Positions 1 to 36,795 of a stretch of 36,795 nucleotides of DNA are shown here, piece by piece. Position 1 is the first letter of the stretch; every line of letters starts with the position of its first letter. Source of the stretch: Gemmatimonadota bacterium (GTDB taxonomy: Bacteria; Latescibacterota; UBA2968; UBA8231); assembly GCA_002712305.1 (NCBI GenBank), contig PATE01000087.1, positions 24,066 to 60,860 on the forward strand, written 5' to 3'. The notes below the pieces were generated by a model, which was given only the letters and a program-made list of their open reading frames with translations, was not told the origin of the DNA and did not search any database. Position numbers and translations under genes: made by a program.

Positions 1-46
1 GACCGACAAACGTTCAGTCTTCGTGGATCTGAAGCCCTTGGTCGCT

Positions 47-75
47 TTGCGGCCCTTGGGGCCTATCCTTACTAT
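47..75 (+). promoter_or_regulatory. Candidate sigma-70-type promoter for aceE-aceF-lpd
   Basis: A -35-like TTGCGG (47-52) and a -10-like TACTAT (70-75) are separated by exactly 17 bases, in an AT-rich patch about 145 bases before the aceE start. The long leader leaves room for regulation, but I see no clear operator or riboswitch. The first 46 bases hold nothing I recognise. This is pattern matching only. Confidence 0.35.
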
Positions 76-221
76 ATACAGCCTCTTTCGACGACTTCGC
101 TAAGCGCGCAGCAGTGGTCTGTAGCACACATGGCTGACGCGCAACGACTGCCATCGGCGGCGGTCAGGCGCCCCCTCCAAACGGTTGCCACTGCGTCCCC
201 CCAAACGACATTGAGAGCCAA

Positions 222-2915
222 ATGAGCGAGACTGTGGTGGACAAATCCCACTCCTTCTCCGTCAACGGAGAGGCCGAAGTTGAACTGCGGGAATGGCTCG
301 ACTCCCTCGACTTTGTCCTCGAGAACCGTGACAGCGCCCAGGTCGAAGACCTGCTCCGCCAGCTGGTAACCCGTGCGGCGCGGGCCGGGGTGACCCTGCC
401 CTTTACCGCCCAGACACCGTATATCAACACAATCCCGCGTGACCGCCAGGCCCCATTTCCTGGCAGCCGAGAGATCGAACGGCGCATCAAGAGCCTCATT
501 CGCTGGAATGCGATGGCCATGGTGGTGCGTGCGAACAAGGATGAGGCCAGTCCCGGTGGACACATTTCGAGTTTCGCCTCCTCAGCGACGCTCTACGAAA
601 TTGGCTTCAATCACTTCTTCCGTGCCCCCACGGACGAGTCTTGCGGGGATCAGGTCTTTTTCCAGGGCCATGCGGCACCAGGTATCTATTCGCGGGCATT
701 TCTCGAGGGCCGTCTGACCGAAGAGCACCTGGTCAACTTCCGTCGTGAGACACGCGAAGGCGGCGGTCTGTCGTCGTATCCTCATCCGTGGCTCATGCCC
801 GAATTCTGGCAGTTCCCAACCGTGTCGATGGGCCTGGGACCGATCTGCTCCATCTACCAGGCACGATTCAACCAATACCTCGAGGACCGCGGCCTCAAGC
901 CTCGAAATGGTTCGCGAGTCTTCGGATTCTTTGGTGATGGCGAGATGGATGAGCCTGAATCCCTCGGCGCCCTCACCCTCGCCTCTCGAGAACAACTCGG
1001 TAACCTCACCTGGATCGTCAACTGTAATCTGCAGCGACTTGACGGTCCCGTGCGTGGCAATCAGAAGGTCATCCAGGAGCTGGAGGGTGCCTTCCGGGGA
1101 GCCGGTTGGAATGTGATCAAGGTTCTATGGGGTGACGATTGGGATGCTCTGCTCGAGGCGGATGTGGATGGCCTGCTGGCCAAACGCATGGGGGAAGTCG
1201 TCGACGGCGAGATGCAGAAGTACTCCGTTTCTGACGGAGCCTACATCCGCGAGCATTTCTTCGGCACCGACCCTCGCCTGTTGAAGATGGTGGAGCACTA
1301 TTCCGACGAGCAATTGCAGAAGATGCGTCGCGGAGGACACGACCCGGAGAAGGTCTACGCCGCCTACCACGCGGCAGTCAATCACACAGAGGGCCCGTCT
1401 GTCATTCTTGCCCACACCGTGAAAGGATATGGCCTGGGTGAGGCCGGAGAAGGCAAGAACATTACGCATCAGCAGAAGAAACTGAACGAAGAGGAGTTGC
1501 GGCACTTCCGCACTCGCTTCGGCATTCCCATCGACGATGTCGATGTGGCACAGGCGCCGTTCTATCGCCCGCCAGAAGACAGCGAAGAGATGACCTATCT
1601 CAAGGCTCGTCGTGAGGCGCTCGGTGGCTCCCTTCCGCAACGCTCCGTGCGCGCCGAAGCGATGGCGGCGCCAGACGCGGGTCTTTTTGAGGAATTCCGC
1701 GAGGGCACGGGCGATCGTGAAATGGCCACGACCATGGCCTTCGGCCGGGTCCTGACGAAGCTGATGCGCGACAAGGAGATCGGTAAGCTGATCGTGCCGA
1801 TCATTCCCGATGAAGCACGAACCTTCGGCCTCGATTCTCTGTTCCGACCTTTCGGGATCTACTCTCATGCCGGGCAGCTGTACGAACCGGTGGATCGCGA
1901 TACGCTTTCCTACTACAAGGAGGCGACGGACGGCCAGATCCTGGAAGAAGGCATCACCGAAGCCGGATCAATGTCTTCCTTCGTTGCCGCCGGAACAGCT
2001 TATGCTACTCACGGCGTCAACACGATCCCGTTTTTCGTCTACTACTCCATGTTCGGCCTGCAGCGCGTGGGCGATCTGATCTGGCTGGCCGGAGACATTC
2101 GCGCCAAGGGGTTCATGGTTGGCGGCACAGCTGGGCGCACGACGTTGGCTGGCGAAGGCCTGCAGCACAACGATGGCAACAGCCATCTGCAGGCATATCT
2201 GGTCCCGAATCTCGTGGCCTACGATCCCGCCTTCGCCTACGAAATCGAGATCATCGTTCAAGACGGGATTCGCCGCATGTATGTGGAACAGGAGGATGTG
2301 TTCTACTACCTGACGGTGGAGAACGAGACCTATCCCATGCCGGCCATGCCTGAGGGCGTGGAGGAAGGGGTTCTGAAAGGACTGTATCGCTTCCAGGCCT
2401 CGTCGAAGAAGCGGTCCAAACTGCGTGCTCAGCTGCTCGGGTCCGGCGCAATCATGCGCAGTGCCCTGGAGGCTCAACAGATCCTCGAAGACGACTTCAA
2501 CGTAGCCACCGATGTGTGGAGCATTACGAGCTTCAAGAATCTGCACAATGACGGTCTCGATGCAGACCGCTGGAATCGTCTGCACCCGGGTCAGCCGAAA
2601 CGCGTCCCCTACGTGACCGAGTGTCTGAAAGATGAGAAGGGGGTCTTCGTCGTCGCATCCGACTACGTGAAGGCCATGCCGGAGTCGATCGCCCGCTGGT
2701 TCCCGAAAACGCCCGTCACCCTCGGCACGGATGGATTCGGTCGCAGTGAAGGGCGGGCTGAGTTGCGTCGCTTCTTCGAGGTGGATGCTGCCTCGATCGT
2801 GATCGGCACCCTCAGCGCTCTGGCTGATGAAGGACAGATCGAACCCCAGGTCGTGGCCGATGCCATCACACGCTTCGGCATCGACCCCGACACCGCCAAC
2901 CCTGTTACCCGGTAA
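222..2915 (+). CDS. aceE: Pyruvate dehydrogenase E1 component, homodimeric type
   Basis: This is the thiamine-diphosphate-dependent decarboxylase that opens the pyruvate dehydrogenase complex, taking pyruvate to an acetyl group on the lipoyl arm of E2. The 897-residue single chain is the usual length of the AceE (alpha2) type rather than the split alpha/beta type. A GDGEMDEPES motif near residue 238 and NCN near residue 267 form the ThDP/Mg site, and the N-terminal part reads as AceE throughout (for example QVFFQGHAAPGIYSRAFLEG). The ATG follows a weak purine-rich GAGAG. It is the first gene of an operon: aceF starts 8 bases after its stop and lpd follows. No lesion is seen. Confidence 0.97.
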   Translation: MSETVVDKSHSFSVNGEAEVELREWLDSLDFVLENRDSAQVEDLLRQLVTRAARAGVTLPFTAQTPYINTIPRDRQAPFPGSREIERRIKSLIRWNAMAMVVRANKDEASPGGHISSFASSATLYEIGFNHFFRAPTDESCGDQVFFQGHAAPGIYSRAFLEGRLTEEHLVNFRRETREGGGLSSYPHPWLMPEFWQFPTVSMGLGPICSIYQARFNQYLEDRGLKPRNGSRVFGFFGDGEMDEPESLGALTLASREQLGNLTWIVNCNLQRLDGPVRGNQKVIQELEGAFRGAGWNVIKVLWGDDWDALLEADVDGLLAKRMGEVVDGEMQKYSVSDGAYIREHFFGTDPRLLKMVEHYSDEQLQKMRRGGHDPEKVYAAYHAAVNHTEGPSVILAHTVKGYGLGEAGEGKNITHQQKKLNEEELRHFRTRFGIPIDDVDVAQAPFYRPPEDSEEMTYLKARREALGGSLPQRSVRAEAMAAPDAGLFEEFREGTGDREMATTMAFGRVLTKLMRDKEIGKLIVPIIPDEARTFGLDSLFRPFGIYSHAGQLYEPVDRDTLSYYKEATDGQILEEGITEAGSMSSFVAAGTAYATHGVNTIPFFVYYSMFGLQRVGDLIWLAGDIRAKGFMVGGTAGRTTLAGEGLQHNDGNSHLQAYLVPNLVAYDPAFAYEIEIIVQDGIRRMYVEQEDVFYYLTVENETYPMPAMPEGVEEGVLKGLYRFQASSKKRSKLRAQLLGSGAIMRSALEAQQILEDDFNVATDVWSITSFKNLHNDGLDADRWNRLHPGQPKRVPYVTECLKDEKGVFVVASDYVKAMPESIARWFPKTPVTLGTDGFGRSEGRAELRRFFEVDAASIVIGTLSALADEGQIEPQVVADAITRFGIDPDTANPVTR

Positions 2916-2923
2916 GAGAATCT

Positions 2924-4558
2924 GTGGCTGAGTTCAAGCTGCCCGATCTGGGCGAGAACATCGAAACGGGCGAGGTGATCAGTGTCCTCGTAGCAGTCGG
3001 CGACAGCCTTTCCGAGGATCAGCCCGTCGTCGAACTGGAGACGGACAAGGCTGTGATCGAGGTACCCTCCTCGGTGAGCGGTACTATCGCCGCCATCCAC
3101 ATATCGCAAGGTGACACGATCGCTGTAGGACAGGCGATTCTCGTCGTCGACGGCGAGGCCGCGGCGGCTCCTTCTGAGCCGGCGACCGCAGCTGAAGCAC
3201 CTGCCGCCGCCGCACCCGCACCGGCTGCTGATCCGGCACCTGCCCCTGCAATTGAGGCACCTGCCGCCCCATCGTCGCAGGAGGTCGTCCTGCCCGAACT
3301 TGGAGAAGGCGTCGACAGCGGCGACGTGGTGGGCATCATGGTTGGTGTCGGCGATGACGTCGTGGAGGAACAAGGCCTGCTTGAGCTGGAAATCGACAAG
3401 GGTGTCGTCGAGTTGCCATCGCCGGCGGCCGGAAAGATCAGCGCTCTGCACATCAAGGAGGGCGATCGAGCGACGGTTGGTCAGTTGATTGCCACCCTAG
3501 AGGTCTCTGGCGCAGCCCCCGCTCCGGCCGCGACAGCGCCATCCCAGACGCCAGCACCCACGCCTGTAGTTGAACCGACGGTCTCCGAGGCACCCGCTCA
3601 AGCGCCTGCCCAGAGCGCCGCCGCCCCAGCGGTTGCGCCCGATCAGCCAGCGCGTCAGCTGGTTCCCGCGGCGCCCTCGGTTCGCCGGTTGGCCCGCGAA
3701 ATCGGCGTCGATGTGGGCGTCGTAAAAGGCACCGGTCCCGGCGGCCGAATCTCGGAAGCCGACGTGAAGGCACATTCCAAACAGTTGCACGAAACACGCG
3801 CTGCCAGTGGCCCCGTCGCGGCCAGCGCCGTGGCCCTGCCTGACTTCAGCAAGTGGGGGCAGATCGAGGCGGAACCGTTCAGCAATGTCCGCCGCATCAC
3901 CGCCCAGCGCATGGTTCAGGCCTGGACGAGCATCCCACACGTGACCCAATTCGATCAGGCAGATGTCACGGAACTGGAAACGTTCCGCAAGAGCCACGGC
4001 AAGGCCGTAGAGAAAGCTGGCGGCAAGCTGACGCCGACGGCTCTGATCTTGAAGGTCGTCGGCGCGGCGCTGACGAAGTTCCCTCAGTTCTGCGCCAGCA
4101 TCGACATGGCCACCGAGCAGGTGATCTACAAGAAGTACCGCCATATCGGCATCGCCGTGGATACCAAGCGCGGGTTGCTCGTACCGGTCATTCGAGACGT
4201 GGATCAGAAGACGGTCACCGAGCTGTCCGTCGAGTTGTCCGAGATGGCGGAAAAAACCCGCACGGGGCGCGTCGCCATCGACGATATGCAGGGGGGCTGT
4301 TTCACGATCAGCAATATCGGCGGGATCGGCGGCACGGCGTTCACACCCATCGTCAATGCACCAGAGGTGGCGATCCTCGGTGTGGCCCGCAGCAAAACTG
4401 AACCGGTGCATATAGACGGTCAGTTCCAACCGAGGCTCATTATGCCCCTGTCGCTGTCCTACGATCACCGACTCATCGATGGGGCCGACGGGGCGCGTTT
4501 CCTCCGCTTCATCTGTGAGTGCCTCGAGAATCCCTTCTTCCTCGCCTTTGAGGGCTGA
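2924..4558 (+). CDS. aceF: Dihydrolipoamide acetyltransferase E2, two lipoyl domains
   Basis: The E2 core of pyruvate dehydrogenase transfers the acetyl group from its lipoyl arm to CoA. Domains in order: lipoyl 1 (about 1-77, lipoylated Lys42 in ELETDKAVIEVPS), an Ala/Pro linker, lipoyl 2 (about 119-195, Lys159 in ELEIDKGVVELPS), a second Ala/Pro linker, the E1/E3-binding domain (about 248-285) and the catalytic domain ending in DHRLIDG (His515, Asp519). The 544-residue length suits a two-lipoyl AceF. The start is GTG at 2924, chosen because MAEFKLPDLGE is the canonical beginning of a lipoyl domain. The Ala/Pro linkers create long false ORFs on the other strand. Confidence 0.96.
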   Translation: MAEFKLPDLGENIETGEVISVLVAVGDSLSEDQPVVELETDKAVIEVPSSVSGTIAAIHISQGDTIAVGQAILVVDGEAAAAPSEPATAAEAPAAAAPAPAADPAPAPAIEAPAAPSSQEVVLPELGEGVDSGDVVGIMVGVGDDVVEEQGLLELEIDKGVVELPSPAAGKISALHIKEGDRATVGQLIATLEVSGAAPAPAATAPSQTPAPTPVVEPTVSEAPAQAPAQSAAAPAVAPDQPARQLVPAAPSVRRLAREIGVDVGVVKGTGPGGRISEADVKAHSKQLHETRAASGPVAASAVALPDFSKWGQIEAEPFSNVRRITAQRMVQAWTSIPHVTQFDQADVTELETFRKSHGKAVEKAGGKLTPTALILKVVGAALTKFPQFCASIDMATEQVIYKKYRHIGIAVDTKRGLLVPVIRDVDQKTVTELSVELSEMAEKTRTGRVAIDDMQGGCFTISNIGGIGGTAFTPIVNAPEVAILGVARSKTEPVHIDGQFQPRLIMPLSLSYDHRLIDGADGARFLRFICECLENPFFLAFEG

Positions 4559-4564
4559 GCAACG

Positions 4565-5983
4565 ATGGCTGAACAGACGCAGCTGGCTGTCGTGGGTGGT
4601 GGTCCGGGCGGGTATGTCTCTGCCTTCCGCGCCGCCGATCTGGGCATCGATGTAACCCTCATCGATCTCGACGAGAATCCCGGTGGCGTATGTCTCTACC
4701 GAGGGTGCATCCCGTCCAAGGCGCTGCTGCACGTAGCCAAATTGCTGAATGAGACCAGGGAGGCCACCGAATGGGGTGTCACCTTCGGCGAACCCCAGAT
4801 CGATCTGGATAAGCTGAGAGATTTCAAAGACCGCGTCGTGGCTCGCATGACCGGTGGTCTGGGCCAGCTGTCCAAAGCCCGCAAGGTGAACTACATCCGT
4901 GGTCGCGCTCGCTTCACCTCAGCCCAATCGCTGTCGATCGACGTGCACGATGGTGGAACGCAGGATCTGACCTTCGAGCATGCCGTGTTGGCCACAGGCT
5001 CACGGCCCATCATGTTGCCGGCCTTCGACATAAGTTCCGATCGGATCATGGATTCCACGGGTGCCCTCGAATTGGCCGATGTGCCTGGTAGACTGCTCGT
5101 GGTGGGCGGCGGCATTATCGGTCTCGAGTTGGGCCAGGTCTACGCCGCGCTGGGCTCGAGCGTGTCTGTCGTGGAGATGACGGACGGACTTGTACCACCT
5201 GGCGATCGCGATCTGGTGCGGATCCTGCAGAAGCGGCTGGACAGCCAGTTCGAGGCGATCCACCTGGAGACGAAGGTGACCGCCGTCGCCGAGGATGGAG
5301 ATGGCCTTAAGGTGACGATGGAACCGGTGAACGGCGGCGATCTCATCGAAGAGAGATATGACCGGGTTCTACTGTCCATCGGTCGCCGTCCAAATTCGGA
5401 AGACCTCGGCCTCGAAAACACGAAGGTTCAACTCGATGAGCGTGGTTTCGTGCAAGCCGACGTGCAGCGACGTACAGCCGAACCGACGATCTTCGCCATT
5501 GGCGATGTGATTGGCTCGGCGCTGGCCCATACCGCCTCCCATGAAGGCATCGTCGCCGCCGAAGTCATCAGCGGGAAACGCGCCGCCTTCGAGCCAAATG
5601 CGATCCCTTCCGTCGTGTACACCGATCCCGAGTTGGCCTGGTGCGGTCTCACCGAGGCCGAGGCCAAGCAGCAAGGCCGCAAAGTGCAGGTCGCTCGTTT
5701 CCCCTGGGCGGCGTCGGGGCGGGCAACCACCCTCGATCGCAATGACGGTGTGACGAAACTCATCGTCGATCCCGAGACCGAACGCGTCCTCGGCGTGGGT
5801 ATTGTGGGGCCCGGCGCCGGCGAATTGATCGCCGAAGGAGTGCTGGCCGTCGAAATGGCCGCTCTCGTATCGGATGTGGCCCTTTCCATACATCCCCATC
5901 CGACCCTCTCGGAAACGGTAATGGAGGCGGCTGAAGCCTTCCACGGACTCAGCCCGCATATCAACGCGCCGAAACGCAAATAG
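4565..5983 (+). CDS. lpdA: Dihydrolipoyl dehydrogenase (E3)
   Basis: This FAD-dependent disulfide oxidoreductase reoxidises dihydrolipoamide on E2 and makes NADH. Visible are the N-terminal FAD motif GGGPGG (11-16), the redox disulfide in GGVCLYRGCIPSK (Cys43 and Cys48), the NAD-binding GGGIIGLELG near residue 180, the second FAD motif (TIFAIGDV) and the C-terminal HPTLSE (His445-Glu450) of the active-site dyad. At 472 residues it is normal in length and intact. The ATG lies 6 bases past the aceF stop, so it is the third gene of the operon. A run of T (5989-5994) follows the stop, but no convincing terminator stem precedes it. It could also serve other 2-oxoacid dehydrogenase complexes. Confidence 0.96.
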   Translation: MAEQTQLAVVGGGPGGYVSAFRAADLGIDVTLIDLDENPGGVCLYRGCIPSKALLHVAKLLNETREATEWGVTFGEPQIDLDKLRDFKDRVVARMTGGLGQLSKARKVNYIRGRARFTSAQSLSIDVHDGGTQDLTFEHAVLATGSRPIMLPAFDISSDRIMDSTGALELADVPGRLLVVGGGIIGLELGQVYAALGSSVSVVEMTDGLVPPGDRDLVRILQKRLDSQFEAIHLETKVTAVAEDGDGLKVTMEPVNGGDLIEERYDRVLLSIGRRPNSEDLGLENTKVQLDERGFVQADVQRRTAEPTIFAIGDVIGSALAHTASHEGIVAAEVISGKRAAFEPNAIPSVVYTDPELAWCGLTEAEAKQQGRKVQVARFPWAASGRATTLDRNDGVTKLIVDPETERVLGVGIVGPGAGELIAEGVLAVEMAALVSDVALSIHPHPTLSETVMEAAEAFHGLSPHINAPKRK

Positions 5984-6177
5984 ATCGTTTTTTCCGTTGG
6001 CGAGCCCTTCCCGGGGCGAGGACGAATATCCCACTATTGTCCTATCTTGCTGATTTTACTCCTTTTATAGAGAATGACCCAGTTTGCACGTCGGGCGGTA
6101 CGTCCTTTGCGATAGGGGGCTTGGACTTGATCTGCCACAACTGGATGTGGCTCCACCCTCTTCCGTAGCTTGCCCCA

Positions 6178-6414
6178 ATGCAGCTGAATCCAGCACATCA
6201 CCTCGATCACCGTCTGCAGGAGATCGACCAGCAAATCAACACTGCCCTGCGTGACATCCGGCGCAATATGCAGGAGTTGGAGAAGGCATCGACGAACGGT
6301 CGCACCAGCGGCTCGTCGCCCAGGAAGGATTTCTCCGCTGTCCTGGCCCAGACCCTCGAGTCAGAGGCTCTGGAGTCTGAGACACTCGAGTCGGAGACAG
6401 ACCCCGGAGTCTGA
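6178..6414 (+). CDS. Small hypothetical protein with coiled-coil and LESE(A/T) repeats
   Basis: I do not recognise this 78-residue protein. Residues about 8-40 are rich in Leu, Ile, Gln and Glu with heptad-like spacing (HRLQEIDQQINTALRDIRRN) and could form a short coiled coil. A Ser/Gly-rich linker follows, and the end is acidic, made of three 15-base tandem copies reading LESEA-LESET-LESET. There is no signal peptide and no strong ribosome-binding site before the ATG. It lies alone between lpd and the transglycosylase gene, both on the same strand. The codon-phased repeat argues for translation, but the call is uncertain. Confidence 0.4.
   Translation: MQLNPAHHLDHRLQEIDQQINTALRDIRRNMQELEKASTNGRTSGSSPRKDFSAVLAQTLESEALESETLESETDPGV
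6355..6399 (+). repeat. Three 15-bp tandem repeats in the small ORF
   Basis: Units lie at 6355-6369, 6370-6384 and 6385-6399, each of the form CT(C/G)GAGTC(A/T/G)GAG(G/A)C(T/A). The period is a multiple of three and most differences between units are at third codon positions, so the repeat preserves the reading frame of the 78-residue ORF. Slippage could change the copy number without a frameshift. Confidence 0.75.
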
Positions 6415-6584
6415 ACGGGGCGGAAAATCCGCAGTGGCTGCTGTGCATCCGTGTCAGTATCTTAGGCCGTCGCGAGTTCGAGACATTGCCCCCTCACGTG
6501 TGCCTGAACCGCCGTCCCCCGGCGTGAGGTCCCTCCCTCGTGACACCCTTCTGACACCTGATATCCCTTTTGCCAGGCTAATCC

Positions 6585-8723
6585 GTGCGACGCCAGGCTC
6601 GTTTCGCCATCGCCACAACCGCCGTATGTGCCGTTGTGCTGTTGCCCTTTATCGTGCGAATTGCCCTGCACGAGCCGCGCACCACTGTGCGCGAGCGGCC
6701 GACAACGGATGTGGCCGAACTCATGCGGCGACAGCAGTTTCGGCAGGCGTATGCACAGTTGCGTGAGGCGAAGCCGGACTCCTTACGCCCCTGGCGTTTG
6801 GCCCTGCGCCTGGCGATCTGCGAGCGTGCCATGGGTCAGCATGCCGTCGCAGCGGGCCGACTGGCAGCGATCGATTCGTTGCCCACTCACCTGTTGCAGT
6901 ATCGCGATCTGTGGTTGAGTCGCAGTCGTGAACAACTGGGCGATACGACCTCCGCCGTCATCGGTTATCGAGCGTTGCTGGCCGAAGGCCACAGGGCCGT
7001 CGCCGACTCTGCCCGTCACTATCTTGCGCGACTCTACACCAAGACGCACCAGCATGCCGAAGCGCTGGAGATGTTCAGACAGCAATTGCGTGCGGCGCCC
7101 ACTTTCAAGGGAGATCTCCTCTATCGGATTTCTCTTTCGCAGGCCGCTCTCGGCGACGAAGAAGGTTCTCGAAAAACGCAGCTGAAGTTGATGGCCGACC
7201 ACCCATCCCATCGGCTGGCCCGAGATGTGGCGGATCGCCTCAGGACCCGAACGCCACGAGAGCAATATGTCCGCGCCGTTGTCCGCTACAATCACGGCGA
7301 CGATCGACGGACCATTGACGGACTGCGGCGTCTCTTGCGCCGCGATGATGTTCCCCGAAAACTCGCCTCCGACGCCCAGTACCTGCTGGGACGCTCGTAT
7401 TCACGCTCCGGTCAGCGTAGTCGGTCTCGTCGGACGTTTGAACGGCTTCACGAACAACACGGTCGACCGTCGGCTCTGTATCGGTTGGCCGGACTTGAGG
7501 TCACCGGCGACGCCGATCTCGATGCGGTGCAGACTTATCGTCGATTCGCCCGCCTCTACCCGAATCACGGTCTGGCAGATGACGCGTTGTGGCAGGCAGC
7601 CAAAGCTGCCGAACGACACGATGAATTCGCCCTTGCCGGTGAAGTCTACAAGCAACTCTACCGCACCTATCCGGCCAGTGGCTTCAGCGAGGAGGCCCGT
7701 TGGAGTGTCGCCTTCACCCACTACTGCCGTGGCGAGAATGAACGTGCCCTGACGCTGTTCGTCGAGACGGCACGTGCCGCGCGTCAACCTCACATTGTGG
7801 ACCAGAGCTATTTCTGGGCGGGCAAGACGGCACGACGTCTTGGAATGAAGGATGAAGCGACGCAGCACTTCTCACGTGCCGCCGCCGGATTCCCACGCTC
7901 TTACTACGCCTCCCGCGCGGTGAGTATGGGCTTTGGCAGCGGGCAGTTGCCCAGACCCCCTGCAGCGTTGCGAGCGGCAGCGTCGGTTCCCGAGCGAGCA
8001 GAACACCTGCGAGGTGCAGATCACGTCTTGCGAGCGTATGCATTGATGGACCTGGGACTGGCTGACGCGGCAGAAGGTGAGTTGCGGCATGCCGAACGAC
8101 TCCATCGGCGAGACACCCAGGCCCTGCGATTGATTCACGAGGGGTACGAAGAGCTGCGCCTGCACGATCGAGCCTTGCGTCTGGCGACGCAGTTGGTCTC
8201 CTCCAACGATCCGGCCCAGATGGTGACCCTCTACCCCAGCTACTACTGGGAACAGATCGCAGAAGCGGCGCGTGAAGCGCACGTCGATCCCTACCTGATC
8301 CTATCGGTGATCCGGCAGGAGAGCTTCTTCAACTCCGATGCCGTATCCCGCGTGGGTGCTGTGGGCTTGATGCAGATCATGCCGCAGACGGGCCGCAAAC
8401 TTGCCCGCTCTCTCGGCGTGCAACCCTTCGACCGCAAACTCCTGTTCGATCCGAACGTCTCGATCCGCCTGGGCACTCGATTCCTGGGTGACCAGGTGCG
8501 GTCCTTTGAGCGGGGTCCGGCTCAGAATCTGGGTACTGCCCTCGGATTGGCCGCCTACAATGCGGGGCCACGGATCACGCGCAGTTGGCTTGAACGTTTC
8601 CCGTACGAAGACCCGGACGCTTTCGTCGAGCGCATTCCGTATAAGGAAACGCGCCTGTATGTGAAGAAGGTGCTCAAGAACCTCGCCATCTATCGCACGC
8701 TGAATGGCCGTTCGCGCACCTAG
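6585..8723 (+). CDS. slt: Slt-type soluble lytic murein transglycosylase with TPR-like domain
   Basis: The enzyme cleaves peptidoglycan between MurNAc and GlcNAc to give 1,6-anhydro ends. Residues 1-30 carry a basic start and a hydrophobic segment (ARFAIATTAVCAVVLLPFIV), an uncleaved anchor or signal peptide that places it in the periplasm. About 400 residues of alpha-helical TPR/superhelical repeats follow, then the C-terminal lysozyme-like domain. There, VIRQESFFNSDAVS holds the catalytic Glu579, followed by GAVGLMQIMP and later GTALGLAAYNAGP. The 712-residue length fits Slt70-like proteins. The GTG start at 6585 is chosen because it gives the complete signal segment. A small membrane protein follows within 45 bases. 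Confidence 0.92.
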   Translation: MRRQARFAIATTAVCAVVLLPFIVRIALHEPRTTVRERPTTDVAELMRRQQFRQAYAQLREAKPDSLRPWRLALRLAICERAMGQHAVAAGRLAAIDSLPTHLLQYRDLWLSRSREQLGDTTSAVIGYRALLAEGHRAVADSARHYLARLYTKTHQHAEALEMFRQQLRAAPTFKGDLLYRISLSQAALGDEEGSRKTQLKLMADHPSHRLARDVADRLRTRTPREQYVRAVVRYNHGDDRRTIDGLRRLLRRDDVPRKLASDAQYLLGRSYSRSGQRSRSRRTFERLHEQHGRPSALYRLAGLEVTGDADLDAVQTYRRFARLYPNHGLADDALWQAAKAAERHDEFALAGEVYKQLYRTYPASGFSEEARWSVAFTHYCRGENERALTLFVETARAARQPHIVDQSYFWAGKTARRLGMKDEATQHFSRAAAGFPRSYYASRAVSMGFGSGQLPRPPAALRAAASVPERAEHLRGADHVLRAYALMDLGLADAAEGELRHAERLHRRDTQALRLIHEGYEELRLHDRALRLATQLVSSNDPAQMVTLYPSYYWEQIAEAAREAHVDPYLILSVIRQESFFNSDAVSRVGAVGLMQIMPQTGRKLARSLGVQPFDRKLLFDPNVSIRLGTRFLGDQVRSFERGPAQNLGTALGLAAYNAGPRITRSWLERFPYEDPDAFVERIPYKETRLYVKKVLKNLAIYRTLNGRSRT

Positions 8724-8765
8724 GCGGGCTTGTGGAGAATCCTCCGGTCCCTATCGTTTGTTTCT

Positions 8766-8996
8766 ATGTCACTGGAAACGCCACCCCCCGTCGAGCCTGA
8801 GAACCGGGGACGCCGTCTGGAGGATGTCTTCATTCTCCTGTGCGTCATCACCCTGTGGCCAGTCATCCTGGGCTGGGACCACCCACTTTACGAAGTCCTG
8901 CTGTACGGGGCGCTCATCGGCCTAGTCGCCATCTTCGTGCGGCGGATCCGGCGATTTCAGGATGCACGTCGTGAGATCGAAGACAAGATGAACTGA
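8766..8996 (+). CDS. Small two-helix membrane protein
   Basis: This unrecognised 76-residue protein has two predicted membrane helices (around DVFILLCVITLWPVILGW and EVLLYGALIGLVAIFVRR) and a basic, charged C-terminal tail (RRFQDARREIEDKMN). The proline-rich N-terminus precedes helix 1. I prefer the ATG at 8766; an in-frame TTG at 8730, just after the slt stop, would add 12 residues, and neither has a good ribosome-binding site. The position directly behind slt suggests co-transcription and perhaps an envelope role, which is inference. Its stop lies within the hairpin shared with the convergent DUF368 gene. Confidence 0.6.
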   Translation: MSLETPPPVEPENRGRRLEDVFILLCVITLWPVILGWDHPLYEVLLYGALIGLVAIFVRRIRRFQDARREIEDKMN

Positions 8997-9021
8997 CGGC
9001 TCAACGTTGGCTTGAGTCGTC
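8995..9021. terminator. Shared hairpin between convergent genes
   Basis: A 10-bp stem (arms 8995-9004 and 9012-9021, one G-T pair) closes a 7-base loop. It spans the stop codons of the plus-strand small membrane protein and the minus-strand DUF368 gene. There is no clear T-run on either side, so it is at best a bidirectional terminator without a U-tract, or an mRNA 3'-end stabiliser. Confidence 0.45.
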
Positions 9022-9945
9022 GCTCACCTTGGCGGCAAATCGTTCGATCACCATCACGACACCAAAGGCGATCACCACCAGTCCGATCGTCAACCACGTT
9101 TCGGAATCATAGTTGTCCGGCATTACGCACAGGTAGTGGTCCAGATCGCCCTCGATGGGCAACCGAAAGGGCCAGACCTTGCGAAGCGACCCCGCCATCA
9201 GACCTGTGAGGAAAGCCATGGTCGGCGTGTGATGTCGTGCCAGAAGGCGCTTGAGGACGCGTGAGAAACAGAGGATACCGGCGAGGAAGCCGATCCCGAA
9301 GAATCCGATCACGGTCAGTTCGCGCTCGTGGATGGCGGTCAGGACCTGTGTGTACTTGCCCATGAGCACAAGCAGGAACGAACCTGAGATCCCCGGCAGA
9401 ATCATGGCGATGCTGGCGATGATACCGGCGCCGACGAACTTGTAGAACTGGGTCCCCGTCTCTACGGGCACCAGGATGGTTACGCCATATCCGATGCCAG
9501 CCCCGACGGCAGCCAGGACGGCCGTCGCCAGAGACCACCCATCGATGTGGCGGGCGACGACGAGAACACTGGCGAGAATGAGACCGGTGAGGGCCCCCCA
9601 CACAGGCTCGGGGTGATGCTCGAGCAGGTAGGTGATCCCCTTTGCCAGAGACAACACGGCGGCGAAGATGCCCGCCAGCAATGGCACGAGGAAGGAGGCA
9701 TTGAGCTGCTGAAGAACGGCGGCAAAGCGGCCCCGTACCGTGTCACCGATAATGCGCGGATGGACACCGGCGATAGTGGCCACCAGTTCGTCGTAGATCC
9801 CGGTGATCAGGGCCATGGTTCCCCCTGACACGCCGGGAATCACATCGGCCGTCCCCATGCCGATGCCGCGGACGAACAGACCCAGTGCCCGCTGGCGGGC
9901 ACGCTGCCACTGGGCGGCGATCGAAAGGGGCGGGGCCTGCGTCAT
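9001..9945 (-). CDS. DUF368 membrane protein, PopT-like polyprenyl-phosphate transporter
   Basis: This is a polytopic membrane protein of 314 residues. The N-terminal signature IGMGTADVIPGVSGGTMALI (about 27-46) and the second one, MILPGISGSFLLVLMGKY, are the two repeated PGxSG elements of the DUF368 family. Members of this family (PopT) have been shown to recycle undecaprenyl phosphate across the membrane for cell-wall synthesis; that this protein does so is inferred. Length and helix content are normal. The ATG at 9945 lies 43 bases after the mutY stop on the same strand, so it may be the last gene of the PhyH-P1-P1-MutY transcript. Confidence 0.88.
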   Translation of the reverse strand: MTQAPPLSIAAQWQRARQRALGLFVRGIGMGTADVIPGVSGGTMALITGIYDELVATIAGVHPRIIGDTVRGRFAAVLQQLNASFLVPLLAGIFAAVLSLAKGITYLLEHHPEPVWGALTGLILASVLVVARHIDGWSLATAVLAAVGAGIGYGVTILVPVETGTQFYKFVGAGIIASIAMILPGISGSFLLVLMGKYTQVLTAIHERELTVIGFFGIGFLAGILCFSRVLKRLLARHHTPTMAFLTGLMAGSLRKVWPFRLPIEGDLDHYLCVMPDNYDSETWLTIGLVVIAFGVVMVIERFAAKVSDDSSQR

Positions 9946-9988
9946 CGGGAGTCTGCTCCGGGCGTCGGGTCGGGGGTATCAAGCTGAA

Positions 9989-11181
<1,193 letters not shown>

Positions 11182-11185
<4 letters not shown>

Positions 11186-12204
11186 CCGGCAGATCGCTGC
11201 AACTGGCGAATACGTGCCGGCCAGTCGTCTGTCGGCAGGGGTCTGCCCGTGACCGGATGGGACGAGGCCGCCAGGATCGCATTGAGGACGCCCTCTTCAA
11301 CCGCTTCGGCGGCGGCGGCAAAGAGTGGCGGCAGATCCTGTTCCACCACGCCACCTGCATCGATCGTCCCCGTCGTGGGATCGATGTCGTCGATGGGTGC
11401 CGTCGTCGACAGTGTCCAGGCTGTAGCAGCATGGGTGAGTTCGTCGAGAAGGCCGACACGGGCCAGACCGAAGGCGGCCCGTCCAGAGACGCGATTCAAC
11501 TGCAGGGGAAGAAGCGGTGCGTCGGTGACCAGGACGGCGATCACGGAGCGCAGACGAGAGCGCTCGACGGATGGCAGCGACAGACCAAGTCGATGTCCAT
11601 CCACGCTGAGTCGCCGTGCTTCACCCCCGTTGACGGCAATGAGTGTGCCCACTGTGAAGGGTCCCACACGACGAGAAGCTGTGCCGATGCCGGCAGCACA
11701 TCCGAACCCCAGCAGAGATCGGCCAATCCCCACCTGGCCTTCCTCCGCCGCGTCTCTGGCCACGTCGGTCACTGCGCGCTCCACCAGATCGTCGTCGATG
11801 GCCTCGCGGATCGCCGACCCGGGTACCCCGACACCTGGTAAAGACAACACGGCCGGCGGCCAACCACGGTCTTCGGATAGCCCACCATCGATTCGCAGGC
11901 CCCGCTGAATCAGCGCATCGTAAACGCGCCCGACCGCGGCGGCAGGTGCCAGCACGATGGGCGTCGACAGAGCGCCGAAATCCTCGGCCAGCCCAAGACC
12001 CGTTGCATCGTCTCCGCCGTCGAGAGCCCATCGACCCACATAGGTTCGATGTGGATCGTCGACATCGAAGGGATTGATCGCCGTCAGGCCGACACCTGCG
12101 AGGGTCGCTGCGTGTCCGACGCTGACACCCCGCACATCGGTGATGGCGTTGGCCGACCCCGTGGCCAGGTTGCCCACGGTGAGATCGAGATCACGCAGCC
12201 GCAT
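11182..12204 (-). CDS. P1-family peptidase (DmpA/BapA-like), no signal peptide
   Basis: Family P1 (DmpA, beta-aminopeptidases) are self-cleaving N-terminal-nucleophile-like hydrolases that remove N-terminal, D- or beta-amino acids. The N-terminal signature NAITDVRGVSVGHA (about 19-32) and the element RSVIAVLVTDAPLLPLQL are characteristic. Ser220 in that element is the likely nucleophile exposed by self-cleavage before it. The usual central GGGTGM motif is altered here (GIGRSLLGFGCAAGIGTASR), so activity or specificity may differ from the neighbour. At 340 residues it is of normal length and probably cytoplasmic. Its ATG overlaps the upstream P1 stop as TAATG, and its own stop overlaps mutY. 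Confidence 0.85.
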
Positions 12205-13469
12205 TAGAGTCGTCCGTGGGAGCGCATGATATCGAGCATACGATCCAGGGGCAGGGCATGAATCCTGTTGCCATCGCGGCCAACCATCGTCGTGGCCATG
12301 GTCAACGAATTGAGGATGGCCTCCTGCGTCGACTCGACGACGCCCTGATAGAGGCGGGACAGATGCCGCATGTGGAGTGCCCGCGTCTGCCCAGACTCAT
12401 CATTCGGAGCTGTGGAGAAGGCCAGCAGCAGGTCGCCACTTCCATGGGCCGCCACGGTTCCTGTTCGAGCGGCTCCGAGGGCCGCGCGTCGACAGAGTCG
12501 GTGCAGATGTGTGGGCAACAGAGGTGCATCGGTGGCCACCACCACCAGCAGAGAGTTGCCCGGTACCGATGTCGGCACGGCTGAGACGTCGACAGAGTCG
12601 GGCATCAGATCGTCGATCTGTTCGCCCACCGGCACGCCGTCCACGCGCAATTCGGAACGCCGGCCGACGTTCGCCTGCACGAGGACCCCCACCTGATAGG
12701 GCGTCGATGCCGCCTCTACCTGGCGCGAAGAGGTGCCGATTCCCGCCTTGAAGGCAAAGGCGCGCATCCCGGTACCACCGCCGACGCAGCCCTCGACGAC
12801 GGGCCCGGAGGCGGCCGTGTTGAGAGCCTCGGCCACTTCTGCGGGGCCGATGTGACGACCACCGGTGTCGTGCAGCGTGTTGGCCCACGTCTCCCCCACG
12901 ACCGGCGCCGAGATGGGCATCCGGTCGAGGCAGAGGGGATCACGTGAGAGCATCCATTCCAGCGCGCCGTCATAGACCGACCCGACGGATCCCGTATCGG
13001 TGAGCAGGATCGGAGCTGCGAGTTGCCCGGTACGTCGAATCGGTCCGGTACCGGTGAGTTCGCCATTCCCATTGAGGATCCAGTCCGCCGCGGCGACCGG
13101 TTCACGCCAGTGGTCGGTTGAGCGTGGCAGAATCGCCGTCACCCCACTGCGCACCGGTCCGTCGCCGACCACGAGGGGACCTTCGCCGAGAATGCGTGTC
13201 GCGTGGCCCACGTGAACACCAGCCACATCGGTGATCGCGTTGTGAGGGCCCGTGGGCAATTGGCCTATGGTGATTCCGAGCTGCCGCAGTCGCTGGCGAG
13301 GTATGCTCCCTCCCGACGGGGAAGCCACAGCGGAAAGACATGATGTGGACAGACTTGAGAGGGCCAGCGAGCCGACACCGACGCCGAGGAATCGCCGGCG
13401 GCTGAGTCCGCCATGGACGCTGCGGGGTTGGTTTGGCCCTGGTGCCGGTCCATCGCCACCGCCTGGCAT
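12204..13469 (-). CDS. Tat-exported P1-family peptidase (DmpA-like), possible lipoprotein
   Basis: This is a paralogue of the next P1 gene but carries an export signal: twin-arginine SRRRFLG (23-29), a hydrophobic stretch and LSTSC with Cys44 as a possible lipobox. P1 hallmarks are NAITDVAGVHVGHA (77-90), VGGGTGMRAFAFKAGIGTSS (229-248) and NSLLVVVATDAPLLPTHL with Ser306 as the expected nucleophile. Tat export suits a protein that folds and self-processes before crossing the membrane. I place the start at ATG 13469 (421 residues) because it overlaps the PhyH stop as TGATG and keeps the whole Tat signal; a longer reading from 13544 would only duplicate PhyH coding sequence. No lesion is seen. 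Confidence 0.87.
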   Translation of the reverse strand: MPGGGDGPAPGPNQPRSVHGGLSRRRFLGVGVGSLALSSLSTSCLSAVASPSGGSIPRQRLRQLGITIGQLPTGPHNAITDVAGVHVGHATRILGEGPLVVGDGPVRSGVTAILPRSTDHWREPVAAADWILNGNGELTGTGPIRRTGQLAAPILLTDTGSVGSVYDGALEWMLSRDPLCLDRMPISAPVVGETWANTLHDTGGRHIGPAEVAEALNTAASGPVVEGCVGGGTGMRAFAFKAGIGTSSRQVEAASTPYQVGVLVQANVGRRSELRVDGVPVGEQIDDLMPDSVDVSAVPTSVPGNSLLVVVATDAPLLPTHLHRLCRRAALGAARTGTVAAHGSGDLLLAFSTAPNDESGQTRALHMRHLSRLYQGVVESTQEAILNSLTMATTMVGRDGNRIHALPLDRMLDIMRSHGRL

Positions 13470-14341
13470 CAGGCCTCTTGGCTCTCGATCAGCGCCTTGC
13501 ACTGACGCAGACCGATGTCGGCCCGATCTTCGAGTCCCTGCCACGCATAAGGATCTTCGCCGTGGACCATGATGATGTCCCGGTAGTCAGCGCGGGCTGC
13601 GGTCTCTCCCTCGCGCGTCTGCCAAGGCAGGCGGGACCATGCGTTCATGTAGTGGTTCACAAGGACACGCCGATAGGTCTGACTGCGATTCTTCCGTGAC
13701 CGGTGCAGCAAGTAGCCGTTGAAGAACACCACGTCACCGGCCTTCACCACCACGGGGACTTCTCCACTGTCATCGAATCCATAGGACTCGGCTGCCTTAT
13801 CGAACTCCTCCGGATTCTCGTGGACGCGCTGTTCGTACAACACGCCCTTGTTCGACCCGGGCAGCACATAGAGGCAGCCATTCTCGACGGTGGCGTCGTC
13901 GAGTGCGATCCAGGCACCCGTAAGAGACTGATCTCGCGTGGGGATGTAGATCTCGTCCTGATGCCAGGCCTGGCCTTGAAAACCGGGTGGCTTGATAAAG
14001 AGCATGGACTGCATGCATTTCACATCGGGGCCGATGAGACGCGACAGAACGCGAGCGACACCCTCATGACAGACCCCGGATTCCCTCATGAGGGGGCTGA
14101 TCTTGTGGGGAAAGTGGATACACAGAAAGTTGCGAAGTGCTTCGTCATCACTGGTGGTGGATGGCATCGTCTCGAGCTTGTCGTGCGGATATCCACCTCG
14201 GCAGATGTGCAGGGCGTCAGCCCGCAGTGACTCTACCTCGGCGTCAGAAACCAGTCCGGGAACCACGAGGAATCCCTGGTCATGATAACTCTCCACGTCG
14301 GCATCTGTGATCGGAGATTCAGTTGTGAGGTCGCTCATCAT
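13469..14341 (-). CDS. Phytanoyl-CoA dioxygenase (PhyH) family protein 1
   Basis: This is a putative Fe(II)/2-oxoglutarate-dependent oxygenase of the PhyH family with unknown substrate. Counting from ATG 14341, the iron triad is His127-x-Asp129 (AWHQDEIYIP) and His213 (GYLLHRSRKN), and an Arg about 10-12 residues later fits the 2-oxoglutarate carboxylate. The double-stranded beta-helix element ENGCLYVLPGSN is typical. The start is ATG 14341 or 14338 (ATGATG); an upstream in-frame ATG at 14410 would run into the dehydrogenase gene. It is the first gene of a coupled cluster, its stop overlapping the Tat-P1 start. The 31-base gap from the dehydrogenase may join it to that transcript. Confidence 0.9.
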   Translation of the reverse strand: MMSDLTTESPITDADVESYHDQGFLVVPGLVSDAEVESLRADALHICRGGYPHDKLETMPSTTSDDEALRNFLCIHFPHKISPLMRESGVCHEGVARVLSRLIGPDVKCMQSMLFIKPPGFQGQAWHQDEIYIPTRDQSLTGAWIALDDATVENGCLYVLPGSNKGVLYEQRVHENPEEFDKAAESYGFDDSGEVPVVVKAGDVVFFNGYLLHRSRKNRSQTYRRVLVNHYMNAWSRLPWQTREGETAARADYRDIIMVHGEDPYAWQGLEDRADIGLRQCKALIESQEA

Positions 14342-14372
14342 CGTCTTCTCGTTGAAGGTGATTCTAGGTGAT

Positions 14373-15452
14373 TCAGTTACACGCGGCGGCGATGGCTTGA
14401 CCCAGTTCATGGGTCTTCATCGTTCCTCCTATATCTGGTGTGGCGGCCTTCTTGTCGGCCAATACAAGGCGAACAGCGTCTTCGATTCGTGCGGCAGCGG
14501 CCAGTGCTTCTTCATCGTCATGGCGATGACCAAGCCAGCGCCACATCATCGCTGCGGAAAGGATCGTGCCTACGGGGTTGGCCACTCCCTGACCGGCGAT
14601 ATCGGGGGCCGTCCCGTGGACAGGCTGAAAGACGGCGGCATCCTCGCCGATGTCACCTGAAGGGGCCATACCCAGGCCCCCCACCAGACCGGCTGCAAGA
14701 TCGGACAGGATATCGCCGAACATGTTTTCCGCCACGAGCACATCGTAGGTCTGCGGCTGTCGCACGAGATAGAGCGCCATGGCGTCGACGTAGGCGTGAT
14801 CTGCTGTGATGGCGGGATAACCCGTACCCACCTCGTCGAAGATCTGACGAAAGAACGCCATGGAGCGAAAGATATTGGCTTTGTCGACGCAGGTGACGCG
14901 GCCCGGTGGGTTCCCGGATCGCGCACCGGATCTCTGCTGGGCGAGTTCGAAGGCGTAGCGAACGATTCGCTCGGTACCTGTGCGCGTGATGACCATGCTG
15001 TCCACAGCCATCTCCCCTCGCAGCTGAATACCACCATTCATCGAAGCGAAGAGACCTTCCACGTTCTCACGCAGCAGCACGAAGTCGATGTCCCCCGGAC
15101 CATAACCCTTCAAAGGACAGTGATCGGCCGTGTAGAGATAGATCGGACGCAAGCCGGCGTACAGATCGAGCAGGAATCTCAGGTCGACCTGGGGCCGCAT
15201 TTCGGTACCGTCAGGCCAGCGCACATCCGGAAGCCCCATCGCACCGAGCAGAACTGCATCCGCTTGCCGGCAGGCCTCCACCGACGCTTCGGGCAGGGGA
15301 TCGCCCGTCTCCTTGTAGCAGTCGGCACCGGAGGGGTGCTCACTGAAACTCAGGACCGGCCCCCCTGCGGCATCGAGAACCCGCAATGCTTCATCGACAA
15401 CATCCGGGCCAATGCCGTCTCCTTTGAGCACGGCGATCTGGTAACTCGACAT
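14373..15452 (-). CDS. Isocitrate/isopropylmalate dehydrogenase family enzyme
   Basis: This NAD(P)-dependent beta-decarboxylating dehydrogenase oxidises a 2-hydroxy acid such as 3-isopropylmalate, isocitrate or tartrate. Seen are the N-terminal [22 protein letters not shown], the catalytic Lys region [10 protein letters not shown], the metal-binding [20 protein letters not shown] and the nucleotide-binding [17 protein letters not shown]. The substrate loop ([21 protein letters not shown]) resembles LeuB/tartrate dehydrogenase-type proteins, but I cannot fix the substrate; leu genes are not adjacent. I chose ATG 15452 (359 residues), where the family's [15 protein letters not shown] begins; an upstream extension to 15656 has no family resemblance. 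A gap of 190 bases separates it from the divergent unknown gene, leaving room for two promoters. Confidence 0.88.
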
Positions 15453-15642
15453 AGAGGGCTGGTTTCTCTCTAGAAGTTCAGATGGCAGTCCGCGGAAGCA
15501 ACGGTAGGGGCGCTCTTCGGTATCGTCAACGCGCCGATACAGGTCTTGTGATTCGCTGATTTGCATAGGACATTGTTCATACCTGTTGGCACGATGACGA
15601 CTGCCCCTGACCAGCAGAGAGCCCCGACCAGCGAAAGAGCGC

Positions 15643-16236
15643 ATGACGTCAAACACGATACAGCCTTGGGGGATCTGCCTCGACGCGTTCTACGCATCCG
15701 TGAACGGTCGCCCGGCACAGGAGGTCGAGCGGGCACTGAACGAGTTCTTCACGCGGGGCATCGTCGGCGTGATCACGCGACAGAAACGCAAGTATCTGGT
15801 GAACTATCCTGCCCGTGAGAAGGTGTTCTTGCAGTTGATCAGCGGTCTTCGTGCCCTGTTTCGCTACGTCATGCGCCAAGACAATCTCGGACGAAGCGTG
15901 GAGGATATGGAGAATCAGCTACAGGAGCAGGTGGACTCACTGGAACAGAGGGACGCCTTCGTCGACATCGGTGGCGTTGCAGGGAATACGGAGATGGAGT
16001 TCATTCTCGCACAGGTCATCCCCCAACCGCGGGACGAAGGCTTCGACTTTGCCCACCGCAGTGCGCACCTCGACATTCGGCCCGTGAACGGACTGGGTGC
16101 CGAAATGGTGTCACGAGACGCCGATGGCGGCCAGATGGCGGCGACGGTCACCACGGCCGAACTGGGCGCCCTTCGGTTCCACGTCGATGGCAGCCGAGTC
16201 GTGTGGGATCCCAGCGAGGCTGCTACGTACGCCTGA
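15643..16236 (+). CDS. Hypothetical protein, 197 residues
   Basis: I do not recognise this protein. The first 85 residues look globular and mixed (WGICLDAFYASVNGRPAQEV, then an Arg/Lys-rich strand ITRQKRKYLVNYPAREKVF). A short charged helix with possible coiled coil follows (SVEDMENQLQEQVDSLEQRD), then a beta-rich C-terminus with repeated short strands (MEFILAQVI, AHLDIRPV, GQMAATVTTAEL, LRFHVDGSRVVWD). There is no signal peptide or membrane helix. It is the first gene of the plus-strand run leading to rsmD, 99 bases downstream, and is divergent from the dehydrogenase. Codon use resembles its neighbours, so it is probably a real gene. Confidence 0.6.
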   Translation: MTSNTIQPWGICLDAFYASVNGRPAQEVERALNEFFTRGIVGVITRQKRKYLVNYPAREKVFLQLISGLRALFRYVMRQDNLGRSVEDMENQLQEQVDSLEQRDAFVDIGGVAGNTEMEFILAQVIPQPRDEGFDFAHRSAHLDIRPVNGLGAEMVSRDADGGQMAATVTTAELGALRFHVDGSRVVWDPSEAATYA

Positions 16237-16335
16237 GCTTCGTCGTAACTGGGTCCCGGGACGGAACGTGTCCAGGGCCGAAACGGGAAGGGGGCGACGT
16301 GACAACACGACCCCAAACCCTGTGCCGGATGCCTC

Positions 16336-17004
16336 GTGCGGATCACCACCGGTCGCCTGCGCGGCCGCACCCTTCCGTTCTCTCATCGACGACACGGCGA
16401 TATCCGCGTCACGTCGAGTCGTCTCAAAGAGGCCGTCTTTGCACGCCTCGGCCCCCTCGACGGACTGCGTTGGCTCGATCTATGCGCCGGTACTGGCCAG
16501 GTCGGCTTGGAAGCCTACAGCCGTGGTGCCGAGGTAGTCTCCGTCGAACCCGATCGACGCCGTGCATCGAGTCTGAAATCTCTGCTGGCGGAATGGCGGA
16601 TTGGTGACGGCATCGATCTGCGCGCCAGGCGTGCGGAAGGCGTGCTCAAGGAACTGTCCGACCAAGGCGCTTCTTTCGACTTCATCTACGTTGACCCTCC
16701 CTACCACGCCACCCGCGGCGGACGACACTTGTGTGCAGCCCTGCTGGAGGATGTTGCCGCCAGTGGCATCCTGACGGAGGGTGGTCTTGTTCTTGTGCAG
16801 CACGATCGGCGGCAGCCGTTGCCAGAAAGCCATCCACCGCTGCACCGACAGGACGAACGGCTCTACGGAGACTCACTGCTGAGCGTCTACGCACTGGTCG
16901 ACGGGCCCCAGGCCGACGGAGCCATGGCCGACGAGGCCCTGGACGATGAGACCCCGGAAGATGTAGAAGATGAGTCCCATCGCGACGGAGCTTCTGGCGG
17001 TTGA
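16336..17004 (+). CDS. rsmD: 16S rRNA (guanine966-N2)-methyltransferase RsmD
   Basis: RsmD methylates N2 of G966 in 16S rRNA during 30S assembly. The start MRITTGRLRGRTL and the following TSSRLKEAVFARLG match the RsmD opening. The SAM-binding motif I is LDLCAGTGQVGLEA and the catalytic motif is VDPPYHATRGG, a DPPY-type N-methyltransferase signature. GTG at 16336 is chosen since it yields the canonical N-terminus. At 222 residues it is about 35 longer than typical because of an acidic C-terminal tail (DGAMADEALDDETPEDVEDE) without known function. PhyH 2 begins 33 bases after the stop. Confidence 0.93.
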   Translation: MRITTGRLRGRTLPFSHRRHGDIRVTSSRLKEAVFARLGPLDGLRWLDLCAGTGQVGLEAYSRGAEVVSVEPDRRRASSLKSLLAEWRIGDGIDLRARRAEGVLKELSDQGASFDFIYVDPPYHATRGGRHLCAALLEDVAASGILTEGGLVLVQHDRRQPLPESHPPLHRQDERLYGDSLLSVYALVDGPQADGAMADEALDDETPEDVEDESHRDGASGG

Positions 17005-17037
17005 CCCTCCTGGGACCACCGCCTAAGGTTGCCGGCC

Positions 17038-17892
17038 ATGGAGTTTACGCCCCTGACAGCCGACCAGCGTTTGGCCTTCGATCGCGACGGATACCTCGTG
17101 ATCAAGGGGGCCCTGCCTCCCGAAATGGTCGAGCGCACGCGAACCGCAGCCGACCGCCTCTATCAAGCGGGCCTCGCGTCAACGGGTCTGGATCCGGCGG
17201 GCTACTGGTATCTGCGCAACTGCCTGCCTACAGACGATGTCTTCCTCGAGTTGCTCGACTGGCCGACGACGGTGCCGCTGATCGCGCAGCTGCTCAATCA
17301 CAACATCCAGATGATCACCTCCCACCTGGTCGTTCGTCCTCCCTGCCCGGAGGGAACGGGGCACGACTTCTTTCAGGCTGGCTGGCACCGGGATGGCGGC
17401 ACTGCCTTCTTCGATCTGGGTGAAGCTCAGCCACGCATGTTCATCAAGGTTGCCTACTGGCTCACCGACCTGAGCGAACCCGGTCGGGGTTCAATCCGCC
17501 TCTTGCGGGGTAGCAATGACACGTCCGTGTCGGCGCCCAGCGATGGAGACGAAGAGAATCTCGAGATACGGGCACAACCGGGAGATGCCGTGCTGTTCGA
17601 GAATCGAACGCTGCACGCAGTGGGCCCGAATCTATCGGGCGTGACCCGCATGAGTGTGTTCTTTGGATATGGCTATCGATGGCTGCGACCGATGGACTAT
17701 CTGGCCCAACCGCAGGACTTGCTCGATCGGTGTGATCCGATTCGTCGACAGCTTCTCGGTGACTGTACGGACGCTATGGGATACCAGATCCCACAGGCCG
17801 ATGACGTCCCGCTGAAGCCCTGGTTGGCCGATCACATCGGGAAGGCGTCGACGATCGACGAACTACCCGGTAGGTTCTTCGGCACCCGCTGA
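17038..17892 (+). CDS. Phytanoyl-CoA dioxygenase (PhyH) family protein 2
   Basis: This is a putative non-haem Fe(II)/2-oxoglutarate oxygenase. Counted from ATG 17038 (284 residues), the iron ligands are His117-x-Asp119 (GWHRDGG) and His193 (RTLHAVGPN), and Arg205 (SGVTRMSVFF) is placed to bind 2-oxoglutarate. RGSIRLLRGSN corresponds to the conserved NGxLxxxPGSH element, less well conserved here. An in-frame TTG at 17029 would add only three residues, so the ATG is preferred. The gene is distant in sequence from PhyH 1 and 3 and sits before the enolase-superfamily gene, 43 bases away, suggesting one catabolic or biosynthetic unit. The substrate is unknown. Confidence 0.88.
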   Translation: MEFTPLTADQRLAFDRDGYLVIKGALPPEMVERTRTAADRLYQAGLASTGLDPAGYWYLRNCLPTDDVFLELLDWPTTVPLIAQLLNHNIQMITSHLVVRPPCPEGTGHDFFQAGWHRDGGTAFFDLGEAQPRMFIKVAYWLTDLSEPGRGSIRLLRGSNDTSVSAPSDGDEENLEIRAQPGDAVLFENRTLHAVGPNLSGVTRMSVFFGYGYRWLRPMDYLAQPQDLLDRCDPIRRQLLGDCTDAMGYQIPQADDVPLKPWLADHIGKASTIDELPGRFFGTR

Positions 17893-17935
17893 CCTGCAAA
17901 CCTCTCACCCACCAACGACACCGGACCACAACATC

Positions 17936-19027
17936 GTGAAGATCACTGCGCTTCGTGCGACCCCTGTTCGTATTCCCCGCCCTACAGCATTCACCAGCAG
18001 CCTCGGCACCCATGCGGCCACAGAAAATGCCGTCATCGAGATTGAGACCGACTCCGGATTGGTTGGAATCGGCGAGTCCTCGAGCATCTGGGACCGCATG
18101 GGCGTTGGCTGTGCCGACGACATCAACGGCCTGCTCGCCGGGCTGCTCGTGGGTCGCGACGCAGCACGCATTCGTGAACTGACCGACCTGATGGACGCCC
18201 ACCTCGATCGCGCCCAGCCCGCCAAGGCCGGCATCGAGATGGCTCTTTGGGACCTGCTGGGCAAGAGTGTAGACGCTCCCGTCTACCAGCTTCTTGGCGG
18301 CGCCGTGCGAGACAAGGTCGAATTGTCCCGCTCGTTGTCCATGGGCACCGTCGAGCAGGTCATGGAACAGGCCAAGCGTCTCGTGGGTGAGGGTTACCGC
18401 ACACTGAAGATGAAGGTTGGCCGCGATCCGGCCAGCGATGCGGCCAACCTGGAATCGTTGCGCAGTCGTTATCCGGAACTGAAGCTGCGCGTCGATGCGA
18501 ACATGGGCTGGCGCAATCCGAAGGAGGCTGTCCGGCACATCCACGACCTGGAGGCCTTCGGCATCGAAATGGTGGAGCAACCTCTGCACGGCAGCGACCT
18601 GGAAGGACTTCGTTTCGTGCGCGAACACGTAGAAGTGCCCATCATGGCTGATGAAAGTGTCTGGACCCCGTCTGACGCCATGGCCTGCGTCCGAGCCGGT
18701 GCCGTCGATGTGTTCAACGTCTATGTCGCCGAAGCCGGTGGGATCGGGCCCGCGGCCAGGATATTCGGCATCGCTGATGCGGCGCGACTGACGTGTATCA
18801 TCGGCAGCATGCCTGAGTTTGGCATCGGTACCTCCGCCCAGGCCCATCTGGCCTTTGCCATGCCAAACATCGGCTACGGCAGTGACGTGAATGGCTTCGT
18901 CTATCACCAGGACGATGTGGTCGACCACAGTCTTCGCATCGAAGACGGTCACCTTCTGCCACCGACTGGGCCAGGCCTCGGTGTGCAGCTCGACGCAGAA
19001 CGCCTTGCCCGCTACCGGATGGACTGA
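17936..19027 (+). CDS. Enolase-superfamily enzyme (mandelate racemase/muconate lactonizing type)
   Basis: Enolase-superfamily enzymes abstract a proton next to a carboxylate to racemise, dehydrate or cycloisomerise acids. The alpha/beta-barrel shows the KxK motif (LKMKVG, Lys158 and Lys160) and the three metal ligands Asp187 (RVDANMGW), Glu214 (VEQP) and Asp239 (ADES). GSMPEFGIGTSAQAHLA near residue 290 is typical of the muconate-lactonizing branch. In that branch a second Lys is expected near residue 263, where I read NVYVAEAGG with Tyr263, so the catalytic pair looks incomplete. Length (363) is normal, and the GTG start gives the standard MKI N-terminus. It is followed 8 bases later by the HisA-like gene. 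Confidence 0.87.
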   Translation: MKITALRATPVRIPRPTAFTSSLGTHAATENAVIEIETDSGLVGIGESSSIWDRMGVGCADDINGLLAGLLVGRDAARIRELTDLMDAHLDRAQPAKAGIEMALWDLLGKSVDAPVYQLLGGAVRDKVELSRSLSMGTVEQVMEQAKRLVGEGYRTLKMKVGRDPASDAANLESLRSRYPELKLRVDANMGWRNPKEAVRHIHDLEAFGIEMVEQPLHGSDLEGLRFVREHVEVPIMADESVWTPSDAMACVRAGAVDVFNVYVAEAGGIGPAARIFGIADAARLTCIIGSMPEFGIGTSAQAHLAFAMPNIGYGSDVNGFVYHQDDVVDHSLRIEDGHLLPPTGPGLGVQLDAERLARYRMD

Positions 19028-19035
19028 GCGGCCCC

Positions 19036-19791
19036 GTGCGTTTCCGCCCGTGTATCGACCTGCACGATGGCCAGGTGAAGCAGATTGTGGGTGGCTCACT
19101 GCGAGATGACGAGGTGCCAGAAACCAACTTCGCCTCCCCCCACTCGCCGGCCTATTACGCTGAGCTCTACCGCCGCGACAATCTGCCCGGTGGTCACGTG
19201 ATCAAGCTAGGGCCGGGCAATGAAGAAGCGGCCCGCGAGGCGCTGGCCGCCTACCCTGACGGTCTGCATGTGGGAGGTGGAATCGACGCCGACAACGCTG
19301 CGCAATGGCTGGACTGGGGTGCCCAGGCGGTCATCGCGACATCCTACGTCTTCAGGGACGGATCGCTACAGCAACAGAACCTCGAACGGCTCGCCGACAC
19401 GGCGGGGCCTGACCGGCTGGTCCTGGACCTGTCCTGTGCGCCCGAACCGGACGGTCGTTACGTGGTCGCCACCGACCGCTGGCAGCGACGCACCGACTTC
19501 ACCATCGACCCGCAGGGACTGGAGCGATTGTCCAGTTACTGCTTCGAGTTCCTCATTCACGCAACACAAGTCGAGGGAAAACGCGCCGGCGTCGACGCCG
19601 AGCTGATCGCCCTGCTCGCCGACAGCACGCCCCTGCCGACGACGTATGCCGGCGGCGTGAAGGATCTGGCAGACGTAGAGATCATCGAGAAGACCGGCCA
19701 GGGCCGCCTCGACTACACCGTCGGCTCAGCGTTGGACATCTTCGGAGGCGATGGCGTGCGCTACGAGGATCTCGTCAACCGGTCCACGTGA
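19036..19791 (+). CDS. hisA: HisA-type ProFAR isomerase of the eukaryotic HIS6 class
   Basis: The enzyme would isomerise N'-ProFAR to PRFAR in histidine synthesis. The sequence tracks fungal HIS6 rather than ordinary bacterial HisA: CIDLHDGQVKQIVGGSL at the start, then PETNFASPHSPAYYAELYRR, GGHVIKLGPGNEEAAREAL, RLVLDLSCAPEPDGRYVVAT and a GSALDIFGG phosphate loop at the end. The catalytic aspartates are likely Asp8 and Asp131. It has 251 residues, a GTG start and no lesion. No other his genes are in the window; it follows the enolase-superfamily gene by 8 bases, so it may be transcribed with it. Its 3' end overlaps the convergent Nramp-like gene by 17 bases. Confidence 0.85.
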   Translation: MRFRPCIDLHDGQVKQIVGGSLRDDEVPETNFASPHSPAYYAELYRRDNLPGGHVIKLGPGNEEAAREALAAYPDGLHVGGGIDADNAAQWLDWGAQAVIATSYVFRDGSLQQQNLERLADTAGPDRLVLDLSCAPEPDGRYVVATDRWQRRTDFTIDPQGLERLSSYCFEFLIHATQVEGKRAGVDAELIALLADSTPLPTTYAGGVKDLADVEIIEKTGQGRLDYTVGSALDIFGGDGVRYEDLVNRST

Positions 19792-21139
19792 GGTAGAGAT
19801 TCACGGCAGTGAAGTTGATGATCACCCAGATCGTCAGCATGAGCCCCAGTTCCACCCCCAGAGACATTCTCCGCGACTCAACTTCGCGCATCGCCAGATG
19901 CAGCACGGAATAGGCCATGGGGATCAGGAGCAGATTGTTCGCGTTGGCTCCGAGCAGGACGAAGAAGAAGGGCGTATCCGACTCCAGCAGAATGACGCAC
20001 AGCCAGAAGACGGGAAAGGCAATCTGCAGGGCGCGGCTCACCTGGCGTCGACCAGCGTCCGTCTGTGCACTTGGCACTTTCAGACGCCCAAGGAAGTCAG
20101 CGCCGATGCGACCCGAACTGGCAGCGAAGACCAGCAACGTCGAAAACAACGTGCAGAAAGCCCCGAACATGAACAGGCCTTTCCAGGCGGGACCAAGGGT
20201 CTCGGTGAAGATGAGAGACACCTGATCGACCACCTCGGGCCCCTGAGGAATCACGTTGAGCCGTGACAGGACCGAGGCGCCGAGCAGGTAGTAGGCGGTC
20301 GTAATCACGAGAGCGATGGCCGTGCACACACCCGCGTCCATGGCCAGGACGCGCATCCACCCCTGATACCGCTGTCGCCATCCGTCACTGCCGTCGTCGA
20401 CCCCCACGAAACGCGGATATCCCTTTTCCCGCACCCAATAGGGATACATGAACAACTCTACGCCCGTCGCTCCCACCGATCCCATGACGGCGAGGGCCAC
20501 GAAAGCGCCCTCCGGGGGTAGGGAGAATCCGAAACCGGACACCAGTTCGGCGCTCGTGATGGCATAACCGGTCGCCTGCAGGACAAGCAATGATCCGATG
20601 ACAATGACGGAAAAAGCAGCCACGAGGATCGTCACCATTCTCTCGAGGTCTTCGTACAGGCCACGCCACAGCAGAACTGCCATCAACAGCAGAATCGCCA
20701 CGGCCCAGACCCGATAGCCCAGCCACGGAGCCACCGTGTGTACCAGACCGGCGACAGATCCGAGGATACCGATGAGGGCCATGAACACGGAGAAATACCC
20801 CAGGACACAGATCCAGGCCAGCCAGGACGTGCCACGCCAGCGGGGCCCTGGCATCCGATCGAGGGCATCGATGGTGGTGTCATCGTGCAGGATGCACTGT
20901 CGACCCAGTTCGAGCTGGATGAAAAACTTCACTAGACTGGCAATGATGACGCCCCACAGAAAAACGAAACCCACCTCGGCGCCCATGCGGGTCGTGACCA
21001 GAAGCTCACCCGAACCGACCACAGATCCGGACACGACGACGCCGGGACCGATGTTGCGCAGCAGACCCGCGACGCTCGTGGGTGGCGGGCGATGTTGTGT
21101 CTCGTCTCGCGACGCGCTCATATCGCCTGACTGACCCAT
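19775..21139 (-). CDS. Divergent Nramp-like (SLC11/MntH-related) transporter
   Basis: This is a polytopic protein of 454 residues with about 11 membrane helices and an Nramp-like layout. Helix 1 reads NIGPGVVVSGSVVGSGELLV (30-49), where true manganese/iron transporters carry DPGN. Helix 6 reads GATGVELFMYPYW (223-235) in place of the MPH-containing segment. The usual transition-metal ligands (Asp, Asn, Met) are therefore absent, so the substrate may not be Mn or Fe; Mg or an organic solute are possibilities. Its ATG at 21139 is 9 bases after the stop of the sugar-isomerase-like gene, so the two form an operon. The 3' end overlaps the convergent hisA gene. Confidence 0.78.
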   Translation of the reverse strand: MGQSGDMSASRDETQHRPPPTSVAGLLRNIGPGVVVSGSVVGSGELLVTTRMGAEVGFVFLWGVIIASLVKFFIQLELGRQCILHDDTTIDALDRMPGPRWRGTSWLAWICVLGYFSVFMALIGILGSVAGLVHTVAPWLGYRVWAVAILLLMAVLLWRGLYEDLERMVTILVAAFSVIVIGSLLVLQATGYAITSAELVSGFGFSLPPEGAFVALAVMGSVGATGVELFMYPYWVREKGYPRFVGVDDGSDGWRQRYQGWMRVLAMDAGVCTAIALVITTAYYLLGASVLSRLNVIPQGPEVVDQVSLIFTETLGPAWKGLFMFGAFCTLFSTLLVFAASSGRIGADFLGRLKVPSAQTDAGRRQVSRALQIAFPVFWLCVILLESDTPFFFVLLGANANNLLLIPMAYSVLHLAMREVESRRMSLGVELGLMLTIWVIINFTAVNLYLTWTG

Positions 21140-21148
21140 ATCAACCGT

Positions 21149-21952
21149 CTAGTGATAGCTGCGGAACACGTCCGCATAGTTGGCTAACACACCATCCGCG
21201 TCATGGTCGCTGCCCGGTTTGTGGATGACCTCTACCGAGAAGTAGCCGTCAAAGCCGTCTTGCTCGAGCATCTTCAGCGGTGTTTCGTGGTCGATGATGC
21301 CCTCCCCAAGCGGCCCGACCTGAATTCTTCCATCCACGAGGGACCCGTCGTGAGCATGCACGTGTGCCGTAAGGGTGCCGAGATTGGCGAAACTCTCCTC
21401 GGGGCGCTCAGCCAGCCGCTGGCAGTGCATGAAGTCCCAGAGCACCCTCACGCGTTCGTGACCGACGGCCTCCACCACGCCCCGCACAGCAGCCGAGGCG
21501 CACCAGTCATCGTGAGTCTCCATGAGCACGGTGACATTCGCCGCGGCAGCCTCGTCGACGACCTGGCCGTACCCTTCGGCGACGTAATCGATGATGGGGA
21601 GGAGTTCACCCGAGGCCCGCTGCCCTCCAAAGGTGCGGATGAGGTGACAATCGAGATCAGCGGCCAACTGGATGTATCGCTTCAGATCCTCCACGTGCTT
21701 CGCCCGTTCGGCCGCATCGGGTGCAGCCATCCGAACGCCCGTGGCGATACAGCAGATCTCCAAACCCTCATCGGCAAAGCGTGCTCGTGTTTCCGTCCGC
21801 GCTTCGGCAGAGAGATCCGCTTCGATCCCACTGGCGTGTCCCCACTCGACGCGTGGTTCGAAACCCTTGTATCCGTGCCGGTTCATCCCCTCCACGACCT
21901 GTGCCAGTGTCCAGTCAGGACACACACTCGACATCGTCGCCAGATCAGTCAT
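21149..21952 (-). CDS. Sugar phosphate isomerase/epimerase-like TIM-barrel protein
   Basis: This is a xylose-isomerase-like TIM-barrel protein (AP-endonuclease 2 fold, IolE/IolH/hydroxypyruvate-isomerase group) of 267 residues. Metal-site residues are visible at strand ends: ETHDDW (Glu about 144), VLWDFMHCQ (Asp and His), HVHAHDG and the C-terminal SVEVIHKPG (Glu). The N-terminus MSSVCPDWTLAQVVEGMNRH is the typical opening strand and helix. Reaction and substrate cannot be assigned. It is first in a two-gene minus-strand operon with the Nramp-like transporter, so a transported solute or metal might relate to it, which is inference. No lesion is seen. Confidence 0.83.
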   Translation of the reverse strand: MTDLATMSSVCPDWTLAQVVEGMNRHGYKGFEPRVEWGHASGIEADLSAEARTETRARFADEGLEICCIATGVRMAAPDAAERAKHVEDLKRYIQLAADLDCHLIRTFGGQRASGELLPIIDYVAEGYGQVVDEAAAANVTVLMETHDDWCASAAVRGVVEAVGHERVRVLWDFMHCQRLAERPEESFANLGTLTAHVHAHDGSLVDGRIQVGPLGEGIIDHETPLKMLEQDGFDGYFSVEVIHKPGSDHDADGVLANYADVFRSYH

Positions 21953-22007
21953 TCCCCCGTCTCCTTATCTTCGCTGTACATTGAACTGGCAATCTAACAG
22001 AGGTGGC

Positions 22008-22672
22008 ATGCCGATCCAACCCATCTCTCACAGGAGACAGACCGCCTGGCGCAGCATCCGGGTCCGTCGTGCTACCGAACACGCTGTGGCCATCGTCTGT
22101 GTCCTGGTTTGGGATGCGGGTGCTTCGCCTGCCGATTGGGGCGTGGCCAACAGTTTTGATCTGGGAGATGCCTTTACGCGATGGACCACCCTTGGGTTGC
22201 GTTCTGGGGTGCCCGCATCGTCACCGCCTTCTCCGACGACCACATCGGCGCTGCCGTGTCCTCGGGCCAGTTCAACGATGCGGCTGCCGACAGCCATCTC
22301 GTGCGATTCCTGATCGAGCGGCGTGATCGCGTAGGTCAGCACTGGTTCAACCGCCTCAATTCCCTCGATCGGTTTCGGGTAGAGGGCGGCGCGCTGCGAT
22401 TTGACGATCTGGCGGTCGCCGGTGGATATCGAGGCGACATCTCCGAGTATGACGTGCGCGTGCTGGAACCGTCAGGCCAGTCGGTGACCATCGAGCGGTA
22501 TCGTCAACGCGTCATCGTTCTGCACACAATCGCGACGACGCCGTCAAAGGTCCTGTCACAGATGATCGTAGATGTCCGGCCCCTGATGGCCGGTCGGCAG
22601 GTTGCGCCCGTTCGCTTGTATCTTCATCGCCTGGATGCGGATTGGCAGTTGGTCGGACTACGTCGCCTCTGA
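22008..22672 (+). pseudogene. C-terminal remnant of a larger protein, probably frameshifted
   Basis: An open frame from ATG 22181 gives 163 residues beginning with WVAFWGARIVTAFSDDHIGA, then LIERRDRVGQHWFNRLNSLD and GGALRFDDLAV. I recognise this as the C-terminal domain of long bacterial proteins that normally have several hundred residues before it. That part is absent: the divergent isomerase gene lies upstream. Between 22008 and about 22180 another frame encodes a signal-like segment (VAIVCVLVWDAGASPADW) ending in FDLGDAFTR, which could join the domain after a one-base frame change near 22180. The parent's function is unknown to me. The 3' end overlaps the DUF8091-like gene by 15 bases. 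It could alternatively be a small, still expressed protein. Confidence 0.45.
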
Positions 22673-23395
22673 CGCCCGGTTCGCTGATCCGGCGCCCGGC
22701 ATGCCGGCTGCCTCGGTGAACAACTGCGCATTGACCTTCTTGCCGACGACGGTGAGAGCGTCCATGTGACGAAGGCTGTAGGTCATCTTGCCAGCCAGGT
22801 TCATTCGAATGCCTGCTGCCTTGGCCAACTCTCGGTTTGTGAAGGGTCGCGGCAGCCGTTCATCATCAGGTAGAAACGCCAGGAAATCTTCGGGTTCTTC
22901 AAACCGACGCCGCTCGACCACGTCGAGCAGTCGACGATCGTAGGCACGCCATTCCGGGTGACGCCAGGATCCCTTGCCGTCGTAACAGCGCACATCCTCT
23001 TCCTGAATCAGCAGGACCTCAACGGCGAAGGTCTCCCTTTCCATCAGATGAGAGACACTCACCATCTCGTTGAACAGATCCTCCACGCGACCCCGCTTCG
23101 GTGATTTGCGTCGACCGAAAGCTTCACCTTCGGCGTCCACCTTGACGATCCACTTCTCCGTGGCGATGGGATGCACCAGTCGCACCCGCCGGGTCTGGGT
23201 GAGTTCACCCAGCTTCCGCTTCAGGGGGGCGAAGCTGCGGGTCTGGATCTCGACGAGCAGGTCGTCGGCTCGGACAATATCGATGACGTAGCCGTCCACC
23301 TTCGTCTCAAGCTGATCCTCAGGACCTGCATACCAGGTTTTCACCGAGGCGTGCAGAGATTTCTCCTGCAGCACACCGATGTGTGGCTGAATCAC
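22658..23395 (-). CDS. DUF8091-like protein, possible PD-(D/E)XK nuclease fold plus winged helix
   Basis: This 245-residue protein has the pattern GVLQEKSLHASVKTWYAGPE, then VDGYVIDIVRADDLLVEIQT, then RVRLVHPIATEKWIV, which I recognise from uncharacterised DUF8091-type proteins. Glu30, Asp39 and Glu49-x-Gln51 have the spacing of a PD-(D/E)XK nuclease core with Gln for the usual Lys. Residues about 184-225 (PFTNRELAKAAGIRMNLAGK) look like a winged helix. Nuclease activity is an inference. The start is GTG 23395. It sits alone on the minus strand, downstream of the kinase fragment, and is intact despite several broken neighbours. Confidence 0.6.
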   Translation of the reverse strand: MIQPHIGVLQEKSLHASVKTWYAGPEDQLETKVDGYVIDIVRADDLLVEIQTRSFAPLKRKLGELTQTRRVRLVHPIATEKWIVKVDAEGEAFGRRKSPKRGRVEDLFNEMVSVSHLMERETFAVEVLLIQEEDVRCYDGKGSWRHPEWRAYDRRLLDVVERRRFEEPEDFLAFLPDDERLPRPFTNRELAKAAGIRMNLAGKMTYSLRHMDALTVVGKKVNAQLFTEAAGMPGAGSANRASEAT

Positions 23396-23481
23396 GTGGT
23401 GATACTCCAGTATCCGGAAGACCCTCCGGGCTGGGCGAGGACACGTTTCTCTGACGGCGGGGAGCCGATCGGTACGAAGCA

Positions 23482-23497
23482 GACCCTGGGGAGGGTC
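23482..23497 (-). terminator. Hairpin after the histidine-kinase fragment
   Basis: A perfect 6-bp stem with a 4-base loop (arms 23482-23487 and 23492-23497) begins 3 bases after the kinase-fragment stop on the minus strand. No U-run follows, so termination is only possible, not shown. Confidence 0.3.
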
Positions 23498-23500
23498 CTT

Positions 23501-24064
23501 CTACGATGGACGGACAGGTAGACTGAGGGAAAAGGTCGAACCCACGCCTACTTCGCTCTTCACTTCGATGGAACCACCGTGATCTTCCATGATCTGGAAA
23601 CAGATGGACAATCCCAGACCCGTTCCCACACCAACACCCTTGGTGGTAAAGCCCGGATCGAAGACGCGCGCCACATCTTCCTGAGGAATTCCACTGCCTG
23701 TATCGGCGATGGACACGTGGACCTGGTCGTCTTTCACCCATGTCCGGATGGCGATCGTTCCATTCCCATCGATCGCCTGTTGTGCGTTGTTCAGGATATT
23801 GAGGAAAACCTGGTTCGGACGACCGGGGTGACACGTCACGACGGGAATGTCCCCGTAGTCCCGCTCTACCTCGACTCGATTCTTCGTGTCGTGGTGAATC
23901 TTCATGAGGGCATCGTCGATGCCTGCATGAAGATTCGCCTCTTTGAGCTCGGCCTGATCCAGTCGGGCAAAGTTACGCAGATGGCCGTGGACCTCTCCCA
24001 CCAGTGGTAGAATCAGTAATAGGGCGAAACCTCTGCAAGCTGTCCTTAGAAGCCGTTGCATCAA
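23501..24064 (-). pseudogene. 5'-truncated sensor histidine kinase fragment
   Basis: The frame carries only the second half of a histidine kinase. From residue about 20 it reads as the second helix of the dimerisation domain (LVGEVHGHLRNFARLDQAEL), then a full HATPase_c domain with N-box NQVFLNILNNAQQAI, G1 DTGSGI (121-126), F-box VFDPGFTTKG and G2 GTGLGLSI (147-154). The first helix with the phospho-accepting His and any sensor domain are missing. Residues 1-19 (MMQRLLRTACRGFALLLIL) show no family resemblance and are probably chance sequence at the break. No response regulator is adjacent. It could bind ATP if made, but is more likely a remnant. Confidence 0.7.
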
Positions 24065-24112
24065 TCAACCTCACTCAATTCTCGTCGATTCGGTCTCATT
24101 GGATCGCAACCA

Positions 24113-24829
24113 TCAGACCGGCGTCGACGGCGCGGTGGGCAGTGCGCCGATCAGCGCGCCGAGTACGACCCATGTGATCCACAAACCGATCGAGAGAGCA
24201 ATTCCTGCTCGTGGATCGCGACCACTCATGACGCCCAGGCCAATCCCCAGCACCACCGCCTGCCACAGATCGAACAGATCGAGTCCGACGAGAATCTGCC
24301 CGACCACGTCGTTGCGCTCGTCCGGTGCCAGCAAAGCAGCCGGTCCGAAGGCGACGTTCACCGCGCCGAGCCGATGGCAGATGGCCAGCAGCAACCAGCG
24401 TGGAATCACCATCATCGCTGCATAACTCTTGGCGGCCAGCATCTGACGCAGAGTGACCTCACGCCGCAGAAACCAACGGCAGATGGGTACGAGCACGAGC
24501 GAGGCGGCAGCAAGGCTGGCGAAGGAATTGACCAGTGGCAGAGAGAACCACACGTGCGACTGCCACATGGCCATCGCGTCGCGAGCCATCTGGCGCTGAT
24601 CCTCGGAGAGGGTCTCCCAGTTCGTCAGATCCTGTGGGTCGGCGAGGATGGAAGAGTTGTACATCGCCCAGAAGGCGGCGGCCAGCAAGGTGGGCACGAC
24701 CCAATCGTACCACTCACCGCCCTGTTTTCGCAGATCGACGTAGACCGACTGTGGTGCCCGGTAGATGGCCACCAACCTAGACACCAGCGTGCCTTCGGGT
24801 GTGCGAACCTCTTGTGCTCGTGCAGCCAA
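24113..24829 (-). CDS. YIP1-family-like integral membrane protein
   Basis: This 238-residue membrane protein has about five hydrophobic helices (VVPTLLAAAFWAMY, LVNSFASLAAASLVLVPICRWF, SYAAMMVIPRWLLLAICHRL, LWQAVVLGIGLGVMSG and ALSIGLWITWVVLGALIGAL). The opening SRLVAIYRAPQSVYVDLR is typical of bacterial YIP1-domain proteins of unknown function. Start choice is unclear: TTG 24829 follows directly on an in-frame TGA, while GTG 24784 would begin at VSRLVAIYR, nearer the family norm. It is divergent from the DUF3291 gene, with about 125 bases between. No lesion is seen. Confidence 0.7.
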   Translation of the reverse strand: MAARAQEVRTPEGTLVSRLVAIYRAPQSVYVDLRKQGGEWYDWVVPTLLAAAFWAMYNSSILADPQDLTNWETLSEDQRQMARDAMAMWQSHVWFSLPLVNSFASLAAASLVLVPICRWFLRREVTLRQMLAAKSYAAMMVIPRWLLLAICHRLGAVNVAFGPAALLAPDERNDVVGQILVGLDLFDLWQAVVLGIGLGVMSGRDPRAGIALSIGLWITWVVLGALIGALPTAPSTPV

Positions 24830-24954
24830 GCATCATCTCGCTGTAGAGTTCCGGTGCAGACGTCAAAGTGTAGATCGTGGCCCTCTTCCTATCAAAGGCA
24901 CCTCGAGCGAGTTCTTCACTGGACGCCCCTTGTTGTGCGGCATTGATTGGCCGT

Positions 24955-25389
24955 ATGGCATAGCATCTGGGACAATTCAACATCGCTCACATGGTGGCAC
25001 CTCTCGACCAACCCGTGATGAAGGGCTTCGTCGACGCCATCGAGCACATCAACGAAGTCGCTGCCGGGTTTTATCTGGCGACTGTTCGGCGACGATCCGG
25101 ACGCGGTGACCCCCGACGAACCACAGCTGTGGTGAACATGTCGGTGTGGGAATCTGTCGAAGCGCTGGAAGGGTATGTCTATCGCAGCGACCACATCGGC
25201 GTATTGCGGCGGCGCAAGGAGTGGTTCCTGCCCAGCGAGGGTCCCAGCTTTGTGCTGTGGTGGGTGCCGGCGGGGCATCTGCCCAAGGTGGCCGAAGCAC
25301 GTGAGCGCCTGCAGCAACTCGCCCACTCGGGACCCACCGCTACGGCCTTCACCTTTCGCGAGACCTTCTCACCACCAGAGCCCGCATGA
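24955..25389 (+). pseudogene. DUF3291-family gene with amber codon near its start
   Basis: The body is a clear DUF3291 protein: FNIAHMVAPLDQPVMKGFVD, VVNMSVWESVEALEGYVYRS, then LWWVPAGHLPKVAEARERL. In this family the N-terminus usually reads like M-A-Y-H-L-x-Q-x-N-I-A. Here ATG 24955 is followed by GCA, TAG, CAT, CTG, GGA, CAA and so on, so the third codon is a stop where Tyr is expected. Translation could restart at CTG 24967 or ATG 24991, which would drop the first beta-strand. The function of DUF3291 is unknown. The stop overlaps the next gene's start (ATGA), so it once headed an operon with two PepSY-TM genes. Confidence 0.65.
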
Positions 25390-25972
25390 GACAATCTCTG
25401 TGCTCGTGGCTACTCAACCTGCACCTGTACAGCGGACTGCTTGTCTCCAGTTACGTCGTGCTCTTTGGGATCAGCTCCCTCAACTACAATCACCACTTCG
25501 GGCAAAGGTCGAGGACGACGTCGTCGAATGGCGGGCTCAGCGCGCCCTGCCCGATACGGACGATGACCGGACCATCGCTTTTGCCGTACGCGACAGTCTC
25601 GGCTTGCTGGGTTGGGCCCCCTGGTGGGAGTACCGACATCGTGACGATGTGTTCCACTTCCAGGTGGTGCGTCCTGGCAAACGTTACCAGATGCATCTGT
25701 CCACCGACGGCTCGTTACAGGTCGAGGAATACCGCCTCGGAATCTGGCCCGTCGTCAATCAGCTGCACGCCCTCATGAGCTTGCCCAACTCCGAGTTCAT
25801 GTCGTGGCGGGGTGCCTTTACGGAACTGACCTTCTGGGTCGTGTTGTTGTCAGCGGGATCGGGCGTCTACCTCTGGACACGACGCTCCGCCGAACGACGC
25901 ATCGGCTGGATTCTGCTCGGTGTGACGACAGCGACACTGCTGCTGATGGGATACATCTATGTCATCGGGTAG
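25386..25972 (+). pseudogene. PepSY-TM-like membrane protein, frameshifted
   Basis: The start ATG 25386 overlaps the DUF3291 stop and reads SWLLNLHLYSGLLVSSYVVL then FGISSLNYNHHF, a PepSY-TM first helix with conserved His. At about 25497-25505 the coding frame changes, consistent with loss of one base. The rest (KVEDDVVEWRAQRALPDTDD, HFQVVRPGKRYQMHLSTDG, VVNQLHALM, then two helices TELTFWVVLLSAGSGVYLWT and GWILLGVTTATLLLMGYIYV) continues in another frame to 25972. Together the parts give about 195 residues, the normal size. PepSY-TM proteins occur with iron uptake and redox systems, but the role here is unknown. As read, the gene cannot make a full protein. Confidence 0.7.
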
Positions 25973-26035
25973 ACGAGGCGCCGGGGCTCGCACAAGGCCT
26001 TCCAGATCTCAGGCCTGCCGCCGCGAGGCTCGATC

Positions 26036-26617
26036 ATGACGAGAGCCGGCGTGTACAACGTCATCCGCAAGACCCACCTCTATGCCGATCTCGTGCTGCT
26101 GGTCTTTGTGGTGATGTATTTCGTCACGGGGTATCCGATCATCCACAACCAGTGGTTCGACGCACAGGACCCGGTGAAGACGGAGCGCACCGTCGCCATT
26201 CCGTCCATAGAGACCGACGACATCAGGGAGTATTCCGCGCACCTGCAGGAACACCTCGAGATACGCGGCAAGCGCACCACCGCCAGAGAATGGCACTTCG
26301 AATACTTCCGGCCGGGGATCTTTCACGAAGTCGACCTGGTGGCCAATGGCGACTCCGCGCGTGTCGTGACGCAGCGATTCGGCTGGCAGCGCACGATGGT
26401 CGGCTTCCATCGGATGCACAACTACGGCGGCGGTGGCATCTATGAGTTGTGAGTGCTGTTCTACGATCTGGCGAGTCTGTCGCTGATTCTGTTCGCGCTG
26501 ACCGGCATCTATCTGTGGTGGTGACTGGCGCGACGGCGATTCTGGGGATACGTCTGTCTCGCTGTCAGCTGGGGCTACACGGGCGTGACGATCGCCTATC
26601 TGATGTACTCGAAGTAG
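26036..26617 (+). pseudogene. Second PepSY-TM-like gene with two in-frame TGA codons
   Basis: This is a tandem homologue of the preceding gene. ATG 26036 opens 138 codons (IRKTHLYADLVLLVFVVMYF, TAREWHFEYFRPGIFHEVDL, VGFHRMHNYGGGGIYEL) ending at TGA 26450-26452. The same frame continues as good coding sequence (VLFYDLASLSLILFALTGIY, LWW), meets TGA 26522-26524, then runs LARRRFWGYVCLAVSWGYTG to a final TAG at 26615-26617. The first TGA falls where the family has Trp (YxLW), the second after LWW where a Trp, Lys or Arg is usual. Single-base changes (TGG or CGA to TGA) explain both. Other genes here end in TGA, so a reassigned code is unlikely. Confidence 0.7.
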
Positions 26618-26656
26618 GCAGCAGCCGTGGTTGCCCAACCACCTTCAGCGCGCTCT

Positions 26657-26887
26657 CTACATCCAGCGACTCGGCTTCATGAGCCCACCCACGGGCTCTC
26701 CCATGATCTCCGCCGCCAGTTCGCCGGCCACCTCGGCGATTTGTGCCGCGCCCGGTTCGGTCGGCGCCACATCCGCCACCGTGCTGGTTACGCCTGCGGT
26801 GCGATCCTCATCACAATACCCATCTACAGAATCATCACCAACTGCCTCGTCACGGTGGCCGTAGTGTGAGCCGGCAGTACCGATCGC
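26657..26887 (-). other. Intergenic stretch with an open frame continuing past the PhyH 3 stop
   Basis: No established gene lies in 26618-26887. On the minus strand, the frame of PhyH 3 stays open for 76 codons beyond its TAG (26888-26890) and ends at TAG 26657-26659. The last part looks protein-like (GAAQIAEVAGELAAEIMGEP). A GTG at 26779 could start a 40-residue ORF. A perfect 6-bp hairpin (arms 26681-26686 and 26693-26698) lies in the same interval and might end transcription from either side. Chance openness in GC-rich DNA is a fair alternative. Confidence 0.25.
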
Positions 26888-27712
26888 CTATTCAGGATCG
26901 GGCCACGGCTGCAGCAACTCACGCTGCGCCTTGGAGAGTCGCTGGCGAGTCGCCTCTGTCACGTGCTGACGCTCGTCCATGGTGGAAATGTTCTGCGACA
27001 TCATCCAATAGGGACCGTATCCCACGTGCAACGTCTTGCGCACCGTATCGGAATGATTCGTCCGTCCACCGTGGCGCAGCGCTTCGGTGAAGAAGATCGC
27101 ATCGCCGGCCTTCACCTCGAGGCTGATTGTGCCCGGTTCAGTGTCGGGATCGCTCCCATACGGCGGCGGGAGATTCACCTTGTGCGTACCCGGAATGACG
27201 GTGAAGGCCCCGCCGTCGTGATCGTTGTCGTGGATGAAGTAGATCATGCGCACCATCATGCAGTCGATGCGCCCTTTTGTGAAGTTGTAGCGATACTTTT
27301 GATCCTCACCGCGCGCTCCGCCGTGATGGGGGCTGTTGTTGCCCTTGTAGCGAATACGGATCTCGGAGTTGTTGATCGTCGGGCGCGGCATCACGATGCC
27401 ACGGACATAGTCCATCGTCCGCTCGTGATCCAGCAGCTGATCGAAGGCGGGGTCTGCATTCCAAAAGTCTTCGATGATCAGCGTCTTGCCCTCTTCGCGA
27501 GCGCCCTGCACGTGATAGCCGTGTTCCGGATCGGCGTGATACTCGGCGCCCCAGGGCGACTTCTTGCGCGGAGGCAGATCGACGTTCGCCGCGGCGTGAT
27601 CCTCAATCCAGTCGACGGCAGTGCTCAGAGAGGCAACCTGATCCGGGTTGAGCATGTCCTTGATCACGATGTACCCAACCCGATCAAACTCGTAGAGCTC
27701 TTCTTCGGTCAT
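26888..27712 (-). CDS. Phytanoyl-CoA dioxygenase (PhyH) family protein 3, HxG variant
   Basis: This 274-residue protein belongs to the PhyH superfamily: YEFDRVGYIVIKDMLNPDQV at the start, DGGAFTVIPGTHKVNLPPP as the conserved core strand and AGDAIFFTEALRHGGRTNHS with His214 as the distal iron ligand. An Arg follows (Arg225) for 2-oxoglutarate. Where HxD is expected, the only candidate is His129-His130-Gly131 (NNSPHHGGARGED), so the acidic ligand seems replaced by Gly. I associate an HGG-type sequence with a PhyH subgroup in uncultured bacteria; iron/2-oxoglutarate halogenases also lack the carboxylate. Substrate and activity are unknown. It is last in the minus-strand cluster after the kinase and hydrolase genes. 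Confidence 0.85.
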   Translation of the reverse strand: MTEEELYEFDRVGYIVIKDMLNPDQVASLSTAVDWIEDHAAANVDLPPRKKSPWGAEYHADPEHGYHVQGAREEGKTLIIEDFWNADPAFDQLLDHERTMDYVRGIVMPRPTINNSEIRIRYKGNNSPHHGGARGEDQKYRYNFTKGRIDCMMVRMIYFIHDNDHDGGAFTVIPGTHKVNLPPPYGSDPDTEPGTISLEVKAGDAIFFTEALRHGGRTNHSDTVRKTLHVGYGPYWMMSQNISTMDERQHVTEATRQRLSKAQRELLQPWPDPE

Positions 27713-27757
27713 TGCTCTCTCCTGTGAGACGTCGGCGACGACGTCTGATGTTGGTCA

Positions 27758-28576
27758 TCAAACACGAGGGGCACCATTCCATCCCAGCAGGCGTGCCAGA
27801 TTTCCGCCCTTCACAAGCGCTCGATCCGCATCAGAGAAGGCCTCCAGGTGTGTGTCCACGATAGCCGGCGTCCCCGATCCCCACACCATTCGCTCCGGTC
27901 CAAAGGCATCCACGACGCGGCGCGTGAAAGGCAGGGCACTCTCGTAGAGGGGTTCATCCTTCGCGAAATGTCCCAGGCCTGACAGCTTCATGTACACGTT
28001 GTCAAAGTGGGCAAGATCGAGGACATGCGAAAACTCCACGGCATTGCCCATGTGCGGTTCGGCGAGATGATCGATCAACACGACCGAGTCTGGAATGTCT
28101 TTCAAGACACCGGCCACCTGCTCGGCGTAGTCAGGGCCGATGTGCAACTCGATGATGAGCCCGAGATCGACCGCCTTCGACCAGAGGGCACGCACACAGT
28201 CCTCGTGGAAATCGTGCAGATACTGCTCCTTGCCACGATGGGCGTGGAACCGCGTGGACACCAACCGAGGCTGCTTCGCCACGAGTTCGGCCAGGCGTTG
28301 GGGCGCGCCATCATCAGAGGGGTACAGCAGGGTCGTCCCGAGGAACTTCTCGGGCTCGCGATCGAGACAATCCAGTACCAGCCGATGGTCATCGCCGTAG
28401 GGCTCGGGGTGCACGAGCACGGCGCGGTCGATGCCCTCCGCCTCCATGTGCTCCATGTATTGTTGCAGCGGGTCTGCCGCCCTCGTGGTAAGATCCGGGC
28501 GATAGGAAGCCCGCTCGTGGAGAGGAAACCGTTCGGTATCCGGGTGAAAGATGTGCTGATTCCACTCGATAATCAT
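27758..28576 (-). CDS. Amidohydrolase-2-like (COG3618-type) TIM-barrel protein with altered metal motifs
   Basis: This 272-residue TIM-barrel protein resembles the COG3618 lactonase/amidohydrolase group: HPEPYGDDHRLVLDCLDREP, LIIELHIGP (His145), VVLIDHLAEPHMG (His170) and MVWGSGTPAIVDTH (231-244). The family normally opens with DxHxH; here the opening is WNQHIF (5-10), with Asn for Asp and Phe for the second His. The late GSDWP motif reads GSGTP, losing the catalytic Asp. It may belong to a subgroup with different chemistry or have no hydrolase activity. The ATG is 10 bases past the histidine kinase stop and the gene is followed by PhyH 3, so the three genes look like one operon. Confidence 0.75.
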   Translation of the reverse strand: MIIEWNQHIFHPDTERFPLHERASYRPDLTTRAADPLQQYMEHMEAEGIDRAVLVHPEPYGDDHRLVLDCLDREPEKFLGTTLLYPSDDGAPQRLAELVAKQPRLVSTRFHAHRGKEQYLHDFHEDCVRALWSKAVDLGLIIELHIGPDYAEQVAGVLKDIPDSVVLIDHLAEPHMGNAVEFSHVLDLAHFDNVYMKLSGLGHFAKDEPLYESALPFTRRVVDAFGPERMVWGSGTPAIVDTHLEAFSDADRALVKGGNLARLLGWNGAPRV

Positions 28577-28586
28577 CGATTGACTC

Positions 28587-30377
28587 TTATCCCTTGGTTT
28601 TCGGTACCGCCAGCATGCGGGTGGGCAGGCGCAAAGTGAACACTGATCCTTCTCCGGGCTGACTCGTCAGGTCGATGTCACCGCCCAGAAGGCGTGCGAA
28701 ACTGCGCGCAATGGACAGCCCCAGCCCGGTGCCCCCATGATGGCGAGCCGTGTCATCGCTGGCCTGCGAGAACGGTTCGAAGACCGCTTCGTGGCGATCA
28801 GCGTCGATGCCCACACCGGAATCCTGCACAGAGAAGCGACACAGTTGTCTGCCTTCGGCGTCGGTCTCCGCTTTGGCACCGAGGACCACCTCGCCGTCCT
28901 TGGTGAATTTGGCGGCATTCGTCAGCAGGTTCAACAGACACTGCCGCACCTTGACCCGATCGGTGTAGATCTCGCCGATCCCATCGGTTCCCGTCAACTG
29001 CAGGCGATTGCCGCCTCGCTCGATCAGAGGACGCACGGTCCCGGCCACCTCGTGCACGAGCTCATGCACATCGAAGGCCTCTGGTGACAGCGTCACCCGC
29101 CCCGCCTCGATGCGTGACATGTCGAGAGATTCATTGATCATCGCCAACAGTTGTTCGCTGCTAGTGATGATGGCCTCGACCGAGGTCTCCTGCTCTCGAT
29201 TCAGTTCACCATCCAACTGCATCTGCAGCATCTCCGCGTGCCCCATCAGGCTGGTCAGCGGATTGCGCAGCTCGTGATTCATGTGGGCCAGGAAATGGCT
29301 CTTGGCACGACTTGCCCCATCGGCCTCCTCCACCAGTTGGCGCAGACGATCTTCAGTTCGCTGCCGAGTCGTGATATCGTGAAGCACGAGCAGCCATCCG
29401 GCGCCCTGCGGCTGCATCGAAATCCGCTGCGCCTCATAGGAACGTGGTGCACCGTAAAGATCGATGGTCACCATCGATTCCACGTCCCCGCGAATCGGGT
29501 GAGCGAGCAGATCACCCAGACCAGGCAGCAATTCGACGACGGACTCACCGATGGGTTCGGTGACCTGCTTGCTGCGCAGCAGCGAACGAGCCGGGGAATT
29601 CAGATCGATGAGACAATCTGATCCGTCGACTACAAAAACGCTGTCCCGCATGCGCTCCACGGCCAGGTCGAGCGCCAGGGGCCGCACATCGAGGAGACGA
29701 AAACGAAACAGTCCCAAGCCGAGGGCCAGTCCCGTGATGCAGAATGCGAAGGGAGTCAGATCCAGATAGTCGTACGGCGTCAGATCGAAAATCGTCAGCG
29801 CGTTCGCCGCCCAGGGCACCAGACATCCAAGCAGGGCAGCACAGAACTGGAGACGATAGGTGTTGGATCGGAGCAATCCCCGCAGAAGGACGAAGTTGCC
29901 TACGAGCAGCATCGTGTAGGAATAGAAGGCATGCACCCAGAAGCCGAGGGCGCGGCTCTTTTCCAGGACGAAGTAGTCGTCCACCTGCACGACATGGGAA
30001 CCCGACCAAAACCAGTGATGGACGGGATTTGTCCACAGGGTCAACAGCGTGACCCCCGGCACGACGACGAACCAGCCAGCGTGCGCTTTGAACCAGTCGC
30101 CCTTCCCCGTGTAGTCGAGACAAAAGGCCAGCCAGGCGGTGGGGACGATCAATATGCCCACATACACGATGCCATTCAGCAGCCCCTTGGTCAGGGGGAC
30201 GGCGCTCGCCATCTGCATCGTGTAGAAACCACCCCAGACCACGACACCGCACATGACCGTAAAGAGCCACAGGGCACCTGGCCGGGCCCGCCGCTTCCAG
30301 ATATACCAGGTCAGCACCACCGAGATCACGGTATTGCCGAGAAGGGGCAGTGTGTAAGGGGTGTTTTGCCAGATCAT
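28587..30377 (-). CDS. Sensor histidine kinase with N-terminal 7TM domain and PAS domain
   Basis: This 596-residue membrane sensor kinase autophosphorylates on His and would pass phosphate to a response regulator not found in this window. Residues about 9-228 form seven membrane helices of the HisKA_7TM type, about 235-340 a PAS domain (RMRDSVFVVDGSDCLIDLN, ending VLHDITTRQRTEDRL), about 345-420 HisKA with the phospho-acceptor His368 (HMNHELRNPL), and the rest HATPase_c with N-box LNLLTNAAKF, G1 DSGVGID and G2 GTGLGLSIA. All boxes are intact. The ATG at 30377 follows the repeat-bearing spacer shared with the divergent formate dehydrogenase genes. The hydrolase and PhyH 3 genes follow and may be its targets or merely co-transcribed. 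Confidence 0.9.
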   Translation of the reverse strand: MIWQNTPYTLPLLGNTVISVVLTWYIWKRRARPGALWLFTVMCGVVVWGGFYTMQMASAVPLTKGLLNGIVYVGILIVPTAWLAFCLDYTGKGDWFKAHAGWFVVVPGVTLLTLWTNPVHHWFWSGSHVVQVDDYFVLEKSRALGFWVHAFYSYTMLLVGNFVLLRGLLRSNTYRLQFCAALLGCLVPWAANALTIFDLTPYDYLDLTPFAFCITGLALGLGLFRFRLLDVRPLALDLAVERMRDSVFVVDGSDCLIDLNSPARSLLRSKQVTEPIGESVVELLPGLGDLLAHPIRGDVESMVTIDLYGAPRSYEAQRISMQPQGAGWLLVLHDITTRQRTEDRLRQLVEEADGASRAKSHFLAHMNHELRNPLTSLMGHAEMLQMQLDGELNREQETSVEAIITSSEQLLAMINESLDMSRIEAGRVTLSPEAFDVHELVHEVAGTVRPLIERGGNRLQLTGTDGIGEIYTDRVKVRQCLLNLLTNAAKFTKDGEVVLGAKAETDAEGRQLCRFSVQDSGVGIDADRHEAVFEPFSQASDDTARHHGGTGLGLSIARSFARLLGGDIDLTSQPGEGSVFTLRLPTRMLAVPKTKG

Positions 30378-30459
30378 TTCGACTCGAAAAGAAGCGATGC
30401 CTCAGGGCAAACGGACAAAGATAGCCTACTTTGGACCCTTGCCGCGACAGGGCACGTTT

Positions 30460-30555
30460 GGCTGGTTGTGGCTCCGCGGCCAAGCTGGTGTTGTAGAGGG
30501 CCCCAACGGCTGGTTGTGGCTCCGCGGCCAAGCTGGTATTGTAGAGAGCCCCAAC
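30460..30555. repeat. Two 48-bp direct tandem repeats
   Basis: Copies lie at 30460-30507 and 30508-30555 and differ at two positions (G/A after GCTGGT and G/A in GAG(G/A)GCC). Each contains CCGCGG inside GGTTGTGGCTCCGCGG. They lie between the divergent kinase and formate dehydrogenase genes. The period is a multiple of three and is read open on both strands (minus: SLAAEPQPA units), but no convincing gene covers it. The near identity suggests recent duplication or a dispersed genomic repeat. Confidence 0.85.
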
Positions 30556-30563
30556 GACTGCTT

Positions 30564-30579
30564 TCCTTATATATATACT
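30564..30579 (+). promoter_or_regulatory. AT-rich -10-like element before the formate dehydrogenase genes
   Basis: TCCTTATATATATACT includes TATACT (30574-30579), close to a -10 box, about 48 bases before the ATG at 30627. I see no -35 at proper spacing; the second 48-bp repeat fills that region. A similar string, TCCTTACTATATACA (67-81), precedes aceE. Confidence 0.3.
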
Positions 30580-30626
30580 CGACTGACCTCCATTCTCCGT
30601 CTCTCACTCCGTCTTGACCAGGCCCA

Positions 30627-32405
30627 ATGTCCCGGAACCTGATCGCTCTACAGAACAAATTCCTCGGTGAAGGGCAGACGGTCTACGACGCGCTGGCCCG
30701 TCTGCACGCCGACAAAGGCCACATTGCCCCCCAGGACATCCTCGACCTGGCGCAGGAGCACAATCTGCCCCCCGCCCACGTCCGGGCGACGGCCGAATTC
30801 TATGACGAGTTGGCCCAGAGTTCCGCCGCGCAGCGATCGCTGAAGATCTGCAACGGCGAGGCCTGCCGCGCCGCCGGGTGTGACGCGGTGATCGAGCGCT
30901 GCGAGTCCGAGTTAGGAGTCACCACGGGGGAGGTGTCATCGTCAGGCACGCGCCTTGAGCACGTGGCCTGTCTCGGGTACTGTGGCCAGGGCCCGAATGC
31001 CATGATCGACGATCTTCCCGTATCGCTGGCCTCAACGGGCGCGGTCGATGCTGCCCTGAAAAGTGTCCTCTCAGAGAGCGAGCACGGCCTCACGGAACCG
31101 AAAAACCCCATCTATCGTCCTGAGTCGGATGCGCCCTGCGTGGTGCTGCGCAACGCCGGGCAAGACGTCATCGGCCTTACCGATGCACGCGCCGCCGGCA
31201 TCTACGGCGCTCTCGAGAAGGCCGTCACCAGCCTGCAGCCCCAGGACGTGATCGACCAGATCAAGGCGAGTCAGTTGCGTGGGCGCGGCGGTGCCGGGTT
31301 CCCCACGGGCATCAAGCTGCAGACCGTCGCCGACAGTGAGGCGCCCGACGGGTCGGGTCGTCGCTTCGTCGTCGTCAATTTCGACGAAGGGGATGCTGGG
31401 TCCTATATCGACAAGGAACTGGTCGAGAACGATCCCCATTCGCAGATCGAAGGGATTCTGCTGGCCGCCTACGCCACCGGAGCTCGCGAAGCGATCATCT
31501 ACGCCCGCTACGAGTATCCACGGGCACGACGCGTTCTCGAAGCTGCCGTCGACGAGGTCCGGGCCGCCGGCCTGGTGGGCGCCTCCCTTTTCGGCAGCGA
31601 CTTCGCCTGTGACATCACCGTCGTGCGCGGACAGGGCGCCTACATCTGCGGCGAAGAGACCTCACTGCTTCGTTCGCTGGAAGGCGTACCCGCGCTGGTG
31701 AGTGTGCGCCCGCCCTTTCCCGCGCAGGAGGGGCTGTGGCGCTGTCCGACGGCCGTCAACAATGTGGAGACGATCCACACCCTGCCATGGATCATCGAGC
31801 ACGGCGCCGATGCGTATGCGTCTCTCGGACACGAGAAATCGCGCGGCACCAAGGTGATCAGCCTCAACCATCGTGTCGCTCACCCCGGAGTCTACGAGGT
31901 CGAACTGGGTGTGACCCTGCGCCACGTTATCTTCGATCTCGCAGGTGGCATGGCCGACGGGCAGAGTTGCAAAGCCGTCCAGGTGGGTGGCCCACTCGGT
32001 GGGCTGTTGCCTGAATCGCTGCTCGACACACGCCTTGATTTTGAAGCCATGGCCGCCCAGGGCGCGATTCTCGGCCACGGAGGCATCGTCGTCTATTCGC
32101 AAGAAGATGACCTGGTCAAGATCGGCCGCGGCCTGATGCACTTCTGCGCCGTCGAGAGCTGTGGCAAGTGTTTTCCCTGCCGCATCGGCGCGGTCCGGGG
32201 TACGGAGTTGTTCGACCAGATGATGGAGAGTGGCGTCACGGACGAGCGTGTGGAGTTGCTCGGCGAACTGTGTGAGACGATGAAATACGGCTCCCTGTGT
32301 GCCATGGGCAGCATGACCCCTGCCCCCATCGAGAGCCTGATCCAGCACTTCCCCGATGAGCTCGAACGCTACCGCAAGTCGGTGGCATCTGAGAGGACAC
32401 CATGA
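30627..32405 (+). CDS. NAD-linked formate dehydrogenase diaphorase subunit, NuoE-NuoF-type fusion (FdsG-FdsB-like)
   Basis: This subunit carries electrons from formate oxidation to NAD+ in a cytosolic enzyme related to complex I subunits. Residues about 1-150 are NuoE/FdsG-like, with a [2Fe-2S] site from Cys75, Cys80, Cys115 and Cys119. Residues about 165-590 are NuoF/FdsB-like, with FMN/NAD site RGRGGAGFPTGIK (218-230), GAYICGEETSLLRSLEG (338-354) and a [4Fe-4S] site from Cys512, 515, 518 and 558 (ESCGKCFPCRIG, SLCAMGS). FdsG and FdsB are separate in Cupriavidus/Rhodobacter-type enzymes; here they are one 592-residue chain. Its stop overlaps the alpha-subunit start (ATGA), so the two are coupled. 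Confidence 0.92.
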   Translation: MSRNLIALQNKFLGEGQTVYDALARLHADKGHIAPQDILDLAQEHNLPPAHVRATAEFYDELAQSSAAQRSLKICNGEACRAAGCDAVIERCESELGVTTGEVSSSGTRLEHVACLGYCGQGPNAMIDDLPVSLASTGAVDAALKSVLSESEHGLTEPKNPIYRPESDAPCVVLRNAGQDVIGLTDARAAGIYGALEKAVTSLQPQDVIDQIKASQLRGRGGAGFPTGIKLQTVADSEAPDGSGRRFVVVNFDEGDAGSYIDKELVENDPHSQIEGILLAAYATGAREAIIYARYEYPRARRVLEAAVDEVRAAGLVGASLFGSDFACDITVVRGQGAYICGEETSLLRSLEGVPALVSVRPPFPAQEGLWRCPTAVNNVETIHTLPWIIEHGADAYASLGHEKSRGTKVISLNHRVAHPGVYEVELGVTLRHVIFDLAGGMADGQSCKAVQVGGPLGGLLPESLLDTRLDFEAMAAQGAILGHGGIVVYSQEDDLVKIGRGLMHFCAVESCGKCFPCRIGAVRGTELFDQMMESGVTDERVELLGELCETMKYGSLCAMGSMTPAPIESLIQHFPDELERYRKSVASERTP

Positions 32406-35269
32406 CGATCATCGTGAAACCGACGCTGACCGAAAGCCTGCAGCAGGACCGACGCAGTCGCGCCGAATCAGGGGCCAAGGTGGAAACCTTGCGGCAGGAA
32501 GAGCCCAGACCAGCCCCGACGGTACACGCCACCATCGATGGCATTCCCGTCGACGTGGCACCCGGCGCCACCGTCCTCGACGCCATCCGCGCCCTCGGCA
32601 AGTCGGTGCCGACCCTCTGTTACTCCGATCGCATGAAACCCTACGGCGCCTGCCGCACATGCCTCGTCGAACACGAGGGCCGCAAGCCCATCGCCTCCTG
32701 TCATACACCCGTCACCGACGGCGGTGCCTACAAGACCGCCACGCCGTTGCTGACGCGGCTGCGCAAGAACATCACCGAGCTGATCGTCTCCGATCACCCG
32801 TTGGAGTGCCTCGACTGCACCGCCAATGGCCGCTGCGAGTTACAGAGCCTCGCCCAGGATGTGGGTCTGCGAACACCTCGCTACGAGAACCCGCGCACCC
32901 ACAACCCACCCCAGGACAACTCGCATCCCTTCATCAAACTCGAGATGGACAAGTGCATCGGCTGTGCGCGCTGTGTCCGGGCTTGTGACGAGGTGCAGGG
33001 CTCCTTCGTGCTGCAGATGGCCGGTCGTGGCTACGACACCCGCGTCATCGCCGGCAACGACACCGGCTTCGAAGAAGCCAACTGCGTCAGCTGTGGACAG
33101 TGCGCCTTCGAGTGTCCCGTGGCGGCCCTCGAAGAGCCGGGAACACGTGACCACGGATTGCCCGATGACGTGGTGACCACCACCTGTTCGTACTGCGGTG
33201 TGGGCTGCAGTCTCGACGTGCACGTGAAGGATGGTCAGACCGTCCGCATCACACCGTCGAAGGAGGGCTCAGCCAACCTGGGTCACACATGTGTGAAGGG
33301 TCGCTTCGCCCATCAGTTTGCCCACTCTGATGATCGGCTACGGACACCGCTGATCAAAGAAAACGGTCAGTTCCGCGAGGCCAGCTGGGACGAGGCCCTC
33401 GACCTGGTGGCCAGCAAACTCGGTGGCATCGTCCGTGAATACGGCCCCGATGCGGCAGCGATGATCAGCTCGTCGCGCTGCACCAATGAAGAAAACTATC
33501 TGATGCAGAAGTTTGCCCGTGTGGCACTGACCACGAACTCCATCGACAACTGTTCGCGCGTGTGTCACTCCCCTTCTGCGTACGCGCTGGGCCAGGCACT
33601 GGGCACCGGTGCCGGCACCAACAGTTTTCAGGATGTCTTTCACTCCGATGTGTTGATGATCGTGGGCGCCAATCCCACCGAGGCACACCCTGTCTTCGGC
33701 GCCCGCATCAAGCAGGCCGTGCTCGGCGGCGCCAAACTGATCGTCCTCGACCCGCGCAATACCGAACTGGCACGCATGGCCGACGTCCACATCCCCCTGC
33801 GCCCGGGATCCAACGTGGCCGTCATCAATGCCCTGCAGCACGAATTGCTCTCGGGCGGTCACCTCGATGCCGACTTCATCGAACGCTGCGCCGAGGGTCT
33901 CGACGACGTGAAACAGACCGTCGCCGAATGCACACCCGAGTGGGCTGCCGAGATCGCTCACGTCGACCCTCAGGTGATTCGTGATGCCGCTGCGGTGTAT
34001 GCCGCTGGATCTGCCTGTCAGATCCTGTGGGGACTCGGCGTCACCGAAGCTGGCCACGGATCCAACGCCGTTTTCGGCCTCATCAACATGGCGGTCATGA
34101 CGGGCAACATCGGTCGCCCCGGGACCGGCACCTGTCCCATCCGCGGACAGAACAACGTGCAGGGCGCTTCCGATGTGGGAGCCCTGCCCAACGTGTATTC
34201 CGACTATCGCCCGGTGACGGATCCAGAAGCACGCGCCGAGCACGCTGAAGCCTGGGGAGTTGAGCCCCCCGACAATGTGGGCCTGCGCATCCCCGACATG
34301 TTCGATGCCAGCCACGCGTGCACCCTCAAGGCCATGTATATCCTGGCCGAGGATGTGGCCCAGTCCGATCCGAATACCGATCACGTCGTGGGTGCGCTCG
34401 AGAAGCTCGATTTTCTCGTCGTGCAGGAAATCTTCATGAATCCCACCGCCGAGCTGGCCGATGTGGTGCTGCCCGGCACGACCTTCCTCGAGAAGGCGGG
34501 CACCTTCGTGAATTCCGATCGCCGTATTCAGCGCGTGCGGGCAGCGATGGAGCCCCTCGAAGGCACCCGCATCGACGCCGAGATCACCCACGAGATCGCC
34601 CGTCGCATGGGCGTCGACCTCGGCTTTGCCGACGAGGCAGGCCATGTCGATCCAGCGAAGGTGATGGAGGAACTGTCCGGACTCAGTCCGATGTGGCGCG
34701 GCGTCACCTACGAGAGGCTCGAAGAAGAGGGGTTCCTGCAGTGGCCCTGCGTAGATGCCGACGACCCCGGCACCGAGATTGTCCATCGCGACGGCGAGTT
34801 CATCCGCGGCAAGGCCAAGCTCACCTCGACCCCCTGGCAGGAGCCGGGCGAACTGCCCGACGACGACTATCCGTGGATGCTGACGACGGGTCGGCAACTG
34901 TTCCACTACAACGTGGGCACCATGACCCGGCGCACCGATCTGGTGAAGCTGCACAAGGCCAAGGAAGAGACCCTGCGGCTGCATCCGGGCGACGCCAAAC
35001 AGGTGGGCGTCTACACGGGTGACCTGGTCGAGGTGGAGAGTCGCCGGGGTAAGGTGACCGTCCGTGCCGAAGTGACGCGAGCCAGCAACAAAGGCACCGT
35101 CTTCATGACCTTCCACTTCCCCGAGTCGCGCACGAACCTGCTCATCGGCGATGCCGCCGACGAATACACGGGCTGCCCCGAGTACAAGGTCTGCGCCGTA
35201 AAGCTTAGAAAGGTCGCCGAAGGGGATCGGGGAAATGGCCACAACGGCGAGAGTGTCGCCGCCGGATAG
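32402..35269 (+). CDS. fdhF: Formate dehydrogenase alpha subunit, molybdenum, Cys type
   Basis: This is the catalytic subunit that oxidises formate to CO2 on a bis-pyranopterin molybdenum (or tungsten) centre. Iron-sulfur sites in order: [2Fe-2S] Cys73, 84, 87, 100; His132/Cys136/139/145 cluster; two ferredoxin-type clusters (Cys185, 188, 191, 195 and Cys228, 231, 234, 238); and [4Fe-4S] Cys262, 265, 269, 297 next to the active site. NCSRVCHSPS gives Cys388 as metal ligand and His389 as catalytic His; the codon is TGT, so this is not a selenoprotein. At 955 residues it matches FdsA-type proteins. No twin-arginine signal, so cytosolic. No FdsC or FdsD accessory gene follows. Confidence 0.93.
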   Translation: MTIIVKPTLTESLQQDRRSRAESGAKVETLRQEEPRPAPTVHATIDGIPVDVAPGATVLDAIRALGKSVPTLCYSDRMKPYGACRTCLVEHEGRKPIASCHTPVTDGGAYKTATPLLTRLRKNITELIVSDHPLECLDCTANGRCELQSLAQDVGLRTPRYENPRTHNPPQDNSHPFIKLEMDKCIGCARCVRACDEVQGSFVLQMAGRGYDTRVIAGNDTGFEEANCVSCGQCAFECPVAALEEPGTRDHGLPDDVVTTTCSYCGVGCSLDVHVKDGQTVRITPSKEGSANLGHTCVKGRFAHQFAHSDDRLRTPLIKENGQFREASWDEALDLVASKLGGIVREYGPDAAAMISSSRCTNEENYLMQKFARVALTTNSIDNCSRVCHSPSAYALGQALGTGAGTNSFQDVFHSDVLMIVGANPTEAHPVFGARIKQAVLGGAKLIVLDPRNTELARMADVHIPLRPGSNVAVINALQHELLSGGHLDADFIERCAEGLDDVKQTVAECTPEWAAEIAHVDPQVIRDAAAVYAAGSACQILWGLGVTEAGHGSNAVFGLINMAVMTGNIGRPGTGTCPIRGQNNVQGASDVGALPNVYSDYRPVTDPEARAEHAEAWGVEPPDNVGLRIPDMFDASHACTLKAMYILAEDVAQSDPNTDHVVGALEKLDFLVVQEIFMNPTAELADVVLPGTTFLEKAGTFVNSDRRIQRVRAAMEPLEGTRIDAEITHEIARRMGVDLGFADEAGHVDPAKVMEELSGLSPMWRGVTYERLEEEGFLQWPCVDADDPGTEIVHRDGEFIRGKAKLTSTPWQEPGELPDDDYPWMLTTGRQLFHYNVGTMTRRTDLVKLHKAKEETLRLHPGDAKQVGVYTGDLVEVESRRGKVTVRAEVTRASNKGTVFMTFHFPESRTNLLIGDAADEYTGCPEYKVCAVKLRKVAEGDRGNGHNGESVAAG

Positions 35270-35295
35270 TGCCTCCAGAGCGGGGTCAAAAACTA

Positions 35296-35321
35296 TTGAC
35301 AGTCGCCCTCGGCATTATCAT
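35296..35321 (+). promoter_or_regulatory. Possible promoter of tRNA-Glu
   Basis: A perfect -35 consensus TTGACA (35296-35301) lies about 50 bases before the tRNA. The best -10-like string, TATCAT (35316-35321), gives a short 14-base spacer, and at 17 bases only CATTTT is found. The -35 is convincing and the -10 weak. Confidence 0.35.
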
Positions 35322-35347
35322 TTTTTGAGCAAGTGAGAAGCTTTTGT

Positions 35348-35423
35348 GGCCCGTTCGTCTAGAGGCCTAGGACGCTGGCCTCTCACGCCGGTAACACGGG
35401 TTCGAATCCCGTACGGGCTACCA
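35348..35423 (+). tRNA. tRNA-Glu (anticodon CUC), CCA encoded
   Basis: The 76-base sequence folds as a cloverleaf: a 7-bp acceptor stem (GGCCCGT with ACGGGCT, first pair G-U), D arm GTCT/GGAC, anticodon stem CTGGC/GCCGG around the loop CTCTCAC with anticodon CTC, and a T arm of 5 pairs with loop TTCGAAT. The discriminator is A and CCA is encoded at 35421-35423. It follows the formate dehydrogenase gene by about 80 bases and borders an eroded integrated element, as tRNA genes often do. Confidence 0.96.
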
Positions 35424-35832
35424 ATTGTTGCGACTCACCTAACCTTTGATACACCTCCGGGCTATCGAGTAAGGCGAGTCGAATTTCATCGGGCTTCCAC
35501 ACGAGTTGATTGACGCGCAGTCTGATCAGTTCGCGTCGCTCCTCTGGAAGGGCCTCCCGATATAGTTCGCCAAAGGTCGTCAGGGACTTGGTCAATGACT
35601 GAGCACTGACGGCCTTTTGCTTTATGGTCTCGATCTCGAGATCGATCTGTAGGACTTCGTCATCGAGCTGTTCCCACCGCCTCCGGAAGTCTTCATCGCT
35701 TCGTCGCTGTAGATACACGCCGGCCGTTCCAGCCAGACCACTGGATCGGCACGCCGCGGTGACGTTGAGCAGGTGGGTTCGTAGAAAACGCAGGAATGTC
35801 TTCTGCCGATCGGGGGCGACGAAGTTCCGCAC
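35383..35832 (-). pseudogene. HTH segment joined to a large serine recombinase C-terminal tail
   Basis: The 149-residue frame (GTG start) joins two unlike parts. Residues about 8-55 (KTFLRFLRTHLLNVTAACRS, GVYLQRRSDEDFRRRW) look like a helix-turn-helix of the terminase-small-subunit kind. From about residue 60 it reads LEIETIKQKAVSAQSLTKSL then FGELYREALPEERRELIRLR, VNQLVWKPDEIRLALLD, the coiled-coil and end of a large serine recombinase. The catalytic resolvase domain is missing. The last residues (LVARTGFEPVLPA) are only the tRNA-Glu gene read backwards, so the true end is lost or lies near 35425. It is best seen as a deletion scar of an element integrated at the tRNA. Confidence 0.55.
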
Positions 35833-35834
35833 CG

Positions 35835-36296
35835 CTACATCGCTTCACGATGCTGCACCGCTTCAGCGATTTTCTCCGACTGAAGGAGTGCACGTGAAAA
35901 GTCTCCGCCACTATCCCGGCCAGGCAATTGTCTACGCAACACCGACAGGTGACGACGTAGTTCGATCTCTTCCTCCAGATTCGCTCCGAAGATCTCGATG
36001 AGTTCAGCCGTCTCCAGCCGGCACCGACGAATCAGGTTTGAGTACGACCATCGTATCCGTGATCCATCTGCTAGCGCCTGTCGGTGTTCCTCGACGACCA
36101 TTTGACCAAGCGGTGTCCGACGACAGGCCTTCGTCCGTTCAAAGGACTGGGACGATCGTTTGATCAGACCCAAGTCCTCCAGCCCTCGCAGAGCGCGTGC
36201 ATGCGCGACCTGGAGGCTCCGTGTAGGCGATGGAGGATCAATAGTTCGTGGCTGCTCATCAGGCGCAGGGGCGTCGAGCAGGGCGCGTCGTTGATG
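35835..36296 (-). pseudogene. Winged-helix DNA-binding protein remnant
   Basis: The frame ending at TAG 35835 contains SLQVAHARALRGLEDLGLIK then TPLGQMVVEEHRQAL, which resembles the recognition helix and wing of a winged-helix regulator, followed by a charged helical tail (LEEEIELRRHLSVLRRQLPG). The only in-frame start nearby (TTG 36173) lies inside this motif, so the beginning is missing. In another frame just upstream, LMSSHELLILHRLHGASRS looks like the preceding helices, consistent with an indel near 36200-36215. The remnant begins where the antiporter gene breaks off (about 36296). I cannot name a family. Confidence 0.4.
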
Positions 36297-36442
36297 ACGA
36301 GCAATTCGGGACTGCTCGTGCCGAAAGCAACGACGGTGAGTCCCACGGTCAGGGCTGACATCCCCGCCTTGAGGGCGAGTCGAACAGCGCCGGCAACGAA
36401 CGCTTCTCCGCCCAGATAGAGCAGCACGATGTCGGTGGTCAA
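36297..36442 (-). pseudogene. 5' fragment of a CaxA/YrbG-type Na+/Ca2+ antiporter
   Basis: About 49 residues of the antiporter N-terminus remain: IVLLYLGGEAFVAGAVRLAL, then LTVGLTVVAFGTSSPELLV, including the GTSSPE cation-binding signature of the first repeat. After ELLV the sequence turns unrelated, though the frame happens to run open to 36164. A full protein would be around 310-350 residues, so nearly all of it is missing. The start is TTG 36442, overlapping the stop of the upstream symporter gene as TTGA, so it was the second gene of an operon before the element removed its body. Confidence 0.7.
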
Positions 36443-36795
36443 GTCAGTGGCCTCGGGTCAGCAGCGACTGCTGCAAGCTTCGCACGTACTTCGGCGTGTC
36501 GCTGACGTGTGATCGGGAAACGGCGCAGGAACAGTGCCCCCACCCCCATGAGGATGGCCGGCACGGCACCGTAGATTGCCATGACCGCTCCCTGCACCTG
36601 CGGCGTCACTCTCAATGCCGAGGGATCGTAGCCAAAGGCCGCGGGCAGGCTGGTCCCGAGCACCACGCCCAGCGCCAGAGAGAGTTTGATCACCATCCCC
36701 CAGACAGCGAAGAAGAGGCCCGAACGCTGTTCACCGTATTCGAGCGTGTCCACGTCGATCACGTCGGCGGCCATCGAGTGTGCGAGAAACAGGAT
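36439..36795 (-). CDS. GPH-family (melibiose-type) MFS sugar/cation symporter, C-terminal part
   Basis: Only the last roughly 118 residues are in the window; the 5' end runs off the right edge. SMAADVIDVDTLEYGEQRSG followed by LFFAVWGMVIKLSLALGVVL is the conserved segment before the last helices of GPH (glycoside-pentoside-hexuronide:cation) symporters. The final helix (GAVMAIYGAVPAILMGVGAL) ends in a basic, cytoplasmic tail. An ATG at 36774 is internal, since the frame stays open upstream (ILFLAHS). The substrate cannot be told from this part. Its stop overlaps the start of the truncated antiporter gene. Confidence 0.82.
   Translation of the reverse strand: MLFLAHSMAADVIDVDTLEYGEQRSGLFFAVWGMVIKLSLALGVVLGTSLPAAFGYDPSALRVTPQVQGAVMAIYGAVPAILMGVGALFLRRFPITRQRHAEVRAKLAAVAADPRPLT

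Follow-up and report, generated by a model that had tools for sequence, protein, structure and literature searches.

PhyH 3, encoded in the 36,795-nucleotide stretch of DNA analysed here (the window), is most likely a HygX-like oxygenase, with kinship to HygX evident from both sequence and fold. It has lost the aspartate that binds iron in canonical enzymes of the PhyH family, and a conserved glutamate elsewhere in the protein, Glu210, probably takes over the job of that aspartate, as judged from ortholog and paralog alignments. The corresponding positions in the window are:

26888..27712, minus strand: PhyH 3, HygX-like Fe(II)/2-oxoglutarate oxygenase of 274 aa (open reading frame, PF05721 match, AlphaFold2 model and HygX kinship).
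27317..27325, minus strand: H130-G131-G132, the proximal iron motif, where Gly replaces the usual Asp (reads HGG; orthologs and paralog columns).
27083..27085, minus strand: Glu210, candidate replacement carboxylate four residues before the distal His (66/66 orthologs; coupling among paralogs; codon checked in the window).
27071..27073, minus strand: His214, distal iron ligand (66/66 orthologs; codon checked in the window).
27038..27040, minus strand: Arg225, expected 2-oxoglutarate anchor (66/66 orthologs; codon checked in the window).

PhyH 3 belongs to the PhyH family, scoring 61.7 bits against PF05721 (Pfam; protein without its first Met), above the curated gathering cut-off of 22. Of 84 relatives 80 were kept, and 65 of these (L061-L125, 49-92% identity) were entered as orthologs in an alignment of 66 rows that includes PhyH 3 itself; the other 15, at 22-33% identity, were excluded. 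Of the 65 orthologs, 52 entered alignment A1, along with the window sequence and 7 of those 15 distant loci. Ortholog records include Latescibacterota, Gemmatimonadetes, Chloroflexi, Verrucomicrobia, Planctomycetota, Poribacteria and Paenibacillus, and a single match at E 1e-60 is found in 29 of 64 genomes of the phylum, one of them truncated. The AlphaFold2 model of PhyH 3 has a pLDDT of 94.3 and a pTM of 0.92. Its weakest inner block, residues 131-140 (pLDDT 74), contains G132.

An earlier note on this DNA had proposed that PhyH 3 lacks the iron-binding Asp, and this is borne out: the proximal position carries neither H-x-D nor H-x-E, and G132 occupies the Asp column of the canonical 2-His-1-carboxylate pattern. 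The motif itself had been placed at His129-His130-Gly131. This register was rejected, as position 129 is variable across the 66 rows, and the conserved motif is H130-x131-G132. H130, H214 and R225 are each present in 66/66 rows, G132 is Gly in 64/66 (the remaining two rows are gapped there), while position 131 is G in 35/66 and M in 28/66. Furthermore, 106 H-x-D motifs of paralogs from the same genome share exactly the H130 and G132 columns in an L-INS-i alignment. Because it is conserved in 66 sequences, the loss of the Asp is neither chance nor a sequencing slip; the absence is real and conserved. Glu136 and Asp137, offered as fallback ligands, were discarded as substitutes, with Glu at position 136 in 19/66 and Asp at position 137 in 9/66 orthologs. 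The Gly is lost in the orthologs L092 and L095 (THQP and THRP), both of which keep Glu210, His214 and Arg225. PhyH 1 and PhyH 2 of the window are canonical, as had been claimed, with WHQD and WHRD respectively. PhyH 1 (13469-14410, minus strand) scores 57.6 bits against the chlorinating-enzyme model TIGR01762 (cut-off 226.3), despite its canonical WHQD.

HygX is the best sequence match among solved structures (phmmer 1.9e-8; 2.3e-17 with the ortholog profile). A profile of the H-x-G class, made from 30 rows of which three are PhyH 3 or its orthologs, scores HygX at 113 bits, the next being ectoine hydroxylase at 75, with SyrB2 at 60 and CytC3 at 53. HygX also occupies Foldseek ranks 1-16 for the PhyH 3 model, and a second structural aligner places it first (Z 24.9, rmsd 2.2, 215 residues, 26% identity); the next family follows at Z 23.3, so the lead of HygX is modest on fold alone. 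HygX is hence the nearest solved relative by both sequence and fold. FtmOx1, SptF, AsqJ and AndA are also found among the fold matches; they have the fold in common, and no function was inferred from them. When models of the paralogs were resampled, HygX scored higher against Asp-less than against HxD models in 25/25 resamplings (mean 62 vs 27 bits), and PhyH 3 did likewise (148 vs 93 bits).

The profile alignment places HygX LHGG on the HxG of PhyH 3 and HygX NEALMH on PhyH 3 TEALRH, with the HygX Glu at about residue 202 of its chain. PhyH 3 accordingly carries, as H130, G132, E210 and H214, the H-x-G and the Glu four before the distal His that characterise the HygX group. A phmmer search with PhyH 3 as sole query put its HHGG on a different stretch of HygX; the profile register was followed because three profile alignments agree. 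Within the L-INS-i alignment, the proximal site of the partial HygX segment is shifted out of register, and HygX was therefore not counted in the tree table. The abstract of the 2015 paper on HygX is said to describe variation in its metal coordination. HygX has been solved with iron (4zpi), and also with nickel and 2-oxoglutarate (4xca, 4xcb), according to the PDB entry titles. It is called a nonheme iron, 2-oxoglutarate oxygenase in the available text of a review (PMC8234114), and a demonstration of HygX turnover was not found in the texts consulted.

Glu210 is Glu in all 66 ortholog rows. Its behaviour outside the orthologs was followed among paralogs from the same genome, found with an iterative profile in genome loci and counting fused ORFs once. 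This near-complete census yielded 161 ORFs, 153 without repeats and 152 without PhyH 3; 147 of the 152 rows were classified, the other five being gapped or without one His. The 32 rows without a proximal carboxylate have Glu (25), Asp (2) or neither (5) at the position four residues before the distal His (His-4). The 115 rows with H-x-D or H-x-E have a non-acidic residue (109) or Asp (6) there, and none has Glu. The 5/32 Asp-less rows without either carboxylate and the 6/115 HxD rows with Asp at His-4 speak against Glu210 as a replacement for the Asp.

We screened 21 acids of PhyH 3, namely those acidic in >50/66 orthologs. The Glu210 position is acidic in 27/27 HxG paralogs, rows that were selected for this acid, vs 6/115 HxD rows. 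The runners-up (HxG vs HxD paralogs) are Asp10, an N-terminal residue (26/27, 33/115), Asp162 (23/27, 88/115) and Asp34 (20/27, 69/115), leaving Glu210 as the only screened acid that is kept throughout the class yet seldom seen in HxD enzymes. Orthologs retain an acid at the positions of Asp150 (65/66) and Glu117 (66/66), but both were rejected as replacement ligands, being acidic in 0/27 and 2/27 HxG paralogs respectively. The residue two after the proximal His (His+2) is G, S or N in the acid-bearing rows of this genome, and P in two orthologs (HQP, HRP). Such variation alongside a constant acid suggests that it is the acid that is required and not an empty pocket for halide. A separate observation concerns relatives on plasmids, of which there are three records. 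Of the two examined, the Paenibacillus sequence L294 is a canonical HxD enzyme, and L293, from an unannotated record of Cupriavidus necator plasmid pBB1, reads LHHE and apparently has one Glu at His+2 and another four residues before the distal His, a point against the replacement role of Glu210.

The number of times this coupling arose is small. On a quick tree with one row omitted, the Asp-loss/Glu trait needs about 3 changes vs a shuffled mean of 33.5. The Asp-less class forms nearly one branch of the tree, and the coupling consequently rests on few independent events; an independent-pairs test had no power. A Fisher p-value for the association was set aside on the same ground; its tables, moreover, had 116 HxD/E rows vs the 115 recounted. 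Searching the 64 genomes with the class profile favours Glu at His-4 by construction, and the resulting rows, which were tabulated together with L126-L140 and the plasmid loci, are not counted as independent support.

Taking these observations together, we consider it probable that PhyH 3 is a HygX-type Fe/2-oxoglutarate oxygenase with a relocated carboxylate, its iron held by H130, H214 and Glu210, the latter acting directly or via water. In the proposed mechanism, His130 and His214 would hold the iron and Arg225, a role we take over from the family, would anchor 2-oxoglutarate. Glu210, from another part of the barrel, would supply the carboxylate that the H-x-D Asp gives canonical PhyH enzymes; direct binding to the iron is the likeliest arrangement, contact via a bound water the next. 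Oxidation of a C-H bond by the ferryl intermediate would follow, as hydroxylation, demethylation or oxidative cyclisation, with halide unneeded. Demethylation of 2'-O-methyl nucleosides is known for some bacterial members of the PhyH family from the available text of PMC12709175, which does not mention an iron site of the present type.

It is possible, though we lean against it, that two histidines suffice. PhyH 3 would then bind iron through His130 and His214 with water in the vacated site, and it would hydroxylate and not halogenate, with Glu210 in the second sphere ordering water or substrate. AspH, an enzyme of a different family from PhyH 3, provides the model. The available text of PMC13168262 describes AspH with two His ligands and a water bound tightly where the carboxylate would be, with halogenation not found. 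Glu223 of HctB, at the same position as Glu210, is likewise described as second sphere in the part of PMC6218459 available. Against two histidines alone, the coupling of the acid at His-4 to Asp loss (27/32 vs 6/115) suggests that the acid has a role linked to the lost Asp, albeit on the few independent events noted above.

Halogenation by PhyH 3 is unlikely. Of the halogenase-like reading in the earlier note, the absence of the Asp stands, but the analogy to SyrB2-type halogenases is not supported: the nearest solved relative, HygX, is an oxygenase that also has H-x-G, the TIGR01762 score is low and Glu210 is conserved. That note had named beforehand, as an outcome contrary to halogenation, a predicted or solved structure with an Asp or Glu from elsewhere bound to the iron. 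The conserved Glu210 points to an outcome of this kind, its bond to the iron being a proposed one. Against TIGR01762 itself, PhyH 3 reaches 11.9 bits (cut-off 226.3), and among the candidates scored per genome (at most 31) no match above the cut-off was found in any of the 64 phylum genomes. PhyH 3 does lack a carboxylate at His+2, as enzymes of the TIGR01762 type do. At distal His -4, however, it has Glu and not the Ser of SyrB2 and CytC3.

The most favourable form of the halogenase reading is an HctB-like enzyme with halide in the vacated site beside Glu210, for which H-x-G would open the space. The established halogenase HctB likewise carries Glu at distal His -4, its site comprising His111, Val113, Glu223 and His227 in the available text of PMC6218459. 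The QM/MM models given there show Glu223 bordering the halide corner across from Val113 (His111 +2), lying on the Fe-Cl axis in model 1 and turned from the metal in model 3. These models therefore indicate that the distal His -4 position can be near the vacated site, and that Glu at His-4 does not by itself forbid halogenation. Nonetheless, we regard a halogenase of this kind as improbable. The closest kin of PhyH 3 is a non-halogenase, SyrB2 and CytC3 combine H-Q-A with Ser at His-4, the score against TIGR01762 falls far short of the cut-off, and the residue at His+2 is looser than a strict halide pocket would suggest. Moreover, replacing the carboxylate by Gly did not by itself suffice for efficient halogenation in a homologue of BesD (available text of PMC13244439), and prolyl 4-hydroxylase (P4H) D414A/G does not halogenate (available text of PMC2767507). 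Since AspH hydroxylates and P4H D414A/G is without halogenation, a missing Asp does not by itself identify a halogenase.

There is, in addition, a slim chance that the whole class with H-x-G and Glu at His-4 makes up a large group, so far unrecognised, of halogenases resembling HctB or of anion-transfer oxygenases. Glu210 would then not be a fixed ligand but a gate for halide or another anion in the vacated site. If this were true, the present genome would encode about 27 such enzymes besides PhyH 3, and halogenation would occur in many uncultivated members of the Latescibacterota, Gemmatimonadota and Chloroflexota. Among the open-licence papers found, no title or abstract opening describes the class.

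That PhyH 3 is an inactive pseudo-enzyme keeping only its fold is very improbable: the usual iron ligand is lost and degenerate PhyH domains do occur in this genome (L054, L209), but the two histidines, the Arg and Glu210 are kept in 66/66 rows across orthologs of several phyla, and the degenerate rows are also without the Glu.

One neighbour of PhyH 3 recurs at ortholog loci:

27758..28576, minus strand: amidohydrolase (Amidohydro_2; PF04909, 103.7 bits), directly upstream of PhyH 3 and a possible operon partner.

This protein is weakly like 4-sulfomuconolactone hydrolase (92.5 bits, cut-off 500). At ortholog loci, a relative of it lies upstream on the same strand in at least 13 of 65 cases; in 12 the two genes are adjacent, and in L066 they are about 2 kb apart. 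The count is a lower bound, as many ortholog loci end early. Pfam named no antibiotic-pathway or halogen-specific genes among the neighbouring ORFs (17 entries, one ORF twice), and several of these ORFs have no Pfam family and may not be genes. Elsewhere in the window, a gene of the mandelate racemase/muconate lactonizing enzyme family (17936-19027, plus strand) adjoins PhyH 2, which could fit a sugar-acid catabolic neighbourhood.

The PhyH family is extremely expanded in this organism, with at least 152 matches in one 4.77 Mb genome; that this figure equals the 152 paralog rows is a coincidence. Many genomes of the same class hold at least dozens of related matches each among the candidates scored. 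Two of the paralog ORFs, L054 and L209 (about 584-608 aa), carry two PhyH domains each. One domain is without the proximal His, and the other has HDG or HDA with Gly at distal His -4; we presume that these may be pairs of a catalytic and a non-catalytic domain, like the TlxIJ heterodimer. L060 and L165 have an H-x-H proximal site (HQH and HGH) and a non-acidic residue at distal His -4, for which a three-His iron site is possible judging by these motifs. L033 and L034, two H-x-G matches on contigs C16 and C67, have identical scores and lengths and represent either a recent duplication or an assembly duplicate. PhyH expansions may be treated in PMC5395668 (SAR202) and PMC3909097 (Poribacteria).

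PhyH 3 adds one member to the already known HygX-like oxygenases. It provides a simple sequence rule for the PhyH family: a Gly replacing the iron-binding Asp, together with Glu four residues ahead of the distal His, indicates a HygX-type oxygenase and not a halogenase or dead enzyme. A site of this type, without the Asp and with an acid at His-4, is found in 27/147 classifiable paralog rows of this genome, PhyH 3 aside, and labels such as 'halogenase' or 'inactive' given from the missing Asp alone would therefore often be wrong. Should Glu210 be a direct ligand, PhyH 3 would be a natural case of a facial-triad carboxylate moved to another strand.

Comparison with known systems places PhyH 3 as follows. 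With the canonical PhyH enzymes (human PhyH, 2a1x, and PhyH 1 and PhyH 2 of the window) it shares the PF05721 fold, the distal His and the Arg, whereas those have H-x-D and the human enzyme has Pro at His-4. SyrB2 and CytC3 have the fold superfamily in common with PhyH 3 and are likewise without a carboxylate at His+2, but pair H-Q-A with Ser at His-4 where PhyH 3 pairs H-x-G with Glu. HctB, the hectochlorin halogenase, was compared by site residues and resembles PhyH 3 in its Glu at distal His -4 and its non-carboxylate (Val) at His+2; it is described in the available text as a three-domain carrier-protein halogenase. Human AspH (aspartate/asparagine beta-hydroxylase) is similarly an Fe/2-oxoglutarate hydroxylase without a carboxylate ligand, although no replacement carboxylate is described for it in the available text of PMC13168262. 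HygX (PDB 4xc9, 4xca, 4xcb, 4zpi) differs in its sequence (about 26% identity), in a longer loop after H-x-G and in belonging to an antibiotic pathway (hygromycin B), whereas the ORFs scanned near PhyH 3 named no such pathway. What HygX and PhyH 3 hold in common is the H-x-G, the Glu four before the distal His, and then the Arg.
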